A DNA stretch of 64,000 bases, taken from NCBI RefSeq assembly GCF_001701025.1, contig NZ_CP016793.1, positions 1-64,000 of the forward strand. Direction: 5' to 3'. The stretch is from Lentzea guizhouensis. GTDB taxonomy: Bacteria > Actinomycetota > Actinomycetes > Mycobacteriales > Pseudonocardiaceae. A program made the position numbers and the translations under genes. Numbering within the stretch: position 1 is the stretch's first letter; every line of letters starts with the position of its first letter. Shown here one piece after another: positions 1-64,000 of this stretch. The notes under the pieces were generated by a model that had not been told where the DNA came from, did not search any database, and was given only the letters and a program-made list of their open reading frames with translations.

Positions 1-396
1 GTTCGGGACGGTGGAGCAGGAGCTGGACGAGCCACCGTTCCACGCCGACTGGGGGGCACGCGGGACGGTGCTGACGCGCGGGGTGCAACCTCGACGACCG
101 GGCGCGGGGGCGGCCATGAGCCGAGCGTGTACTACGGTGGTTCCGGCACGGAGTTGTTCGGGAGGCCATCACGGTACGCTGGAGCCTGTGGGAGTCCACG
201 TGACCCGACCACCACACGCGCGCCGATCGCGCGGGGCGCGCGGGCGGTGCTCCAGGAAGGGGCGCTCCGCCGACGACAGGGCGCGGGGCGGCGGCGAGCG
301 CGCCGGTAACGCGTGGTTCCGGCACGGGAGTTGTTCGGGTACGGCGATCACACGGTGACGCTGTCCTTGTGGGAGGACTACCTCAGCGATGACTGA
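1..396 (+). pseudogene. Nitrile hydratase beta subunit, broken 3' part
   Basis: The window opens inside a reading frame resembling the N-terminal region of nitrile hydratase beta subunits (EQELDEPPFHADW at about 12-51). The stretch just before the alpha gene encodes a beta-type C-terminus (ELFGYGDHTVTLSLWEDYL, then SDD and stop TGA at 394-396). The two parts are not in one frame, and the roughly 100-residue middle of a normal beta subunit is missing. Between them lies a decayed second copy of the beta end (YYGGSGTELFG near 130-165). The beta stop overlaps the alpha start as ATGACTGA, the coupling expected for a cobalt-type beta-alpha operon. The true start lies outside the window. A functional beta subunit is unlikely unless the sequence has errors. 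Confidence 0.7.
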
Positions 397-480
397 CCAC
401 CACGACGACGCGCCGATCGCGGCGCAGGTGCGCGAGCTCGAGGCGCTGCTGGAGGAGAAGGGGCTGCTCGACGCCCAGGA
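131..480. repeat. Degenerate tandem duplication across the beta/alpha junction
   Basis: Copy A (about 131-285) and copy B (about 307-480) share the same order of landmarks: GGTTCCGGCAC and GAGTTGTTCGGG (139 and 315), a GTGGGAG block, a GACCACCAC block, CGCCGATCGC (221 and 411), then a GTGCTCC-AGGA...GGGGC block matching the codons for ALLEEKG of the alpha subunit. The offset drifts from 176 to 190 bases, so copy A carries several small indels. Copy A is therefore a decayed duplicate of the end of the beta gene plus the start of the alpha gene. Confidence 0.6.
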
Positions 481-979
481 GCTGGACCGGGCGCTGGAGG
501 CGTTCACGGCGAAGGCGTCGCCGGCCAACGGGTTCCGGGTGGTGGCCAGGGCGTGGGCCGACGAGGACTTCAAGGCGAAGCTGCTCGAGAACGCGAACGA
601 GGCGCTGCCGCTGATCGGTCTGTCGATGGGCGGCGGGCTGCAGGTGCAGACGCTCAAGGTCGTCGAGAACACCGCGGACGTGCACAACGTGGTCGTCTGC
701 ACGCTGTGCTCGTGCTACCCGATCGCCCTGCTCGGGCCGTCGCCGACCTGGTACAAGAGCACCACCTACCGGTCACGGGTGGTCAGCCACCCGCGTGAGG
801 TGCTGGGGCAGTTCGGGTTCACGCTGCCCGACGACACCGAGATCCGGGTGTGGGACGCGACTTCCGAGGTGCGCTACCTCGTGCTGCCGCGACGGCCGGA
901 GAACACCGAGCACCTGACCGAACACGAGCTCCAGCAGTTGGTGACGCGCAACGGGTTGATCGGCACCGCGCCGGTCTAG
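389..979 (+). CDS. nthA: Nitrile hydratase alpha subunit, cobalt type
   Basis: Metal-binding subunit of nitrile hydratase, which hydrates nitriles to amides in the cytoplasm. The 196-aa protein has the metal-claw motif VCTLCSC at residues 103-109. Threonine between the first two cysteines is typical of the cobalt class (the iron class has serine). The two later cysteines of the claw are those oxidised to sulfinic/sulfenic acid in characterised enzymes. Family blocks WYKSTTYRSRVV and EIRVWDATSEVRYLV follow, and length is normal. ATG at 389 has GGGAGGA upstream and overlaps the beta stop. The beta gene is broken and no cobalt activator (P14K-like) gene follows in the window, so activity is doubtful. 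Thiocyanate hydrolase gamma shares the motif and is an alternative. Confidence 0.9.
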   Translation: MTDHHDDAPIAAQVRELEALLEEKGLLDAQELDRALEAFTAKASPANGFRVVARAWADEDFKAKLLENANEALPLIGLSMGGGLQVQTLKVVENTADVHNVVVCTLCSCYPIALLGPSPTWYKSTTYRSRVVSHPREVLGQFGFTLPDDTEIRVWDATSEVRYLVLPRRPENTEHLTEHELQQLVTRNGLIGTAPV

Positions 980-1524
980 TGCGAGACCGGCTCGACGCAG
1001 GTGCCCTCACCGGTGGTGCCCTGCACGAACAGCCGGATCTTGCCTGCCGACATGTCCCCGTTCAGGCACGTCACCCGTTGCACCGTGCGGGTCTCCATCG
1101 AGAAGAACACCAGCGTCGGCCGTTGCTCGACGTACGCCCGGTGCTCGGACAGCGCCTTGCGCACCGGTCCGGCCGACAGGTCACCCGACGCGCAGAGGGG
1201 TTCGAGCACCGGCAGGACGCGCGTGATCAGGTCCCGACCGGCCTGGACGGCGTCGGCGGACAACGACCTGCGCTGCTTCCACGCGTTGTTCTCGGCGTTG
1301 TGCGGTGCTACGTCGGGAGCCGCACCGCCCGTGGGCGCGCTGCGGGGAGACGGGTCGGCGGGAGGTGCGGCGACCGGTTCCGGTATCTGCTCCTCCACCT
1401 GGCACGGCCCCGCGGCCACGGTCAGGCCCGGCGGGTCCGGTGGCGGTGGCGGCACGACCTCCACCGTCGGCGCGCACGCCGCGCACAGCACCAGACCGAC
1501 GAGTGCCCCCAGCACTTTGCCCAT
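976..1524 (-). CDS. Putative lipoprotein
   Basis: Small exported protein of about 182 aa with no recognised domain. The N-terminus MGKVLGALVGLVLCAAC looks like a short lipoprotein signal with cysteine 17 as the lipidation residue. The -3 position is Cys rather than Leu, so the lipobox is imperfect. A proline-rich spacer (PPPPPDPPG) follows, as is usual after the membrane anchor. ATG at 1524 is preferred because GAGAG lies about nine bases upstream; an in-frame GTG at 1542 is possible. The gene follows the MFS gene on the same strand within about 25 bases and probably shares its transcript. Its stop overlaps the convergent alpha-subunit stop (CTAG). Confidence 0.6.
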   Translation of the reverse strand: MGKVLGALVGLVLCAACAPTVEVVPPPPPDPPGLTVAAGPCQVEEQIPEPVAAPPADPSPRSAPTGGAAPDVAPHNAENNAWKQRRSLSADAVQAGRDLITRVLPVLEPLCASGDLSAGPVRKALSEHRAYVEQRPTLVFFSMETRTVQRVTCLNGDMSAGKIRLFVQGTTGEGTCVEPVSH

Positions 1525-1548
1525 GACCGCAGACTCTCGCACAGATCC

Positions 1549-2769
1549 TCAGCTGGCGGGTGCGGTCGCGGGAACGTTCTGCAGCGCCCGCACCGACCGG
1601 CTGGCGGCCATCGCGGCCGTGGCCACCACGAACACCACCGCGGACGCCACCAGCACCGCCTCCACACCGACCGCGTGCGACACCGGTCCGATCGCCAGCT
1701 GCGCCAGCGGAACGGCCACGATCGACCCGAGCATGTCGTAGGAGTACACCCGCGCGAGCCGGTCCTCGGGGACGTGCTGCTGCAGCGACGTCTCCCAGGC
1801 CACGCCGAACTGCTCCAGCCCCGCCCCGCACAGGAACGCCACCACCAGCAACGCCCACGGCTGCGGGTACAGCGCCAGCACGAGCGGCAGACCGGCGAAC
1901 GCCGCCACCCACAGCACGCCGAACAGCAGGAACCGCCGCACCCGGACCCGCATCGCCAGGAACCCGCCCACGACCATCCCCGCGGCCTGCGCGGCCAGCG
2001 CGAACCCCCACGTCTCCCGGCCCAGCGAGGTGGTGTCGGCCAGCACCGGCCCGAGGACCACGACCCCGGCATACGCCGCGTTGACGAGCGTGAAGGCCAC
2101 CACCACGATCCACACCCACGACCGCGACACGAACTCGGTCCACCCGACGCGCAGCTCGGCGAACACCCCGGGCTTGTGCTCGGCCGCCACCCGCGCCGCC
2201 GGCACCCGCACGAACCAGAAGCACACGCCCGCCACCGCGAACGTCGCCGCGTCGGCCATGAGCCCCCAGCCCGGCCCGGCGAACGCGATCAGCAGCCCAC
2301 CGAGCGACGCGCCGCCGATGCCCGCGGAGCTCAGTCCCAGGCGCAGCAACCCGTTCGCCTGCTGCCGCACGTCGGCCGGCACGGTCTGCGGTACCAGCGC
2401 GGCCGACGCCGGGAACGCGAACGCGCCGGACATCCCGTTCACCGCGGCCAGCACCACGAACCACGGCACCGACACCGTGCCCTGCAGCACCAGCACCGCG
2501 ATCAGCGCCTGGCTCCCCGCCGACACCGCGCACGACCCGACGAGCACGAGCTGGCGCGGCAACCGGTCCGCCACCACCCCGCCCCACAGCAGGAACACCA
2601 CGTTCGCCACCGACCGCGCGGCCACCACGATCCCGAGCGAGGTGACCGACGACGTCACGTCCAGCACCGCGAACGCGAGCGCGATCGGCGCCATCGCGTT
2701 GCCGGTGATGGTCGTGATGCGACCGGCCAGCAGCCAGCGAAAAGCCTGATGACGCAGCGGTTCCCACAC
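1549..2769 (-). CDS. MFS transporter, exporter type
   Basis: 406-aa integral membrane protein with the alternating hydrophobic pattern of a 12-helix major facilitator. The loop after helix 2 reads GGVVADRLPRQLVLV, a good match to MFS motif A. The N-terminus (RHQAFRWLLAGRITTITGNAM) resembles the EntS/MFS_3 group of proton-driven exporters of siderophores or small drugs. The substrate cannot be read from sequence. The start is GTG at 2769, without a clear ribosome-binding site. The lipoprotein gene follows directly downstream. Confidence 0.85.
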   Translation of the reverse strand: MWEPLRHQAFRWLLAGRITTITGNAMAPIALAFAVLDVTSSVTSLGIVVAARSVANVVFLLWGGVVADRLPRQLVLVGSCAVSAGSQALIAVLVLQGTVSVPWFVVLAAVNGMSGAFAFPASAALVPQTVPADVRQQANGLLRLGLSSAGIGGASLGGLLIAFAGPGWGLMADAATFAVAGVCFWFVRVPAARVAAEHKPGVFAELRVGWTEFVSRSWVWIVVVAFTLVNAAYAGVVVLGPVLADTTSLGRETWGFALAAQAAGMVVGGFLAMRVRVRRFLLFGVLWVAAFAGLPLVLALYPQPWALLVVAFLCGAGLEQFGVAWETSLQQHVPEDRLARVYSYDMLGSIVAVPLAQLAIGPVSHAVGVEAVLVASAVVFVVATAAMAASRSVRALQNVPATAPAS

Positions 2770-2819
2770 GTGCGACCCCCAGCCGTGCCCCCAGAGCTGA
2801 AGTCCTCAACGTACAACAG

Positions 2820-2856
2820 CGGGAGCCGCCCGACCCGTGGGGTCGAGCGGCTCCCG
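2820..2856 (-). terminator. Strong hairpin behind doxX-like gene
   Basis: A 10-bp perfect stem (CGGGAGCCGC / GCGGCTCCCG) encloses a second stem CGACCC-GTG-GGGTCG, giving an almost fully paired 37-nt hairpin. It begins one base past the stop of the DoxX-like gene in its direction of transcription. No U-run follows, as is common for actinobacterial terminators. Confidence 0.7.
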
Positions 2857-2857
2857 G

Positions 2858-3319
2858 TCACCGCACCCGTCGGTGCGATGAGGCGATGACCACCGCGGCG
2901 GCGACGGTCACCAGGTTCTTCAAGATGTACTGACCCTCGAACGACGCCCGCATCGGACCGGTCCACATCTCGGCGGGGAAGAGCACCAGCGGTGTCGACA
3001 CCACCACGACGTGACCGACGAGCAGGGCCGCGCTCACCAGTGGAACGCGGAAGCTCAGCAGGACCAGCGCGACCGCGATTTCCGAGATCGCTGCCACCAC
3101 TCGCGCGAATTCCCCGTGGATGATCCCGAACGTCAGCGCGGAAACCGTGCGTTCGACGAGATCCTGGGCAGGGCTGCCACCGGGAAAGAGTTTCAGCACG
3201 CCGAACCAGAGGTACAAGACCCCCAGTCCGATGCGCAGCAGCGGAATTCCCGACTCACCCGCGAACCGGGTGAACCTCTCCTCCGCGCTGAGCCGGCGTG
3301 ACATTGCTGGACGCACCAT
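2858..3319 (-). CDS. DoxX family membrane protein
   Basis: 153-aa protein with four predicted membrane segments, starting around LLRIGLGVLYLWFGVLKLFPG, the conserved N-terminal signature of the DoxX family. Members sit in the cytoplasmic membrane and are linked to redox or oxidative-stress functions; the biochemical role is poorly known. ATG at 3319 is supported by AGGAGAGGGAG upstream. The gene lies 58 bases behind the heme peroxidase gene on the same strand and is probably cotranscribed, with the intervening hairpin (3331-3364) able to modulate it. Confidence 0.8.
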   Translation of the reverse strand: MVRPAMSRRLSAEERFTRFAGESGIPLLRIGLGVLYLWFGVLKLFPGGSPAQDLVERTVSALTFGIIHGEFARVVAAISEIAVALVLLSFRVPLVSAALLVGHVVVVSTPLVLFPAEMWTGPMRASFEGQYILKNLVTVAAAVVIASSHRRVR

Positions 3320-3330
3320 CGATCTCCCTC

Positions 3331-3364
3331 TCCTGTCCGGCTGCCACCACCCAGCCGGACAGGA
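3331..3364 (-). promoter_or_regulatory. Intercistronic hairpin touching the doxX ribosome-binding site
   Basis: TCCTGTCCGGCT and AGCCGGACAGGA form a perfect 12-bp inverted repeat around a 10-base loop between the peroxidase stop and the doxX-like start. Read on the minus strand, the distal arm (ACAGGA) runs into GAGGGAG, the likely Shine-Dalgarno of the downstream gene. It could be a partial terminator, an mRNA-stabilising stem or a translational control element. Confidence 0.5.
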
Positions 3365-3377
3365 GGAGCGAGGGCGA

Positions 3378-5078
3378 TCAGGCGCCGGCGGGTGGCGCCA
3401 CCGGGTCGCCGAGCGGGTTCAGCAGGTCGGCCTTGCCCTCGAACGCGAACAGCAGCAGGTCGACCATGCGGAACGTCGAGCTGTCCGGGCCGAGCGTGGG
3501 CCGCCAGTACGGCGAGCGCACGATCGAGATCCGGCTGCCCTCGATGGCGCGGTGGAAGACCTCGGCGGTGATGCGGCCGCCGACCGGTCCCATCAGCCCG
3601 CTGTTGACCTCCGCCTCGCGCAGCACGTAGAACCACAGCGGCGTGGCCGCGACCAGTTCCGCCTTCTGCTCGTCGGTGAGCGCGTCGAGCGACACACCAC
3701 CGCCGTCGCCCTTCAAGATCTGCTCGGCGGTGAGCGGTTCGACGCCCATGAGCTCGGCCATCTGCTGCCCGCTCGCGAGGTCCATCATGCTGGCGCGCGT
3801 CAGGTTGCGGAACGCGAGGTTGCGCTCGATCTCGCGGAACTGCGTGCCGCGGCCGCCGAACGTGCCGGCCGGCAACCCGACGAGCGGGTTGACCAGCAGC
3901 GTGTCGATCTCCTTGGTGAGGTTGCCGCCACCGGACTCGGCGGGTGGCACCAGGTCGTCGCGCCCGGCCTCGGTGAAGTCGTAGAGCCGCCGGAAGTCCG
4001 TGATCCAGTTGCTGGGCAACGTGAAGATCGGGCCCCGGTTGACGTCGTCGAGGTCGGCCGGCGTCTGCGAGCTCGGGTCGAAGTTGCCCGCCACACCGGT
4101 GAACGTGAACAGCGCGAACAAGGTCGCGATCCCACCGGGACCGGTGCTGTTGAACACCCGGTTCCACTGGTAGGCGCCGCGGATCATGCTGTGCCCCAGC
4201 CGGTACGACGCGACCGAGAACTCGATCGGCATCGTCGGCGTGTTGTCGCGGCCGTAGTAGCGGCCGGGCACCTCGAAGAACCTGCGGCCGTTGGTGAAGA
4301 CGTCGTCCACGATCGCCGGGTCGATGATGCGCGGCAGGAAGTCCGTCTTCAGCATGTACTGGTAGTGCCGGACCACCAGCTCCTTGGCCGCGCGGAACAG
4401 CCGCTCCCCGGTCAGGCCGGTGAGCGCGAGCTCGTCGACCACCCGGTTGTGGAAGCGGATGAACGCGAGGTGCGTCTGCGCGATCACCAGGTTCTCGTCG
4501 TTGCGCGCGTCCGGGATCAGCGGCAGCCGCCGGTCGGCGGCCGTGCCCGCGTCACCACCGCGGCGCGGCAGGTCGAAGCCCTCGAACGGCACGTTGGTGC
4601 CCTCGTCCGGGAACGGCACCGGCGTCGTGGTGCCGATCTTGAGCTTCACGCCGTCCTCGGCGTAGAAGGCCTGGTCGTCCTTGTCGCGCGGGCCCCGTCC
4701 GTACACCGAGTCGAGGTCCAGCGCCGGCGAACGGCCCTGCAGCAGCTCGTCGAGGTTGACGTCGCTGCCCAGCTGCGTCTCGGTGCGGTCCATCGTGAGG
4801 TCGTGGTCGACGAACTGGCCCAGGTAGGTGAACCCCGCCGGCACGGCCGGGTTCTCCGAGTCGGGCTGCGGCACCGAGGGGTCCGGCGTCATCGCCGTCG
4901 CCAGCGCCACGCGGAGCTCCTCGCTCGTCTCCGCGCCCTTCGGCCCCAGTCGCGAGAACCGGAACCGGCGCAGCTCCTCCGTCGTGGAGGGCTGACGCGC
5001 GACCGCCTTGCCGTTCTCGCCGAATTCCAGCACGCCTTCGCCCACGACGAAGAAACTGTCGCGCGAATGCCTCTTCAT
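3378..5078 (-). CDS. Animal-type heme peroxidase family protein
   Basis: 566-aa member of the peroxidase-cyclooxygenase superfamily. The distal heme motif GQFVDHDLT contains the catalytic histidine. The later EFSVASYRLGHSMIRG block supplies the proximal histidine (LGH). FIRFHNRVVDEL lies between them, where family members have FvReHNR. These enzymes oxidise organic substrates or halides with hydrogen peroxide. No signal peptide is seen. ATG at 5078 has GGGGGAAAT directly upstream; the frame stays open to 5189 but without initiation signals. The partner is the doxX-like gene downstream. The substrate is unknown. Confidence 0.85.
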   Translation of the reverse strand: MKRHSRDSFFVVGEGVLEFGENGKAVARQPSTTEELRRFRFSRLGPKGAETSEELRVALATAMTPDPSVPQPDSENPAVPAGFTYLGQFVDHDLTMDRTETQLGSDVNLDELLQGRSPALDLDSVYGRGPRDKDDQAFYAEDGVKLKIGTTTPVPFPDEGTNVPFEGFDLPRRGGDAGTAADRRLPLIPDARNDENLVIAQTHLAFIRFHNRVVDELALTGLTGERLFRAAKELVVRHYQYMLKTDFLPRIIDPAIVDDVFTNGRRFFEVPGRYYGRDNTPTMPIEFSVASYRLGHSMIRGAYQWNRVFNSTGPGGIATLFALFTFTGVAGNFDPSSQTPADLDDVNRGPIFTLPSNWITDFRRLYDFTEAGRDDLVPPAESGGGNLTKEIDTLLVNPLVGLPAGTFGGRGTQFREIERNLAFRNLTRASMMDLASGQQMAELMGVEPLTAEQILKGDGGGVSLDALTDEQKAELVAATPLWFYVLREAEVNSGLMGPVGGRITAEVFHRAIEGSRISIVRSPYWRPTLGPDSSTFRMVDLLLFAFEGKADLLNPLGDPVAPPAGA

Positions 5079-5288
5079 ATTTCCCCCTGTATCCCCTCGT
5101 CCAGGAACCTGTTCTCCCCAACAAGCACCTGCCCCAACGCCAGTCTCCAGACGGAGGAAATTTGCGTCGAAGCTTTTGGTCAAAGCCAAAACTTCGTCAC
5201 GCAGCGGATACGCGGCGGTCCGGAATATTCGTGGAGAACGTCCCGGGTGATGTTGTGCCCCGGCCGGGTGGAATCAGTCGGGTGGACC

Positions 5289-5675
5289 ATGGTTGAGACC
5301 GCGCCGGACGGGGTACCCATCAGGATGCTCGTTGTCACGACCGCGGAGTCGTCTGGTGTTTCCACCGTCCTCACGGTTGCCGGGGTGCTCGACACAGACG
5401 GCGCGGAACGACTTCTGTCCCGGATCGACCGGCTCCTCGGCCAGGGTCGCCGGCGACTGGTGCTCGACCTCGACGGCGTGGAGTTCTGCGACTCCAGCGG
5501 TGTGAGCGCTCTCGTGCGCGGGCACGCACGGGCGTCCGCGGCCGCCGGCGGGCTGCGGATCGCGGCGGCGTCGCCGCAGGTGCTGAAGGTGCTGAAGATC
5601 TCGGGACTGGCGCGGATGTTCGGCCTGAAGTCCACTGTGGACAAACTGGCGTCCGCGAACACCGTCAGGTCGTGA
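5289..5675 (+). CDS. STAS-domain anti-sigma factor antagonist
   Basis: 128-aa single-domain protein of the SpoIIAA/RsbV type, which binds an anti-sigma kinase and so releases a sigma factor. Family hallmarks: VLTVAGVLDTDGAERL near the N-terminus and LDLDGVEFCDSSGVSALV in the middle. The serine in DSSG is the usual phosphorylation site that switches the protein off. ATG at 5289 is chosen; ATG at 5325 is an alternative that leaves the domain intact. No anti-sigma kinase or sigma gene is adjacent, so the partner must be elsewhere. The end overlaps the convergent oxidoreductase gene by 11 bases. Confidence 0.8.
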   Translation: MVETAPDGVPIRMLVVTTAESSGVSTVLTVAGVLDTDGAERLLSRIDRLLGQGRRRLVLDLDGVEFCDSSGVSALVRGHARASAAAGGLRIAAASPQVLKVLKISGLARMFGLKSTVDKLASANTVRS

Positions 5676-6575
5676 CGACCAGCTTGCCGGTGGTGTGCTC
5701 GCGGACGAAGTCCACGCACGCGCGACCGGCCTCGTCGAGGGAGTAGCGCCGGCTGATCGTCGCGGGCAGCGTGCCGCCGGCCGCCAGGTCCGCGACCTCG
5801 CGCATGCCTCCCAGCGCGCCGTCCAGGTCGAGCACGAACTCCACGTCCACGTCGGTACGGGGTTCCGGCAGCGGGTAGGTGATCGTCAGCAGCCGCCCGC
5901 CCGGCTCGACCGCCGCGGCGAGCCGGTTGACCGGTCGGACGCGCGGGTACGCGTCGCGGTAGCCGATGACCTCCGCCGCGCCGAGCCCGCGCAGCAGATC
6001 GGCGTCCTCGGCGGTGGCGGTGGCGACGACGTGTGCGCCGGCCGCCAGCAGGGGACCAGCGGTGCCGACCCGCCGGTCGCGCGACGACCAGCACGGGTTC
6101 GCCGGGTGCGGTCGCGCGTCAGCAGCAACGCCCGCGCGGTCAGCCCGGCGGTGGCGAGCGCCGCCGCCTGCTCGGGCGTGACGTTCGGCGGCCGGTGGGT
6201 GAGCAGCGGCGTGTCGGCCTCGAACACCGCGTACTCGGCGAGCGACCCGGTGCTCAGCGAGGGCTTCGTCGCACCGGCCATGGTGCGCAGCACACGGGGC
6301 ACGGCCTGGCCGAAGACCTCGTCGCCGACGGCGAACCGGGTCACGCCGGGGCCGGCCTCGGTGACGGTGCCCGCGAAGTCGTTGCCGGGGACGTGCGGGA
6401 ACTCGAGCGGCGTGACGTCGCGGTACGTCCCACTCGGCAGGACGACGTCACCGTGGTTGATGGAGGCCGCGGTGATCCGCACCTGGATCTGCCCAGCTCC
6501 TGGTTCCGGAACCAATATATTGGATATCACATATCGCTCGGGCGGGCCGTAGCCGACAGCGGTGAGCGCCTTCAT
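5665..6575 (-). pseudogene. Zinc-type alcohol dehydrogenase/quinone oxidoreductase, frameshifted
   Basis: Medium-chain dehydrogenase of the NADPH:quinone reductase group. The N-terminal half is intact (KALTAVGYGPPERY, then VPGNDFAGTVTEAGPGV and FAVGDEVFG). Around 6045-6110 the frame breaks twice: APGEPVLVV is in a second frame and the rest of the nucleotide-binding half (AGAHVVATATAEDADLL to GKLVVTT) in a third. Restoring single bases would give the expected ATGGVGT dinucleotide-binding motif. AAGGAGAACG precedes ATG at 6575. The gene is divergent from a TetR regulator with two operator-like sites between. Codons 14-25 are strikingly AT-rich (see findings). Recent decay or sequencing error are both possible. 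Confidence 0.75.
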
Positions 6576-6590
6576 CGTTCTCCTTAACCG

Positions 6591-6634
6591 GACCGTTTGG
6601 TCACCTTAGGCTGCACGAAACGGACCGGGCGGTC
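6591..6634. promoter_or_regulatory. Paired TetR operator candidates
   Basis: Two related dyads lie between the divergent oxidoreductase and tetR starts: GACCGTTTGGTC (6591-6602) and GACCGGGCGGTC (6623-6634, a perfect inverted repeat of GACCG with 2-base spacing). Centres are 32 bp apart, about three helical turns. Both lie within the only space available for the two promoters, so the adjacent TetR is the likely ligand. Confidence 0.6.
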
Positions 6635-6645
6635 AACTTGTTAGG

Positions 6646-7230
6646 GTGGCCGACGTGTCACCCCGTGCCGACGCCGCCAGGAACCGCTCGCTGCTGCTCG
6701 CCGCGGCGGTGGCCGAGTTCGCCGAGCACGGCGTGGACGCGCCCGTCGCCGCCATCGCCCGCCGCGCCGGGCTGGGCAAGGGCACGGTGTTCCGGCACTT
6801 CCCCACGAAGGACGACCTCGTCGCGGCGATCGTCTGCGACCGCGTCACCCGGCTCACCGCGCTGGCCCGCGACCTGGGCACCGCCGCGGACGCCGGTGCG
6901 GCGCTGCTGGAGTTCATGACCTCCGCCGCGCGCGAACGGCAGCGGCTCGACCTGTCGTTCCTCACGGGCGACCTGGGCTCCGAGGTGACGTCGGCGCAGG
7001 CGGAGCTGTCCGAGGCGGTCACCGCGCTGGTCGACCGGGCACGGGAGCGGGGTGCGGTGCGCGACGACGTCACCGGCACCGACGTGCTGGTGCTGATGTG
7101 CGTGCCGAACGACGTCGTCAAGCACCTGCCGGGGGCACCGGCGCAGCTGTGGGAGCGCTACCTCGCGATCCTGTTCGACGGACTGCGCCCCGAGGGCGCG
7201 CACCCGTTGCCGCAGCCACCACCGGCCTGA
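6646..7230 (+). CDS. TetR family transcriptional regulator
   Basis: 194-aa repressor. The N-terminal helix-turn-helix covers about residues 12-58 (LLLAAAVAEFAEHGVDAPVA, then AIARRAGLGKGTVFRHF). The C-terminal ligand domain includes MTSAARERQRLDLSFL. It is divergent from the oxidoreductase gene and very probably represses it and itself through the dyads at 6591-6634. The start is GTG at 6646, with GTG at 6655 equally possible; no clear ribosome-binding site is seen, so a leaderless mRNA is plausible. Confidence 0.85.
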   Translation: MADVSPRADAARNRSLLLAAAVAEFAEHGVDAPVAAIARRAGLGKGTVFRHFPTKDDLVAAIVCDRVTRLTALARDLGTAADAGAALLEFMTSAARERQRLDLSFLTGDLGSEVTSAQAELSEAVTALVDRARERGAVRDDVTGTDVLVLMCVPNDVVKHLPGAPAQLWERYLAILFDGLRPEGAHPLPQPPPA

Positions 7231-7311
7231 GTGGACACCGGTTTTCTCTTTGCGCGGCAACCGCTACGGTGGGATCTCCCCTGCCGCGGGCCTCAGTTTC
7301 CGGAGGCACGT

Positions 7312-7779
7312 TTGTACCGCTCCACCGTTGTCGCGCTGTTCCTGACGGTGTCATCCCTGGCCGTCGCCGTGCCCGCCACGGCGGCTGCCGACCCGAGGGC
7401 CGACATCGTGACCCTGACCAACGCCGAACGCGCCAAAGCCGGGTGTGGTGCGCTGAAGCGGCACACCGCGCTCGACACGGCCGCGCAGTCGCACAGCGCC
7501 GACATGGCCAAGCACAACTACTTCAGCCACACCGGCCGTGACGGCAGCTCACCGACCGCCCGCATGCAGCGCGCCGGCTACCCGCGCAACACGGGCACCG
7601 GCGAGAACATCGCGGCCGGCTACCCGACCGCGGCCGAGACCGTGAAGGGCTGGCTGGCGTCGGCCGGGCACCGCCGCAACATGCTGAACTGCGCGTACAA
7701 GTCGATCGGCGTGGGCTACTCCCCCGCGACGACCGCCACGTACAAGCACTACTGGGTGCAGAACTTCGGCACCGTGTAG
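7312..7779 (+). CDS. Secreted CAP/SCP-domain protein
   Basis: 155-aa exported protein. TTG at 7312 is taken as start because GGAGG lies six bases upstream and the following residues form a signal peptide with a likely cut after PATAAA. The mature part is a CAP domain of the YkwD type: LTNAERAKAGCGAL, SADMAKHNYFSHTGRDG, GENIAAGYPTA and GHRRNMLNCAYKSIGVGY, including the paired His/Glu of the CAP cavity. Two cysteines may form a disulfide. The function of bacterial CAP proteins is mostly unknown. It ends five bases from the convergent chorismate mutase gene. Confidence 0.85.
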   Translation: MYRSTVVALFLTVSSLAVAVPATAAADPRADIVTLTNAERAKAGCGALKRHTALDTAAQSHSADMAKHNYFSHTGRDGSSPTARMQRAGYPRNTGTGENIAAGYPTAAETVKGWLASAGHRRNMLNCAYKSIGVGYSPATTATYKHYWVQNFGTV

Positions 7780-7784
7780 CCGTC

Positions 7785-8318
7785 TCAGCTGCAGACCGTG
7801 CTCATCGCCTCGGCCAGCGCGTCCTCGTGCAGGCGGTCGAGGCGGTGCAGCACGACCGCGGACCGTTCCGCCAGCGTCGCGTGGATCTCGCAGCGCAACG
7901 ACGGGTGGCGCACGGACGTGGTGTCCTTCAGCTCGGCGAGGATGTCGGTGGTGAGGCGGTCCAGGACCGGGCGGACCTCGGTGCCGAGGTCGGGGCGGCG
8001 GTCCGGCACCTCCTCGGGGTGTGCGGTCCAGCGCGCGTGGAGGCCGCGTTGCACGAGCTTGTTCGCCTCGATCTGGGCGCGGAAGAACCGCACCGCGTTC
8101 TCCGGGTCGAGGCCCAGCTCGGCGGAACGGGCGCGCACGCCGTCGAGCACGACCTGCTCGCGGGCCGGGTCGTCGATGGGCTGGGTGGTGCCGAACTTGG
8201 CCGCCGCCACCAGGTCGGCCACCCGCACCCGCTCGACGGCGAGGCCGGTGAGCTCGCCGAGCGGCCCGACGGGGGTGAGGGACGCGGCGAGGGTGAGGGC
8301 GACCGCGAGGATCTTCAT
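7785..8318 (-). CDS. Secreted chorismate mutase, AroQ-gamma type
   Basis: 177-aa periplasmic/secreted chorismate mutase converting chorismate to prephenate. ATG at 8318 follows GGGAG; the first 20 or so residues (KILAVALTLAASLTPVGPLG) are a signal peptide. The catalytic helix region reads VADLVAAAKFGTTQPIDDPARE and FFRAQIEANKLVQRGLHARW, as in the exported Mycobacterium tuberculosis enzyme. Two C-terminal cysteines (LRCEIHATL and STVCS) match the disulfide position of that enzyme. The role of an exported chorismate mutase is not settled. No aromatic biosynthesis genes are adjacent. Confidence 0.85.
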   Translation of the reverse strand: MKILAVALTLAASLTPVGPLGELTGLAVERVRVADLVAAAKFGTTQPIDDPAREQVVLDGVRARSAELGLDPENAVRFFRAQIEANKLVQRGLHARWTAHPEEVPDRRPDLGTEVRPVLDRLTTDILAELKDTTSVRHPSLRCEIHATLAERSAVVLHRLDRLHEDALAEAMSTVCS

Positions 8319-8389
8319 GTCTCCCGAGAGTGCCACGGGCGCCGGGCCGGGTCCATCCGCAAGATCGGCCGAGGTGTCATGATGGCGGG

Positions 8390-8749
8390 GTGGAGTCCAC
8401 GCGCATCGACCGTTGGCTGTGGGCGGTCCGGCTGACGAAGACCCGCCCGGACGCCGCCGCGGCGTGCCGGGGCGGGCACGTGCGCATCAACGACAAGCCG
8501 GCGAAGCCGTCCACGATCGTCGTTCCCGGCGACCAGGTGCGGGCCCGCGTGGGTGACCGCACCAAGATCGTCGAGGTGGTGCGGGTGATCCAGAAGCGGG
8601 TCGGGGCCGCGGACGCCGCGACGTGCTTCATCGACCGCACCCCGCCTCCGCCGAAGGACGTTCCGGTGGTGGCGCAGCGCGAACGCGGAGCGGGGCGGCC
8701 GACGAAGAGGGAACGGCGGGTGCTCGACCGGTTCCGCTCAGGGGGCTAG
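8390..8749 (+). CDS. S4-domain RNA-binding protein, Hsp15-like
   Basis: 119-aa cytoplasmic protein. The N-terminal S4 fold (STRIDRWLWAVRLTKTR, then CRGGHVRINDKPAKPS and VRARVGDRTKIVEV) matches Hsp15/YrfH-type proteins that bind stalled 50S subunits or structured RNA. The basic C-terminus (GRPTKRERRVLDRFR) is typical. GTG at 8390 is the only sensible start; no strong Shine-Dalgarno is present. The stop codon lies inside a 16-bp inverted repeat (8746-8829). Confidence 0.85.
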   Translation: MESTRIDRWLWAVRLTKTRPDAAAACRGGHVRINDKPAKPSTIVVPGDQVRARVGDRTKIVEVVRVIQKRVGAADAATCFIDRTPPPPKDVPVVAQRERGAGRPTKRERRVLDRFRSGG

Positions 8750-8829
8750 TGCGGTGACCACGATCTTCACCGTGTTTCCCGACGCTCAGCAGGGCACCTC
8801 GTGGGACAGGTTCGTGGTCACCGCACTAG
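8746..8829. repeat. 84-bp element with 16-bp perfect terminal inverted repeats
   Basis: CTAGTGCGGTGACCAC (8746-8761) is repeated exactly in inverse orientation at 8814-8829, with 52 bases between. The left arm contains the TAG stop of the S4 gene. The arrangement could be a very small miniature inverted-repeat element, or a transcript-end hairpin with a long loop. No target-site duplication was identified. From 8830 to 8942 the minus strand holds only short broken frames with no recognised protein. Confidence 0.5.
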
Positions 8830-8942
8830 GCGCTCTGTCTCCACGCCGCCGTCCACCAGCGCGTTCAGCACGTGCGCGAGATACGACCCGAGCGCGCACC
8901 TCGGCGAGGTCGCGCACGGTGACGACGGCACCGTGCACCCCA

Positions 8943-8972
8943 CCGGACAGTCCCACTAGTGGGACTGTCCGG
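8943..8972. terminator. 30-bp perfect palindrome
   Basis: CCGGACAGTCCCA-CTAG-TGGGACTGTCCGG reads identically on both strands. It lies 47 bases past the sirtuin stop, in the convergent region between the sirtuin and S4 genes, and could serve as a bidirectional terminator. A perfect loopless palindrome of this size is unusual for a plain terminator (see findings). Confidence 0.5.
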
Positions 8973-9019
8973 CAAGCTGCACCAGGACCAGGTCGGCAGC
9001 GCCGGTCACCGGGGTGACG

Positions 9020-9916
9020 TCATCGACCGGGAAGGTGACCATTGCCGGACTGCAGGACGACATCGGCCAGCTCGGTGAGCGATCTGCCCAACGGCAGGTC
9101 GACGCGGACGGTCGCGAACTGGTCCCCGCGGGTCTCGCCGCGGTTGATGATCGCGACCGGCAGCCCGGCCCCGGCGGCACGGCGGACGAACCGCAGCCCG
9201 GACATCACCGTCAGCGAGGAACCCAGCACCAGCAACGACTTCGCGTTGTCGACGAGGTCGTAGCACTGCTCGACGCGTGGCCTCGGCACGTTCTCGCCGA
9301 AGAACACCACGTCCGGCTTCAGCACGCCGCCGCACGACAGGCAGTCGACGACGACGAAGCCGCGCACCTCCTCCTCGGGCAGGGACACGTCGCCGTCGGG
9401 GTTGATCTCGTCGGTGGTCGCGGCGAAGTCCGGGTTGGCCTCGCGCAGCCGGCGGTCGAGCTCGCCGCGCGGCGACAGCAGGCCGCAGCCCAGGCAGATC
9501 ACCCGGTCCAGGCCGCCGTGCAGCTCGACGACGTCCTCGGTGCCGGCGGCCTGGTGCAGGCCGTCGACGTTCTGCGTGATCACGCCGCAGAGCCTGCTGC
9601 CGAGCCTGGTCACCGCGTGGTGCCCGGCGTTGGGGTGGGCGCGGGCGATGGTGCGCCAGCCGACATGGCTGCGCGCCCAGTAGCGCTGCCTGCCCGCCGC
9701 GCTGGTGGTGAACTCCTCGTAGGTCATCGGGGTGTGGCGGCGCAGGGACCCGCCCTCGCCGCGGTAGTCGGGGATGCCGGACTCGGTCGACAGGCCGGCA
9801 CCGCTGAGCACCAGGACCCCGCCGCGTCGCACGAGGGGGACGACCTCGGTCAGGTCGGAGGTGCGCGGCAGTGGAGGGCCCGAAGGCGACCAGGTCAGCG
9901 TGGGCCGTGTCCGCAC
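9020..9916 (-). CDS. Sir2-type NAD-dependent protein deacylase
   Basis: 298-aa sirtuin. The NAD-binding signature LVLSGAGLSTESGIPDYRG is followed by ITQNVDGLH and the catalytic histidine in ELHGG. Two CxxC pairs (CLGC and CLSC) form the zinc site. VVFFGENVP and LLVLGSSLTV complete the Rossmann part. It removes acyl groups from lysines using NAD in the cytoplasm. GTG at 9916 starts one base after the stop of the GH5 gene, so the two are cotranscribed although no functional link is evident. The last residues (SGNGHLPGR) are short of hydrophobic character, and a different frame continues to 8956, so the 3' end may have shifted. Confidence 0.9.
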   Translation of the reverse strand: MRTRPTLTWSPSGPPLPRTSDLTEVVPLVRRGGVLVLSGAGLSTESGIPDYRGEGGSLRRHTPMTYEEFTTSAAGRQRYWARSHVGWRTIARAHPNAGHHAVTRLGSRLCGVITQNVDGLHQAAGTEDVVELHGGLDRVICLGCGLLSPRGELDRRLREANPDFAATTDEINPDGDVSLPEEEVRGFVVVDCLSCGGVLKPDVVFFGENVPRPRVEQCYDLVDNAKSLLVLGSSLTVMSGLRFVRRAAGAGLPVAIINRGETRGDQFATVRVDLPLGRSLTELADVVLQSGNGHLPGR

Positions 9917-9917
9917 C

Positions 9918-11630
9918 TCACCAGTTTACGTGCCACTGGCGAATCTCAGCCTCCGCAGCGGCGACGTTGCCGTTGGACGGGGCCGTGACCAGCGCGAACT
10001 GCCGCCCGGGCCCGCCGGACAAGAGCAACTTCACACCGCTGACCGTGGCGGTGGCGGAGCTGACCACGAGCGGCGAGCGCAGCGACTCCGGTAGGTGCAG
10101 CTCGGTCGGGGCGGGGCCGCCGGCCGAGTCCCAGACCAGCACGGCGAACGGCGCCGAGCCGACCAACGCGCGCACGGCGGGCAACGGGATCTGCTGCCAG
10201 GTCTGGTGGGCACGGTCCTCGTAGGTGAACGCGAGCGTGGTGCCCGCGACGGCCTGCGGGTAGACGCGGTCGACGACCGCGCGGTCCACGGTGAACACCG
10301 GGTTGCCCGCCGCGTCCAGCCTGACCGCCGAGAAGTGCTCGTCGTTCATGGCGTCGCCGTCGGTCTTGACCTTGTCCGGGTTGTCGTTCATCAGCTCGTG
10401 GTGGCGGCCGTAGTTGGTGTCCCAGTGCCACTGGCTGCCCGAGACCACCGTGCCGCGCGGCGCCGACCACCAGCGCGCGCCCGCCGCGGTCGAGTCGAGG
10501 CCCTGGTACATCGCCTTGAGCACGGAGGCGTTCTTGTCGGAGGTGAAGCCTGCGACCGGATGACCGAACTCCGACACGATGGCCGTGGTGCCGAGCGCCT
10601 GGGCGCGCGAGCGGATCGTGGTGAACGCCTGCACGTACTGGCCGTCCGCCGCCTTGCCCGGCATGAGGAGGCCGGACTGCGCCTTGCCGTCGTAGAAGTG
10701 CGCGTTGAACACGAACCGCTCACCGAGGGTCGGCACGAGCGTCAGGCCACCGGGTTCGGCGAAGAACTCCACGTTCTGGTTCCAGAACACCAGCGGCTCG
10801 ACGAACGCGGCCTTGTGCGCCCAGCCCGCCGCGTCCATCTCGGCGCGGAACCGCCGGTAGAACGGCATCAGCAGGTCGCGCTCCCACATCTGCGAGGTCT
10901 GGCCGTGGTCGTAGCGGCCCGCGTACGGCTCGTTGAGCGGGTCGACTCCGGCGACGAGCTTGAACTCGCCCGCGGGCAACGCTTCCCGCACGTGCCGCAG
11001 CGCCGCGCCGGCCGCCGAGATGAACGAGTCCCGCACCCCGTCGCGGTTGTGCCAGAAGTCGTAGGTGGCCGCGGTGACGGCGTTGTTGTTCTTCATGTTC
11101 TGGCCCCAGTGCACGCACAGGCCGCACGACTCCTGGGGATAGCCGCTCGCCGCCCACGCCGGGGCGCCGTCGCCGGTGTACCAGCTGCCGGGGTTGAACA
11201 GGTACCGCGAGTACAGGTCCTGGTGGAAGTCGAGGTAGACGCGGATGCCCTGGCCGGTGAACGCGCGCAGCTGGTCGGTCACCTTCGCGAGGTAGCCGTG
11301 GTCGATCTGGCCGCGCTGGGGTTCGACCCACGCCCAGGTGAGCAGGAACCGCACGGCGTTCGCGCCGGTCAGCCGCTTCATCAGCTCGGCGGACCTGCGC
11401 GCGTCGGCGGTGGTGGCGAACGGCAGGCCGCGGTGCTCGGCGAGCTTGGCCGTACCGCTGACGTTGAACCCGCGCAGCACCACCTCGCGGCCGTGCTCGT
11501 CGCGGAAGACCCCGCCGGAGACCCGGAGCTCGGTGCCGTCGAACGACTGCGCGTGCACCGGGGTGACCAGGGAGAAGAGGAGGAACAGCACCGCCAGGAG
11601 AACCGATCGCCGCATCGCCGCCGCCTTCAT
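9918..11630 (-). CDS. Secreted GH5 glycosidase, endoglycoceramidase-like
   Basis: About 570-aa exported glycoside hydrolase. The N-terminus (RRSVLLAVLFLLFSLVTPVHA) is a signal peptide. The catalytic domain resembles endoglycoceramidase/GH5: LRGFNVSGTAK, RFLLTWAWVEP, VYLDFHQDLYSR, the acid/base motif DPLNEPYAG and the later nucleophile context IVSEFGHP. A C-terminal beta-sandwich follows (from about VDRVYPQAVAG). It probably cleaves glycolipid or glycan substrates outside the cell. ATG at 11630 is the longer choice; ATG at 11615 has AAGG at better spacing. A perfect dyad, GTGAAC-GAG-GTTCAC, lies directly upstream. The sirtuin gene follows after one base. Confidence 0.85.
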   Translation of the reverse strand: MKAAAMRRSVLLAVLFLLFSLVTPVHAQSFDGTELRVSGGVFRDEHGREVVLRGFNVSGTAKLAEHRGLPFATTADARRSAELMKRLTGANAVRFLLTWAWVEPQRGQIDHGYLAKVTDQLRAFTGQGIRVYLDFHQDLYSRYLFNPGSWYTGDGAPAWAASGYPQESCGLCVHWGQNMKNNNAVTAATYDFWHNRDGVRDSFISAAGAALRHVREALPAGEFKLVAGVDPLNEPYAGRYDHGQTSQMWERDLLMPFYRRFRAEMDAAGWAHKAAFVEPLVFWNQNVEFFAEPGGLTLVPTLGERFVFNAHFYDGKAQSGLLMPGKAADGQYVQAFTTIRSRAQALGTTAIVSEFGHPVAGFTSDKNASVLKAMYQGLDSTAAGARWWSAPRGTVVSGSQWHWDTNYGRHHELMNDNPDKVKTDGDAMNDEHFSAVRLDAAGNPVFTVDRAVVDRVYPQAVAGTTLAFTYEDRAHQTWQQIPLPAVRALVGSAPFAVLVWDSAGGPAPTELHLPESLRSPLVVSSATATVSGVKLLLSGGPGRQFALVTAPSNGNVAAAEAEIRQWHVNW

Positions 11631-11635
11631 CGAAC

Positions 11636-11650
11636 GTGAACGAGGTTCAC
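11636..11650 (-). promoter_or_regulatory. Operator candidate upstream of GH5 gene
   Basis: GTGAAC and GTTCAC form a perfect 6-bp inverted repeat with a 3-base spacer, placed 6 bases ahead of ATG 11630. A repressor bound here would block transcription start or early elongation. No dedicated regulator is adjacent; LacI or GntR proteins are plausible for a glycosidase gene, which is inference only. Confidence 0.4.
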
Positions 11651-11900
11651 TTTGGACGGTAGCGGACGGCACCGGGCCGGGCCATCCTCCGTGCAGCGCA
11701 GTCGGTTCGGCAGGCCTCGTACCGGCACGCGAAGTCGTCGTCGCCCACGACCACCTCATCGACGACAAAGCCGGCCTCGACGTCCGTCGGGCCGGCCATG
11801 TCGATCACGTGCGGGCGGAAGAACCTGGGCCCGCGTGCGGCACCTGCCGCTCGGCGAGCCACGCGTGGAGCTCCGCCACCAACTCGTCGCTGTAGGCCAG
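11647..11900 (-). pseudogene. GyrI-like effector-binding domain remnant
   Basis: The minus strand encodes LAYSDELVAELHAWLAERQ, then VPHAGP, one missing base near 11845, then RFFRPHVIDMAGPTDVEAGFVVDE in another frame. The combination (helix, AGPxFFR, HVIDMxGxxDVEAG) is characteristic of the GyrI-like small-molecule-binding domain found in AraC/MerR regulators and stand-alone effectors. It has no start codon, no N-terminal strand and an unrelated-looking basic tail. The fragment begins exactly at the beta-lactamase stop, suggesting deletion of a neighbouring gene. Confidence 0.55.
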
Positions 11901-12779
11901 CTAGCTGAAAGCGTCGGCGACGAGACCCGCCGCCTTGGCCACCAGCGGTTCGTCCGCGCCCGCCTTCTGGTCCGGCTTGGTGGTCAGCACCGCCACCACG
12001 ATCGGCCGGCGGCCGGGCGGCCAGGTGATGCCGACGTCGTTGGTGGTGCCGTAGCTGCCGGTGCCCGTCTTGTCGCCGAGCCGCCACTCGCCGGGCAGGC
12101 CCGCGCGCAGGCGGTTGGCGCCGGTGGTGTTGGCGAGCAGCCAGTCGGTCAGTTGCCGGGCGTCGGGGCGTTCGAGTGCGTGGCCGACCGTCAGGCGGGC
12201 GTAGGTCTGGCCGATCGCGCGCGGCGAGGTGGTGTCGAGCTCCTGCCACGGCTCGGCGGAGTTGAGCTCGGGCTCCCAGCGGTCGAGGCGGGTGACCGGG
12301 TCGCCGATCGAGCGGCAGAAGCGGGTGACCGCGCTCGGGCCGCCGAGCTCACGCAGCAGGAAGTTGGCGGCGGCGTTGTCGCTGTAGGTGATGGTGGCCT
12401 CGCACAGGGCCCTGACCGTCATGCCGTTCGCGAGGTTCTCCGGCTTGCCGGTGATCGGGCCGTAGCCGGACTTGTCGACCTCGGCCTGCGTGTACCGGAT
12501 GACCTTGCCGAGCAGGCTGCCGTCCTGGTCGCGCCGCAGCACCGCCCCCGCGGCGAGCGTCTTGAAGACCGAACAGATCGGGAAGCGCTCGTTCGACCGG
12601 TACAGCACCGTCCGACCGCTTCCGGTGTCGCTCGCGAACACGCCCAGGCGTGCGCCGTGCTGCTCCTCGAGGTCGCGCAGCCGGTTCGTGATCGACGAAG
12701 CCTGTGCCTGCACGGGCACCGCGACGGCCAGTGCGGCCCCCGCCCCCAACGCCAGCGCCACCCGACGGTTGACTCTCAA
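11901..12779 (-). CDS. Class A beta-lactamase
   Basis: 292-aa secreted serine beta-lactamase. Signal peptide: RRVALALGAGAALAVAVPVQAQA. Active-site elements are all present: SxxK in CSVFKT (Ser70/Lys73), SDN in TYSDNAAAN, Glu166 in WEPELN and the KTG triad in DKTGTG. The enzyme hydrolyses beta-lactams outside the membrane. TTG at 12779 is chosen because GGGGAGAG sits five bases upstream; an internal GTG at 12761 would shorten the signal peptide. No BlaI/BlaR-type regulator is adjacent, so expression may be constitutive. Confidence 0.93.
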   Translation of the reverse strand: MRVNRRVALALGAGAALAVAVPVQAQASSITNRLRDLEEQHGARLGVFASDTGSGRTVLYRSNERFPICSVFKTLAAGAVLRRDQDGSLLGKVIRYTQAEVDKSGYGPITGKPENLANGMTVRALCEATITYSDNAAANFLLRELGGPSAVTRFCRSIGDPVTRLDRWEPELNSAEPWQELDTTSPRAIGQTYARLTVGHALERPDARQLTDWLLANTTGANRLRAGLPGEWRLGDKTGTGSYGTTNDVGITWPPGRRPIVVAVLTTKPDQKAGADEPLVAKAAGLVADAFS

Positions 12780-12849
12780 CGCTCTCTCCCCTTTCCGCGA
12801 AACCTCTCAACCCCCATGACGCCCCGGAGATCAACTGGTTGCCTCGCGG

Positions 12850-13680
12850 TCAGTGCACCCGCCGCCAGCAGGCCAGGAACACGAGCGCCGCGGCGAGTGA
12901 GCCCGCCGACGCCAGCGACCCGCCGCCGAGGTAGATCACCCACTCGTCCGCGCCGAGCCCCTCGCGCGACAGCGGTACCACCCACAGGAACAGGCCCAGC
13001 GCGAGCGACACCAGCCCGGCGAAGGCCCAGAACACGACCAGCACCGACCTGGGTTTCCTGCTCGGGCCCTCGTACCGTTCGAGCGCGCCTCGCCGTGCCA
13101 GCCACCAGGAGGCGAGCGCCGCGACGGACAGCGCGATCGCGTCGGCCGCCAGCGTGTCGCTGAGCCGGTGCCACTTCGCGGTCAGCGTGTACTGCCCGAT
13201 GCCCACCGCCCACGGCAGCACGAAGAACAGCATCACGCCCCGCCACCGGTACGGCACCACGATCACCGCGGCGAACAGCACGGTCATCGCGATGGTGGTG
13301 TGCCCGCTGGGCAGGCTGTTGTGCGCGTAGTCGCCGGTCACCTCCACCAGTGCCGGCCGCGGCAGCACGAACCGCTTCAGCACCTGCACCACCGCCTGGC
13401 CGGCGACGATCACGCCGACCGCGGCGATCGCCAGGTCCCAGCGCCTGCGCAGCACGCCGACGAGCGCGACGGCCACGACGGCGGCGGCGAGGGAGTAGAC
13501 GGTGATCTCGCCGAGGGCCTGCCAGGCGGCGTCCGTCTCGGACACGTCGTCCTGGTCGGCACCGCGCAGGGCGGCGTTCTCGATCGTCTGACCGGCCCTG
13601 GTCAGCACCGCGAGCACGTAGACGACCGCCGCCACCACGAAACCTGAGGCCGCGACCGCCGGCCAGCGTCGGGAGTTCAC
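12850..13680 (-). CDS. PAP2-family membrane phosphatase
   Basis: 276-aa membrane protein of the type 2 phosphatidic acid phosphatase superfamily, probably acting on a lipid phosphate or undecaprenyl diphosphate at the outer face of the membrane. The motifs are KRFVLPRP (motif 1), NSLPSGHTTIA (motif 2) and WHRLSDTLAAD (motif 3, with histidine and aspartate positioned as usual). Six or more hydrophobic segments are visible, and an extra C-terminal pair follows the phosphatase core. GTG at 13680 is the best start. The open frame extends far upstream, but without membrane or family character. Confidence 0.8.
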   Translation of the reverse strand: MNSRRWPAVAASGFVVAAVVYVLAVLTRAGQTIENAALRGADQDDVSETDAAWQALGEITVYSLAAAVVAVALVGVLRRRWDLAIAAVGVIVAGQAVVQVLKRFVLPRPALVEVTGDYAHNSLPSGHTTIAMTVLFAAVIVVPYRWRGVMLFFVLPWAVGIGQYTLTAKWHRLSDTLAADAIALSVAALASWWLARRGALERYEGPSRKPRSVLVVFWAFAGLVSLALGLFLWVVPLSREGLGADEWVIYLGGGSLASAGSLAAALVFLACWRRVH

Positions 13681-13705
13681 GTGCTGGAGTCTCGCCGGGA
13701 TCCGA

Positions 13706-14368
13706 TCAACGCGCCCGGCGAAGATCAGCGATCCGGTCGAGCACCGCCTTGATCGCGAGCGCGACGCTGTAGTCGAACTCGGCCGCGCGGTCGAACCGCG
13801 CGAGCTGCGGGGCGAGCGACGCCACAGCGGACAGCCCGGACCCGGCGAGCACCTCCTCGCGCGAGCCAGCGGGGTCACCGAACGCCGGCGCCGCCGCCAC
13901 CTCGCGCAGCAGGGTGCCGATCAGCGTCGCCAGCAGCATCCGCAGCAGGTGGACGGCCTCGTCGGCGGGCGCGCCGGCGTCGAGCAGCACGGTCAGCACC
14001 GCGTCGACCGGGGCGAGGCCTTCCAGCGAGCCGAGCTGACGGGTCAGCACGAGCGGCGCGGCCTGCGGGTGCCGAACCGCGCGTTCCCGGAACGCGGTGG
14101 CGATGGCGTGCAGGTCGTGGCGGGGGTCGCCGGTGCGCCCGGGCAGGGCGAGCCCGGCCAGCAGGTGCTCGGCGACGGCGTCGAGCAGGTCGTCCTTGCC
14201 GGCGACATGGTTGTAGAGGCTCTTCGCGTCGACGCCGAGCACGCGGGCGACGGACCGCATGCCGACGGCCGCCGCGCCTTCGGTGTCGAGGACCTGCAGC
14301 GTCGCCTCGACGATGGCGGCACGAGAGAGCCCGGTGGTGCCCTTGGGAGGCCTTCCCCGACGCGTCAT
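13706..14368 (-). CDS. TetR family regulator with large C-terminal domain
   Basis: 220-aa repressor: basic N-terminus RRGRPPKGTTGLSR, helix-turn-helix around residues 18-62 (VARVLGVDAKSLYNHVAGKD), and an Ala/Leu-rich dimer/ligand domain of the tetracycline-repressor type. AAGGGGA precedes ATG at 14368. It is divergent from the SnoaL-like gene; a 15-bp dyad lies between (14411-14425). The likely target is that gene and itself. Confidence 0.85.
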   Translation of the reverse strand: MTRRGRPPKGTTGLSRAAIVEATLQVLDTEGAAAVGMRSVARVLGVDAKSLYNHVAGKDDLLDAVAEHLLAGLALPGRTGDPRHDLHAIATAFRERAVRHPQAAPLVLTRQLGSLEGLAPVDAVLTVLLDAGAPADEAVHLLRMLLATLIGTLLREVAAAPAFGDPAGSREEVLAGSGLSAVASLAPQLARFDRAAEFDYSVALAIKAVLDRIADLRRAR

Positions 14369-14410
14369 GACAGGTCCCCTTGCTCAAACCCACACTGTGG
14401 ACATAACTTA

Positions 14411-14425
14411 ACCCACGTCGTGGGT
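14411..14425. promoter_or_regulatory. TetR operator candidate
   Basis: ACCCACG-T-CGTGGGT is a perfect 15-bp dyad in the AT-rich divergent space between tetR (start 14368) and the SnoaL-like gene (start 14441). It ends five bases before the Shine-Dalgarno AGAGGAG, so binding would repress the plus-strand gene directly. Confidence 0.6.
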
Positions 14426-14440
14426 AAAAGAGGAGAAGAC

Positions 14441-14998
14441 ATGCGATCGCGGTTCGACATGCCCAGCGAAGAGGTCCTCAAGGCGCGCGAGAAGCTCGTG
14501 CTCGACCACTTCCACGACGAGGTGGCGCACGATTGGGACGCGACTCTCTCGACGTTCCCCCATCCCCACTACGAGCTCATCGCGCAGATGGTGGTGCATG
14601 ACGGCGATAGCGCCGTTCGGCAGTACTACACGGACACGCGCACGGCGTTCCCGGACCAGGACCACGAGCTCATCGCGTTCCGGCACAGCCACGACGCCGT
14701 GATCGTCGAGTTCTGGCTGCTGGGCACGCACCTGGGGCCGCTGGGCCAGATCCCGCCGACCGGCGGCAAGCACCGCACCCGGATGACGGCGTACTTCATC
14801 TTCGACGAGAACGAGAACCTGGTCACCGAGCGGATCTACTTCGACCAGCTGACCGTGCTCAAGCAGGTGGTCAGCGGCATCGACAAGCGGTCGCCGCGGG
14901 GCATCGCGAAGCTGGTCAAGGTGCTGCGCGGGATGCTCGCGATGTCCGGCGCGAAGCCCGACCCGCGGCTGACGAACACGACGCCGCCCGAGCTCTAG
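14441..14998 (+). CDS. SnoaL-like (NTF2-fold) protein
   Basis: 185-aa cytoplasmic protein with the alpha+beta cone pattern of the SnoaL/ester-cyclase group: VLDHFHDEVAHDWDATLSTF, YYTDTRTAFPDQDHELI, HDAVIVEFWLLGTH and the ENLVTERIYFDQLTVL ending strand. Family members include polyketide cyclases, hydratases and orphan enzymes; substrate and reaction cannot be read here. ATG at 14441 follows AGAGGAGAAG. The adjacent TetR probably represses it. Confidence 0.75.
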   Translation: MRSRFDMPSEEVLKAREKLVLDHFHDEVAHDWDATLSTFPHPHYELIAQMVVHDGDSAVRQYYTDTRTAFPDQDHELIAFRHSHDAVIVEFWLLGTHLGPLGQIPPTGGKHRTRMTAYFIFDENENLVTERIYFDQLTVLKQVVSGIDKRSPRGIAKLVKVLRGMLAMSGAKPDPRLTNTTPPEL

Positions 14999-15600
14999 AG
15001 CCGGATCAGCTTGCGTTCCACGGCGGTCGTCACGGCCGCCGTGCGCGTCTCGACACCGAGCTTGCCGAAGATCCGCACCAGGTGGGTCTTCACGGTGGCC
15101 TCGCTGATGAACAGCGCCTTGGCGATCTCCCGGTTGGACAGGCCCTTGGCCAGGTTCTCCAGGATCTGCACCTCTCGCTTGCTGAGCTTCGGCGCCGGAC
15201 CGCGGACCTGGCGCAGCAGCCGTTGCGCGATGTCGGGTGAGAGCACGGTCTGGCCGCTCGCGGCGGTGCGCACGGCCCCGGCCAGCTCCTCGGGGGCGCA
15301 GTCCTTGAGCAGGTAGCCGATCGCGCCGGCCTCCACCGCGCGCACGATGTCGGCGTCCGAGTCGTACGTCGTGAGCACCACGACCTGCGGCGGCGACGGC
15401 AGCGCGCGGATCAGCGTGGTCGCCTCCACGCCGTCGATCCCCTTCCCCAGCTGCAGGTCCATCAGCACCACGTCCACACTGGACGCCAGACTGACCGCGT
15501 GTTCGCCGGTCGCCGCCTCGATCACCTCGAAGTCGCGCGAGAGCAACCCGACCAGTCCGAACCGGACGACCGGGTGGTCGTCGACCACCAGCACCCTCAT
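14995..15600 (-). CDS. NarL/LuxR response regulator, SenR-like
   Basis: 201-aa two-component regulator. Receiver residues: acidic pair in VVDDHPVVR, phosphorylation Asp in VVLMDLQLG, Thr in VLTTYD and Lys in LLKDC. The LuxR-type helix-turn-helix (LSKREVQILENLAKGLSNREI, then ATVKTHLVRIF) ends the protein. ATG at 15600 overlaps the kinase stop (ATGA), so the two are translationally coupled. With the divergent HbpS-like gene it has the gene content of the Streptomyces SenS/SenR/HbpS redox-sensing system. Confidence 0.88.
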   Translation of the reverse strand: MRVLVVDDHPVVRFGLVGLLSRDFEVIEAATGEHAVSLASSVDVVLMDLQLGKGIDGVEATTLIRALPSPPQVVVLTTYDSDADIVRAVEAGAIGYLLKDCAPEELAGAVRTAASGQTVLSPDIAQRLLRQVRGPAPKLSKREVQILENLAKGLSNREIAKALFISEATVKTHLVRIFGKLGVETRTAAVTTAVERKLIRL

Positions 15601-16559
15601 GGCGTCGGCACCGTCACGGCCACAGCGGTCCCCTCCCCCGGCGCGCTCTCCACCGACACCGTGCCACCCAGCTCGGTGATGCGCCCGCGGATCGACGCGA
15701 GCCCGTACCCGCGCCCCTCCACCGGCACGACCGCGGCGGGGTCGAACCCGCGGCCGTCGTCGACCACGTCCAGCGTCACCGCGTCTCCCAGGTAGGACAA
15801 CGTGATCGCGACCCGCCCGGCGTGCGCGTGCTCGGCGGCGTTGGCGACGGCACCCTGTGCGACCCGCAGCAGCGCGACCTCGGTCTGCACGCTCAACGGG
15901 TACGGCTCGCCGTCGACCTCCACGTGCGGGCACAGCCGGTGCAGCGCGTCGGCCAGCGTGCCGCGGATCGGCGCCAGGTCACGCACGAACCGGCGCGCCT
16001 CCCACAGGTTCTCCCTGGCGACGGCGGCCGCCCGGTCGTGGTCGCCCAGTTCCAGCAACAGGTTGATGCTGGAGAACCCCTGGGCCAGCGTGTCGTGGAT
16101 CTCGCGGGCGACGCGCTGGCGTTCCTGCAACGCCCCCGCCTCCCGCAGCAGCCGCGCCCGGTCGAAGAACACCGCCGCCGTCAGCACCGCGACACCGACG
16201 GGACCGAGCACGAGGCTGAGGTCGAACGTCGTGGCCAGCCGGATCTGCGCCAGCACCACGCCCGCCGTCAGCACCCCCGCGATGGGCAACGCGACGCGCG
16301 GCTGCAACTGCCGCAGGCACTGGAAGAACAACGGGATCGCGCACCACCCGAAGCTCGGCGCGACCCACACGAGCACCAGCCAGACGGCGAGCACTCCCGG
16401 CAACGCCCGCGTCCAGCGCACTCCGGCCGGGTACGCGAGCCCGAGCGCGGCGGTCAGCGCGAGCACCGCCGGGTCGGCGCCGTGGTACGTCGCGTACCGC
16501 GCCGCCGACGCCGTCAACAGCACGTAGAAGCCCGCGTGCATCGCCCGGTGCAGCCACAC
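15597..16559 (-). CDS. NarL-family sensor histidine kinase, SenS-like
   Basis: 320-aa membrane kinase. The N-terminal 130 residues hold about five hydrophobic segments with short loops and no large extracellular domain. The HisKA_3 dimerisation helix ERQRVAREIHDTLAQGFSSI contains the phospho-accepting histidine, and the ATPase has the N-box NAAEHAHAG and DVVDDGRGFD. Short-loop, five-helix kinases of this type include SenS, which senses through the secreted HbpS protein. The divergent HbpS-like gene supports that reading, but it is an inference. GTG at 16559 is the probable start; ATG at 16541 is an alternative. Confidence 0.85.
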   Translation of the reverse strand: MWLHRAMHAGFYVLLTASAARYATYHGADPAVLALTAALGLAYPAGVRWTRALPGVLAVWLVLVWVAPSFGWCAIPLFFQCLRQLQPRVALPIAGVLTAGVVLAQIRLATTFDLSLVLGPVGVAVLTAAVFFDRARLLREAGALQERQRVAREIHDTLAQGFSSINLLLELGDHDRAAAVARENLWEARRFVRDLAPIRGTLADALHRLCPHVEVDGEPYPLSVQTEVALLRVAQGAVANAAEHAHAGRVAITLSYLGDAVTLDVVDDGRGFDPAAVVPVEGRGYGLASIRGRITELGGTVSVESAPGEGTAVAVTVPTP

Positions 16560-16593
16560 GTCGGCGACTGTAGGCGAGGTGTGCCGCTGCGCG

Positions 16594-16624
16594 GGTCAAC
16601 CGATGGGTTGAACGCCGGTTCAAC
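16594..16624. promoter_or_regulatory. Three GGTTGAAC-type half-sites between kinase and hbpS-like gene
   Basis: GGTCAACC, GGGTTGAAC and GGTTCAACC follow each other with 3-base spacers, forming two overlapping dyads (TCAACC-GATG-GGTTGA and GTTGAAC-GCCG-GTTCAAC). They lie midway between the divergent starts at 16559 and 16671. The adjacent LuxR-type regulator is the obvious candidate ligand. Confidence 0.55.
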
Positions 16625-16670
16625 CGTCACCACCAGGTTTCCGCTGCTGAACCGGGCGATCGTTGGAGCC

Positions 16671-17158
16671 ATGGACATCAAGAAGATCGCAGTCGCCACC
16701 CTCGTCGTGCTGTCCGTCGGCGGCGGCTACGCGGCAGCCGACCAGCGCACCACCACCCGCACCGAGAAGGTGCTGACGATCGACGCGGCCGTCCGCGCCG
16801 CCCAGGCCACCCTCGACGCGGCCGAGAAGGAGAACCAGCGCGTGACGGTGGCCGTGGTCGACCGCAGCGGCGACCTGGTCGTGCTCCTCGCCGGCGACGG
16901 CGCCGGCCCGCAGACCGAGGAGTCCGCGCGGCGCAAGGCGTTCACGGCGGTGTCGTTCGGCGCGCCGACCTCGGAGCTCGCCGGCCGGGTGACCGGGCAG
17001 GTGCGACGCTGCGGGACATCCCGGGCACGTTGTTCCTGGGCGGTGGCGTGCCGGTGGCGGTGGACGGGGCGCCGGTCGCGGGCATCGGGGTCGGCGGGGC
17101 GCCGAGCGGGGACCTGGACGAGAAGTTCGCGCGGGCCGGGCTGGCGACGCTGCGGTGA
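16671..17158 (+). pseudogene. HbpS/GlcG-like heme-binding protein, frameshifted
   Basis: The first 110 codons encode a signal peptide (KKIAVATLVVLSVGGGYAAA) and the start of a GlcG/HbpS domain (VLTIDAAVRAAQATLDAAE, VTVAVVDRSGDLVVLL, ARRKAFTAVSFGAPT). At about 17001 one base seems to be missing after VTGQ. The family ending ATLRDIPGTLFLGGGVPV, then GAPVAGIGVGGAPSGD and LATLR, continues in the next frame to TGA at 17156-17158. HbpS of Streptomyces binds heme outside the cell and controls the SenS kinase; here the kinase/regulator pair is divergent. ATG at 16671 has GGAG upstream. Confidence 0.75.
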
Positions 17159-17167
17159 GCTGCGGGG

Positions 17168-17280
17168 CGGCTCACCCTGGGACCAACCGATATTTCAGTA
17201 TCTCTTCTGCACCCTGACCTGCTGTTTAGCAACGAGTCTTTTGACGACGACCGCAAAAGACTCGTTGCAAAGGTGAGCCG
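17168..17280. repeat. Nested inverted repeats behind hbpS-like gene
   Basis: An outer repeat CGGCTCACC (17168-17176) / GGTGAGCCG (17272-17280) encloses an inner perfect 14-bp stem GCAACGAGTCTTTT / AAAAGACTCGTTGC (17229-17268, 12-base loop). The inner stem is a good terminator candidate for the hbpS-like gene and for the minus-strand gene at 17358, in whose direction it also lies. The nested structure and locally low GC (17190-17265) could equally mark a small mobile element. No gene is seen in 17159-17357. Confidence 0.6.
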
Positions 17281-17357
17281 GTGCGGGTGCGGAGAGATGA
17301 GCTCGGGTGGTCAGTCGTGCGGCGCGCAGGCCACCGGTCGGGAGAAGCGCGGACCCG

Positions 17358-17738
17358 TCAGTCGCGCGGCGGGCGGGCGTGCCGGGCCACGTGCCGCCCC
17401 GGCTCCGGCCGCCTCCCCATCAGCAGCACCACGACGGCGGTGATCAAACCCACCGTCGCGAGCCCCGCCGCCACCGCTCGCGCGGCCGGGTGGTCGAGGA
17501 CCAGGGTGGAGATGGTGAGCGCCAGGACCACGGCCGCGATGGGACCGATGACGGCGATCTGGTCGGCGCGGTCCTCCTCGGGCTGCGGCTGCTCCACCGG
17601 TTCGAGCTGGTCGTGGGGTGCCACGGCGTCGTAAGGCGCCATGGTCTCGACCGTCTCGAAGTGCCCGCGGGCGGGCAGGTGAGGAAGCGTCACGTAGCAC
17701 CTTCGGTCGGGGCACCTCGGGTCGGGGAGCCGAACCAT
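17358..17738 (-). CDS. Small membrane protein with acidic N-terminal region
   Basis: About 126 aa, no recognised family. The N-terminal half is hydrophilic (DQLEPVEQPQPEEDRADQ). Two membrane helices follow (VIGPIAAVVLALTISTLVL and AVAAGLATVGLITAVVVLL), then a short basic tail (RRPEPGRHVARHARPPRD), suggesting a cytoplasmic C-terminus. The start is uncertain: ATG at 17738 is chosen; ATG 17642 (MAPYDAVAPHD) is an alternative; the frame opens to 17810 but would then overlap the promoter of the divergent amidotransferase. The function is unknown. Confidence 0.55.
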   Translation of the reverse strand: MVRLPDPRCPDRRCYVTLPHLPARGHFETVETMAPYDAVAPHDQLEPVEQPQPEEDRADQIAVIGPIAAVVLALTISTLVLDHPAARAVAAGLATVGLITAVVVLLMGRRPEPGRHVARHARPPRD

Positions 17739-17822
17739 CGTGCCCGACGTGGGCACGCCGGGGCAAACATCGCACTTCCGCCCGGCGCCGTGGTCCCATG
17801 TGCGCGACAACAGGAGGTCGAC

Positions 17823-18650
17823 ATGTGCCGGTGGCTCGCGTACTCCGGATCACCGGTGTTGCTGGAGGAGATCCTCTACCGGCCGGAGAACTCGCTCGTC
17901 ATGCAGAGCAAGCACGCCCGGCTCGGGGCGACCGCGGTGAACGGCGACGGGTTCGGCATCGGGTGGTACGGGGCGGTCACCGGGACGCCGGCGCTGTTCC
18001 TGAGCACCGAGCCCGCGTGGAACGACCGCAACCTGCGCGAGCTGGCCGCGCAGATCACCGTCGACCGGGTGTTCGCGCACGTGCGGGCCTCGACGGGGGC
18101 GGCGGTGCAGCGGACGAACTGCCACCCGTTCCGCTACCGCAACTGGCTGTGGATGCACAACGGGCTGATCGCCAAGTTCCCGCTGGTGCGCCGGGAGCTC
18201 GTGCTGGCCGTCCAGCCGGAGCTGTACCCGCTGCTGGAGGGGTCGACGGACTCGGAGGTCATGTTCTACCTGGCCATCGGGTTCGGGCTGGAGCTGGACC
18301 CGCCCGCCGCGGTGGCGCGGATGGTGGCGTTCGTCGAGGAGGTGGGCCGGCGGCACGGGGTGGAGTTCCCGGTGCAGATGACGGTCGCGACCACCGACGG
18401 CACCACGACCTGGGCGTTCCGGTACTCCAGCCGGGGGAAGTCGCGCAGCCTCTTCCACAGCGCGGACGTGTCGACGTTGCGCGCCCAGTACCCGGACAAC
18501 CCGGCGTTGCACGACCTCGCGGACGGGTCGCGGCTGATCGTGTCCGAGCCGCTCGGTGACCTGCACGGGGCGTGGCTGGAGGTCCCCGAGTCGACCTGCG
18601 TCGTGGTCAAGGCGGGCGAGGAGCAGTTCTCCGGCTTCACCCCCGCCTGA
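17823..18650 (+). CDS. Class II glutamine amidotransferase
   Basis: 275-aa Ntn-hydrolase of the YafJ/EgtC group. Cys2 (MCRWLAYSG) becomes the N-terminal nucleophile after methionine removal. Supporting blocks: NGDGFGIGWYG, RVFAHVRASTG and NCHPFRYRNWLWMHNGLI, which form the glutaminase pocket. EgtC hydrolyses gamma-glutamyl intermediates in ergothioneine synthesis, but no other egt genes are adjacent, so this is better read as a generic gamma-glutamyl hydrolase. ATG at 17823 follows a strong AGGAGG. Confidence 0.88.
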   Translation: MCRWLAYSGSPVLLEEILYRPENSLVMQSKHARLGATAVNGDGFGIGWYGAVTGTPALFLSTEPAWNDRNLRELAAQITVDRVFAHVRASTGAAVQRTNCHPFRYRNWLWMHNGLIAKFPLVRRELVLAVQPELYPLLEGSTDSEVMFYLAIGFGLELDPPAAVARMVAFVEEVGRRHGVEFPVQMTVATTDGTTTWAFRYSSRGKSRSLFHSADVSTLRAQYPDNPALHDLADGSRLIVSEPLGDLHGAWLEVPESTCVVVKAGEEQFSGFTPA

Positions 18651-18759
18651 GCCGCACGCCGGATCGTCACGCAAACGTCAGATCTCTCCGCGCGCCGTCC
18701 GGGCACCCTGGTGCTGCCGCCGTCACCGAGCGAACGAACCCCCGGAGAGGTTCCCCGAC

Positions 18760-19335
18760 ATGCTGAACACGGCAGCAGCACTGCTCGCGCTATCCGCGCT
18801 CGTACCGGTCGAGGCGGAAGAACCCGCACCGCACATCGACGTCGTCACCGTCAACGGCTCCGGCTGCCCGGCCGGTGACGCCGACGTCACCACCGACGGC
18901 AGGGACTTCACGATCGGCTACCACACGTTCCTCGCACGGGCCGGCGGTGACTCGTCACCGACGGACTTCCGGAAGAACTGCCAGGTGAACATCGCCGTCG
19001 ACGTGCCGGACGGGTACACCTACGGCCTGTCCCGCACCACCTACACCGGCTACGCGCACCTGCACCCCGGCGCCACCGGCCTCAACCGGGTCAGCGTCTA
19101 CCTGCAGGGCTCGTCCGCCACCGACACGGTCGAACGCTCGTTCACCGGCCCCGTGAGCGCCGGCTGGCAGACCGCCTACCGTCCCGCCGACGTCCTCTGG
19201 GCGCCGTGCGGGACCAAGCGCAACATCAACATCAACGCCGAGCTGCGGGTCACCCTCGGCTCCGCGGACCCGGACCGGCTCAACTTCCTGATCGCCGAGT
19301 CGAGCCGCGGCACGGTGCGGGTCAAGCGCTGCTGA
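18760..19335 (+). CDS. Secreted DUF4360-like protein
   Basis: 191-aa exported protein. A signal peptide of about 20 residues is followed by a beta-rich domain with four cysteines (NGSGCPAGDA, RKNCQVNIAVDVPDGYTY, LWAPCGTKRNINI, VRVKRC), spaced as in DUF4360 proteins of actinobacteria and fungi. The molecular role of DUF4360 is unknown; a cell-surface function is likely from the signal peptide. ATG at 18760 has GGAGAGG upstream. A 24-bp palindrome follows the gene. Confidence 0.75.
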   Translation: MLNTAAALLALSALVPVEAEEPAPHIDVVTVNGSGCPAGDADVTTDGRDFTIGYHTFLARAGGDSSPTDFRKNCQVNIAVDVPDGYTYGLSRTTYTGYAHLHPGATGLNRVSVYLQGSSATDTVERSFTGPVSAGWQTAYRPADVLWAPCGTKRNININAELRVTLGSADPDRLNFLIAESSRGTVRVKRC

Positions 19336-19346
19336 CCCACCGGCCT

Positions 19347-19370
19347 GGCGGTGATCGGCCGATCACCGCC
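19347..19370 (+). terminator. 24-bp palindromic terminator
   Basis: GGCGGTGATCGG-CCGATCACCGCC is a perfect palindrome 11 bases past the DUF4360 stop. In RNA it would form a GC-rich hairpin with minimal loop. It can also act on transcripts arriving from the convergent LysR gene (ends 19496). Confidence 0.6.
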
Positions 19371-19495
19371 GGGTCCACCGGGCAACGCGTCAGAAGTCCC
19401 TGTTGTCCGATCGAACGCTCATACGATCACCGGTTCTCCTCATGTGACGACAAACGGTCAACGACGCCGCAGCCGATCAGCAACGACGTGTTCGC

Positions 19496-20416
19496 TCAAC
19501 TGCGCTGGGTGACGGTCACCTCCGCCGTCGCCTCGAGCGTCTTGAGCACCGCGCAGAGGTGCGGTGCCTCTTCACTACCCCGCCGCACGGCCGCGAACAC
19601 GTGCCGGGTCGGCTGCTCGGCGTCGAGCCCCCTGATCACCACGTCGGCGGGGGGCGCCGCGGTGATCAGCCTGGGCACCAGCGCGAGGCCGAGCCCCAGC
19701 CCGACCGCGCCGAGGGTCGTCTCCCAGTCGGTGATCTCGTGCACGATCTCCGGCGTGAACCCGGCCGTGACGCACGCGGCGAACGACATGTCGCGGCACG
19801 TGCCGGCGGCCGGGAAGATCCACGCCGCGTCCGCCAGGTCCGCGAGCCGCACCACCGGCGCCTGCGCCAGCGGGTGCAGCACCGGCAGGGCCACGTCGAA
19901 CCGCTCGGCGAGCAGCGCCACCCGGTGGAACCGCCGGTCGGTCACCGCCGGGCTGTCCTTGGACTCCACGCTCAGCACGACGTCCACGTCACCGCGCACC
20001 AGCTGGTCGAACGAGTGCGGCGGGTCGGACTCCACCAGTCGCACCACCACACCGGGGTGCGTGTCGCGCAGTTCGCGCACGGCCGGCAGCACCAGCCCGG
20101 ACAACGTCGCGGCGAACCCGGCGACGCGCACCTCGGCCACCGACCCTTCCGCGTAGGCCAGGAGGTCGGCCCGCACGCGCTCCAGCTCGGCGAAGATCTC
20201 GTTGGCCCGCCTGAGCAACACGCGGGCGGCGTCGGTGAGCCGCACCCGCCGTCCCACCGGCTCGACCAGCCGGACGCCCGCCTCCTTCGACAGCGACACG
20301 AGCTGCTGCGACACCGCGGACGGCGTGAGGTGCAACGCCTGGGCCACCGCGGCGACGGTGCCGCGTGCGTCGAGCTCGCGCAGCATCCGCAGTTTGCGGA
20401 CGTCCAGGTCGGCCAT
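19496..20416 (-). CDS. LysR family transcriptional regulator
   Basis: 306-aa regulator with an N-terminal winged helix (KLRMLRELDARGTVAAVAQ, HLTPSAVSQQLVSL) and a periplasmic-binding-like effector domain (VRVAGFAATLSGLVLPAV to the end). ATG at 20416 overlaps the stop of the YCII-LuxR gene as TGATG, so both regulators are made from one mRNA in fixed ratio. LysR proteins usually act on a divergent neighbour; here the divergent unit is the polyketide synthase, making it the prime target. Confidence 0.85.
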   Translation of the reverse strand: MADLDVRKLRMLRELDARGTVAAVAQALHLTPSAVSQQLVSLSKEAGVRLVEPVGRRVRLTDAARVLLRRANEIFAELERVRADLLAYAEGSVAEVRVAGFAATLSGLVLPAVRELRDTHPGVVVRLVESDPPHSFDQLVRGDVDVVLSVESKDSPAVTDRRFHRVALLAERFDVALPVLHPLAQAPVVRLADLADAAWIFPAAGTCRDMSFAACVTAGFTPEIVHEITDWETTLGAVGLGLGLALVPRLITAAPPADVVIRGLDAEQPTRHVFAAVRRGSEEAPHLCAVLKTLEATAEVTVTQRS

Positions 20417-20952
20417 CACGCGGCCAGTGCGCCGGCGAGCTGGGCCCTGCGGTTGATGCCGAGCTTGCGGTAGATGCTGGTGATGTGCAGCTCCACCGCG
20501 CGGACCGTCACCCGGAACTGGGCCGCGATCTCCCGGTTGGTCCTGCCGTTCACGATCAGCGACGCGATGCGCTGCTCGTGCGCGGTCAGCTGACGGCCTC
20601 CCATCAACGATCCGGATGACCGGGAACCCATAGCGGTTCCCGATTCCTGCGGCTCAGCCTCCTTTCCGGACCGCCGCGAAAGGCCTCCGACGAGTTCGCG
20701 CCATTCACGAATCCTGATGCTGCGCAACAATTTTCCGCGCACGTACGGATCCGCGGCGACCAAACGGCGCAACGAGCCGTCGTCCGGTGCCTCACACAGC
20801 AGCAGGCCTCCCGACTCGTCCGCGTACAGGCCGCCTCCCAGCAGCACCCCGCGCTCGGCCAGGACCTCCCAGTACCGCCGATGAGCGGGCCGGACGCCGG
20901 CTAACCGCTCGTGCTCCTGCCCGAACACCATCTCCACCACGAACCGCGCCAT
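20416..20952 (-). CDS. YCII-domain / LuxR helix-turn-helix fusion
   Basis: 178-aa protein joining two domains not usually found together. Residues 1-85 form a YCII-like alpha/beta barrel (MARFVVEMVFGQEHERLA, RRYWEVLAERGVLLGGGLYADESGG, AADPYVRGKL), a fold found in small enzymes and ligand-binding proteins. After a charged linker (SRRSGKEAEPQESG), residues 118-178 are a LuxR/NarL DNA-binding domain (LTAHEQRIASLIVNGRTNREI, VRAVELHITSIYRKLGI). The likely role is a transcription factor with the YCII part as sensor. It is first in the operon with lysR and divergent from the PKS; a GTAC dyad overlaps its promoter. Confidence 0.8.
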   Translation of the reverse strand: MARFVVEMVFGQEHERLAGVRPAHRRYWEVLAERGVLLGGGLYADESGGLLLCEAPDDGSLRRLVAADPYVRGKLLRSIRIREWRELVGGLSRRSGKEAEPQESGTAMGSRSSGSLMGGRQLTAHEQRIASLIVNGRTNREIAAQFRVTVRAVELHITSIYRKLGINRRAQLAGALAA

Positions 20953-20988
20953 GCGGACCCCCTGCCGAATCCAGAACCGGTGTAGTGA

Positions 20989-21000
20989 GTACGCCAGTAC
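20989..21000. promoter_or_regulatory. GTAC dyad, operator candidate
   Basis: GTACGCCAGTAC (perfect GTAC/GTAC dyad, 4-base spacer) lies 37 bases upstream of the YCII-LuxR start. On the minus strand it reads GTACTGGCGTACT. The related GTACTGGAGTGC occurs at 25611-25622, just ahead of the tetR gene at the other end of this locus, pointing to one regulator for both. Confidence 0.5.
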
Positions 21001-21134
21001 AAACTTGAACGCAAGACCGACTTTGAGTGTAGGTGCCCTCGTTCCATCCTGCGAGACCTGACCTGAAGGCGGTGTCCGGCAGAAGCGGCAATTGCGTACT
21101 TTCGCTACCGGCGGATCGTGGTGGTGGCTAAACT

Positions 21135-21166
21135 TGGTTCCGGGTACATAGTTGTACTGGGAACCA
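21135..21166 (+). promoter_or_regulatory. Compound dyad upstream of PKS
   Basis: TGGTTCC ... GGAACCA arms (21135-21141 and 21160-21166) flank an inner GTAC-6-GTAC pair, giving a 32-bp interrupted palindrome. It precedes the preferred PKS start (TTG 21190) by 23 bases. If translation began at 21118 this dyad would lie inside the coding region. Confidence 0.5.
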
Positions 21167-21189
21167 CTTTGAACCCACTCGGGGGAAAC

Positions 21190-24100
21190 TTGACACGCCG
21201 CAACGCCCTCAGCGTCGGGGGGACCGAGCCCGGTGCGGAGCTCTCGTCGCAGGGTCCCACATCCCCCGGTGGCGCGGTCGCCGTGGCCGGTGTGGCCTGC
21301 CGCTTACCCGGCGCCGGGTCGGTCAGCGCCTTCTGGGAGCTGCTGCTCGGCGGCACCGACGCGATCACCGAGATCCCGCGGGACCGGTTCGACGTCGACG
21401 ACTACCACTCACCGGACCCCGCACCCGGTAGGACGATCTCGCGTCACGGCGGGTTCCTCGCCGACGTCCGCGGGTTCGACGCGGAGTTCTTCGGCATCTC
21501 CCCGCGCGAGGCCCGCGCCATGGACCCGCAGCAACGCCTGCTGCTCGAGGTCGCGTGGGAAGCCCTGGAGGACGCCGGAATCCGGCCGTCGCAGCTCGCC
21601 GGGCGCCGGGTCGGCGTCTTCGTCGGGCAGGCCACCGCCGAGTACGGCAAGGCGAGCCGCAGCGCCGGGAACCACGACGTGCGGCACGCCGCCGGTGGCG
21701 AGCTGCGCGCCGTCACCGCCGGGCGGCTGTCCTACGCGCTCGACCTGCGCGGACCGTCCGTCGTCGTCGACACGGCCTGCTCCTCCTCGCTGGTGGCCGC
21801 GCACAACGCCCGCCAGGCCCTGCTCGCCGGTGAGTGCGACGTCGCGATCGCCGCCGGGGTCAACGTGGTCCTGCTGCCCGACGACGCCATCGCGTACTCG
21901 CAGGCCTCCATGCTCGCGCCGGACGGCCGGTGCAAGTTCGGTTCGGTGAACGCCAACGGTTTCGTGCGCAGCGAGGGCATCGGCGCGGTCGTGCTGGAAC
22001 GGCACGCCGACGCCGTCGCGCGCGGCGACCGGGTGCGCGCCCTGCTGCTGGGCAGCGCGATGAGCAACGACGGCAAGGGCAGCGGCCTGCTGCTGCAGCC
22101 CGCCGTGCAGGGCCAGGTCGAGATGCTGACCGCCGCCTACCGCGACGCCGGGCTCGACCCGTCCACTGTGGACTACGTCGAGGCGCACGGCACCGGCACG
22201 AGCGTCGGCGACCGGGTCGAGCTGACGGCGCTGGCCGAGGTCGTCGGCACCGGCCGGGACCAGCCGCTGCTGCTGGGCTCGGTGAAGAGCAACATCGGCC
22301 ACACCGAGGCCACCGCGGGCATCGCCGGGCTCATCAAGGCGGTGCTCGTCGCCGAGCACCGGACCGTGCCCGCCTCCCTGCACGCGCAGGTGCAGGCCGA
22401 CCAGCTCGTCAACTCCTCCATGCGGGTCGTCACCCGCACCGAGCCGCTGACGGCCGAACACCCGGTGGTCGGCGTCAGCTCGTTCGGCATCTCCGGCACC
22501 AACGTGCACGTGGTCCTGACGTCGCCACCACCCCGGGAACCGGCCCCCGAGCCCGACGACCGGCCGCGCGTGCTCACGTTGTCCGGGAAGAGCCGGGCCG
22601 CGCTGCGGGAAGCGGCCGAGAAGCACCTCGCACACCTGCGGGACACCGATCCGGTGCAGGACGTCTGCCACACCGCGGCGGTCCGGCGCGACCACCACGA
22701 ACACCGGCTCGCGGTCACGGGCACGAGCACCGCCGAGCTGCGCGCCGGGCTGCGGGCGTTCCTGGCCGGCGCCGGGCTGAAGGGCACCACGGCCGGTGCG
22801 GCCGCCGAACGGCCCCAGGTCGTGTTCCTGTTCCCCGGTCAGGGTTCGCAGTGGCAGGGCATGGGCCGGGAGCTGCACGCGGCCTCCCCCGCGTTCCGCG
22901 ACGCGCTCGACGAGTGCGACGCGGCCGTGCGCGAGGAGGCCGGCTGGTCCGTCGTGGAGGTCCTGCTCGGTGACGCGCCGTGGCCGAAGACGATCTCGGT
23001 GCTGCAGCCGGTGCTGTGGGCGGTGCAGGTGGCACTGGCGGCGCACTGGCGGTCGTGGGGCGTCGAGCCCGACGTCGTGATCGGGCACAGCATGGGCGAG
23101 GTCGCCGCGGCCCAGGTCTCCGGCGCGCTCTCGGTGCGCGACGCCGCGGCGGTCATCTGCCGGCGCAGCGCGTTGCTCCAGGAGACCGCGGGCAGTGGCG
23201 CGATGCTGTGGGCGGAGCTGTCCGCCGAACGCGCGGAAGGCCTGGTCGACCGGTACCGGGGCGAGGTGTGCGTGGCGGCGGACAACTCGCCGGGCACCTG
23301 CGTGCTGGCCGGTCCGGCCGAGCTGATGGCGGGGGTGGCGGAGGACCTCGAGGCGGTCGGGATCGCCTGCCGTCCGGTGCGGGACGTCGACGTGGCGTCG
23401 CATTCGCCGTTGATGGACAAGGTCTCGACGGCGTTGCGCGAACAGCTGGAGCACCTGCGCCCCAATGCGCCGCAGGTCGACTTCCGGTCCACCGTGGAGC
23501 ACGGCAGGCGCGAGCTGGACGCGCGGTACTGGGCGGACAACGTGCGGCGGACGGTGCGGCTCAACGACACCGTGCGCCGCGTGCTCGCCGACGCGCGCAC
23601 CGCGGTGGTGCTGGAGGTGAGCCCGCACCCGGTGCTGCTGGCGGCCGTGGCGGAGATCGGCGAGGCGGCCGGGTGGTCGGGCGCGGCGCTGCCGACGTTG
23701 CTGCGCGAGGAACCCGAGCTGCGCACGATCACCGGCGCACTCGGCGGGCTGCACGTCGCGGGCGTGCCGGTCGACTGGGCGAGCCGGCTCGGCGGTGGCC
23801 GGTGCGTGCCGCTGCCGAGCTACCCGTGGCAGCACCAGGACTACTGGTTCGAGTCGTTCACCGCGGACACCGAGGTCGTCCGCGACGTCGACGTGGCCTC
23901 GCTCGGCGTGGCGGAGGCGTTGCGAGGGCTGCGTTTCCGGGGGCTCACGCCGTTGCCGGCCGCCGCGTTGTTCGAGGCGGTGCTCTCGGTCGTGCGCGGA
24001 ACCGAGTCCACGCACACGTTGCGCGACATCCGGTTCCACGAGCTGTGCACCGTCGATCCGGACGCGCTGCCCACGCTCACCGTCACGGTCCGGCCGGAAC

Positions 24101-24963
24101 GCGGCGGCATGCGGGCGTTCACCGTGCACACCGACGACGGCGTGCGGTGCATGAGCGGCGAGGTGGAGCGCGGTGGCTCAGTCGGTTCGTCCGGCCTGGA
24201 CTGGGCGCTGGCGCGGTGCCGGGAGTACGTGCGCGACAGCGACTTCGCCGACCTCGCGACCCGGCACGGCTACGAGTTCGAGGGGCCGTTCCGCTCGCTG
24301 CGGCAGGCGTGGCGCGGGCAGGACGCGGCGGTCGCCCGGTTCACGCCGGGACCGGTGGCGAGCGCGGTGGTGCTGGAGACCGGCATGCAGGTCGTGATGC
24401 TGGCGCTGGGCACGTCGGTGGTCCCGCTGGGCGTCGAACGGGTGCGGGTCGCCGGCAGGGCGACCGGCGAGTTCTGGGCGGTGGCGCGCAAACGACGGGG
24501 CAAGCCGGTCGTGGACGTGCGGCTGTTCGACGCCGAGCACGAGTGCTTCGCCGAGCTGACAGGTGTCACCGTGCGTGCCGACGGCGCCGGTCCGTTCGCG
24601 ACACTGGGCACCGTCGTGTCGGGGCTGGCGAACCTGCTGCGCCCGGCCCGCCCGACCAGGCCCCAACCGCAGTCGCAGTCACAGTCACAGCCGGTGGCGG
24701 CACGCGAACCGGTCCTGGTCGTGACCGAGGAGCCTGCCAGGGACGTGGTGCTGCGCCACGTGGCGGCGGTGCTGGGCACGACGCCGGAGCGGCTGGACAC
24801 CCGGCGGGCGTTGCGCGACCTGGGACTCGACTCGCTGATGGCCGCGCAACTGGCCGCACGGCTGAAGAAGGCGCTGGGCCGCACGGTGCCCGCCACCGCG
24901 CTGCTGGGCCCGGAGAACGTCTCCGCGCTCGCCGACAGCCTGCTGGCTACGGGAGCTTCTTGA
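21190..24963 (+). CDS. Type I polyketide synthase, single module KS-AT-DH-like-ACP
   Basis: 1257-aa synthase. KS (about 30-440): active cysteine in DTACSSSL (Cys197) with EAHGTGT (His333) and NIGHTEATAG (His371). AT (about 545-850): FLFPGQGSQWQGMG, GHSMGE (Ser634) and VASH at 735-738, closer to the methylmalonyl-type YASH than to malonyl-type HAFH. Residues 895-1115 look like a dehydratase double-hotdog but lack the catalytic histidine motif of active DH. A QSQSQSQSQ linker leads to ACP (LGLDSL, Ser1215). No KR, ER or thioesterase is present, so the unit adds and condenses without reduction, or works with partners. The start is uncertain: TTG 21190 after GGGGGAAAC, versus GTG 21118. It ends 17 bases inside the convergent tetR. 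Confidence 0.88.
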   Translation: MTRRNALSVGGTEPGAELSSQGPTSPGGAVAVAGVACRLPGAGSVSAFWELLLGGTDAITEIPRDRFDVDDYHSPDPAPGRTISRHGGFLADVRGFDAEFFGISPREARAMDPQQRLLLEVAWEALEDAGIRPSQLAGRRVGVFVGQATAEYGKASRSAGNHDVRHAAGGELRAVTAGRLSYALDLRGPSVVVDTACSSSLVAAHNARQALLAGECDVAIAAGVNVVLLPDDAIAYSQASMLAPDGRCKFGSVNANGFVRSEGIGAVVLERHADAVARGDRVRALLLGSAMSNDGKGSGLLLQPAVQGQVEMLTAAYRDAGLDPSTVDYVEAHGTGTSVGDRVELTALAEVVGTGRDQPLLLGSVKSNIGHTEATAGIAGLIKAVLVAEHRTVPASLHAQVQADQLVNSSMRVVTRTEPLTAEHPVVGVSSFGISGTNVHVVLTSPPPREPAPEPDDRPRVLTLSGKSRAALREAAEKHLAHLRDTDPVQDVCHTAAVRRDHHEHRLAVTGTSTAELRAGLRAFLAGAGLKGTTAGAAAERPQVVFLFPGQGSQWQGMGRELHAASPAFRDALDECDAAVREEAGWSVVEVLLGDAPWPKTISVLQPVLWAVQVALAAHWRSWGVEPDVVIGHSMGEVAAAQVSGALSVRDAAAVICRRSALLQETAGSGAMLWAELSAERAEGLVDRYRGEVCVAADNSPGTCVLAGPAELMAGVAEDLEAVGIACRPVRDVDVASHSPLMDKVSTALREQLEHLRPNAPQVDFRSTVEHGRRELDARYWADNVRRTVRLNDTVRRVLADARTAVVLEVSPHPVLLAAVAEIGEAAGWSGAALPTLLREEPELRTITGALGGLHVAGVPVDWASRLGGGRCVPLPSYPWQHQDYWFESFTADTEVVRDVDVASLGVAEALRGLRFRGLTPLPAAALFEAVLSVVRGTESTHTLRDIRFHELCTVDPDALPTLTVTVRPERGGMRAFTVHTDDGVRCMSGEVERGGSVGSSGLDWALARCREYVRDSDFADLATRHGYEFEGPFRSLRQAWRGQDAAVARFTPGPVASAVVLETGMQVVMLALGTSVVPLGVERVRVAGRATGEFWAVARKRRGKPVVDVRLFDAEHECFAELTGVTVRADGAGPFATLGTVVSGLANLLRPARPTRPQPQSQSQSQPVAAREPVLVVTEEPARDVVLRHVAAVLGTTPERLDTRRALRDLGLDSLMAAQLAARLKKALGRTVPATALLGPENVSALADSLLATGAS

Positions 24964-25588
24964 CCAGCACGCCGTTCATCACCAGCCGCAACGTCGTGAC
25001 GAGCTCGCTGGCGAGCGCCGTGGGCTGCCTGCCGCGCCCCACGAACCGGTAGAGCGTGCCGAGGTAGACGTCGCGCAGCATGTTGCCGACCAGGACCGGG
25101 TCGACGTGCTCCCCCACGTCCCCCGCCTCCTTGCCGGCGCTGACGATCTCGGCGAACAACGGCGTGGCGTACGGCTCCTCGAAGATGGGGTGGCCGCACC
25201 GCACCCAGGCCGCGAGCATGACCTGCGTGGTGCGCCACTCCGCCTTGTTGATCTTGGCGAGCGTGCGCATGCAGTTCTCCAGCGCCGACAGCACGTCGGT
25301 GCCACCGCCCGCGATCGCGCCGAGCTCGGCCCTGAGCGTGTCCCTGCGCCGCGAGCCCCACGCGGCGATGACCTCCTCCTTCTTCTCGAAGTAGTTGAAG
25401 AAGGTGCCCCGCGCGACATCCGCCCGTTCGGTGATGTCCTCGATCGACGTCTCCTCGTACCCCTGCTCGGTGAACAGGTCGAGGGCGGCCGTGTACAGCC
25501 TCTCGTACATGGCTCGCTTGTGCCGCTCGCGCCTCCCGACAGCCTGAGTCGACGGCGCGGGCTCGGCCACGCGTCGCGTCCCCGCCAT
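24947..25588 (-). CDS. TetR family regulator of the PKS locus
   Basis: 213-aa repressor. After a hydrophilic N-terminus, the helix-turn-helix spans about residues 30-75 (LFTEQGYEETSIEDITERADV, RGTFFNYFEKKEEV). The C-terminal domain (ALENCMRTLAKINKAEW to the end) would bind a ligand. ATG at 25588 is the start; the frame continues upstream into a decayed gene. A GTACTGGAGTGC site precedes the gene and resembles the dyad ahead of the YCII-LuxR gene, so it probably autoregulates and controls the PKS regulators, perhaps in response to the polyketide. Confidence 0.85.
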   Translation of the reverse strand: MAGTRRVAEPAPSTQAVGRRERHKRAMYERLYTAALDLFTEQGYEETSIEDITERADVARGTFFNYFEKKEEVIAAWGSRRRDTLRAELGAIAGGGTDVLSALENCMRTLAKINKAEWRTTQVMLAAWVRCGHPIFEEPYATPLFAEIVSAGKEAGDVGEHVDPVLVGNMLRDVYLGTLYRFVGRGRQPTALASELVTTLRLVMNGVLVKKLP

Positions 25589-25607
25589 ACGTGAACCCCC
25601 GTCCAAG

Positions 25608-25624
25608 TGTGTACTGGAGTGCAG
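25608..25624 (-). promoter_or_regulatory. Operator candidate ahead of tetR
   Basis: GTACTGGAGTGC (25611-25622) lies 23 bases upstream of the tetR start. It differs at two positions from GTACTGGCGTAC, the minus-strand reading of the dyad at 20989-21000. Shared sequence at both ends of the polyketide locus suggests a common binding protein, most simply this TetR. Confidence 0.45.
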
Positions 25625-25754
25625 GCTAGCGGTCCGCCGCGCCCGAAAGTACCGTCTGATGGTGCGATCACACTCTGCTACGAATGGGCGGCCAGGTGGT
25701 GGAGGCCGGCACCGCGAGTGTCGCGACACCCACCCCGCGTACGCGTCGCCTGGA

Positions 25755-25925
25755 ATGTGCCGCCACCGCACCCCGTGATGAGACCACGACACGGGCGAGA
25801 CGAGCAGCTCCGCCGGCGCGGTTCCGACGAGCGCCACGACATCGTTACGGGTTCGTCGCGCCAACACGACCACCAGTAGCCCCACGATCACGGACAGCAG
25901 CAACCACAGCAGCGTCTCAGCAGGC
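25755..25925 (-). pseudogene. GT87-like mannosyltransferase C-terminal remnant
   Basis: The minus strand upstream of tetR encodes ETLLWLLLSVIVGLLVVVL, then TRNDVVALVGTAPAELLVSPVSWSHHGV. The final motif (LLVSPxSWSHH) is characteristic of the C-terminal membrane region of DUF2029/GT87 polyprenol-dependent mannosyltransferases. Only one or two membrane helices remain, without a start codon or the catalytic N-terminal half. The rest of the 25589-26105 gap contains no gene that I can support. Confidence 0.55.
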
Positions 25926-26105
25926 CGGCTCGGCCGAATCCCTTGGCGCGGCTGGGAACGTGACCGTCCTCATGGGAACGTCCTGGTGCGCGTCGGCCGA
26001 GTGGTGTGAGGCACAGGCCCCGGCCGGGAATGCGGGCGGGCACATCGGCCAACAGGTTCCGTGAGCATCGAGACAGCGCCGTCGGCGCGAACAGGAGGGC
26101 CGGGG

Positions 26106-26642
26106 GTGAGCCAGCCTCTGGAACGGGACGCGTGGGTCGAGCTCTACGACCGGCACGCCCGTGACCTGCACCGCTATCTGGCGCTGCGGGTGGACGCCGC
26201 GATCGCGGACGACCTGGTGTCCGAGTCGTTCCTGACCGCCTGGGAACGCCGCGGCACGTTCGACCCGGCACGGGCGAGCCTCAAGGCGTGGCTCTTCGGC
26301 ATCGCGACGAACCTGCTGCGCCAGCACGTGCGGACCGAGGGGCGCCGGCTGCGGGCCTGGGCGCGCGACCACGGCCGCCGCGTGGTCACCGACCACGTCG
26401 AGGACCGCACCGCCGCCGTGGTCGACGCGAAGTCGCTGATGAACGACCTCACCGAGGCGCTCGCGGACCTCCGGCCGGAGGAACGGGACGTGCTGCTGAT
26501 GACGGCGTGGGCGGACCTGACCGCCGCCGAGGTGGCCGAGGTGACCGAGACGCCGGTGGCGACCGTGCGGACCCGGTTGTTCCGGGCGAGGACGAAGCTG
26601 CGGGCGCGGATCAACGGACAGGAGGGGGACGGCGATGCGTGA
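26106..26642 (+). CDS. ECF-type RNA polymerase sigma factor
   Basis: 178-aa extracytoplasmic-function sigma factor. Region 2 runs from WVELYDRHARDLHRYLALR to ESFLTAWERRGTFDPAR with the -10 recognition helix; region 4 is ALADLRPEERDVLLMTAWAD to VATVRTRLFRARTKLRARI. GTG at 26106 is preferred because AGGAGGG lies seven bases upstream; an in-frame GTG at 26061 lacks such a signal. The downstream gene overlaps by eight bases and encodes the usual membrane partner. GGGAACGT occurs twice upstream (around 25950 and 25974), resembling the GGAAC -35 box of ECF promoters, so autoregulation is possible. Confidence 0.9.
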   Translation: MSQPLERDAWVELYDRHARDLHRYLALRVDAAIADDLVSESFLTAWERRGTFDPARASLKAWLFGIATNLLRQHVRTEGRRLRAWARDHGRRVVTDHVEDRTAAVVDAKSLMNDLTEALADLRPEERDVLLMTAWADLTAAEVAEVTETPVATVRTRLFRARTKLRARINGQEGDGDA

Positions 26643-27650
26643 CGAGAAGCCCGTCGAGGACGAGATGATCAGGTGGGCGATGACGGACGTCGCCCCGATG
26701 AGCGACGAGGCGTTCGACCGCGGTCGCGCCGCGCTGCTCGCCAGGGTGGACGCCGCCGAGGCCCCCGTGGCGGAGGTGGTCCCGCTGGCTCCTCGCCGCC
26801 GGCGCGTCCGCTGGTGGCCGCGGCCGCCATGGTGCTGATCGCCGGCGCCGCACTGATCGCGCCGTCGCTGGTGTCGCGGGACACGGGCGTGGGCAGCGCC
26901 TCGGCGGGCGAGGTGCTCGAGGCGGCCGCGCTGTCGGCGGACGACCGGCTCGTGCAGCCCGGCCAGTTCCTGTACGTGCTGCAGTACTCGCGGTGGTCCT
27001 CGTCCGACTCGGAGTACAGGTACCTGTACCTGGAGGACCAGACCCTCGAGACGTGGATCCCGGCCGCCCGCGGGGACGTCTGGCTGCACCGCCGCACGAA
27101 CACGGGCAACAAGCAGTTCCTGCTCGGCTCGGAGCAGGACGTCCCGAAGTTCGACCCACCGCTGCGCGAGGACGTGGAGTGGCGGGCCGCGGGCGGCGCC
27201 TGGCTCGGCGACGAACGCCCGGTGAGCTTCCGCTCCCCCTCGCCCGAGTACGTCGCCGCACTCCCCCGCGAGCCCCGCGCGCTCTACGAGAAGATGCGGT
27301 CGGAGGCGGGCGGCGACGAGGGCCGCCTGCTCCTGCAGATGATCACCGAGGGCCTCGGCTCCGGCCTGTACCCGGCCGACGCGCGTGCGGCGGTCTACCA
27401 GGCGCTGACGTTCGTGCCGCGGCTGGAGGTCGTCGACCGCACCGCCGTGCTGGACAGCCGCACGGGCACCGCGCTCGGCGTCACCGACGGCGACGTGACC
27501 GTGCAGATCGTCATCAACCAGGACACCGGCGACTACCTCGGTTCGCGGGCGGTGCAGGCCCGTGACGCGCACGGCCTGAAGGCGGGCCAGGTCCTCAGCA
27601 CCACCGCGATCACGACCAGGGTCGTCGCGGCGCTGGGCGCGCAGTCCTGA
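26635..27650 (+). pseudogene. CU044_5270-type membrane partner of ECF sigma, frameshifted
   Basis: ATG at 26635 overlaps the sigma gene. The first 60 codons (DEMIRWAMTDVAPMSDEAF to VVPLAPRRRRVRW) form a cytoplasmic anti-sigma-like segment. Near 26805 the frame shifts, and the protein resumes as RPLVAAAAMVLIAGAALIAPS, a membrane helix, followed by an extracellular domain to ALGAQS. Together they make one protein of about 335 aa, the common partner of ECF sigma factors in actinobacteria. Without the C-terminal part the helix is lost. The indel lies in a CG-rich run and could be a sequencing error. Confidence 0.75.
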
Positions 27651-27662
27651 CCGTTCCTCCAC

Positions 27663-27692
27663 GAGGCCGGGCCGTCACGGCGGTCCGGCCTC
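27663..27692. terminator. Bidirectional terminator
   Basis: GAGGCCGG (27663-27670) and CCGGCCTC (27685-27692) pair around GCCG...CGGC, giving a GC-rich hairpin between the convergent stops at 27650 and 27691. Confidence 0.65.
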
Positions 27693-28488
27693 ACGCCCGG
27701 CTGAGCACGACCCAGTTCTCGCCCGGCCGTTCCAGCAGACCCGGCCACCACCGCGGCGCGATGGCCTCCCGCAGCTCGTCCGCGCGCTCCACCAGCGTGC
27801 TCACGGCCGGTTCGCCGACGACGATCACCGCCGACCAGTCGACGTGCGCCACCAGGAGGTCCTCGGTGACGCCGAACCTCTTCTCCAGCACCGTGATCAG
27901 CTCGTGCCCGGTGTCGGGACCCGAGTCGACGCCGGTGACGTCCGGGACCGGTTCCTCCTGCTCGTCCTCGTCTTCGTCCTCTTCGGTGCTGTCGTTGTCG
28001 GTGTCGTACTCGGACCAGACGTGTTTGCGCACCGAGTAGATGCCTGATTCCATGGCGTCGGCCTGTTCCTCGGTCAGGACGACCGTCACCGACCGCCCGT
28101 CGGTCAGCGTGAACGTCAGCTCCGCGTCCGGTTCCCCACCGCATCCCGGCTTCACCTCGACGTCGCCCGCGACGTCACCGAACAGCACCGGCTGAGCGGG
28201 ACTCTCGTCGCCCGTGCGGAACGACGGCAGGTTCGCCGCCATGTCGAGCACCATCCGCGCGGCCGTCCACATCGCCTCCTCGGTGCGGAACTCTTCGCGG
28301 CTGCTGGTCAACGTCCGCCCGCTGCCGGCGGGCTGCACGTACGCGCGGACCTGCCCGCGCTGCCGCTCCACGTCCCACCTCGCACCGACCGTCACGCCGT
28401 TGGTGAGCTGCCTGCGGTAGCGCTCCAGCGAGTCCGAGCGGGTGAACTCCCATCCGGCGACGGTCTCCGGCCACGGCTCGTCGAACAC
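27691..28488 (-). CDS. Uncharacterised acidic protein
   Basis: 265-aa soluble protein; I do not recognise the family. The N-terminal part (WEFTRSDSLERYRRQLTNGV, ARWDVERQRGQVRAYV) looks beta-rich. The middle carries a highly acidic stretch (STEEDEDEDEQEEPVPD), and the C-terminal part (ITVLEKRFGVTEDLLVAHVDW to GENWVVLSRA) is helix/strand mixed. There is no signal peptide or membrane segment. GTG at 28488 follows AGAGGAA. It stands alone, convergent with the ECF/partner pair. The 28489-28720 stretch upstream contains only a short broken minus-strand frame (RLHHRGAPIRDSGGTIFG). Confidence 0.65.
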   Translation of the reverse strand: MFDEPWPETVAGWEFTRSDSLERYRRQLTNGVTVGARWDVERQRGQVRAYVQPAGSGRTLTSSREEFRTEEAMWTAARMVLDMAANLPSFRTGDESPAQPVLFGDVAGDVEVKPGCGGEPDAELTFTLTDGRSVTVVLTEEQADAMESGIYSVRKHVWSEYDTDNDSTEEDEDEDEQEEPVPDVTGVDSGPDTGHELITVLEKRFGVTEDLLVAHVDWSAVIVVGEPAVSTLVERADELREAIAPRWWPGLLERPGENWVVLSRA

Positions 28489-28720
28489 GGGAGTTCCTCT
28501 CGGCAGCGGATCTCCCGGTACGACGCGGTGGTGCCGAAGATCGTTCCGCCGCTGTCACGGATCGGCGCGCCGCGGTGGTGGAGCCGGAAGAGCTGGAGGC
28601 GCGCTAGCACCTCCGGGCACCGCGCTCGTGACAGCACCGCAGGACAGCGTCTTCCCCACGACCCGCGGCTGACCCGCGGAGGGCGGGAGCCATCCCCGGC
28701 GCCCCCGCCCCTCTCGCCGG

Positions 28721-30445
28721 TCACTCCACCAGTTTGCCCTCCGTGTCCACCTCGCGCATCAGGGCGGCGATCTCGTCGGGCACCGCGGGAATCTGCTCCC
28801 GCTCGACCACACCGGGCCCGGACCACACCAGGTTCACCTGCGACGCCGGATCCAGCTCCGGGAAGTCGGACCGGTTGTGGCAGCCACGGGTCTCGCGGCG
28901 TTCCAGGGCGCAGTCGAGGGTCGCGCGGGCCGCCAGCGCCGAGGCCTTCAGGTCGAAGGCGTGGGCCAGGTCCTGGTAGCCGGCGAGGTCCGGGTGCACA
29001 CCGACGTCGGCGATGCGGGCCTCCAGCTCGTCGAGCTCGGCCAGACCCTTGCGCAGCCCGGACTCGTCACGCACGACGCCCGCGTGCTCGGTCATCGTGT
29101 TGCGCAGCGACCGTTGCAACGCACGGACGTTCTCCGGACCGTCCGCCGACAGGAGCTCGTCCACCTCGGCACGCGCCTCGGCCACGGCGTCCTGCGAACG
29201 GACCTGGGCCGGCAACGAAGCCGAGTACGCCGCGGCTGCCTCGCCGACGATGCGGCCGTAGACGAGCAGCTCGATGAGCGAGTTGCCGCCGAGCCGGTTC
29301 GCGCCGTGCAGGCCGCTCGACGCCTCGCCGATGGCGAAGAGGCCCTCGACGCCGGTCGAGTGGTCGGCCGGCGACACCCACACGCCGCCCATCGAGTAGT
29401 GCGCGGTCGGCGCGATCTCGACGGCCTCGCGGGTGATGTCCTTCATCTGCAGTTCCAGCAGCGTCTGGTACACGCGCGGCAGCCGGCGCATGATCTGTTC
29501 GCGCGGCAGGTGGGACACGTCGAGCCACACGCCGCCGTTCGGGGTGCCGCGGCCCTCCTTGATCTCGGTGTAGGCGGCCAGCGCGACACGGTCGCGAGTG
29601 GACAGTTCCATCCGCGCCGGGTCGTAGCGCGCCATGAAGCGCTCGCCGAGCGCGTTGGTCAGGACGCCGCCCTCACCACGTGCCGCCTCGGAGACCAGGG
29701 TGCCGGCCGCGTTCTCCGGTTCCAGCAGGCCGGACGGGTGGAACTGGACCAGCTCGGGGTCGCGGATCTTGCCGCCGGCGAGCACGGCCAGGCGGAACGA
29801 GTCACCGGTGTTCTCGTCGCGGCGCGACGACGTGCGGCGCCAGATGCGGGTGTGACCGCCCGCCGCGAGGATCACGACGTCGGCGTGGAAGACGTACCGG
29901 GTGCCGTTGGTCAGGTCGAACCCGTACGCGCCGAAGACCACGTTGTCCCGCACCAGGATCCGCGTGACGTAACAGGAGTCGAGGATCGGGATGTCCAGCT
30001 GCGCGGCCCTGTTCACGAGGGTGCGCTGGATCTCCAGGCCGGTGTAGTCGCCGGCGAACGACGTGCGGCGGAACGTGTGCGCGCCGAAGAACCGCTGGGA
30101 GATGCGGCCGTCGGCCTCGCGGGCGAACGGCATGCCCCAGCGTTCGAGGTCGGCGATGCCCCGCGAGGCCTGTTCCGCGACGGTCCGGACGATCTCCGGG
30201 TTCGCCAGCAGGTAGCTCTCCTTGATGGTGTCGGCGGCGTGCTGCTGCCAGGAGTCTCCCTCGTCCATCGTGCCCAGGGCGGCGTTGATGCCGCCCGCGG
30301 CGAGCGCGGTGTGCGCGTCGGACTTCGGTCGTTTTCCGACGACCGTCACGTCGACACCGCGCTCGGCGAGCTCGATGGCGGCGCGCAACCCCGCGCCGCC
30401 CGTGCCGATCACCAACACCGATGTGGCTACCTGCTGTTCTGTCAT
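28721..30445 (-). CDS. FAD-dependent fumarate reductase/succinate dehydrogenase-type flavoprotein
   Basis: 574-aa flavoprotein. FAD-binding GxGxxG appears in VLVIGTGGAGLRAAIELAERG. HTALAAGGINAAL and QFHPSGLLEPENAAG carry the covalent-FAD/substrate region; GERFMARYDP and the catalytic arginine region follow, with a C-terminal helical domain from about residue 430 (RNTMTEHAGVVRDESGL). It probably reduces fumarate or oxidises succinate or a related dicarboxylate. No iron-sulfur or membrane subunit gene is next to it, so it may be a soluble reductase or an L-aspartate-oxidase-like enzyme. ATG at 30445 with GGAGG upstream is preferred over ATG at 30481. Confidence 0.88.
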   Translation of the reverse strand: MTEQQVATSVLVIGTGGAGLRAAIELAERGVDVTVVGKRPKSDAHTALAAGGINAALGTMDEGDSWQQHAADTIKESYLLANPEIVRTVAEQASRGIADLERWGMPFAREADGRISQRFFGAHTFRRTSFAGDYTGLEIQRTLVNRAAQLDIPILDSCYVTRILVRDNVVFGAYGFDLTNGTRYVFHADVVILAAGGHTRIWRRTSSRRDENTGDSFRLAVLAGGKIRDPELVQFHPSGLLEPENAAGTLVSEAARGEGGVLTNALGERFMARYDPARMELSTRDRVALAAYTEIKEGRGTPNGGVWLDVSHLPREQIMRRLPRVYQTLLELQMKDITREAVEIAPTAHYSMGGVWVSPADHSTGVEGLFAIGEASSGLHGANRLGGNSLIELLVYGRIVGEAAAAYSASLPAQVRSQDAVAEARAEVDELLSADGPENVRALQRSLRNTMTEHAGVVRDESGLRKGLAELDELEARIADVGVHPDLAGYQDLAHAFDLKASALAARATLDCALERRETRGCHNRSDFPELDPASQVNLVWSGPGVVEREQIPAVPDEIAALMREVDTEGKLVE

Positions 30446-30512
30446 CGCGGCCTCCGTTGCCCGTACTTCCTTCCTACTCATCAGGACCGGGCAGCGCCGC
30501 GACTTGTGACTG

Positions 30513-31891
30513 TTAGCTGAGCGACACCGCCTGCGCCGCCGCGATGGCACCGGACTCGATCGCACCCTCCATGTAGCCGTGCCACGCCGCCGACACGTCA
30601 CCGGAGGCGAACACCACCCGGCCGTGCGGCTGGTGCAGTGCCGGAACCTGTCGCAGCAGCTGACCGGGCCTGCGCAACGCCCACCCGCCGCGCGCCCAGC
30701 GGTCGCGCGACCACGAGTGGTACTGGTAGTCGCGCACCGTCGCACCGGGCAGGATCGACCGCACCCGCTCCTGCACCTCGGCCTGGTTGTCGAGGTTCGC
30801 GTGTGGGTCAACGCACACCGCGACGATGAGCTGGTCGCCGTCCGGGAACTCGTGCTGCGGCACGATCAGCCACATCGGCGCGCCCTCGCGGCCCAACGCG
30901 AACGGCGCCTTCAGGTCGCCGCGGATCCGGATGTGCAGCTTGTGCGCGTTGAACACCCCGGCGCCCTCCCTGGCCGCCGCGCGGAACGGCGTGGGCAGGC
31001 CGGGCGCGAAGTGGATGGTGCGCCACACGTTCACCGGCACCGCGACCACGACGGCCGGTGCGTGGTAGCGGGCGCCGGTGAGCGTCGTCACCACCACCCG
31101 GCCCGGCTCCTCGACCACGGACACGACCGGCGAGCCCAGCCGGACGTCGGCCCGCGCGTCGGCGAGGATCGCACCGACCAGCGCGCTCGTGCCGCCCGCG
31201 ATCCGGTGCTCCTGGATCGACACGTACTGGTTCTCCCCGGCGACCCACGCCTGCGCCCACGCGGTCAGCCCGCCGTCCGCCGCCGACCCGCCCGAGTAGC
31301 CGGCCGCCATGCCGCCCACCCACAGCCTGTCGCGGTCGGACAGGTCTGCCCGCGCCAGCCCGTCCCGCAACGACAGCGGGTCGTACTGGGCGACGACGTC
31401 CCTGGCGGCCAACGGGTCGCGCGGGCTCGGGAAGAAGTCCTGCCAGCCCTGGAACAGCTTCGCCAGCATGCCGTCGAACTCGAGGATCGTGGTCAGGAAG
31501 TCGACCTCCTGCTGCCCGCCGCCGAGCGCGGGGAAGAACGTGCGCTGCGGCAACGGGTTCGCGGGCACCGTGCCGATGCCGTACCGCTGCAGCTCGGCCA
31601 CGACCCTGGTGTGCACGTCTCCGACGTACGCGCCGCCGACCTCGATCGTCTCGCCCTGCCACGGTGCCGCGAACGTGCGCCCGCCCACCCGGTCGCGCGC
31701 CTCCAGCACCAACGGCCGCAGCCCGGCCGCCCGCAGGTCCCGCGCGCCGTGACGCCCGCGAACCCGGCGCCGATGACGATCACGTCGTGCCCGCCGCCCG
31801 TGTCGGCGTACGCGGGCACGCCGGCGAGCCCCGCCACCGCCGCGCCACCCGCTGCCTTGAGCACCGTGCGGCGCCCGATCACCCCACTCAT
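30513..31891 (-). pseudogene. Tat-exported flavin amine oxidase, frameshifted
   Basis: About 459-aa flavoenzyme oxidising primary amines. The N-terminus GRRTVLKAAGGAAVAGLAGV is a twin-arginine signal. FAD-binding VIVIGAGFAGVTA ends in a frameshift near 31750 (GCGCGCGGG where GCGGCGCGGG would be expected), and the enzyme continues in the next frame as ARDLRAAGLRPLVLEARDRVGG through to the substrate domain and GRVVFASGDVSAAWHGYMEGA at the C-terminus. All family blocks are present apart from the one-base defect, so sequencing error is plausible. ATG at 31891 has GAGGGGA upstream. Confidence 0.8.
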
Positions 31892-32043
31892 CGCGCTGTC
31901 CCCTCGACTGTCGATGCCTGTGCGGTGATCCTTCGACCGGTCGGGAACGCCGCGGGCACGCTCGGGTAACCGCATGCCGCTCACCCCCTCGAACGCACAG
32001 CTCAGGGCACTCATAGGGGTCATAGGGGCATGCTCCCCCTCCC

Positions 32044-32206
32044 GCTGCCTGCTCGGCGTCTGCAAGTACTACCAACCCAAGATCGAACCGCCTTCGACTA
32101 CAACCGACTGACCGACAGCGCGCGGGACGTGTCCCGTGAGTTGGGTGTAGTTGAAGGCCTGTTGATGTTGAGTTGGCAGTACTCGCAGATGCCGGTCAGG
32201 CAGGGC
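32044..32206. repeat. Long imperfect inverted repeat upstream of trpF
   Basis: The stretch 32044-32111 is about 80 percent identical to the reverse complement of 32139-32206 (shared blocks CTGCCTG, TCTGC, AGTACT, CCAAC, GCCTTC, ACTACA). As RNA the 163 bases fold into one long stem ending about 30 bases before the trpF start. The rest of the 31892-32236 gap holds a tandem 9-base repeat (CATAGGGGT/CATAGGGGC at 32012-32029) and a possible 45-codon ORF from ATG 31974. No Trp-codon run is seen. Confidence 0.65.
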
Positions 32207-32236
32207 GGGCGGGTGGGGGTGGATAGGATTCGGGGT

Positions 32237-32845
32237 GTGTTCGTGAAGCTCTGCGGTCTGCGCACCGAGGCCGATGTCGCCGTCGCGGTCGAGACCGGCG
32301 CCGACGCGGTCGGGTTCGTGCTGACCGCCAGCCCCCGCCAGATCGACGTGGACCTGGCCCGGCGCTTGGTCGCCGCGGTGCCGGAGCACGTGCTGAGCGT
32401 GGCCGTCGTGCGCGGCATCCCGGCCGGGGAGGCCGGTGAGCTGGCGCTCAAGACGGGCGTGCGGGCGTTGCAGCTGCACGGCGACTACCCGAAGGAGTCG
32501 TTCGACCAGCTGGGCGGGCACCCGTTCACGCTGGTGCGGGCGACCGCGCTCGGTCCGGACACGGACGTGCGCACCGGGGCGTTCGGCGAGGAGCTGCTGC
32601 TGATCGACTCTCCGGTCGCCGGCTCGGGCGAGCAGTGGGACATCACCCGGCTCGCCGAGCGCCGACCGGAGGGCACCTGGGTGCTGGCGGGCGGGCTGTC
32701 GCCGGAGACCGTGGCCGGGGCGGTCGAGGTGGCCCGGCCGTGGGGCGTGGACGTGTCCAGCGGCATCGAGTCCAGCCGCGGGGTGAAGGACCACGGGCGC
32801 ATGCGCGAGTTCGTCGCCGCGGCCCGCCTCACCCCGCGAGCGTGA
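32237..32845 (+). CDS. trpF: Phosphoribosylanthranilate isomerase
   Basis: 202-aa TIM-barrel enzyme of tryptophan biosynthesis, converting N-phosphoribosylanthranilate to CdRP. Diagnostic blocks: FVKLCGLRTEADVAVAVETG with the catalytic cysteine, VGFVLTASPRQI, LQLHGDYP, LLIDSPVAGSGEQWD containing the catalytic aspartate, and LAGGLSPETVAGAV with WGVDVSSGIESSRGVKD. GTG at 32237 gives the canonical N-terminus. The frame is open back to 32030, but that part is the inverted repeat. No other trp gene is nearby; many actinobacteria lack trpF and use priA instead, so an isolated trpF is of note. It overlaps the convergent immunity-like gene by 17 bases. Confidence 0.9.
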   Translation: MFVKLCGLRTEADVAVAVETGADAVGFVLTASPRQIDVDLARRLVAAVPEHVLSVAVVRGIPAGEAGELALKTGVRALQLHGDYPKESFDQLGGHPFTLVRATALGPDTDVRTGAFGEELLLIDSPVAGSGEQWDITRLAERRPEGTWVLAGGLSPETVAGAVEVARPWGVDVSSGIESSRGVKDHGRMREFVAAARLTPRA

Positions 32846-33230
32846 CCGTCCACCCGTCGTCGAAGCCGAGCTCCAGCCGGTCCGGCACGCCGAACGCCTC
32901 CGCGACCGCCAGCGCCGCGGCCGCCCGCACCGCCGAGACCTCGATGTCGGTGTAGTTCAGCTGCACGTGCACGACCTGCGCCGTCTGCCCGGCGACGTCG
33001 ACGCCCGCCTCCGCCAGCAGGCGCAGGCCGTCGGCCGCACCGGCGAGGGCGGCGGCGATGAACTCGTCGTCGTCGGCGACGCCGGGCTGCAACGACGAGG
33101 TGTCGGCCGGGTCGCCCTGCCAGGAGACGGGGGCCGCTCCGGCGGCAAGGCGCACCCGCACCTGGCCGAAGTAGCCGACGCCCGCCTTCTGCCGCTTGAG
33201 CTTGAACTCACCCGTGCGGCCGTCCGACAT
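32829..33230 (-). CDS. Candidate immunity protein for the Rhs toxin
   Basis: 133-aa soluble protein of unknown family: TGEFKLKRQKAGVGYFGQVR, then a strand/helix core (FIAAALAGAADGLRLLAEAG, VHVQLNYTDIEVSAVRAAA) and FGVPDRLELGFDDGWTV at the end. The regular pattern resembles a small alpha/beta barrel. Its ATG overlaps the Rhs stop (TGATG), so it is translated together with the toxin-bearing protein in the position where immunity genes normally sit. The assignment rests on position only. Confidence 0.6.
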   Translation of the reverse strand: MSDGRTGEFKLKRQKAGVGYFGQVRVRLAAGAAPVSWQGDPADTSSLQPGVADDDEFIAAALAGAADGLRLLAEAGVDVAGQTAQVVHVQLNYTDIEVSAVRAAAALAVAEAFGVPDRLELGFDDGWTVTLAG

Positions 33231-36200
33231 CACGTGCTCCTGGTGTTGGTGAACAGGTCGAAGATGCCGCTGCGGAAGAAGTGCTCGTTGCCGTAGCGGC
33301 CGGTCTCCCGGACGACGTGATCGTAGTCGTGGGCACCGTTGGACTCCCACAGATCCGTCGCGGCGGCGTCGTCCATCGTGGTCATGTCGGCGTGGCGGAG
33401 GTTGTCGAAGTCCTCGCCGCGGATGCGGTGCTCGATGATCTGGAGGTCGGTCAGGCCTTGGCGCTCGCTCACGTTCGCCAGGTACCGCTCGGCCTGCGCG
33501 CGGTTCTCCCAGGCGTAGAGGCCCTCCCCGAGCTCGGACCGCGGCCGGTTGTTCACGTCCACACCGGACGGCCACGGTTCGCCGCCGTTGTTGAGCAGCC
33601 GGTTGACGTCGGATGGTCCCTGCACGCTGTAGTAGGTGCGGCACGGTGACAAACCCAGCGGATCGGTTGCCGCCAACGGGTTCGGCACGTACGCCTGCGG
33701 GTTCGGCGCCGGCGCGAGGCCCAGCGGGTCGATCGAGGTGTAGCGGCCGGTGTCCGGGTCGTAGTAGCGGGCGTTGTTGTAGTGCAACCCGGATTCGGCG
33801 TCGTGGTACTGGCCCGGGAACCGCAACGGCGTCGGTGCCGACTGGGTTGTGGCGCCCCAGATGTTGGCCTGCCTGCGCCACGCGATGGTGCCGTCGGCGC
33901 TGACGAGCTCCGCGACCGCGCCGACCAGGTCGGTGACGATCGAGTAGAACTCGCGGTCCACCCAGGCCTGGTCCGCGCCACGCACCCGTTCGGTCTGGCA
34001 GACCGGGTTGAACGTGCCCGGTTCCCAGTCCCACGTCGTCGCGGTGCCGGACGCGGTGACCTGCTCGGCGACGACCAGCCCGTCCCAGCAGAAGTCGACG
34101 CGTTCGCCGCCGTCGGCACGGACCTTGGCGATCCGGCGGCCGAGCGGGTCGTGCAGGTAGCGCCAGCGCACGCCGTCCGGGGTGACGACCTCGACCAGCC
34201 GGTCGTCGGCGTCCCAGGTGTAGTGCCAGGTCTCCGCCTTGGCGGACAGGCGTTTGCGCTGCCGTTGGACCACCCGGCCGTGGTCGTCGTAGCGGTAGCG
34301 GATGTTGCCCGCGGCCATCAGCGCGGCGCCCGCGTACTGGCGTGGTCCCTGGGCCTCGCCGCCACCGGGCCACTCGGCGCTGGTGATGTTGCCCGCCGCG
34401 TCGTAGGCGTACCGCTCCCGCCAGCCGGCGCCGGTGACCTCGGTGACGCGCGACCCGTTGTCCAGCACCACCCTGCGGTCGCCGGCGAGCTGGTCGTCGA
34501 TGCCGACGACGGTTCCGGCGCGGTCGTAGTGGTAGCGCCGGCGCTGCACCTCGACGTCGTGCACCGCGATCGTCTGCGTGCCGAGCCGGTCGGCGTCCCA
34601 GGCCCGCGTGAGGGCCGTCAGCGCGTCGATCGTGCGGCCGGTCTCGCGGCCCGCGTTGTCGTAGCCGAACTCGACGGTGTGCCCGCCGGCGTGCAGTGCC
34701 TCGGGAAGCGCGGAAACGCCGTACTGCCACCGCGACAGCACGCCGGTGGGGGTGGTGCGGGAGGTGCGGCGGCCGATCGGGTCGAACGTCGAGACGACCG
34801 CGCGGCCGTTGACGCTCTCCTGGAGCACCCGGCCGAGCGGGTCGCGGCGCAGCAGCACGTCGGCGTCGCGGTTGCGGGCGCGGACCAGGCGGCCGGCCGG
34901 GTCGTACTCGAACGTCTCGACGACGTCGCCGAACCGGCGTTCGCGGACCTTGCCGACGCTGTCGCGCAGATACGCGATCTCCTCGCCGCGGCCGTTGACC
35001 TTGCCGACCAGCTGTCCCGCGGCGTCGCGCCGGTAGCGGATCGTGCGGCCGTTGAAGTCGTGCTCGGCGACGAGCCGTCCGGCGGCGTCGTACTCGTAGC
35101 GCCAGACCTGGTTGTGCGCGTTGGTGACCGAGGTGAGCCGCAGCAGCCGGTCGTAGGTGAGGACGAGCCTGCTGCCGTCCGGGAACGTCCTGGTGCGCGG
35201 CAGGTCGAAGTGCGTCGCGGTCTCGGTGCTGATCTTCCCGGCGGCGTCGCGGTACTCGACCTGGTTGCCTTCGCCGTCGTAGCGCCAGATCTCGGTGGCG
35301 CCGTCGTGGCCGGTGCGGCTGAGCAGCCTGCCCTCCACCGTCCAGGTCAGCCTGGTGACGAGTCCCGACGGGTCGGTGATCGTGGTGATCCGGCCGAAGT
35401 GGTCGCGGTGGTAGCGGGTGACCCGGCCGTCGGCGTCGACCTCCTGCAGCGGCAGGCCCGCCCGGTTGCTCTCGGTCCGGCGCACCCGGCCGAGCGGGTC
35501 GGTGAGGGCGGCGAGCTGGCCGGAACCGTCGTAGGCGCACCGGGTGGTGGCGCCGGTGGGGTCGGTGACCGAGGTGACCCGGCCGGCCTCGTCGTAGGTG
35601 CGGTGCCAGACCGCGCCGTCCGGGTCGATGGTGACGAGCGGGCGGCCGTTCGGGTCGTGCTCGGCGCGCAGCTGGGTGCCGTCGGGCCGGGTCCACACCG
35701 TGAGGTTGCCGCGCTCGTCGTACTCGTAGCGGTCGGTGCGGCCCAACGGGTCCGTTTTGGACACCAGCTGGTCGTGCTCGTCCCACTCCTGCGTGGTGGT
35801 GTGGCCCAGCGGGTCGGTGGTGGCGAGGATCTGGCCACGCGCGTTGAGGGTGTAGGTGGTGACGTTGCCGAGCGCGTCGGTGAACCGGGTGACGCCGGGC
35901 TCGTACTCGAAGGAGCCGTCGAGGAACCCTTCGGCTCCTTCGTTGGCGACACAACGCCCCTGGGCGTCGTAGCGGTAGGAGTACCAGCCGCCGTTGCGGT
36001 CGATCCAGCGCACGATCCGGCCGTCGGCGTCGTAGTCGAACGTCAGCGCCTGGCCGGAGGAGTTGAAGACCGCGAACAGGTTGCCGGTGGCGTCGTAGCG
36101 GTACTTGGCGAGGGTGGTGCCGTCGCCGGTCTCCGGGTCGCGCAGCCGCAGCTCGGTGACCCGGCCGCCCTCGGTGTCGACGTCGACGTGGTAGCCGCCG

Positions 36201-37771
36201 CTGTGCCGGATCGCTTTGAGGTCACCGGAGTCGTGCCGTTCGAAGTCGATCCGGTTGGCGCTGCGGTCGGTGATCGCGGTGAGGTGGCCGGTGGCGGCGA
36301 AGTGCACCTGCTGGCCGTTGTCGGTGCGACGGACCGTGTACCCGTCTTCGGTGCGGGACAACGGCCAGCGCGGGCCGACGGCGGGCAGCACCTCGTTCGC
36401 CAGCGGAGTCGGGTAGACGAGGATCATGCCGTCGTCGGCGACGAACACCACTCCGGTGGCGTCGGCCTCGACGCGTTGCGACAGCGTGCTCGCCCAGGAC
36501 CGCCCGAACGCCGTGCCCGCCGTGTACGAGCTGACGTGCGTGCGCCGGACGACCAGTGGCAGCACACCGGCGAGCTCCACATCGGACTGCCCGAGCACCA
36601 TGTCGCCGGAGACGACGTCGACGGGGTCGTTCTGGCAGACGCGGTTCTGCTCGGGCGTCCTGGTGGTGTCCGGGTTGTCCGGGCGGCTCGGGCTGTCGGG
36701 CGTCGAGTCCGGCCTGGCCGGGCTGGGTGAGGTGCCCGACGGGCTGGTGGAGCTGCTCGGCGAGGTCGTGTCCGGGCTGGTGCTCGACGGACTCGTGCTG
36801 GAGGGACTCGTGCTGGAGGGACTCGTCGTGCTGGACGGGGATGTCGTGCCGGACGGCGAGGTCGTGTCCGGAGCGCTCGACGGTGACGTGGTGCTGGACG
36901 GACTCGTGGCACTGGACGGACTCGTGCTGCCCGGCGAGCTCGGCGCGTCCACAGAGGACGGACGAACGCCGTCGGGAGCGCTGGGCCCGCCACCGCCGCC
37001 ACCGCGCCTGCCGAGCGACCCGAGCCCCTTCTTGATCGCCGCCCAGATCTCGTCGAGCTTCTTCAGCAACGGCTGCAGCTTGCCGATCGACCGCACCAGC
37101 TTCTGGATGAACTCGCTGATCCGCCGCACCCACTTGGCGATCAGCGCGATCGCCTCCGGCACCACCGCCGCGGTCCCGATCCCGAGGGTGCCCGCGATCT
37201 GCGCGATCCACCGGGGAATCCGCGCGATCAGCGTCGCGACGCACTCCGCGATCAGGTCCCGCACGGTCTCCCGCACCACGCCCACGAGCACGCCGACGAC
37301 CTCGACCACGGTCCCGACCGTGCCCGCCGCCTTCGCCGCACCCGCCAGGTGTTCGGCCTCCGCCTTGGTGTTCGCCCGGTACGCGTCCGCCGTGGCCCCG
37401 GTCCACCCGGCGGTCCCGCTTTCGACCTCACGGGCGAAGTCCTGCGTTGCCGTGCCGATCGCCTCCGACACGTTCTTCCACGTCGCCGCGTAGGACGCGA
37501 TCGTGTCGGGGTCGCCCGCCAGCCAGTCGAGCGCGTCGGACAACGGTTTGACGTGCTCCATCAGCCACGACACCGCGTACGACAGCAATGTGCCGACAGG
37601 GTCGGTGACCAGCCCGAGCGCCTCCATGCCCGCGCCGGCGAGCCCGAGGCCCGCCTCCAGCCACGACCCCGACTCGATGCCGGACGAGACGTCGTTGACC
37701 GACTCGAGGATCCCGATGCCGGTGACACCGGTCGTGGAGTCCTGCCGTTGCGCCACCAGCGGGTTGCTCAT
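33230..37771 (-). CDS. Rhs-repeat polymorphic toxin with WXG-type N-terminus
   Basis: 1513 aa. Residues 1-120 contain a WXG100-like helical region (WKNVSEAIGTATQDFAREV, ESGTAGWTGATADAYRANT), suggesting type VII secretion. Hydrophobic helices follow (145-215), then a Ser/Thr/Pro linker built of TSPSST units (270-360) and a DUF6531 block (CQNDPVDVVSGDMVLGQSDV). YD repeats fill 470-1330. The Rhs core reads YHDAESGLHYNNARYYDPDTG and ends DPLGL. The last 138 residues are the variable toxin: YYSVQGPSDVNRLLNNGGEP, LGEGLYAWENRAQAERYL, IIEHRIRGEDFDNL. This tail recalls an ADP-ribosyltransferase-like or other small toxin fold, but I cannot name it. It overlaps both neighbours. Confidence 0.88.
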   Translation of the reverse strand: MSNPLVAQRQDSTTGVTGIGILESVNDVSSGIESGSWLEAGLGLAGAGMEALGLVTDPVGTLLSYAVSWLMEHVKPLSDALDWLAGDPDTIASYAATWKNVSEAIGTATQDFAREVESGTAGWTGATADAYRANTKAEAEHLAGAAKAAGTVGTVVEVVGVLVGVVRETVRDLIAECVATLIARIPRWIAQIAGTLGIGTAAVVPEAIALIAKWVRRISEFIQKLVRSIGKLQPLLKKLDEIWAAIKKGLGSLGRRGGGGGGPSAPDGVRPSSVDAPSSPGSTSPSSATSPSSTTSPSSAPDTTSPSGTTSPSSTTSPSSTSPSSTSPSSTSPDTTSPSSSTSPSGTSPSPARPDSTPDSPSRPDNPDTTRTPEQNRVCQNDPVDVVSGDMVLGQSDVELAGVLPLVVRRTHVSSYTAGTAFGRSWASTLSQRVEADATGVVFVADDGMILVYPTPLANEVLPAVGPRWPLSRTEDGYTVRRTDNGQQVHFAATGHLTAITDRSANRIDFERHDSGDLKAIRHSGGYHVDVDTEGGRVTELRLRDPETGDGTTLAKYRYDATGNLFAVFNSSGQALTFDYDADGRIVRWIDRNGGWYSYRYDAQGRCVANEGAEGFLDGSFEYEPGVTRFTDALGNVTTYTLNARGQILATTDPLGHTTTQEWDEHDQLVSKTDPLGRTDRYEYDERGNLTVWTRPDGTQLRAEHDPNGRPLVTIDPDGAVWHRTYDEAGRVTSVTDPTGATTRCAYDGSGQLAALTDPLGRVRRTESNRAGLPLQEVDADGRVTRYHRDHFGRITTITDPSGLVTRLTWTVEGRLLSRTGHDGATEIWRYDGEGNQVEYRDAAGKISTETATHFDLPRTRTFPDGSRLVLTYDRLLRLTSVTNAHNQVWRYEYDAAGRLVAEHDFNGRTIRYRRDAAGQLVGKVNGRGEEIAYLRDSVGKVRERRFGDVVETFEYDPAGRLVRARNRDADVLLRRDPLGRVLQESVNGRAVVSTFDPIGRRTSRTTPTGVLSRWQYGVSALPEALHAGGHTVEFGYDNAGRETGRTIDALTALTRAWDADRLGTQTIAVHDVEVQRRRYHYDRAGTVVGIDDQLAGDRRVVLDNGSRVTEVTGAGWRERYAYDAAGNITSAEWPGGGEAQGPRQYAGAALMAAGNIRYRYDDHGRVVQRQRKRLSAKAETWHYTWDADDRLVEVVTPDGVRWRYLHDPLGRRIAKVRADGGERVDFCWDGLVVAEQVTASGTATTWDWEPGTFNPVCQTERVRGADQAWVDREFYSIVTDLVGAVAELVSADGTIAWRRQANIWGATTQSAPTPLRFPGQYHDAESGLHYNNARYYDPDTGRYTSIDPLGLAPAPNPQAYVPNPLAATDPLGLSPCRTYYSVQGPSDVNRLLNNGGEPWPSGVDVNNRPRSELGEGLYAWENRAQAERYLANVSERQGLTDLQIIEHRIRGEDFDNLRHADMTTMDDAAATDLWESNGAHDYDHVVRETGRYGNEHFFRSGIFDLFTNTRST

Positions 37772-38064
37772 GACCCGAACGCCGAACGGTTGCTCTCGTC
37801 GACCGCGTCGTAGGCCTTGGCCGTCTCCCGCACGCCGGTCGCGGTCTCCTCCACGGCCGTCACGGCCGCACCGATGGCGTCCATGCCCATCTGCTCGACG
37901 GGATCGACCATCGGCGGGAAGAACTGGCAGATCTGGCCGTACGCGTCGGTCGGCAGGCTCACCGTGCGCGCGGCGTCGAGCGCGGTCGACAGCCGGTCCC
38001 TGATCCCGTCCAGCCTGGCGGCGTGCGCCCTCAGCTCCTCGGGCACCAAACCGAATCCGGTCAC
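37768..38064 (-). CDS. WXG100/EspC-like type VII secretion-associated protein
   Basis: 98-aa helical-hairpin protein of the ESX-associated EspC/DUF2580 kind: LRAHAARLDGIRDRLSTALD forms helix one, YGQICQFFPPMVDPVEQ a central turn, and AIGAAVTAVEETATGVRETA helix two. Such proteins pair with large effectors for type VII export. GTG at 38064 has GGGGGAGGGG upstream. The end overlaps the Rhs start (ATGA), implying stoichiometric synthesis with the toxin. Confidence 0.75.
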   Translation of the reverse strand: MTGFGLVPEELRAHAARLDGIRDRLSTALDAARTVSLPTDAYGQICQFFPPMVDPVEQMGMDAIGAAVTAVEETATGVRETAKAYDAVDESNRSAFGS

Positions 38065-38100
38065 GACAATCCCCTCCCCCTGTGGATCGGTGGCAACGGC

Positions 38101-38622
38101 CTAACTCAGCACCGAACCTCCGCCGAAGTCGTCGTCCTCCTCGATCGGACGGCGCTGGGGCTGCCGCCGTTCCACCGGAGGCGAAGGCGGTGTCTCGTCC
38201 TCCAGCTCACCGATGCGCTTGAACCCGGGCCCCTCGCCCGCCGGCGGCCCGACCGGCTCCGGAAACCGCTGCTCGTAGCTCGACACCACGGACTCGATCG
38301 TCGACTGCTCACCGGCGATCGTCGCCTGCATCGCGGCCTGCACCTGCCCGGCGAGCCTGGCCTGCGCCTTCTGGATGGTCGCCATGATCTGCGCGGCCAC
38401 CGCCTGCCCGGTCTGCTCGCGGATGCGGTCGGTGAGCTCCAGCGCCGACACCGCCCCGGACGCGTTGACGGTCACCCTGACCACCCCGTCCGGCGACGAC
38501 TCGGTGGCGCTGACGGCCGAGACCGCCGCACTCATCTCCTGGTAGCGCTCGGCCTTCTGCTCGGCCTGCCGGGCCCAGTCCTCCAGCTGCCGTTCGACCT
38601 GCTCCGGGCTTCCACCGATCAC
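38101..38622 (-). CDS. YbaB/EbfC-like protein of the ESX/Rhs cassette
   Basis: 173-aa protein whose first 110 residues match the YbaB fold: a coiled helix (EQVERQLEDWARQAEQKAERY), a strand with GVVRVTVNASGAVSALELTD and a closing helix. A long acidic, proline-rich C-terminus (LEDETPPSPPVERRQPQ, EEDDDFGGGSV) follows. YbaB-like proteins are regular companions of WXG100 toxins in actinobacteria; a chaperone-like role is supposed, not proven. GTG at 38622 follows GGGAGGG. It is the first gene of the cassette, 36 bases ahead of the WXG gene. Confidence 0.75.
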   Translation of the reverse strand: MIGGSPEQVERQLEDWARQAEQKAERYQEMSAAVSAVSATESSPDGVVRVTVNASGAVSALELTDRIREQTGQAVAAQIMATIQKAQARLAGQVQAAMQATIAGEQSTIESVVSSYEQRFPEPVGPPAGEGPGFKRIGELEDETPPSPPVERRQPQRRPIEEDDDFGGGSVLS

Positions 38623-38711
38623 GTCACCCTCCCAGTCAGGTCCCCATCATCACAGCGGGGGTGCCGCGCATCGCCGTTTCGGCCCAGCAACGTCCGAACG
38701 GACCAACGCCC

Positions 38712-39074
38712 TCAGGCGGCCCGATATCCCGGAACGTCCTCGACCCGGTGGTAGACCGGCAGCCCGCGTTCCCGCGCGATCCGCACGTCCTGGTCAGCCC
38801 CGGTCGACTCCCCCGGCAACCGCAGCACCGCGTCGCACTTCTCGAGCAACCGCTCCGCCGTCGGGTACATGATCCCCTCGGCCACCGGATCGGCCGGCGA
38901 CTCACCACCCGCGCCGCGCAGCACCGGCAACGCCACCCACTCGCCGATCATCGGCACGTGCCCGCTGCGGAAGATCGGCCACGCGGCCTCCTCCAGGCGT
39001 TCGAGGTTGCGCGCCATCAGCTCCGGGTCGTCCCCGGTGCCGGACCGGTAAGGACCCGCGATCAGAATCAACAT
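38712..39074 (-). CDS. DUF4406/nucleoside deoxyribosyltransferase-like protein
   Basis: 120-aa cytoplasmic protein. LILIAGPYRSGTGDDPELMARNL is the N-terminal nucleotide-binding loop of DUF4406 and related 2-deoxyribosyltransferase-fold proteins. HVPMIGEWVALPVL and CDAVLRLPGESTGADQDVRIA complete the fold. The substrate is unknown. It is divergent from a DeoR-family repressor with 50 bases between the starts, so DeoR probably controls it. Confidence 0.75.
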   Translation of the reverse strand: MLILIAGPYRSGTGDDPELMARNLERLEEAAWPIFRSGHVPMIGEWVALPVLRGAGGESPADPVAEGIMYPTAERLLEKCDAVLRLPGESTGADQDVRIARERGLPVYHRVEDVPGYRAA

Positions 39075-39086
39075 GCTTCAGACCAT

Positions 39087-39123
39087 AACGTGCAACACTC
39101 GGCAAAAACAAGGAGAAACGTGC
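39087..39123. promoter_or_regulatory. Direct repeat in the DUF4406/deoR divergent promoter
   Basis: AACGTGC occurs at 39087-39093 and 39117-39123, three helical turns apart, between the divergent starts at 39074 and 39124. Direct repeats of this kind suit DeoR-family repressors. The second copy abuts the deoR start codon. Confidence 0.4.
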
Positions 39124-39864
39124 ATGCTCGCCGCTCAGCGCCGTGACCTGCTGCTCGAACGCCTGCGCACCGACGGCCGGATCGTCGCCAAGGACCTCGC
39201 CACCGAGGTCGGCATCTCCGAGGACACGATCCGCCGCGACCTGCGGGACCTGGCCGCCGCCGGGCTCTGCCAGCGCGTCTACGGCGGCGCGCTGCCGGTG
39301 TCGCCCGCGATCGCCGACTACACGGCCCGCCAGGAGGTCTCGGTCTCCGGCAAGCAACGGGTGGCGGCTGCGGCAGCCGCACTCGTCGAGCCTGGATGCA
39401 CCGCGATCATCGACGGCGGCACTACGGCGTTGGCCGTCGTGCGCGCGTTGCCGTTGGATCTGCAGGCGACCGTTGTCACGCACAGTCCGACGGTCGCGAG
39501 CGCGTTGGAAAGCCACCGGGACGTGGACGTCTATCTGATCGGTGGGCGCCTGTTCAAGCACTCGATGGTCGCGTGTGGCGCCGCAGCCGTGGAGGCCGCA
39601 CGGGGCGTGCACGCCGACCTGTTCCTGCTGGGCGTCACCGGCGTGCACCCGGAGGCGGGCCTGACCACCGGCGACGCGGACGAGGCCGCGATGAAGCGCA
39701 CGCTGGCCCGCCAGGCCGCGGAGACGTACGTGCTGGCGAGCTCGGAGAAGATCGGCGCGGCATCGCGGTTCTCGGTGCTGCCGCTCGACGAGGTGGCCGG
39801 CGTGGTCACGGACGCGGACAACGAGGTCGTGACCGCTCTGACCGTGCCGATCATCCGCGCGTGA
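39124..39864 (+). CDS. DeoR/GlpR family transcriptional regulator
   Basis: 246-aa repressor: winged helix (RRDLLLERLRTDGRIVAKDL, VGISEDTIRRDLRDLAAAGL, RVYGGALPVS) and a ribose-phosphate-isomerase-like effector domain (IIDGGTTALAVVRAL, DVYLIGGRLFKHSM, FLLGVTGVHPEAGLTTGDAD, LASSEKIGAASRF). The family senses sugar phosphates. ATG at 39124 has AAGGAG upstream. No sugar pathway is adjacent apart from the divergent DUF4406 gene. Confidence 0.87.
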   Translation: MLAAQRRDLLLERLRTDGRIVAKDLATEVGISEDTIRRDLRDLAAAGLCQRVYGGALPVSPAIADYTARQEVSVSGKQRVAAAAAALVEPGCTAIIDGGTTALAVVRALPLDLQATVVTHSPTVASALESHRDVDVYLIGGRLFKHSMVACGAAAVEAARGVHADLFLLGVTGVHPEAGLTTGDADEAAMKRTLARQAAETYVLASSEKIGAASRFSVLPLDEVAGVVTDADNEVVTALTVPIIRA

Positions 39865-39869
39865 GGCGG

Positions 39870-40508
39870 TCAGACGTTCCGCAGGTACCTCAGCACGGCC
39901 ATCACCCGCCGGTTCGTGTCGTCGTCCGGCGGCAGGTCGAGCTTCGCGAGGATGTTGCCGATGTGCTTGCCCACCCCGGCCTCCGACAGCACCAGACGCC
40001 GCGAGATCGCCGCGTTCGAGTGCCCCTCGGCGACCAGCGCGAGCACCTCCGCCTCCCGGCCGGACAGCGTCGCGAGCGGCGAACGCCGGACCAGCTTGCG
40101 CACCACCTCGGGATCGATCACCGTGCCGCCGTCGACGACGTACCGCAGCTTCGTGACGAACTCCTCCACGTCGGCCACCCGGTCCTTGAGCAGGTAGCCG
40201 ATGTGGCCGCCGCTGTCGAGCAGGTCGGCGGCGTGCCGGTGTTCGACGTACTGGCTCAGCAGCACGACCGGCAGGCCCGAATCGTTGCGGCGCAACGCAA
40301 GCGCGGCACGCAAGCCCTCGTCGGTGAACGTCGGCGGCATGCGGATGTCGGTCAGCACGAGGTCCGGCCGGTGCTCCACGACAGCGATCTCCAACGCCGT
40401 CGCGTCGCCGACCGCCGCCACCACCTCGAAGCCGAACCTGGCCAGCAGGCCGGTGAGCCCCTCGCGCAGCAGGACGCCGTCCTCGGCGAGGACTACTCGG
40501 ATCGGCAC
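39870..40508 (-). CDS. NarL/LuxR response regulator
   Basis: 212-aa regulator: receiver (VVLAEDGVLLREGLTGLL, phospho-Asp in LVLTDIRMPP, LLKDRV) and LuxR helix-turn-helix (LSGREAEVLALVAEGHSNAAI, LSEAGVGKHIGNILAKL). GTG at 40508 overlaps the kinase gene by 16 bases. The pair faces away from a divergent two-gene ABC exporter, the usual layout for a kinase/regulator controlling an antimicrobial-peptide or lipid exporter. Confidence 0.88.
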   Translation of the reverse strand: MPIRVVLAEDGVLLREGLTGLLARFGFEVVAAVGDATALEIAVVEHRPDLVLTDIRMPPTFTDEGLRAALALRRNDSGLPVVLLSQYVEHRHAADLLDSGGHIGYLLKDRVADVEEFVTKLRYVVDGGTVIDPEVVRKLVRRSPLATLSGREAEVLALVAEGHSNAAISRRLVLSEAGVGKHIGNILAKLDLPPDDDTNRRVMAVLRYLRNV

Positions 40509-41752
40509 GGGATCTCCACGCGCAGTCGGGTCGGGCCACCGGTCGGGCTGGACAGCAGCATTCTCCCGCCCACCACCGCGACCCGGTCGGCCAGGCCGGT
40601 CAGTCCGGTGCCGGCAGCCGGGTCCGCTCCCCCGCACCCGTCGTCGGTGATCTCGACGACGAGCATCTGTTCGCGTTGGTGTGCTTGAACTTCTACTTCG
40701 GTCGCCTGCGCGTGCTTGACCACGTTGGTGAGCGCCTCGGACACCACGAAGTACGCGGCCGACTCGACGGCGGCGGGCAGCCGGGTGAGGTCGGCTTCCA
40801 CGGTGACCGGCAACGGGATCCGGTCGGCGAGGTCGTCCAGCGCGTCGGCCAGGCCGTGGTCGGTGAGCACCTGCGGGTGGATGTCGCGGATGAACTCCCG
40901 CAGCTCCGCCATCAGTTCCTTGGCCTGTTCGTGAGCTGCCGCAACGGTTTTGTTGTCCGGCAGGTCCACCCGCGCGAGGCCGAGCTGGATGGTGAGGCTG
41001 ACGAGACGTTGCTGCGCACCGTCGTGCAGGTCCCGTTCGATGCGGCGCCGTTCCGCCTCGAACGCGTCGACCAGCCTGGCCCGTGACGCCGACACCTCGA
41101 CCAGCTCGGCGCGCAGGTCGTTGCGGCCGCTCAGCAACGCCCGCGCGAGCTGCGCCTGCACCCCGGTGATCCCGGCCGCGAGGTAGCTGAGCGCCGCGAG
41201 CCCCGGCAGCCCGACCGCCGTGCAGACCCAGGCCTCCGCGGCCGTGCCGATCTCCCAGAACAGCACCGCCACCGGCCCGTCCACGATCAGCGCCGGCATC
41301 ATCATGAACGCCACGACCAGCAGGAACAGCACGAGGAAGGCCGACGACACCACCGGCACGACCGTCGCCAGCAGGCCGGCGTGGACGACCTCGCGCCACG
41401 TCGTCGCCTCGCCGTAGCGGTACAGGCCTGCCGCGCGGTCGCTGGTCGTGATCGGCCTGGTGTCGACGAGCCGCACCCGCGCCCGTTCCACCTTCGCGAG
41501 CTGCGTCGCGAGCAGCGGGATCGCGGTCGCCGCCAGCACGCCGACCGCCGCGAGCAACACCGCGTCGAGGCTCGGCCCCTTGGTCGCGATCGGTTGCCAC
41601 GGCAGCACGGCGAGCGCGAGCAACACGGCGGCGGCCACGGCCATCGGCAGGCTCGTGACCAGGTACACCAGCGAACGCCACGGCCAGCTGCTCAGCAGGA
41701 ACCGTCGACCCGTCACCGCTTCGAGCACCGTCGCCGGCGCGCCTTCCCCCAT
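40493..41752 (-). CDS. NarL-family sensor histidine kinase
   Basis: 419-aa membrane kinase with four membrane segments in the first 190 residues, grouped in two hairpins. HisKA_3: AERRRIERDLHDGAQQRLVSL carries the phospho-histidine. ATPase: SEALTNVVKHAQATEV (N-box) and ITDDGCGG, TGLTGLADRVAVVGG. There is no extracellular sensor domain, so intramembrane sensing or coupling to the ABC exporter is likely. ATG at 41752 has no obvious ribosome-binding site. The divergent ABC gene starts about 100 bases away. Confidence 0.87.
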   Translation of the reverse strand: MGEGAPATVLEAVTGRRFLLSSWPWRSLVYLVTSLPMAVAAAVLLALAVLPWQPIATKGPSLDAVLLAAVGVLAATAIPLLATQLAKVERARVRLVDTRPITTSDRAAGLYRYGEATTWREVVHAGLLATVVPVVSSAFLVLFLLVVAFMMMPALIVDGPVAVLFWEIGTAAEAWVCTAVGLPGLAALSYLAAGITGVQAQLARALLSGRNDLRAELVEVSASRARLVDAFEAERRRIERDLHDGAQQRLVSLTIQLGLARVDLPDNKTVAAAHEQAKELMAELREFIRDIHPQVLTDHGLADALDDLADRIPLPVTVEADLTRLPAAVESAAYFVVSEALTNVVKHAQATEVEVQAHQREQMLVVEITDDGCGGADPAAGTGLTGLADRVAVVGGRMLLSSPTGGPTRLRVEIPCRSE

Positions 41753-41848
41753 GAGCCCAGGGTAGGCCCGGGGTAGGCCCAGCCCTACCTCGATCAGGGC
41801 GCTGGACGTAGTGCACGTGGCGTGGTATCCGCGGTTGGCTCTGACACC

Positions 41849-42595
41849 GTGATCTACGGGGGAAACACGCCGTTCGCGGTCGAGCTGCGCGCGGTGACCA
41901 AGCAGTACGGCGCCAAATCCGCTTCGGTGCGCGCCTTGAACGGCGTCAGCCTCGGCTTCCCTGCCGGGACCTGGACCGCGGTGATGGGCCCGTCCGGGTC
42001 CGGCAAGTCGACGCTGCTGCACTGCGCGACCGGCCTGGACCGGGTGTCGAGCGGCCAGGTGCTGCTCACCGGCACCGACATCACCCAGGCGCCCGAGGCG
42101 TACCTGACCACGTTGCGGCGCAGGTCGATCGGCTTCGTCTTCCAGCACTTCAACCTCGTCGCCTCGCTGACCGCCGCGCAGAACGTCGAACTGCCGTTGA
42201 AACTCGCCGGCTCGCGTGTGTCCAAATCGGACGTCTTCGAGGCCCTGGACCAGGTCGGCCTCGGCGACCGCCTGCACCACCGCCCGCGCGAGCTCTCCGG
42301 CGGCCAGCAACAACGCGTCGCCATCGCCCGCGCCATGATCACCCGCCCCGCCGTGCTGTTCGCCGACGAACCCACCGGCGCCCTCGACTCCCAGTCCGCC
42401 CGCACCGTCCTCGCTCTGCTCAAGGACCTGGTCCGCAACGGCCAAACGATCATCATGGTCACCCACGACCCGGCCGCCGCCGCTGCCGCCGACTCGGTCG
42501 TCTTCCTCTCGGACGGCCGTGTGATCGATCGACTCGACCAACCGACCACCCACGCCGTCGCCGAACGGCTCGCGCGCCTGGAGGAGTCGTGCTGA
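41849..42595 (+). CDS. ABC transporter ATP-binding protein, MacB/LolD type
   Basis: 248-aa ATPase: Walker A GPSGSGKST, Q-loop FVFQHFNLV, signature LSGGQQQRVAIARAM, Walker B VLFADEPTGALD and the H-loop THD. The short length and FtsX-type partner place it in the LolD/MacB exporter group. The start is uncertain: GTG at 41849 or GTG at 41822, neither with a good Shine-Dalgarno. It overlaps the permease gene by seven bases and is divergent from the two-component system that probably regulates it. Confidence 0.9.
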   Translation: MIYGGNTPFAVELRAVTKQYGAKSASVRALNGVSLGFPAGTWTAVMGPSGSGKSTLLHCATGLDRVSSGQVLLTGTDITQAPEAYLTTLRRRSIGFVFQHFNLVASLTAAQNVELPLKLAGSRVSKSDVFEALDQVGLGDRLHHRPRELSGGQQQRVAIARAMITRPAVLFADEPTGALDSQSARTVLALLKDLVRNGQTIIMVTHDPAAAAAADSVVFLSDGRVIDRLDQPTTHAVAERLARLEESC

Positions 42596-44478
42596 CCCTG
42601 TCCCTGAGCACGCTGCGCGAACGCTGGCCGCTGTTCATCGGCGCCGTCATCACGGTCGCGCTGGGCGTCGCACTCGTGCAGGCCGCGCTGCTGGTCATGG
42701 CCGCCACCGCCGACGGCTGGATCCCGCCGGGCGCCACCGAGGAGGAGGCGTTCCAGATCCGCGAGGGCTACGTCGGCGCCGCCACCCTGCTCGGCATGAC
42801 CGTGCCACTGGCGGCGTTCCTCGCGGTCTTCATCGTCGGCTCGACGTTCGCGTTCACCGTCGCCCAGCGCAGCCGCGACCTCGCCCTGCTCCGCGTCCTG
42901 GGCGCCAACCCTCCCCAGGTGCGCCGCCTGCTGCTGTTCGAGGCGTTCTTCCTCGGCACGTTCGGCACCGCGATCGGCGTCGTCATCTCCTTCCCCACCG
43001 TCACAGCGCAATCCGCCGTGCTGACCGCGTTCGGCTTCCTCCCCGACGGCTTCGCCGCGCCGTTCGGCCCGTGGGTGCTCTGGGCCTCGATCCCCATCGG
43101 CGTCGGCGTGGCGGTCCTCGGCGTCCTCTCCGCCTCCCGCCGCGCTTCTCGCGTCCAACCACTCGACGCGTTGCGCGACACCGGCTCCGCCGCCCGCGTC
43201 ATGACCCTCGGCCGCTGGGTCACCGGCCTGCTGAGCGTCGCCATGACCGTCCTGCTCATCCTGCTGGCCCGCTCCGGCGACCTGCTGATCGCCCTGACCA
43301 CGTCGTTGCTGATCTCAATGACCGGCTCCGTCGCCCTCAGCCGCCTGAGCCCACTACTCGTCCCCCTGCTCGGCCGCCTGCTGGTCCTCCCCGGCCTCGG
43401 CGAACTCGCCCGGGCCAACCTCCGCGACGGCGTCCGCCGCAGCGCCTCCACCGCCGCCCCGCTGATCGTCCTGGTGGCCCTGGTCCTCGGCATCGACGGC
43501 TCCCTCGGCTCCCTGGCCCTGCTCACCGGCGTAGAACAGGAACGCTCCGTCCGCGCCGACCTCGTCGTCGACTCCACCGGCGCCCAGTCCACCCGCCTCG
43601 CCGGACTCCCCGGCGTCGCCGTAGCCGCCCCGCAGACCCTCCTCCCGGTGAAGATCGTCGTCCAGAACCTCGTCGACGCCGACGGCCCGGCCGTCACCGA
43701 GGCCTACGACGAACAGGTCTTCGCCATCGACCCCGCGACCTACCTGAGGACTCACGTGACCCAACCCCGCAGCGGCAGCCTCGACCGGCTGACCGGCATG
43801 ACGATCGCCGGCGGCCCCATGGTCGCGGGCGAGCGCCTGATCGGCGAAACGGCCACCATGCACTACAACGACCAATCGACCACCCTCCAGTTCGTCGCCC
43901 GCATGCCCGAAACCCTGGCCCTGGGCGAGGAGTTCCTGGTCTCCCGCGACGCCGTCCCCGCCGACCTGCTTGCCACCTCCCCGACCACCACCTTCGTCCG
44001 ACTCACCCCGGGCACCGACCCGGCCACCGTCCGCTCCGCCATTGCCGCTGCGGGTCTCGGCGACGTCCGCACGGTCTCCGAATGGGCTGGTGCCGCCGCA
44101 AAGGCCCAGCAGTCCGGCAACCTCGCCATCATGGCCGTCCTCATGGGACTGTCCGGTTTGTACGCCGCCATCGCCGCCGTGAACGCCGTCGTGATCGCCG
44201 GCGCGGAACGCCGGGCTGAGTTCGCTGTGTTGCGCCTGTCGGGTCTCACCCGCCGGCAGATCATGACCGTCGCCTTGGTCGAGTCGACCGCGGTCACGGT
44301 GATCGGGCTGCTGCTCGGGGCGGTGGTGGCGGCGGGGGCGTTGGTCGGGGTGGCGGGCGGGACGCAGGGCATCGTCGACGTGCCGTGGGCCCTGTTCGGG
44401 CTGCTCTCGGCGGGCGCGCTGGTGATCACGGCAATCGCTTGCGCGGCAACGACGTGGAAGGTGTCAGCGGCCCGGTGA
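42589..44478 (+). CDS. FtsX-type ABC transporter permease
   Basis: 629-aa permease. Two FtsX-like halves: the first core (VPLAAFLAVFIVGSTFAFTVAQ with RDLALLRVLGANPPQVRRLL) and the second near the C-terminus (VLRLSGLTRRQIMTVALVES), separated by a large extracytoplasmic segment. About eight to ten membrane helices are visible. With the upstream ATPase it forms a mechanotransmission-type exporter for lipids, peptides or antibiotics. GTG at 42589 overlaps the ATPase stop. The 3' end overlaps the convergent TIR gene by 15 bases. Confidence 0.88.
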   Translation: MLTLSLSTLRERWPLFIGAVITVALGVALVQAALLVMAATADGWIPPGATEEEAFQIREGYVGAATLLGMTVPLAAFLAVFIVGSTFAFTVAQRSRDLALLRVLGANPPQVRRLLLFEAFFLGTFGTAIGVVISFPTVTAQSAVLTAFGFLPDGFAAPFGPWVLWASIPIGVGVAVLGVLSASRRASRVQPLDALRDTGSAARVMTLGRWVTGLLSVAMTVLLILLARSGDLLIALTTSLLISMTGSVALSRLSPLLVPLLGRLLVLPGLGELARANLRDGVRRSASTAAPLIVLVALVLGIDGSLGSLALLTGVEQERSVRADLVVDSTGAQSTRLAGLPGVAVAAPQTLLPVKIVVQNLVDADGPAVTEAYDEQVFAIDPATYLRTHVTQPRSGSLDRLTGMTIAGGPMVAGERLIGETATMHYNDQSTTLQFVARMPETLALGEEFLVSRDAVPADLLATSPTTTFVRLTPGTDPATVRSAIAAAGLGDVRTVSEWAGAAAKAQQSGNLAIMAVLMGLSGLYAAIAAVNAVVIAGAERRAEFAVLRLSGLTRRQIMTVALVESTAVTVIGLLLGAVVAAGALVGVAGGTQGIVDVPWALFGLLSAGALVITAIACAATTWKVSAAR

Positions 44479-47400
44479 CCGGCAGGTTTCCCGATAGCCC
44501 GGGCCGACGTGGTGCTCCCACTCCTCTCGGGTGAGTCCCCGCCCGGCTCGCTCACACGCGCGTTCCACCGGGTGTTCGCGAGCGTCGACCGGTCCGCTCA
44601 GGTCCCACAACACCACACCGTCTCCGTCCTTCGACGCCACCGTGCGTCCGTCCACGCTGAGCGCGGCCGCACCCTCGGACGGCAGCTGAGGACCGATCCG
44701 GCGGGGGTGGTCAGGTGCACTGACGTTCCACAGAATGGCGGCGCGATCGCTGTCCACCGTGAGCAGCGTCTGCCGATCGGCGCTGAAGGCCATCTTCGAC
44801 ACGAGGCTTTCGTGCCCGGTCAGCGGCTGTCCGAGGCGCAGCGGCCGGGTGGGATCGCGGAGATCCCAGAGGACCACGGTGATGTCGGTGCTCGAGACGG
44901 CCAGCACGTCGCCTGCGAACGCGGACTCCACCGCGTAACCGTCGCGTTCGTCCAGCTGCGTCGTGATGGCACGGAGGTTCCGGGGATCCCTGACATCCCA
45001 CAACCACCTCCCCGGACCGGGACCACCGTATGCGAGCAGGGTTCCGTCACCGCCGAACGCGGCCGAGTTCGGCAACAGCGGCATGTCCACCGGCACCGCG
45101 GTACGTCTTCTGCTGACCATGTCCCACAAGAAGACCTGCCCGCCGGAGCCGCAGACGAGGAGCTGCCCGCCGGCCGGCAGGAACGCGAGGTCGAGCACCC
45201 GGCCCGCGCGTTCGCTGATCGGCTGGTCGATGCGGACGGGTGCGGCTGGATCGCTGACGTCCCACAACTTCACGGCACCGTCGTGCGAGCCGGTCGCGAG
45301 CAGGCGACCGTCAGCGCTGAACGCCAGCGCGGACAGTTCCTCGCGATGTCCCGGTGCGAACCGGTGGATCCTCCTCGGCCTGGCGTGATCGCGGGTGTCC
45401 CAGAAGGTGATCTGGCCGTCATCGCCGGTCGAGACGAGCACCCGGCCGTCCGGGCGGAACTCCAAGCGCTCCACCTCACCGACGTGCCCGGTCAGCGGTT
45501 CGCCGGACTGGACGGCCCCCGCGGGGTTGCGCACGTGCCAGAGCATCACCACGCGGTCGTGGCCACCGGTCACCAGGTATCCGCCGTCCGGGTGGAAGGC
45601 CACCGCCTCGACGCCGCGCGCGTGTCCGTGGAACGACGGCAGTGCGAGCGGCTCGGCCGGGCGTCGGACGTCCCAGCGCACCACTGACCGGTCCTGACCG
45701 ACTGCTACCAGCATCGCGCCGTCCGGGCTGAACACGACGTCGTGCAGGAAACCGCCGGCGCTCGCGGGCGGTGCGGCGATGCGGGAAAGCCTCGTCCGGT
45801 CGGTGACGTCCCACAGGACCGCCGGAGTCCTCCCCGCCCCCACACCGGCCAGCGTGCGCCCATCAGGGCTGAAGGCCACGGACTGCCACCGCGCATCGGG
45901 TTCGCGAGGTAGCGCGGCGAGCGCGAATGCCCTGGCCGGGTCGGACGTGTCCCACAGCGCGACGCTCCCGTCCATGGCGGCGCTGGCGAGCGTGCGTCCG
46001 TCGGGGTGGAACGCCAACCCCAGCACCATCAGTTCGTGACTGGAAAGTCTGCTGATCTCACGCGGTTCCGCAGGCACGGTGATGTCCCACAACTGCACGC
46101 CCCCGGGGGGCAGGCCCACTTCGGGCCTGTCACTCGAAGCACCGCCTCCGGTGGCGAGCGTGCGGCCGTCCGGGCTGATGGCGACCGATGTCAACGCTGG
46201 TCTGTCACGATCAGGCGACTGCCAGATCCGCGTGGCGCGAGCGGGGTCCTCGACATCCCACAGGATCACCCCACCGGCCCCGTCCACCGTCACGAGCAAC
46301 GGTGCCACCGGGCTGAACGCCAGATCGGTGACCGTGAACCGGTGCCCGGTCAACCGTTTCAGCTCCCGCGGCTTCAACGGGTCCGCGAGGTCTGACAGGA
46401 TCACGGCTCTGTCGGCACCCGCGGTGGCCAGGGTGCGCTTGTCCCGAGCGAACCCCACCGCCGTGACCTCCCCGGTGTGCCCGGTGATGGTGCCGCCGTA
46501 GTGGGTGCTGGTCAGCGACTCGGTCAGGCTGTTCTTGGTGTCGAGTCCGGGGTTCAGCTCAATCGCCGCCACCCCGAGCATGAGCGCGAGCTGCGGGTCG
46601 TCGCGCAGGCCGGCCTCCGCCCGCGACACCAATGCACGCGAGGCAGCAATCCGTTGCTGGTGCTCGGCCTCCCGCTGCTGCACAACCGCCATCCCCGCCG
46701 CCACCGACGCGACAACGAGCAACGCCGACAGCACCGTCGTGAGCCATCCACGCCTCATCCGATCCCGACGCACCCCCGCGAGCAGAAACGCCCGACTGGT
46801 CTCACCGAGCTCCACCCGGCTCGTCCTGATCCCCCCACCACCCCGCCGGAACACCGGTGGAACGTCCGCCGCCACATCCGCCACCGCCGCCGCCAACTGG
46901 TTGCGCTCCCACAACCGGTTCACCGCCCGACCCGACGTCTCCCAAGACGCCGCAGCACGATCGATCGCCCCACGCGCCCGCAGTGCGGTCGCCTCGGCGG
47001 TGATCGCGGAAGCCATGGGTTGCCAAGCAGTCAGGAACGCCTCGTGCGCAACCGTGAGCGCCCCGTCGTCGTCCGTCGTGAGCAACCGGTGCGCGATGAA
47101 CACGTCCATCTCTGCCGCAACCGAATCCGGCAACACCGACCGGACAACCCGCCCACGCACAGGCTGGTCATGATCATCAACGGTCACCAGCTCCAGCAAG
47201 CCGGTGATGACCTCGTCAGGAGTACGGCCGGTGACCCCGACCGCCTCGCGAAGAGCGGCGTCCGCCTGCTTCACCAAGGCGCCGCGCACCCCACCAAGTT
47301 CGTCGTAGCGAGCCGGTGAAAGCTCCGAACCACGACGATCGGCAGCCAACTGGGCCAAGGTGAAAGCGAGCAGCGGAAGCGCAGACCCGTCATCGGTATC

Positions 47401-48492
47401 GGCGACCAACCGCTGCAGAAGCTCCTCGGACACGCTGATCCCGGCCAACCGAGCCGGACCTTCGACCACCGACCGGAGCTGCGCCTGCCCCAGGGGCTTC
47501 ACCGCGAAGGTGGGACCGGCGAGCGGCCGGAGGTCGGCATCGGCCAGCAGACGGTCGACGAACTCCGATCGGACCGTGGCAACGAGTTGAACCGGCGCCG
47601 CACTCAAATCGATGAGCGTGTGAGCGAATGACCGTTTCCGATCATCCGGCGTCTGCGTGAGCAGCTCTTCCAGCTGATCGATCACAACGAGCAACCGCTC
47701 ACAACGCCCACCAGCGCCGATCAGCAACTCCTCGACCAGGTCGCCGGCACACCCCGCCCGCACGTCGGCGACGGTCCAACCAAGCCCCCGCCGCCGTCCG
47801 GCCGAAACAAGCTCCCGCACCAACGCCGACGAAGGATCCGTGCCGGGTGTGAACGGCGGCAACGTCAACCAGCCAGGTTCCCCGGCGATGACCGGCACCA
47901 ACCCCGCCCGCACCAACGACGACTTGCCAGACCCGGACGGACCGATCACGAGCAGGCACCCGTCGGCCACGGGCGAACGCACCGCGCGAGCAAGATCGGC
48001 CGTCTCCACCGCCCGCCCGAAGAACACACCCCGCAACCCCGCATCGAACGCACGCAACCCGGGATACGGCGACTCCCGGTGCGACCAGTTCGTGGTCGAT
48101 TGATCGGTTCGGCGGACAGCTTCGATCAAACGCTCACGAGCGAGCGAATGATCGCTGGTCAGGTCGGCGTACTGCACCGGAAAGCGGAGCAACGGGTGCT
48201 CGGCGTCGCGCTCCGACAGCACGGGCACGACCACGCTGCCCAGCCACCGCGCGAACAGGGCCTCGGTGCTGCACCACACCGACCGCGCGTAGGCGGCGGT
48301 GATCAGGCAGACGACGACGTCGGCCCAGCGCAGGCGGTCGCGGAGCTGGCGTTCCCAGTCCTCGCCGACGGTCAGGCCGCGGCTCGGGTCCTGGTCGACG
48401 AACGCCTGGTGACCGTCGGCGGTGAGCCAGGAGGCCACTTCCAGGGCGCGGGCGAGGTTCTGACTCGCATAGCTGATGAACACCCGTGCCAT
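44464..48492 (-). CDS. TIR - STAND NTPase - WD40 repeat protein
   Basis: 1342-aa single-chain protein. TIR domain (1-130): RVFISYASQNLARALEVA and ARSVWCSTEALFARW, where Glu77 matches the catalytic glutamate of NAD-cleaving TIRs. STAND NTPase (145-500): GLRAFDAGLRGVFFGR, Walker A GPSGSGKS (184-191), Walker B LLVVIDQLEE (267-276). A membrane helix lies at 583-604. About fourteen WD40 blades follow (recurring SPDGRTLA and LWDV units). Proteins of this layout are signalling or conflict proteins: the repeats recognise a ligand, the NTPase oligomerises and the TIR acts as effector. That role is inferred from architecture; the helix between switch and sensor is an extra. ATG at 48492. Confidence 0.88.
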   Translation of the reverse strand: MARVFISYASQNLARALEVASWLTADGHQAFVDQDPSRGLTVGEDWERQLRDRLRWADVVVCLITAAYARSVWCSTEALFARWLGSVVVPVLSERDAEHPLLRFPVQYADLTSDHSLARERLIEAVRRTDQSTTNWSHRESPYPGLRAFDAGLRGVFFGRAVETADLARAVRSPVADGCLLVIGPSGSGKSSLVRAGLVPVIAGEPGWLTLPPFTPGTDPSSALVRELVSAGRRRGLGWTVADVRAGCAGDLVEELLIGAGGRCERLLVVIDQLEELLTQTPDDRKRSFAHTLIDLSAAPVQLVATVRSEFVDRLLADADLRPLAGPTFAVKPLGQAQLRSVVEGPARLAGISVSEELLQRLVADTDDGSALPLLAFTLAQLAADRRGSELSPARYDELGGVRGALVKQADAALREAVGVTGRTPDEVITGLLELVTVDDHDQPVRGRVVRSVLPDSVAAEMDVFIAHRLLTTDDDGALTVAHEAFLTAWQPMASAITAEATALRARGAIDRAAASWETSGRAVNRLWERNQLAAAVADVAADVPPVFRRGGGGIRTSRVELGETSRAFLLAGVRRDRMRRGWLTTVLSALLVVASVAAGMAVVQQREAEHQQRIAASRALVSRAEAGLRDDPQLALMLGVAAIELNPGLDTKNSLTESLTSTHYGGTITGHTGEVTAVGFARDKRTLATAGADRAVILSDLADPLKPRELKRLTGHRFTVTDLAFSPVAPLLVTVDGAGGVILWDVEDPARATRIWQSPDRDRPALTSVAISPDGRTLATGGGASSDRPEVGLPPGGVQLWDITVPAEPREISRLSSHELMVLGLAFHPDGRTLASAAMDGSVALWDTSDPARAFALAALPREPDARWQSVAFSPDGRTLAGVGAGRTPAVLWDVTDRTRLSRIAAPPASAGGFLHDVVFSPDGAMLVAVGQDRSVVRWDVRRPAEPLALPSFHGHARGVEAVAFHPDGGYLVTGGHDRVVMLWHVRNPAGAVQSGEPLTGHVGEVERLEFRPDGRVLVSTGDDGQITFWDTRDHARPRRIHRFAPGHREELSALAFSADGRLLATGSHDGAVKLWDVSDPAAPVRIDQPISERAGRVLDLAFLPAGGQLLVCGSGGQVFLWDMVSRRRTAVPVDMPLLPNSAAFGGDGTLLAYGGPGPGRWLWDVRDPRNLRAITTQLDERDGYAVESAFAGDVLAVSSTDITVVLWDLRDPTRPLRLGQPLTGHESLVSKMAFSADRQTLLTVDSDRAAILWNVSAPDHPRRIGPQLPSEGAAALSVDGRTVASKDGDGVVLWDLSGPVDAREHPVERACERAGRGLTREEWEHHVGPGYRETCRSPGR

Positions 48493-48553
48493 GGGTAGAA
48501 GATCGTACGCGCACAAACCATCCCAGTACTCACGCAACGACCCACCCGATCGC

Positions 48554-49915
48554 GTGAACGAGCCCTTACCCTGGGCGTCGTTCGTCGGGGCGAAGGAGGC
48601 GACCATCAAAACGGTCATCCGCTGGGGCTTGAACCACGGCGTGCCGAGGGTGGCGTTGCGCCTGGCCGCGCGCAAAGGCGACCTGCAGGGCCGCATCACC
48701 GTCGAAGCGAGCAACGGCAACGACCTCACGGGGTTGTTCGACGAGATCAGAGCACACGGCCCGTTGGCGCCCACCGGCATCGGACACGTCACGACCCGTC
48801 ATGCCGCAGTGCGCGAGGTGCTCGGCAGCGACGCCTTCCACGCCACCCGGCCACGCTACGGCGACGGGGTGCTCGGCAAGATCGCGGACTGGGCTTCCAC
48901 CGACGTGCTGCACCCGGTGCAGCCGCCGTCGTTGCTGGTCACCGAGCCGCCTGACCACACGCGCTACCGCAAGCTGGTCACGCGCGTGTTCACCGTGCGT
49001 GCGGTCGAGCAGCTCCGGCACCGCACGCAGGAGATCGCGGAGCAGCTCCTCGACGGCCTCGACCCGCGCGACCCGGTCGACCTGATCGAGACCTACTGCG
49101 GGCTGCTTCCGGTGACCGTCATCAGCGAGATCCTCGGCGTCCCGCAGGAGGACCGCGCCAAGGTGCTCGCGTTCGGCGCCGCCGCGGCACCGAGCCTCGA
49201 CCTCGGCCTGTCGTGGCGGGTGTTCAGATCGGTCGAGACCACGCTGACCTCGTTCGACGCCTGGCTCAGCCACCACATCGACACCCTGCGCGCCAACCCC
49301 GGCAACAACCTCCTCAGCCAGCTGATCAGCGCCCGCGACGAGGGCATCGGGCTGACCGAGCGCGAGCTCAAGAGCACCGCGGGCCTGGTGCTGGCGGCCG
49401 GCTTCGAGACGACGGTCAACCTGCTCGGCAACGGCATCTCCTTGCTGGCAAGGAATCCTGACCAGTTGGAGGTGTTGCGCGCACGGCCGGAGCTGTGGGC
49501 CAACACGGTCGACGAGGTCCTGCGCTACGACCCGCCGGTGCTGCTGACGGGCCGGATGTGCATGCGGGACACCGAGATCCTCGGCGTGCCGGTACGCCGA
49601 GGCCAGCTGGTGGCGACCGTGTTGGCCGGTGCCAACCGCGATCCGGAGGTGTTCGCTGACCCGCACAGGTTCGACGTGGCCCGGGACAACGCCCGCGACC
49701 ACGTGTCGTTCGGCGCGGGCCGGCACTACTGCCTGGGTGCGGCGCTCGCGCGGATGGAGGGCGAGATCGGGTTGCGGGCGATGTTCCGGCGCTTCCCCGA
49801 CCTGCGGCTGGAGCAGGGTGCGGGGCGGCGGCCGACGAGGATCCTGCGCGGGTTCGAGCGGTTGCCGGTCAGCCTGACGGCGTCAGGAGACCAGCGAGAG
49901 GCCAGGACGCGCTGA
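48554..49915 (+). CDS. Cytochrome P450
   Basis: About 453-aa soluble bacterial P450. Family motifs: I-helix LVLAAGFETTVNLLGNG, ExxR in VDEVLRYDPPV (Glu/Arg set), MRDTEILGVPVRRGQ, and the heme-thiolate loop FGAGRHYCLGAALAR. It inserts oxygen into an unknown substrate and needs an external ferredoxin/reductase, none of which is adjacent. Start: GTG 48554 is used, but the best Shine-Dalgarno (AAGGAGG) sits just before an in-frame ATC at 48605, where homologous N-termini (TIKTVIRWGLNHG) would begin. It is divergent from the TIR gene and convergent with a flavin monooxygenase (32-base overlap). Confidence 0.9.
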   Translation: MNEPLPWASFVGAKEATIKTVIRWGLNHGVPRVALRLAARKGDLQGRITVEASNGNDLTGLFDEIRAHGPLAPTGIGHVTTRHAAVREVLGSDAFHATRPRYGDGVLGKIADWASTDVLHPVQPPSLLVTEPPDHTRYRKLVTRVFTVRAVEQLRHRTQEIAEQLLDGLDPRDPVDLIETYCGLLPVTVISEILGVPQEDRAKVLAFGAAAAPSLDLGLSWRVFRSVETTLTSFDAWLSHHIDTLRANPGNNLLSQLISARDEGIGLTERELKSTAGLVLAAGFETTVNLLGNGISLLARNPDQLEVLRARPELWANTVDEVLRYDPPVLLTGRMCMRDTEILGVPVRRGQLVATVLAGANRDPEVFADPHRFDVARDNARDHVSFGAGRHYCLGAALARMEGEIGLRAMFRRFPDLRLEQGAGRRPTRILRGFERLPVSLTASGDQREARTR

Positions 49916-51466
49916 CACCGGAGCTTCCGAAGGAGCGGCGGTCGGGACGACGACCTCGTCGCCGCCGATCTCGCGGGTGATCCACGCCCCCGACTCGACC
50001 ATGACCTTCAGCGTGCGCACGTCGAGCGCCTGGATCCGGCCCAGGTACCACTCGTCGGTCGCCAGCGGGCCCATGCGGTCGCCCATGCGCGCCTTGATGT
50101 CCTTGACGCGCTGGAACATCTCGGCGATCAGCGACTCGCGGTCGAACGGGCCCACCAGGCCGTCGCGGATGCGGTCCTCGATGCCGCGCGGCATGCCGTC
50201 GGCGTCGGGCATCAGCATGGTGGTCCAGGCGCGGGACTTCTCGCGGTACTGCAACTGCTGCATGATGCCCTCGTGCTGGGCGAAGTCGGCGGCGCGGAAG
50301 CCGCGGCCCTTCCAGCGCTGCAACAGGTTCACGGCGAGCGACTGCGCGCTCTTCAGGCCCGTGTTGAGGCCTCGGCCGGGCCAGAAGTGCAGGGAGTTGG
50401 CGGCGTCGCCGAGCAGGAAGCCGTAGGTGGAGGGCGACAGCTGGGCGGTGAACTTCGACATCTGCTGCATGCCCAGGGTGAACGACGTGATGCCCACGAC
50501 GTCCGCCACTCCGACGCCGAAGAACCGCAGGCCGTCGAGGATCCGGGGCCACAGGTAGGAGAGCTTGTCGACGGACGGCTTGAACACCGAGCGGTGCCGG
50601 TCGCACACGAAGCGGGTGCCCTCGGGGCGCATGGTGCAGCCGAACTTGCCGATGCACCCGATAGGACCGTTGGCGCCCAACGCAACGATCTCCGACGCCT
50701 CCTCCGCGGTGAGGCGCATGTTGATGAAGCCGCCGCCCATCGAGTTGAACAGGAAGCGGTTCTGCGCCACCGTCAACGGCACGGTGTGCTCGTCGGGAAC
50801 CTTCGTCGACACGACACGGATGCCCAGCACGCGCTCGTCCAGCGGCGAACCGTCCAAGGAGAACAATTCGCGGGACGGCGTGCCGAAGTGCAGCTTCAAC
50901 GACTCACGGGTCGCGGAACGGGCGCCGTCGGCGATCGCCAGCACGTGCAGGCCGTCCCACTTCGAGGGAACGGTGTAGGCCTGCGGCAGCAGCTCGACGC
51001 CCTGGTCCTGGGCGAGGTCGAGCAGCGCGTCCTCGATCCAGCGGATCTTGATGTTGCGCGGGCGGCCCTTGGAGGCGGGTGAGTCCGGGCCGAGCGGCCA
51101 CATCTCGGAGAAGCGGCCGTCGACGAACAACCGCTGCTGCACCTCGGCAGGCAGCGCGGCCCACACGTTGCTCTGCAGCGTCACGACCTGCTCGCGGCGG
51201 TTGTTGCCGTCGGCGGCGTTCTTCCACACCACGCGGTCGGCGTGGCGCTTCCACCTGCGGTCGAACACGCGCACCGACACCTGGTCGCCCAGCATCGACT
51301 TCAGCGAGCACGCGAACGCCAGCCCGACCGGACCGCCACCGGCCACGTCGACCCGCATCGGGGCGTTGCGCCGCTGCAGGCGCACGAGCTGTGCGCCCTG
51401 ACGCGGCAGCATCACCGTCGGGCCGACCTGGCCGAGCAGGACCGTCTTCTCGTCGTCGCGTGCCAT
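49883..51466 (-). CDS. FAD-dependent monooxygenase-like protein
   Basis: 527-aa flavoprotein. An unusual N-terminal extension (about 35 residues) precedes the FAD fold RVDVAGGGPVGLAFACSL. The second FAD motif FLLGDAANSLHFWPGRGLNTG and the long helical C-terminus (KDIKARMGDRMGPLATDEWYL) resemble a group of actinobacterial hydroxylase-like proteins found with secondary metabolite genes. The reaction is unknown. ATG at 51466 follows GGGGGAG. It shares 32 bases with the convergent P450 gene; the two may act on one substrate, which is inference. Confidence 0.82.
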   Translation of the reverse strand: MARDDEKTVLLGQVGPTVMLPRQGAQLVRLQRRNAPMRVDVAGGGPVGLAFACSLKSMLGDQVSVRVFDRRWKRHADRVVWKNAADGNNRREQVVTLQSNVWAALPAEVQQRLFVDGRFSEMWPLGPDSPASKGRPRNIKIRWIEDALLDLAQDQGVELLPQAYTVPSKWDGLHVLAIADGARSATRESLKLHFGTPSRELFSLDGSPLDERVLGIRVVSTKVPDEHTVPLTVAQNRFLFNSMGGGFINMRLTAEEASEIVALGANGPIGCIGKFGCTMRPEGTRFVCDRHRSVFKPSVDKLSYLWPRILDGLRFFGVGVADVVGITSFTLGMQQMSKFTAQLSPSTYGFLLGDAANSLHFWPGRGLNTGLKSAQSLAVNLLQRWKGRGFRAADFAQHEGIMQQLQYREKSRAWTTMLMPDADGMPRGIEDRIRDGLVGPFDRESLIAEMFQRVKDIKARMGDRMGPLATDEWYLGRIQALDVRTLKVMVESGAWITREIGGDEVVVPTAAPSEAPVSARPGLSLVS

Positions 51467-51526
51467 CGAACCGCTCCCCCTACTCACCTGTTGACGGCGA
51501 TGACACGTGGTGAGACGGAGAACGGT

Positions 51527-51700
51527 TCAACGAGTTTCGAGGAAGTTTTTCCAGGCGGCCGGAGCGAAGGTCAGGACGGGGCCGTCGAGGTTCTTCGAGT
51601 CACGCACGAAGGCGGCGCTGACCAGCGCAACCTCGACACAGTTGTCGTCCTCCGTCGCACCGCTATAGCTGCTCTTACGCCATGAGCGTTCCTGGGTCAT
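51527..51700 (-). CDS. DUF397 protein
   Basis: 57-aa protein with the DUF397 signature: ERSWRKSSYSGATEDDNCVEVAL, then AAFVRDSKNLDGPVLTFAPAAWKNFL. DUF397 proteins in actinobacteria pair with XRE/DUF5753 regulators in two-gene units, sometimes behaving as antitoxin-like or anti-activator partners. The ATG at 51700 lies inside the upstream XRE gene (26-base overlap), the standard arrangement. Confidence 0.88.
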   Translation of the reverse strand: MTQERSWRKSSYSGATEDDNCVEVALVSAAFVRDSKNLDGPVLTFAPAAWKNFLETR

Positions 51701-52522
51701 CAAGGTCCTCTCGCGGTGGGCTGACGTACTCAGCCAGCTTGCTCCGCGATTGTTCCGCATCCAAGGCAACCTCAGCCAAACGGTCGAACAGCAGCCGGGT
51801 CCTGGCGATCGCAGCCGGATCCTGCACGAACACCTTCGCCAGATCGGTCGACGTGAACGCGACCGGCATCGCCTTCTCGAACTCCCACAGGACGCAGCTC
51901 GACACGACCACTGGCGCGTCCGTGGGCACGACCCGGATCAGGTGCGCGGCGAACAACAGCTTGAGGTACTGCTCCTCCATGATCCGCGCGTCGCCGACCT
52001 GCGTCTGCAGCGCGTGCTCGTGGATGTAGAACAAGCAAGTCGGCCGATCGTGTCGCCGCAAGATCGACTGCCGGTCCATCCGGAACCGCACCACCGTGGG
52101 AATGCGGTCCTCCGCGATGTACCCACCCAGTCGATACAGCCTGTCGGCGTACTCCTCGGTCTGGAACAGACCCGGTATCGCCTGCGGGTCGTAGCTGGTG
52201 ATCGCCACCGCGGTCGACTCCGCCAGGGCCAGCGTGCGCAGGTTGTCCGAGACCTGGACGACGTACTCGTCGAACGCGTTGCGGTAGCGCCGTTTGAACT
52301 CCTCGAAGAAGTCGACGTCCTTCCCGCACATCGTCAGGTACTGCACCAGGTCGATCTCGCTCGCGCGTACTTGCCGTGCTCGATCGTCGAGACCTTGCTG
52401 GGATCCCAGCCGAGCCGCATCGCCAGCGCGGCACCGCTCAGGTTCGTCGAGGTCTCCCGCAACCGGCGCAGCTCGTCGCCCAGGTCGCGGCTGTACGCCG
52501 TGGAAGGTGTGGTCGTGGCCAT
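51675..52522 (-). pseudogene. XRE/DUF5753 helix-turn-helix regulator, frameshifted
   Basis: N-terminal XRE domain in one frame (LGDELRRLRETSTNLSGAAL, RLGWDPSKVSTIEHGKYAR), then an apparent one-base loss near 52370. The DUF5753/Scr1-type C-terminal domain follows in the next frame (ASEIDLVQYLTMCGKDVDFFE, YDPQAIPGLFQTEEYADRLY, FYIHEHALQTQVGD, LWEFEKAMPVAF). The total would be about 282 aa, the family norm. Both halves are otherwise well conserved, so sequencing error is possible. Start ATG 52522. The DUF397 gene overlaps its end. Confidence 0.8.
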
Positions 52523-52769
52523 GTTCTGACGCTAAGCGTTGCTCGAAGAGCACGAGTGGGCTCATTCGGGTGAAAATGATCGAGCGACGATCATCAGGAA
52601 ACCTGCCAGGAATCCGGCAGCCGGTCCACAGCGCGAAGCTCGACCCGACCGCGGCGCAGCCGCAGGTCGACGTCGCCCAGAACAACCTCAACACCGCGTA
52701 TCCCAACGGCACCGGCACAACCGCGTTGTGGCTCGCCCACCAACAGGCCGCGCTGGTGCTCGTCGGGAA

Positions 52770-53159
52770 GGCCGGGTGCGGGCGCCGGAGCGGACGGTGT
52801 CGTTGTCGCTGCCGGGTGCTCCCGTGGTGGTGCGGGCTGATGACGGGAAGGTGCGGCAGGTGCTGACGAACCTGCTGGACAACGCGTTGACGCACACGCC
52901 GTCGGGGTCGCCTCTCGAGGTGCGGCTGTCTGATTTTGGTTTCGAGGTGGCTGATCACGGGCCGGGACTGGCTGCTGACCAGGCCGCGCGGGTGTTCGAG
53001 CGGTTCTACCGGGCCGACTCGGCGCGCGGGCGGGACAGCGGCAGGACCGGGCTGGGCCTCGCGATTGTGGCGGCGCTGGTGGCGGCGCACGGGTGGCGGG
53101 TGGAGGTGGACACCGCGCCGGGTGAGGGCGCGGTGTTCCGGGTGCTGCTCACGCCCTGA
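52770..53159 (+). pseudogene. Histidine kinase ATPase-domain fragment
   Basis: From about 52770 the plus strand encodes VRAPERTVSLSLPGAPVVVR, GKVRQVLTNLLDNALTHTPSG (N-box), VADHGPGLAADQAARVFERFYR and RTGLGLAIVAALVAAHGW with the G2 box: the C-terminal catalytic half of an OmpR-type sensor kinase. There is no membrane, HAMP or HisKA part and no start. The 5' boundary sits after a different open frame (GTG 52570; TAAQPQVDVAQNNLNTAYPN), whose identity I do not recognise. It is probably the residue of a deletion or insertion. It ends 11 bases inside the convergent DUF1479 gene. Confidence 0.7.
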
Positions 53160-54315
53160 CCCAGTCGCGTTCGTAGTGCTCGGCGGGGAAGTCGCTCGGG
53201 CTGGACCGGGTCTGCTTCGCGTGCTCGATCTCTTCGGCGTACCGCTCGTTGCGCGGGCACATGGGGGCGGCGGGGATGTACATGACGTTGCCCCAGCCCT
53301 GCTGGTCCTCGACCGGCGCGACGCTGTGGATCATGTCGCAGTGCCACCAGACGGAGTCGCCGGCCTGGACGTCGGGGATGCCGCTGACGGCTTCGAGCAG
53401 CAGCGGGTGCCACTTCTCGCTGACCGGGAAGACCTGGTTGACGGTCACGCCGCACATGTCGTCCTCGGGGACGTCGTCGAGCAGCGGGCGCAGCATCAGG
53501 TACGCCATCGCGCCGGGGATGGGGACGGTGTGCAGGACGCCTTGGTCGTGGCGCATGTCGGACAGGGCGGTCCAGCCCTGGAAGGTGCGGAAGACCGAGC
53601 ACATCGTGGTGCCGGGGTACTGCGGGCCGGTGGTGCGGTGGGCGGCGTCCCACGGGTCGTACTGCTCAACGGTGCCGTTGAACAGGTGCCGGAACGCCTG
53701 CTGGTATTCGCTCGTCATCCACAGGTCGAGGGTGCCGGGGTCGAGGTGGGTGCCGAGGCCGCCGGAGTCGGTGCCGGGCGGGCGGCGGCGGATGCGGTCC
53801 GGGTAGCCGACGTCGCTGTCGGGGTCGAACCAGCCGTCGTGCTTCCAGAGGCTGTTCAGGAACCGTTGCACGCGGGCCATGCGCGGGCTCTCGCGAGCTT
53901 CGAGCTGGGCGGGCGACCAATATATTGGATATATCTCGGGCTTGGAGCCGACGCTGCCGAAGAAGTCGTCGCCGGGGCCGCGGTACTGCTCGAAGAAGCC
54001 GTTGCTCTCGACGTAGTCGACGATCGACCGGTCCCAGGCGAGAGCTTGCTCGCGCGGGAAGTGGCCGCGGATGACGACGCAACCCCGCCGCTTGACGGCG
54101 TCAACACTTGATTCGAGCTCGTCGTAGTTGACGACGGGCCATACATCTTTACTTGACTTGATTGCGTCAACCTCGAGCTTGATGTGCTGCTCGACGACGG
54201 CGAACACCTCCTCGACGGTGCGGCCGGACGCCTCGATCTGAGCTCGGATCGCTGCTTTGACCTCGCGCACAGCTCCTGGCAGGTCCTCCGGTGTGGTCTC
54301 CCAGCTCGGCAGCAT
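53149..54315 (-). CDS. DUF1479 protein, YbiU-like putative Fe/2-oxoglutarate oxygenase
   Basis: 388-aa soluble protein of the DUF1479/YbiU family: RRGCVVIRGHFPREQALAW, GSKPEIYPIYWSPAQLEAR and TFQGWTALSDM are typical. THLDPGTLDLW and WWHCDMIHSV supply histidine/aspartate residues in the order of a 2-oxoglutarate-dependent dioxygenase facial triad. The substrate is unknown. Two stretches use unusually AT-rich codons: 53917-53935 (ATA TAT CCA ATA TAT) and about 54140-54170 (GCA ATC AAG TCA AGT AAA). It is divergent from a ROK regulator with a palindromic operator between. Start ATG 54315 has AGAAAGGAG upstream. Confidence 0.8.
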   Translation of the reverse strand: MLPSWETTPEDLPGAVREVKAAIRAQIEASGRTVEEVFAVVEQHIKLEVDAIKSSKDVWPVVNYDELESSVDAVKRRGCVVIRGHFPREQALAWDRSIVDYVESNGFFEQYRGPGDDFFGSVGSKPEIYPIYWSPAQLEARESPRMARVQRFLNSLWKHDGWFDPDSDVGYPDRIRRRPPGTDSGGLGTHLDPGTLDLWMTSEYQQAFRHLFNGTVEQYDPWDAAHRTTGPQYPGTTMCSVFRTFQGWTALSDMRHDQGVLHTVPIPGAMAYLMLRPLLDDVPEDDMCGVTVNQVFPVSEKWHPLLLEAVSGIPDVQAGDSVWWHCDMIHSVAPVEDQQGWGNVMYIPAAPMCPRNERYAEEIEHAKQTRSSPSDFPAEHYERDWVRA

Positions 54316-54325
54316 GTGAGCTCCT

Positions 54326-54359
54326 TTCTAGTAAGACTCCCTAACTAGAAGGCTAATAT
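54326..54359. promoter_or_regulatory. ROK operator and -10 box in divergent promoter
   Basis: TTCTAGT (54326-54332) and ACTAGAA (54344-54350) form a perfect 7-bp inverted repeat with an 11-base spacer. TAATAT (54354-54359), a near-consensus -10 box, follows nine bases before the GTG of the ROK gene, so its transcript would be almost leaderless. A protein on the dyad would cover the -35 region of the ROK promoter and the leader of the DUF1479 gene. Confidence 0.6.
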
Positions 54360-54368
54360 GCTGGTGGG

Positions 54369-55454
54369 GTGACTGCCAAGCCCTCTGTCGAGCTGTTGCG
54401 CTCGATCTCGGACGAGCACGTGCTGCGCTCGTTGCTGGCCGAGCGGAAGCTCACGAGGGCCGAGCTCGCGGTGCTGACGGGGTTGTCGAAGCCGACGGTC
54501 AGCGACAGCGTGCGGCGGCTGACCGAGAACGGGCTGGTGGCCGACACCGGCGAGCGCACGCCGGGCGGGCGCGGCAAGGGGCGGGTCGGGTCGTTCTACG
54601 CGCTCGCCGAGGACGTCGGCAGCGCGCTGGTCGTCGACATCGGCGCCGGCGGGGTCGTGGCCGAGCTGGTCAACGTGTACGGCGACGTCGTGGCGCGGGA
54701 GCTCGTGGAGATCGAGTCGCCGGCGGACGTGCCGGCGGCGTTGCCGGTGGCTGCCGCCGCCGTCGCCGACCCGGCGCTGGGCGGGCACGTGCGGCTGGCC
54801 GTGGTGAGCGCGGCCGATCCCGTCGACCGGCACACCGGGCGGCTCGTGCAGCTGCCGGACTCGCCGTTCCTGACCGGTGAGCTGGACCCGGTGCGGGTGC
54901 TGAGGCCGTTCGTGCGCGGGCCGGTGGTCGTCGACAACGACGTGAACTGGGCGGCGCGGGCCGAGCAGGCGTCCGGCGACTACCTGTACCTCTACCTCGG
55001 CGAGGGCCTCGGCGGGGCGCTGGTGAACGACGGCGAGGTGCGGCGAGGGTTCTCCGGGCTCGCGGGCGAGCTCGCGCACGTCCACACGATCGGGCCGGAC
55101 GGTCGCGCGGTGCCGTTCATCGAGGTCTTCGGCCTGCTCGGGCTGCGCAAGCCGCGCACGACCGCGATCGACGTCGACCGGTTGCTGGCGGCGGACAACC
55201 ACGCGCTGGCGTGGATCGCGGACGCGGTGATCGGGGTCGCGACGACGTTGATCTCCGTGCTCGACCCGGAGCTGATCGTGCTGGGCGGATCGTGGGGCGG
55301 GCGGCTGACGCCGTTGTTCGAGGCGGCCGCTCTGGTGATGCCGAGGCGGGTGCCGTTCGTCGCGGCGAAGGTCGCCGACGCCCCGATCACCGGCGCCCGG
55401 ACCGATGCGGTGGACCGACTGCAAACGGCCGTGATCGCAGCGTCACGTGGTTAG
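54369..55454 (+). CDS. ROK family transcriptional regulator
   Basis: 361-aa regulator: N-terminal winged helix (LLRSISDEHVLRSLLAERKL, TRAELAVLTGLSKPTVSDSV) followed by a ROK sugar-kinase-like domain (ALVVDIGAGGVVAELVN, VVVDNDVNWAARAEQ, YLYLGEGLGGALVNDGEV). The kinase ATP-site is degenerate, as in regulator members. GTG at 54369 has no ribosome-binding site but a TAATAT box just upstream. It very probably represses the divergent DUF1479 gene. Confidence 0.87.
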   Translation: MTAKPSVELLRSISDEHVLRSLLAERKLTRAELAVLTGLSKPTVSDSVRRLTENGLVADTGERTPGGRGKGRVGSFYALAEDVGSALVVDIGAGGVVAELVNVYGDVVARELVEIESPADVPAALPVAAAAVADPALGGHVRLAVVSAADPVDRHTGRLVQLPDSPFLTGELDPVRVLRPFVRGPVVVDNDVNWAARAEQASGDYLYLYLGEGLGGALVNDGEVRRGFSGLAGELAHVHTIGPDGRAVPFIEVFGLLGLRKPRTTAIDVDRLLAADNHALAWIADAVIGVATTLISVLDPELIVLGGSWGGRLTPLFEAAALVMPRRVPFVAAKVADAPITGARTDAVDRLQTAVIAASRG

Positions 55455-55556
55455 CGTCACGGCAGAGCCATTCGGACGAATTTGAGCTCTCCGGGGTAAC
55501 TCCGGCTCGGGCGCCGAACGATAGCCAGGCGTCCCCCGCTGCCGAAAGTGGTGCCC

Positions 55557-56219
55557 ATGGAGCCGGACCTCGACGGCCTGCTTGAGATCGCCGTTGACGC
55601 CCTTGACGAACACGAACGCGGTCAGGTGCTGGCCTGGCTGGCGGGCGCCGTCATCGGGTCAGGGCACACCGAACGACTGGCCCGCGGCGCGCGTGACGTC
55701 GTGCTGCTGCTGCCCGACCGCCTCGTGGTCGTGCGGCCCGACCCGTTCCAGTCGTGGTCGTACCCGCGCGAACTCGTGGTGAGCGCGCTGTTCGCGGCCG
55801 ACCACGCCCAGTTCGAGGTCGCCGACGAGCACGTCAAGGTCGACTGGGAGTTCTGGATCGACAAACGGCTCACCGAGTCGAGCCCGTTCATCAAGGCCGT
55901 CGAGGCGTGGCTGGTGCAGGAGAAGCAACCGGGCAAGGGCGGCCTCGCGCTCGGTCTGCTGATCATGACCCTGATCATCGGCGGCCTGTACTTCGCAGGC
56001 GGCGGCTCCGGTCCGTCCGACGGGCCGCTCAACGCACGGTCGACGTGCAGCGAGTTCCTGTTCGCCGGCGCCGACGAACAGCTCGCGATCCTCACGAAGC
56101 TGTTCAAGGACGCGGGCAAGGAGGACGAGGCGAAGAACCCCACCGCCCTGCGCGAGTCAGGGGCCCGGTGCGAGCAGAACGGCACGGCCACGCTGGACAC
56201 GTTGGTCGGCAACCGCTGA
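55557..56219 (+). CDS. Membrane-anchored protein of unknown function
   Basis: 220 aa. The cytoplasmic N-terminal part (LLEIAVDALDEHERGQVLAW, DVVLLLPDRLVVVRPDPFQSW) resembles a small PH-like/beta domain. A single membrane helix (GGLALGLLIMTLIIGGLYFAG, about residues 128-148) is followed by an exported domain with two cysteines (STCSEFLFAGADEQLAIL, GARCEQNGTATLDTLVG), a spacing like HdeA-type small domains. I do not recognise the whole. ATG at 55557 is preferred over GTG at 55548/55551. There is no obvious operon partner; the ROK gene is 102 bases upstream. Confidence 0.65.
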   Translation: MEPDLDGLLEIAVDALDEHERGQVLAWLAGAVIGSGHTERLARGARDVVLLLPDRLVVVRPDPFQSWSYPRELVVSALFAADHAQFEVADEHVKVDWEFWIDKRLTESSPFIKAVEAWLVQEKQPGKGGLALGLLIMTLIIGGLYFAGGGSGPSDGPLNARSTCSEFLFAGADEQLAILTKLFKDAGKEDEAKNPTALRESGARCEQNGTATLDTLVGNR

Positions 56220-56375
56220 CCTGGCTTCACGCCTGCGAGACCCTCTAACACCAGCTAGATGGTCACGGCAGCTGACGTGCGGTGCATTGCATCCGGCTAC
56301 GACGTGGACCCGGCGCGCTCGACGTCGTTGCGCGCCGAGACGTACGTGAAACCGAGGTCGAGTCCGTCCGGCACA

Positions 56376-56801
56376 TCACGACCCGGTTGAGCGCCTACCG
56401 CCCCTGGCGAACTGATATATCGCGCTGCTCGCGGCGGCGGCCAGCAGCACACCGCCGGCGATGAAGCCGTTGGTGCCCAGCGAGCCGCGCACCTCCGCGA
56501 ACTCCTCCTGGCTCAGATACGCCATGCCCTGCCCGGTGGGCCGGTCCCACCACAGGTACACCAGCAGGCCCGCCGAGGCCACGAGCACCACGACATCACG
56601 CCGCCACACGGCCACCAGCACGGCAATGATCACCACGGCGTACAGCTCGTAGGGGGTGTTGACCCTCATCGTGTCGAGCACGGTCAGCAACCAGCCGGGC
56701 TCCTGCCCGAACGGCACCGCGACCGGCTCGGCGAACCGGTCGGCCAGTCCGGTGGCGACCGCGAGGACCGCGGCCACCACCGCGACGACCCGGCTCGTCA
56801 C
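56376..56801 (-). CDS. Small integral membrane protein
   Basis: 141 aa with four hydrophobic segments (VVAVVAAVLAVATGLAD, YAVVIIAVLVAVW, VVLVASAGLLVYLWW and FIAGGVLLAAAASSAIY). GTG at 56801 overlaps the stop of the arabinofuranosyltransferase-like gene (GTGA), so it is coupled to it and may be an accessory subunit. The C-terminal AIYQFARG is encoded with ATA TAT in the palindrome GATATATC (56414-56421), unlike the ATC TAC normal here. The 56220-56375 stretch beyond holds nothing recognisable. Confidence 0.65.
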   Translation of the reverse strand: MTSRVVAVVAAVLAVATGLADRFAEPVAVPFGQEPGWLLTVLDTMRVNTPYELYAVVIIAVLVAVWRRDVVVLVASAGLLVYLWWDRPTGQGMAYLSQEEFAEVRGSLGTNGFIAGGVLLAAAASSAIYQFARGGRRSTGS

Positions 56802-58453
56802 CTCGGCCGGTGCGGAAGCTCGCCCGGCCGTGGCGCGTTGTGCGTCAACTGAGGCAACAAGGCGCGGTACTCCTCGAACGTCTTCCCGCAACCGATGCCA
56901 AGCGACTGCGCGTACGCCGGACACGTGCCGTCAGGCTGCTGTGTGAGGTGCGAGGCCAACGCGAGCATGCCCAGTGAGTCGTCCGAACGCGGCATGTACC
57001 GGTCACCGATCGACGACCCGACCATCGCGATCAGCACGCACATCCCCGCCAGCGCGGCGATCCGCAGCGACCGCGCACCGAGCCACGGCCGCAGCTTCGG
57101 CACGCCCTCCAGTCGTTCCATGCCGAAGTACAGCGCGAAACCGCACAGCAGCAACATGCTGTAGAGCAGTTCGGCACTGCTGCGCGGGTAGAGCTGCACG
57201 GCGTCACGCTCGTACATCGTCGAGGCGTAGTAGAACCGGATCAGCCACGCGCCGGCGAACAGGCTCGTCAGCAGGATGACCGCGGTCCGGTTGCGCCCCA
57301 CCACGATCGCGGCCGCGACACCGACCAGCGCGATGACCGTGAACACGCCCACACCGCCCAGCTCACCCGGCGGCGGCCACACTCCCGGCAGCGCACCCGG
57401 CATGTCGCCGCGCGTCATCGCGATGTAGGTGGGTTCGGCGTAGACGTCGAAGTAGAAGTAGCGGTCGACCATTCCGCCCGACGCGGACACGATGGTGGAC
57501 AGGTGGATCCACGACACCGCCACGAACGTGACCGTCGTGACCGCCACCAACGTCAAGCCGCGCCACAGACCCGTGCGCCACGGGAACACCACAAGGGCCG
57601 CAACGACAACACCGGGTGCCGACCACACGAACCAGCCGGAGTAGACCAGGAACACCACACCGATGACGGCACCGGCCCCGATGCCCCGCGCCACGATCCC
57701 GCGGTACGTCAGGTGGTCCGCCTTGCGCAGGCGTTGCAACAGGAACAGCACCACCGGCACGAACACGACGAGCATCAGGTTCGCGTAGACCTTGTACGGC
57801 TCGATGAGCACCATGCTCGGCACCACGCCCAGCACCAGCGCCCACATCGGCCGCAGCACCAGCCGCCACGACAGGTACGCGGCCGGGCCGAACACCGCGG
57901 TGCCCAGGATCTGCATGACCTTCAACGAGGCCTCTGGCGTGCTGCCGGAAAGCTCGCTGTACCACGCCATCGCGTGGATGAACCCCGGCGGGTAGCTCCA
58001 CGGCATCTCACCGGTCTGGACGAGCGACCGCGCCCACTCCGTCACCACGCCCGCGTCGCCATAGCTCGCGAACAGCCCGTACGTGGTGCCACGCAACGCC
58101 ACCACCACCGCGCCCGCCACGAGCGCGCTGAACAACCCCGCCGCCGCGGCGGCCGCGAACCGTTCGACCACGTGGGCGTACCGCGTCCGTGCGGCGATCA
58201 CCACCACGACCAGCACGGCCAGTGCGATCAGCGCGAACCGCAGCTGCAGGCCCGCGAGACCGCTGACCTGGCCCACCCGGTCCAGCGGGTCGACCTCCAC
58301 CCCGCGCGCCCACAGCACCAGCAAGGCCGCCGCTCCGAGCGAGATCCCCACCTCGCCGGCGATCAGCAGCCATCTTCGCCGTTTCCGCGGCCAGACCGGG
58401 TCGACGACCACCAGATCGCGCAGCCCGGACGGGGCCAGTTCCACAGACAGCAT
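56798..58453 (-). CDS. Arabinofuranosyltransferase-like membrane glycosyltransferase
   Basis: About 551-aa polytopic membrane protein (12 or so helices). The first large loop has the acidic GDAGVVTEWARSLVQTGEMP and WSYPPGFIHAMAWYSELSG, matching the catalytic region of GT-C arabinofuranosyltransferases of the AftA type, which use decaprenyl-phosphoarabinose to prime arabinan on galactan. FYYASTMYERDAVQLYPR near the C-terminus fits the same family. This supports an arabinogalactan-containing wall. The start is ATG 58453 or TTG 58459, which shares the upstream GAGGAAG. It is cotranscribed with the small membrane protein. Assignment to AftA itself is uncertain. Confidence 0.75.
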   Translation of the reverse strand: MLSVELAPSGLRDLVVVDPVWPRKRRRWLLIAGEVGISLGAAALLVLWARGVEVDPLDRVGQVSGLAGLQLRFALIALAVLVVVVIAARTRYAHVVERFAAAAAAGLFSALVAGAVVVALRGTTYGLFASYGDAGVVTEWARSLVQTGEMPWSYPPGFIHAMAWYSELSGSTPEASLKVMQILGTAVFGPAAYLSWRLVLRPMWALVLGVVPSMVLIEPYKVYANLMLVVFVPVVLFLLQRLRKADHLTYRGIVARGIGAGAVIGVVFLVYSGWFVWSAPGVVVAALVVFPWRTGLWRGLTLVAVTTVTFVAVSWIHLSTIVSASGGMVDRYFYFDVYAEPTYIAMTRGDMPGALPGVWPPPGELGGVGVFTVIALVGVAAAIVVGRNRTAVILLTSLFAGAWLIRFYYASTMYERDAVQLYPRSSAELLYSMLLLCGFALYFGMERLEGVPKLRPWLGARSLRIAALAGMCVLIAMVGSSIGDRYMPRSDDSLGMLALASHLTQQPDGTCPAYAQSLGIGCGKTFEEYRALLPQLTHNAPRPGELPHRPR

Positions 58454-58686
58454 CCCCAAGTCACTTCCTCGCCTGAACGCTCAACAGCGCTTCACCAGCA
58501 GGAAGAGGACGGGCGACCCCCGGAGACAGACCGTGTCCGCAGACCGGAGCTCCCCAGCTCCTCGACACGATCAGGTGGTCCCACAATCCCCCAAGGCGTC
58601 GAGAGTAGCCGCCTGTGCCACACCTGTGCGCGCGGGCCGGCTAATCCGTTCGCGCTCACGCCGGGCCGGCCGCAGACTCTCCCGGT

Positions 58687-61600
58687 GTGACCACCACCGC
58701 CGCTGACCTGCTCACCGCGATCGACCCGCTGCCCGCACCCGCGCGGCAACGCCACATCGCCACCACCGCACGCGCGCTCGCCGGCACGCCGGAGCTCGAC
58801 GCGGTGCTGGCCGACCTGGCCGGGCGTGCCGTGTTCGAGCGGCGGCTCGCGGTGCAGATGGCGGCGATCGCGGAGCACCGCGACCACGTGCGGCGCGAGC
58901 TCGGCGCGCGGGAGACGTCCGTGCTGTGGAGTGCTCTGCGCGCGGCGGTGCGGCTGGGGCTGCCGGCCGAGGCGTTCCTGGAACGGTTGCCGGACATGGC
59001 TGTCGCGACACGCCGGCGGCTCTACCAGCTGGTGCGCGGGCAGCAGGCGACGGAGCTCGCGGACGCGCTGCTGCCGTTCGTGCGGGAGCGGTACGGCGAC
59101 GACGAGGCCGCGGGGCTGCTGTCGGTGTGCTCGGCGCCGCCGTTGCGGGAGCTGGAGCACGCGGCCGCGAACTGGTCGGCGATCGGCAAGCGGCACCCGG
59201 CGGCGTTGCTGGACCTGGTCGAGGCGGAGCTCGACGCCGCGCCGACGCAGGAGTGGAAGACCATCTGGTCGTGGCGCGCGGACGGCGTGCGCAGCGCGTC
59301 GGCGCACCTGCCGGAACGGGTGCTGGACCTGTTCGAACGGGTGCTGCCGCACGTGTGGTCGGTGCACGTGCCGCCGTGGCTGGCGCGGGTCGCACCGGAG
59401 CGGGTGGCGCGGATCCTGGCGCAGGGCAAGGCACACCAGCCGGACAGCCGGGCGTTCTGGAGCCGGCTCGGCGGTGTCGACGAGGCGGCGCTGGTCGCGG
59501 TGGCGCGCAGGCTCACCACCGCGCGGCTGCGGCACTTCCTGCACTCGCTGCCACCGTCGCGCCGGGCCGCCGTCTACCGCGGAGCCACCGGCGAACAGCC
59601 GGACGTGCCGATCGAGGTCCTCGACGAGCTGCCCACGGCCGACCGGGCGGTGCAAGCACGGCGGCTGCTGGGTCTGCGGCGCGTCGCGGACTCCCCTTCC
59701 CAGCGGCTGGCGGTGACCGCGCGGCTGTCCTGGGACGAGGCGGGGCCGGTGTTGCTGGAGGCGACGAAGCGGGCCACGGCGGAGGAACGCGCCGAGGCGT
59801 ACCCGCTCTACCTCCGCGCGGCCGCGGCGAGCAGGGACCCCGAGGTGTTCGCGGCGGTCCTCGCCACGCTGACGCGGCTGCCGAACGAGCAGGACCCCGT
59901 GCGCGCCACGGCACTCACGGCGCTGGCGAAGGTGCCGGCGTGGCTGTTCCGCGCGTCCGAGGCGCCGTTGCTGACCAAGCTGATGCTCGACGCCACCCAA
60001 GCCCGCGACAGCTCGTACAGCACGTGGAGCGCGGTGCGGGAGCTGGCGGGCACGCTCATCCGGCAGGGCGCCGTGACCGGGGACGCACGGCTGGTGGAGG
60101 CCGGCCTCGACGGGATGGGACGGCTGGGCGAGCAGCACCGCCACGTCAGCCTGCACGGGCTGTACCGGTCGCTGCCGCGGGGTGCCGAACAGCAGGTGCT
60201 GGCGGTCCTGATGCCGCGGATCACCGCTGACGCGCGCCGTGACGAGTACTCGATGGCACTCGCGCTGGCCGTCGGACTGGGCCGGCGGGCGTGGGACCTG
60301 GCCGAGCTGCAGGACGTCATCGGACAGGCGCGGTTCGCGGCGCAGGAGACCGTTGCGCGGCGGGCGATCGGGCTGTGGCTGGCCCCGGTGAGGACGCGGG
60401 ACTCCCGCGTCGAGGCGGTGTTGTTCGACGACATCTCGGCGATCACGCTCCACGAGGTGCAGCAAGCGGTGTCGACGCGGCGCACCGACCTGCTCGACCT
60501 GGTGACCGGGCAGTCCGTGCGGGGCCGGTTCTGGGTCACCAGCGTGAGCTTCGTACCGTTCTACGACCGCTGCTTCCACCTGTGGATGCCCCGGCAGATC
60601 ACGGCGTACGCGGCTGAGCTGGAGGTGATCGCGCGGTCCGACAACGCGCTCGGCACCAGGGTGAACGCGGTTCTGCGGCTGGGCGGCGTGCCGGGTACGA
60701 CCGCGGTGTTGCGCACGTTCCTGCACGACGGGGAAGTCGCGCTGGCGGAGGCCGCGATGGGCGCGTTGGCGTGGACCGACGAGCCGGGTGACGTGCTGCC
60801 GGAACTGTTGGCGTTCGCCGATACCGACCGTGCGCGCGTTGCGGTGTATGCCGCGACCCGGTGCGCGCGTTTCACCTCGCCGTCGAAGCTTTCCGCTTTG
60901 CTCGCACCGGTGTTGCGCGGCAAGAAGGTGACGTCGCGCAAGGAGGCCGTGCGGTTGCTCGCCGAACACCAGGCGCCGGGTGCGCCGGCCGAGCTCACCG
61001 CGATCTGGCCGGACACCCACCGCGACGTCAAGCGGGCGATCGTGTCGGCGTGCCGGTGGTTCCTCGACGAGGAGACCGCCTGGGACCTGCTGTCCGCGGC
61101 GGCCGGGGGTGAGCAGGCCGTGGCGCTCTCCGTGCTGGAGCTGCCCCCGCAGTTCATCGCGGCACGGCACCGCCACCGGTACGCGGCACTGGTGCGCACC
61201 GTCGCCGTGCGCCGGGAACCCGGCATCGCCGAGCCCGCGCTGTCCCGGTTGCCGCTGTGGTCGCGGTGGGACGAAGGCGGTACGGACCTGCTCGCCGACC
61301 TCACCGCGGACCTGGCGAACACGGCGACCTGGCAGGCAGCCCTCGGCGCGTTGATCTCCAGCTGCGCCTCGGACCTGACGCCGCTGCGGTCCGTCGTGAC
61401 GCGCCTGCTGTCCACTGTGGATGCCTTCGACGCCGTACCCGACCGCGACCTGCCCGCCCGGCAACGGATCCGCAAGGTCGTCGAACTGCTCGCCGACGAC
61501 CGCACCTCCGCGGCACACCGGGCGTTCGAACGGCAGCTGGCTGCCGACCTCGCCGCGGAGATGCCACGCGAGGCGATCAAGCTCGCGGCCGGCGCCGTCG

Positions 61601-61920
61601 AGTGGCAGCACGCCGACGTCCTCGACCAGGTGCTGTTCGCGGCCTCGCTGGGCACCCGCCCGGTGCTCGCACTGGAGGTGCGCACGGCGTTGTCGCGCTG
61701 GCTGCGCCACGGCCTCGCCGGGATCGCCATCGACGACGTGCGCCGCCTGGCCACCGACGTGGTCATCCCCGCCCCGCTGGTGGCCCTCGGCTTCGCCGCG
61801 GTGGCCGGCGAGGCGGAGGGCTGGCCGGAGTTCTGGCTCGCGATCGTGCGCCAGGTCCGTGCTCACCCCGACCCCGACGTGCGTGAGGCGGCTCTCGCGG
61901 TCATGACCGCACCCGAGTAG
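58687..61920 (+). CDS. Large HEAT-like repeat protein
   Basis: 1077-aa soluble protein, almost entirely alpha-helical, rich in Arg, Ala and Leu, with repeating helical pairs such as ARLRHFLHSLPPSRRAAVY, RVNAVLRLGGVPGTTAVLRT and LAEAAMGALAWTDEPGDVLP. It looks like a solenoid of HEAT/ARM-type repeats; I see no catalytic motif, signal peptide or membrane segment. The probable role is a scaffold or binding surface. GTG at 58687 lacks a strong ribosome-binding site. It stands alone between divergent and convergent neighbours. The 58454-58686 leader region has no other gene. Confidence 0.7.
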   Translation: MTTTAADLLTAIDPLPAPARQRHIATTARALAGTPELDAVLADLAGRAVFERRLAVQMAAIAEHRDHVRRELGARETSVLWSALRAAVRLGLPAEAFLERLPDMAVATRRRLYQLVRGQQATELADALLPFVRERYGDDEAAGLLSVCSAPPLRELEHAAANWSAIGKRHPAALLDLVEAELDAAPTQEWKTIWSWRADGVRSASAHLPERVLDLFERVLPHVWSVHVPPWLARVAPERVARILAQGKAHQPDSRAFWSRLGGVDEAALVAVARRLTTARLRHFLHSLPPSRRAAVYRGATGEQPDVPIEVLDELPTADRAVQARRLLGLRRVADSPSQRLAVTARLSWDEAGPVLLEATKRATAEERAEAYPLYLRAAAASRDPEVFAAVLATLTRLPNEQDPVRATALTALAKVPAWLFRASEAPLLTKLMLDATQARDSSYSTWSAVRELAGTLIRQGAVTGDARLVEAGLDGMGRLGEQHRHVSLHGLYRSLPRGAEQQVLAVLMPRITADARRDEYSMALALAVGLGRRAWDLAELQDVIGQARFAAQETVARRAIGLWLAPVRTRDSRVEAVLFDDISAITLHEVQQAVSTRRTDLLDLVTGQSVRGRFWVTSVSFVPFYDRCFHLWMPRQITAYAAELEVIARSDNALGTRVNAVLRLGGVPGTTAVLRTFLHDGEVALAEAAMGALAWTDEPGDVLPELLAFADTDRARVAVYAATRCARFTSPSKLSALLAPVLRGKKVTSRKEAVRLLAEHQAPGAPAELTAIWPDTHRDVKRAIVSACRWFLDEETAWDLLSAAAGGEQAVALSVLELPPQFIAARHRHRYAALVRTVAVRREPGIAEPALSRLPLWSRWDEGGTDLLADLTADLANTATWQAALGALISSCASDLTPLRSVVTRLLSTVDAFDAVPDRDLPARQRIRKVVELLADDRTSAAHRAFERQLAADLAAEMPREAIKLAAGAVEWQHADVLDQVLFAASLGTRPVLALEVRTALSRWLRHGLAGIAIDDVRRLATDVVIPAPLVALGFAAVAGEAEGWPEFWLAIVRQVRAHPDPDVREAALAVMTAPE

Positions 61921-61948
61921 ACGACCGGCGTGGACCGCGGCTCCGGGT

Positions 61949-61979
61949 GGTGTGGCCGCGCCCCCGTCACGGCCACACC
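61949..61979. terminator. Bidirectional terminator
   Basis: GGTGTGGCCG (61949-61958) and CGGCCACACC (61970-61979) form a perfect 10-bp stem with an 11-base loop between the convergent stops at 61920 and 61985. Confidence 0.75.
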
Positions 61980-61984
61980 AGGCT

Positions 61985-62305
61985 TCACAGCCGCACCAGG
62001 TGCGACTGCCGCACCGGCTCGCGGTCCCCCTCCGGCAACTCCTCGGGCAGCCACGCCCGTAAAGCACGCCCGAACATCAGCAACGTCCGCCAGTTGTCCC
62101 ACAACGCGAGCAGAACCCCGGCCAGCACCACGGACGCCGCGACGGCGAGCACGCCGTCGTCCTTGAGCAGCACCACGACCGCGACCACGGCCCACAGCTC
62201 CACGACCGTGTACACGATCAGGAGCAGCACCTGCTCCGTGTGCTTGCGCCGGGCGCGCAGCACCTGCGTGCGGGAGTCGGGATCGGGCAGTGACTGGCGC
62301 TTCAT
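61985..62305 (-). CDS. Small membrane protein with two helices
   Basis: 106 aa: hydrophilic N-terminus (KRQSLPDPDSRTQVLRARRK), two membrane helices (VLLLIVYTVVELWAVVAVVVLL and VLAVAASVVLAGVLLALW) and a cytoplasmic tail (LPEELPEGDREPVRQ). There is no recognised family. ATG at 62305 follows AGGAG (GTTCAGGAGCCGTC). The Crp/Fnr gene lies 65 bases upstream on the same strand, so the two may share a transcript. Confidence 0.65.
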   Translation of the reverse strand: MKRQSLPDPDSRTQVLRARRKHTEQVLLLIVYTVVELWAVVAVVVLLKDDGVLAVAASVVLAGVLLALWDNWRTLLMFGRALRAWLPEELPEGDREPVRQSHLVRL

Positions 62306-62370
62306 GACGGCTCCTGAACTCGGTGAACTGGTGTCACCGACCTAATCGCCGTCGTACCGGCATGTCTGCG

Positions 62371-63024
62371 TCAGATGCCGCACATCGACCGCAATTCTTC
62401 CTCGCGCAGAATTTGCACGCCGTTGCGCCGGGTCCGGATGATTCCCGCCTCGCGCAGAACTTTCAAGCACCGCACGAGCGTCTCGCGGGACATTCCCACA
62501 ATGCCGGCGAGCTCACGTTGGCTGAGCGGCACCGTGGCGATCATGTCGTCCGCCTCCCGGTGCGCCAGGTTCAGCAGCACCGCACCGACCCGGTACAGCG
62601 ACGGGCCGGTGCGCAGGTCCTGCTGGTCGCTCGTGGCACGGTGCCGCGACACCACGACCCGCAGCAGCGCCCACGCGACGGCAGGCCGCGCATGACACAG
62701 CTTCTCCAGCGCCTGAGCGGTGAGCACCAAGCCGCACACGCGATCCACGGCCACGAGCGAGGCGGTGCGACATCCGCCGTCCACGGCGGAGAGCTCGCCT
62801 ATGATCTCGCCAGGCCCGCGGACGGCGAGCACGTTCTCCTCGCCCGTGGCGGTGAACCGGCTCACCTTGACTCGGCCGTGAGAGACGACCAACACGTTGC
62901 GCGACGGATCTCCCTGGTGGCAGATCACCGATCCGGGCGCATATTCAACTCTTGTCGCCGCGCTCCGCAACGCTGTGCGATCGGCTACGGTGAGCATGCC
63001 CGAGAAAGATCGGTCAATCCCCAT
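62371..63024 (-). CDS. Crp/Fnr family transcriptional regulator
   Basis: 217-aa regulator. The cyclic-nucleotide-binding barrel (about 15-125) includes EYAPGSVICHQGDPSRNVL and a phosphate-binding-cassette-like stretch GEIIGELSAVDGG with R-T-A, so nucleotide binding is possible. The C-terminal winged helix is LSQRELAGIVGMSRETLVRCL, LREAGII. ATG at 63024 is preferred; the frame opens at 63054. It is divergent from a class III nucleotide cyclase gene with a 16-bp dyad between, suggesting that regulator and cyclase form one signalling unit. Confidence 0.87.
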   Translation of the reverse strand: MGIDRSFSGMLTVADRTALRSAATRVEYAPGSVICHQGDPSRNVLVVSHGRVKVSRFTATGEENVLAVRGPGEIIGELSAVDGGCRTASLVAVDRVCGLVLTAQALEKLCHARPAVAWALLRVVVSRHRATSDQQDLRTGPSLYRVGAVLLNLAHREADDMIATVPLSQRELAGIVGMSRETLVRCLKVLREAGIIRTRRNGVQILREEELRSMCGI

Positions 63025-63064
63025 AGTTTCATAGTTCCGGCAACTGCACGTCATACCATTGACC

Positions 63065-63080
63065 CGATTGATCTAAATCG
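63065..63080. promoter_or_regulatory. Crp/Fnr-type dyad
   Basis: CGATT-GATCTA-AATCG is a perfect 5-6-5 inverted repeat, the geometry of Crp/Fnr sites, in the AT-rich divergent region between the Crp/Fnr gene and the cyclase gene. It is the likely binding site of that regulator. Confidence 0.5.
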
Positions 63081-63151
63081 AAGCCGATATGGCGAAGTTT
63101 GCTCGTCACGTCCGGATAATGGGCGGGCTGCCTATCCGGTTGGGAGCCCCC

Positions 63152-64000
63152 GTGGAACAGACACCACGCGCCGAGCCACGGGCGGTCCTGGCCGTGGACG
63201 TGGAGAAGTTCAGCGACCCGAGTCGGACGAACCACCACAAGAGCGTCGTGCAGGACGGGTTGTACGAAGCGCTGCACGCCGCGTTCCACGAGAGCAACAT
63301 CGCCGAGGAGAGCTGGTACGTCGAGGACAGGGGCGACGGCGCGCTGTTCCTGTTCACGCCGGAAGTGCGCAAGCAGGTGCTGACCGACTCCCTCCTACGG
63401 CGGATGGGTGCGAACCTGCTGCGCTACAACGCCACCGTCACGCCCGAAGCCCGCATCAGGCTGCGGATCGCGCTGCACTTCGGCGAGGTCGTGATCAACG
63501 ACAAGGGTGTGGTCGGCGACTGCGTGAACCACACCTTCCGGTTGCTCGACGCCCCTCCGCTCAAGACGGCGCTGGCCGGGTCGACCAGCCTGCTCGCGGT
63601 GGTCGTGTCCGAGGAGTTCTACCGGCACGTGCTGCGGCACGACCCGGCGGCCGAACCGCAGGCGTACAGGCAGATCGAGGTCGTGGTGAAGGAAACGACG
63701 GCCGCGGCGTGGATGCGGCTGTCACCGGAGTCGATGCACGGGACGCCGCCCGCGGCAGCCACTCCCCCGCCGCCGGTGGAGACCACCGAGCACGCCGTCG
63801 TGAGCAGCGGCGAGTCGCTCGTCCTGCTCGCCGACATGATCGCCAGGACGACGCTGCTGGCGAGCCAGGACGACCGGCGGCTGTGCCTCGACCTGCTGAG
63901 CATCTCGCTGAAGCCGCGACTGCAGGTCGTCGAGTTCACCGACGCCCGGCGGCACGTGTTCGCGATCGTGCTCGCCTGCGGACGTCGTCCCGACGGCATC
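63152..64000 (+). CDS. Class III nucleotide cyclase fused to EAD2-like domain (3' truncated)
   Basis: 283 codons to the window edge. GTG at 63152 follows GGGAG. The cyclase domain (8-190) has the two metal aspartates in LAVDVEKF (Asp16) and DRGDGALFLF (Asp62), the strand RLRIALHFGEVV and the transition-state pair N-HTF-R (Asn126/Arg130) in DCVNHTFRLLD, so it may be active. After a proline-rich linker (HGTPPAAATPPPPVETTE) comes SLVLLADMIARTTLLASQ, then DDRRLCLDLLS and HVFAIVLACGRRPDG, resembling effector-associated domain EAD2 of actinobacterial NTP-dependent conflict systems. It is divergent from a Crp/Fnr regulator. The rest of the protein lies outside the window. Confidence 0.78.
   Translation, partial: MEQTPRAEPRAVLAVDVEKFSDPSRTNHHKSVVQDGLYEALHAAFHESNIAEESWYVEDRGDGALFLFTPEVRKQVLTDSLLRRMGANLLRYNATVTPEARIRLRIALHFGEVVINDKGVVGDCVNHTFRLLDAPPLKTALAGSTSLLAVVVSEEFYRHVLRHDPAAEPQAYRQIEVVVKETTAAAWMRLSPESMHGTPPAAATPPPPVETTEHAVVSSGESLVLLADMIARTTLLASQDDRRLCLDLLSISLKPRLQVVEFTDARRHVFAIVLACGRRPDGI

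Follow-up and report, generated by a model that had tools for sequence, protein, structure and literature searches.

A cyclase–EAD2–VMAP gene beside a divergent Crp/Fnr regulator at the 5' end of a predicted conflict cassette in Lentzea guizhouensis

Layout of the locus

The window, by which we mean the whole 64,000-nucleotide stretch analysed (G000:C1:1-64000), ends inside a reading frame that goes on in the same contig, and the complete gene encodes a protein with the domain order class III cyclase–EAD2–VMAP-M0–VMAP-C. Almost certainly this gene opens, at the 5' end, a VMAP ternary conflict cassette of five genes and of the actinobacterial kind, which is adjoined by the genes for a Crp and for a small predicted membrane protein. 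The features, in order, are:

61985..62305, minus strand: predicted membrane protein of 106 aa (hydrophobic stretches judged by eye)
62371..63054, minus strand: Crp/Fnr regulator gene (cNMP_binding and HTH_Crp_2)
63060-63076 (feature 63060..63081), no strand: conserved intergenic block TGACCCGATTGATCTAA, overlapping an FNR/CRP-like box
63068-63081, no strand: FNR/CRP-like box TTGAT-CTAA-ATCGA, overlapping the conserved block
63152..64000, plus strand: 5' part of the cyclase-EAD2-VMAP gene (whole gene G000:C1:63152-65266, GTG start)
63152..63724, plus strand: class III nucleotide cyclase domain (residues 22-212 of the ATG-63089 frame)
63725..63832, plus strand: proline-rich linker (model confidence low)
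63833..64000 in the window and on to 64072, plus strand: EAD2 (PF19956), the sole EAD2 found in the genome
G000:C1:65263-66300, plus strand: MoxR-like AAA+ ATPase gene (AAA_5 5.6e-8; bpMoxR model under its cut-off)
66297-70553, plus strand: SAV_2336(vWA)-NB-ARC-TPR gene, 1418 aa (SAV_2336_NTERM 395 bits; FxSxx_TPR 905 bits)
70558-72255, minus strand, convergent: aKG-HExxH enzyme, 565 aa (mod_HExxH 153 bits)
72249-72485, minus strand: precursor peptide gene, 78 aa, at the far end of the cassette

Profile matches in the cyclase-VMAP protein had E-values of 2.7e-48 for VMAP-C (PF20028), 1.7e-25 for VMAP-M0 (PF19916) and 4.6e-17 for EAD2; numbered from ATG 63089, as are all residues of this protein below, the Pfam matches place EAD2 at residues 249-328, VMAP-M0 at 337-439 and VMAP-C at 469-711. 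The GTG at 63152 has GGGAG upstream of it, kept in 6/6 loci (own counted), and the alternative longer frame from ATG 63089 adds a tail predicted with a pLDDT <50 over residues 1-19. The preliminary description of this DNA had proposed a conflict-system context, which was borne out, as VMAP, MoxR-like and SAV_2336-NB-ARC-TPR parts follow at once past 64000. A VMAP-C and VMAP-M region with an adjacent MoxR AAA+ gene, as VMAP-ternary systems have it, is present at the locus, and the position of the MoxR gene adjoining the VMAP gene is kept in relatives. In the 66297-70553 protein the NB-ARC match falls just under its cut-off, and no Pfam vWA model matched at E<=0.1; its vWA label, given by position, is therefore putative. 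An Rfam search of L001 (1-13500) returned no match.

On the regulator side, the true Crp start is probably ATG 63024, where the conserved stretch MGIDRSF begins. The 106-aa membrane-protein family was called beside the Crp gene in 16/17 Crp loci and has a weak PspM match under the cut-off. Left of the locus lies a 1077-aa protein (58687-61920) with weak HEAT-repeat matches only. By the right edge of the cassette site, outside the window, lies a P450 like pentalenolactone synthase (G000:C1:73513-74727; match under the cut-off), whose family is also present at the cassette-minus sites L053 and L072.

The regulator, the intergenic block and the cassette as a unit

Close divergent Crp genes adjoin 6/6 window-type cassettes (window counted) and six cassettes of a second type in the genus. 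The earlier expectation that the Crp/cyclase pair would be conserved in related genomes was thereby upheld, with a close Crp divergent from the cyclase at 12 of the 30 loci compared. Crp identity was 69-77% in the first group (L003, the window's own, and L004-L008) and 65-74% in the second (L017, L018, L020, L022, L030 and L031). Three further loci (L023-L025) have a stand-alone cyclase and two distant Crp-like genes (31-35%) on the same strand, and no Crp was found at the remaining 15/30. A further 14 loci of the genus that were compared likewise show none; at several of these the cyclase is missing or stands alone. The arrangement of a stand-alone cyclase with two tandem Crp-like genes occurs in G012, G014 and G015, genomes without the window-type Crp; at the one of the three loci covered by the Pfam check (L071:7780-10070, a wider stretch of L023), Pfam confirmed the two tandem genes upstream of the cyclase, which itself had no Pfam match.

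The two cassette types beside the same Crp are non-sister. Compared with the window, second-type cyclases are 38-42% identical and VMAP parts 27-29%, and in the MoxR tree (36/39 rows; 3 short rows dropped) second-type cassettes join a locus from a different genus (100/98) and stand separate from the window's type. The Crp tree puts the second-type rows together with one orphan (99/98) and gives no clear grouping of first-type rows and the remaining orphans. Independent Crp-cassette pairings number two at most.

The genus listing of Crp genes gave 18 matches, of which 17 were used and a 39% match in G015 was dropped. Five of the 17 had no adjoining cassette in the stretch fetched (G001, G010, G011, the second G007 copy and a 58% G019 copy). 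A Crp of at least 65% identity was present in 15/24 genus genomes; the same 15 carry one-frame cyclase and VMAP matches, whereas 0 of the other 9 has such a frame at E<=1e-10 (Fisher 8e-7, uncorrected for kinship). G008 has stop codons within the second-type copy next to its Crp, and the one-frame copy lies elsewhere. Family-wide, Crps at E<=1e-50 were found in 17/297 genomes (9 candidates scored per genome), 16 of them of the genus and one at 50% identity, and the 13 closest Crp loci among the matches listed were from Lentzea, save one Nocardia sp. NRRL S-836 record. No Crp was found in 20 loci of other genera with 1.5-kb flanks, in some of which the cyclase was separate and nearer the edge, and a Crp-cassette rule reaching beyond the genus was therefore not upheld in these relatives' loci. 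In the stretches fetched around further cassettes, one Crp-like gene lies near a foreign cassette (L186); it is only 30% identical and sits at the opposite end.

The phosphate-binding cassette (G-E and R) is kept in 17/17 Crps; the base-contact pair is T-S in 2/17 and varies in the others. A cAMP specificity read from the window's T-S alone was withdrawn, since 15/17 Crps differ. Ser/Thr has been associated with cAMP and Glu with a cGMP receptor (PMC11224242), and a cGMP-reading Crp is therefore not predicted by the residues.

Between the two genes, the 12-base block CGATYGATCTAA had one match in each of 14/24 genomes, 13/14 of them at a Crp gene, against 1 match in 24 genomes for the backwards control pattern. 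The sole genus copy away from a Crp (G015:C2:573938) falls between genes as called. In its wider form, TGNCCCGATYGATCTAA, the block hardly varies across the 15/17 loci that could be aligned, the alignment leaving out L055 and L057, which had no match; three orphan Crp loci (L053, L054 and L072) are among the 15, so the block goes with the Crp. The site at 63060..63081 may act as operator or promoter and may control the cassette. The 5-6-5 dyad described earlier lies at 63065-63080; as a conserved unit a strict 5-6-5 or 5-4-5 dyad was rejected, with four aligned loci having a shorter spacer and two lacking the right half-site. Because spacer and half-site vary, the block and not the symmetry is taken as the conserved unit.

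Cassette-minus relatives delimit the cassette. Aligned to the window genome, L053 (G001) breaks off at L001:3079 and picks up again at 12798, with 60 bases separating the two matches, and L072 (G011) breaks off at 3125 and picks up again at 12790. A piece of ~9.7 kb, which begins a little beyond the block and ends a little beyond the precursor gene, is therefore present or absent as a whole. Both of these sites keep the Crp and the block, and because they persist without a local cassette, the block does not prove that the cassette is under its control. G001 and G010 each carry a cassette on a different contig, where the 19 kb fetched contain no Crp; the contig with the G011 cassette is only 8.5 kb long. 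In L. californiensis (L055 versus L060) the missing piece includes the block, and the flanks at the gap are 93% and 87% identical. The second Crp copy of this species is frameshifted there (L055:9802-10400), where cassette and block are missing, a single case.

That the Crp reads the signal of this cyclase, as the preliminary description had put forward as possible, is a tentative assignment that we put somewhat below an even chance: the conserved pair keeps it plausible, but the predicted base preferences of cyclase and Crp do not match cleanly, and N147 is lost in 3/6 second-type cyclases that adjoin a Crp. The imperfect match of base preferences, the persistence of Crp and block without a cassette and the lack of a Crp in the 20 other-genus loci (1.5-kb flanks) make its further claim of a self-contained circuit too strong. 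A competing explanation, which we hold to have a substantial though less than even probability, is that the cyclase signal is read within the VMAP cassette or by other cNMP receptors, the Crp being a resident regulator whose upstream region has a tolerated insertion site next to it. The two cassette-minus sites that keep Crp and block, the same-genus cassettes without a Crp in their fetched flanks and the Crp-less loci of other genera are all consistent with a resident Crp; it sits less well with two non-sister cassette types beside the same Crp in the same divergent layout, with the co-occurrence of close Crps and one-frame cyclase-VMAP genes (15 versus 0/9, also where non-adjacent) and with the one frameshifted L. 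californiensis Crp.

The peptide, the cyclase and the EAD2 series

The precursor C-terminus PLI[TK]C is kept in 19/19 homologues (own copy counted), as is the core Cys; ARM occurs in 18/19 and SRM in one. Differences among six loci by codon position (213, 210 and 344) are as in a translated gene. Four C-terminal precursor types have been distinguished, FxSxx, RxD, acidic and FtsH-associated (Kaur et al. 2020, PMC7159879). The type-defining C-terminus of FxSxx, RxD or acidic precursors is absent from the window-type precursor, for which the FxSxx model scored 14.9 bits against a cut-off of 28, in the leader part; second-type peptides at the three loci where the frame was seen (L063, L065 and L066) end in ERID, the RxD end. 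The HExxH protein (motif HEVQH) matches the TIGR04267 aKG-HExxH peptide beta-hydroxylase at 153 bits versus a cut-off of 40, and is probably the one called a metallopeptidase by Kaur et al. (PMC7159879). Oxidative backbone cleavage at a C-terminal ARMD is reported for two aKG-HExxH enzymes (PMC12636437); the precursor ARM as a cleavage site is a lead only, as a match of three letters may be chance and no ARM was seen in the second-type peptides. With its terminal Cys, the precursor offers a concrete new target for RiPP work.

These two genes raise the alternative that the locus is a developmental or peptide-signalling module instead of a defence system, that is, a cNMP-controlled RiPP pathway with the oxidised peptide as its product. 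We regard this as rather unlikely. Precursor and enzyme do belong to the unit and the PLI[TK]C end is invariant in pattern, no experimental phenotype of a VMAP system was found in the mainly open literature searched, and the authors of PMC10907252 call their own immunity proposal yet to be tested; against it, cassette presence/absence and divergence fit a conflict role, and protection from phages is noted for bacterial STAND proteins that sense through TPRs (PMC10907252).

The cyclase-EAD2-VMAP protein bears out the earlier domain calls. Residues 22-212 have the class III cyclase fold with the two metal aspartates and the Arg/Asn pair (D37, D83, N147 and R151), the stretch after them is proline-rich as described, and the EAD2-like tail matches EAD2 at 62.5 bits versus a curated cut-off of 23.8. 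The preliminary description was to fall if the tail matched no EAD or if partner genes and a conserved pair were missing, and neither was the case. The Pfam cyclase model PF00211 has no match anywhere in the genome; the evidence for a cyclase therefore comes from profile and structure comparisons. The base-contact positions E79/G140/F150 have a GTP-type look, by which the product may be cGMP, or both cGMP and cAMP; the Ma1120 EGY mutant uses ATP and GTP equally (PMC4215837). Judged from residues, base specificity is in tension, with a GTP-type cyclase and a Crp pocket that appears cAMP-like here and variable in relatives. The cyclase family is joined to a cNMP-binding domain (PF00027) in 6/91 homologues listed, which supports a cNMP as the currency; precomputed Pfam labels also place the family with AAA_16, XRE HTH, ABC, NB-ARC and ricin-type domains (P0003, P0015, P0019, P0021, P0028 and P0031).

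From its residues, the cyclase domain is probably active. That it is instead weak or dead and serves as a nucleotide-binding or decoy domain is improbable. In favour of this reading, the family does not conserve its transition-state Asn (30/70; absent from 8/27 loci), and Kaur et al. describe cyclases on the vWA component that are inactive (PMC7159879). Against it, all four residues are kept in the window protein and in each of the 5 orthologues, Ma1120, with Ala in place of the Asn, is active (PMC4215837), and Kaur et al. set the inactive vWA versions against VMAP-fused ones.

Matching EADs had been expected to bring separate partners together. One EAD2 was found in the window genome, with 150/177 first-look candidates scored; within that scope neither a second copy, as EAD coupling needs, nor a separate EAD2 partner gene for the cyclase was found. 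The idea is inapplicable in this genome because there is this one EAD2 and the VMAP partner is in the same polypeptide. Across 24 genus genomes (147/177 candidates scored in each), 5/6 genomes with the window-type fusion have a single EAD2 and G016 has two; elsewhere there are four in G003, two each in G006, G007, G008, G009, G013 and G019, one in G014 and none in the remaining 10, among them the seven genomes with a second-type cassette only (G001, G002, G004, G010, G011, G022 and G023). A second EAD2 is on a cyclase protein in G003, G013 and G019, and on a protein without a cyclase match in G006, G009 and a second G003 site. Where the cyclase-EAD2 gene lies directly upstream, the order is cyclase-EAD2, EAD2-VMAP (L176, and L178, L179, L185 and L187 in other genera); at L184 it lies at the far side of the cassette. 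At L177 (G008; L177:8346-10715) a cyclase, two EAD2 matches and VMAP share one 797-aa frame, both EAD2 matches coming from the genus-wide count and the first alone from a profile of our own making, and the MoxR match is split across two frames; this tandem-EAD2 frame may represent a step between split genes and the fusion.

EAD2 thus occurs as a split pair, as a tandem-EAD2 fusion and as a single-EAD2 fusion, and there are fusions without EAD2; given these arrangements, the single EAD2 of the window is one state of a series. The series fits the homotypic-adaptor proposal of Kaur et al. (PMC7159879), in whose text on the proposal we found no mention of a tandem-EAD2 fusion, and the split, tandem and single states offer a natural test of it.

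Proposed working and comparison with known systems

Our best overall explanation, which we judge to be little short of evenly balanced, is a VMAP cassette whose cyclase signal is most likely read by the divergent Crp. An invader or damage would be sensed by VMAP-M0/VMAP-C or by the vWA-NB-ARC-TPR protein, and MoxR would pass the sensed state to the cyclase-EAD2-VMAP protein. Class III cyclases need two cyclase domains together, and self-association of EAD2 would pair them; the paired domains would make a cyclic mononucleotide (cGMP, or both cGMP and cAMP) to be read by a cNMP-binding protein, most likely the Crp, which would act at the intergenic site and reset transcription both of the cassette and of the Crp operon itself. 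Output would run through two arms, the NB-ARC-TPR protein and the small peptide in its oxidised form. Domains, gene order, conservation, the once-per-genome block and the presence or absence of the cassette as one piece are computed results, whereas enzyme activity, signal identity, EAD2 dimerisation, the operator role of the block, the Crp as receiver and the role in defence are inferences. VMAP is the sensor in one published signalling direction (Kaur et al. 2020, PMC7159879); for other VMAP loci the vWA protein has been taken as sensor and the VMAP N-terminal domain as effector (PMC10907252).

A bolder version of this explanation, which is unlikely as a whole, is that non-sister cyclase-VMAP cassettes settled twice beside the same Crp operon with its once-per-genome block between, a cyclic nucleotide resetting both; that EAD2 collapsed from a trans pair to a single cyclase-dimerising domain; and that a new RiPP type (core C...PLI[TK]C) is freed from its leader by oxidative cleavage at ARM. 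The general idea of a VMAP-borne cNMP cyclase, and of a CRP-like sensor of cNMP in the neighbourhood of related systems, had already been put forward (Kaur et al. 2020, PMC7159879). New here are the recurrent divergent Crp with its once-per-genome block, the ~9.7 kb cassette-minus relatives, the EAD2 series and the PLI[TK]C precursor. The locus is a compact test case, with signal maker, adaptor and core in one polypeptide, a candidate receiver and the block alongside, and natural cassette-minus relatives as controls; if the Crp does read the signal, a conflict system would be linked to transcription.

The best sequence matches of the window Crp were 4cyd and 3d0s, listed as Crp/Fnr regulators, which we take to be GlxR and mycobacterial CRP. 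The phosphate-binding cassette is shared with them, whereas the base-contact residues vary among the genus Crps and a once-per-genome block stands in place of a known global regulon. Six cNBD-cyclase fusions (P0041, P0048, P0066 and P0071 of Actinomadura, P0075 of Spirillospora, and P0046) join the same cyclase family to a cNMP-binding domain; unlike the window, they hold both in one chain without a VMAP match. With Cya2 and the Ma1120 EGY mutant (2w01, 5d0h; PMC4215837) the predicted enzyme shares the E-G base-contact pair and an aromatic third residue (F150 here, Tyr there) at 17-19% identity. Pycsar (PycC with PycTM/PycTIR, PMC11224242) likewise sets a class III-type cyclase beside a cyclic-nucleotide-binding protein, but here the cNBD protein carries an HTH and the cyclase is fused to EAD2-VMAP; with cNMP_binding and HTH_Crp_2 and neither TM nor TIR in the neighbour, Pycsar was ruled out. 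A PADLOC search including Pycsar gave no system match, and the Crp's best PADLOC matches (Pycsar entries) span the cNBD alone, weaker ones the HTH. The PflC/PosC aKG-HEXXH RiPP enzymes (PMC12636437) are of the same family as the predicted enzyme here, and both kinds of precursor contain ARM; theirs finishes in ARMD, whereas ARM here stands between leader and core. STAND/VMAP loci with diversified sensors (PMC10907252) likewise combine MoxR and vWA (putative here) with a VMAP protein whose N-terminus carries an effector or signal domain, with trypsin/TIR effectors and C-type lectin sensors there and a cyclase, NB-ARC-TPR and a peptide here. VMAP-type genes also occur near CRISPR loci (PMC10910872).

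The closest likeness is to VMAP ternary conflict systems (vWA-MoxR subsystem 1), predicted with cyclase and EADs included (Kaur et al. 2020, PMC7159879). In the literature found, these are known from computation, and no experimental study of one was found there (e.g. PMC7159879, PMC8195603, PMC10907252 and PMC10910872). Shared with them are VMAP-C, VMAP-M0, MoxR, a putative vWA protein with C-terminal AP-ATPase and TPR, an N-terminal cNMP cyclase on VMAP, EAD2, and an HExxH-type protein with a small peptide, and a CRP-like gene is mentioned near related peptide systems. The present locus differs in its one EAD2, inside the cyclase-VMAP fusion, in its precursor outside the FxSxx, RxD and acidic types, in its HExxH protein, now classed as a peptide beta-hydroxylase and not a peptidase, and in the recurrent divergent Crp with the once-per-genome block upstream.
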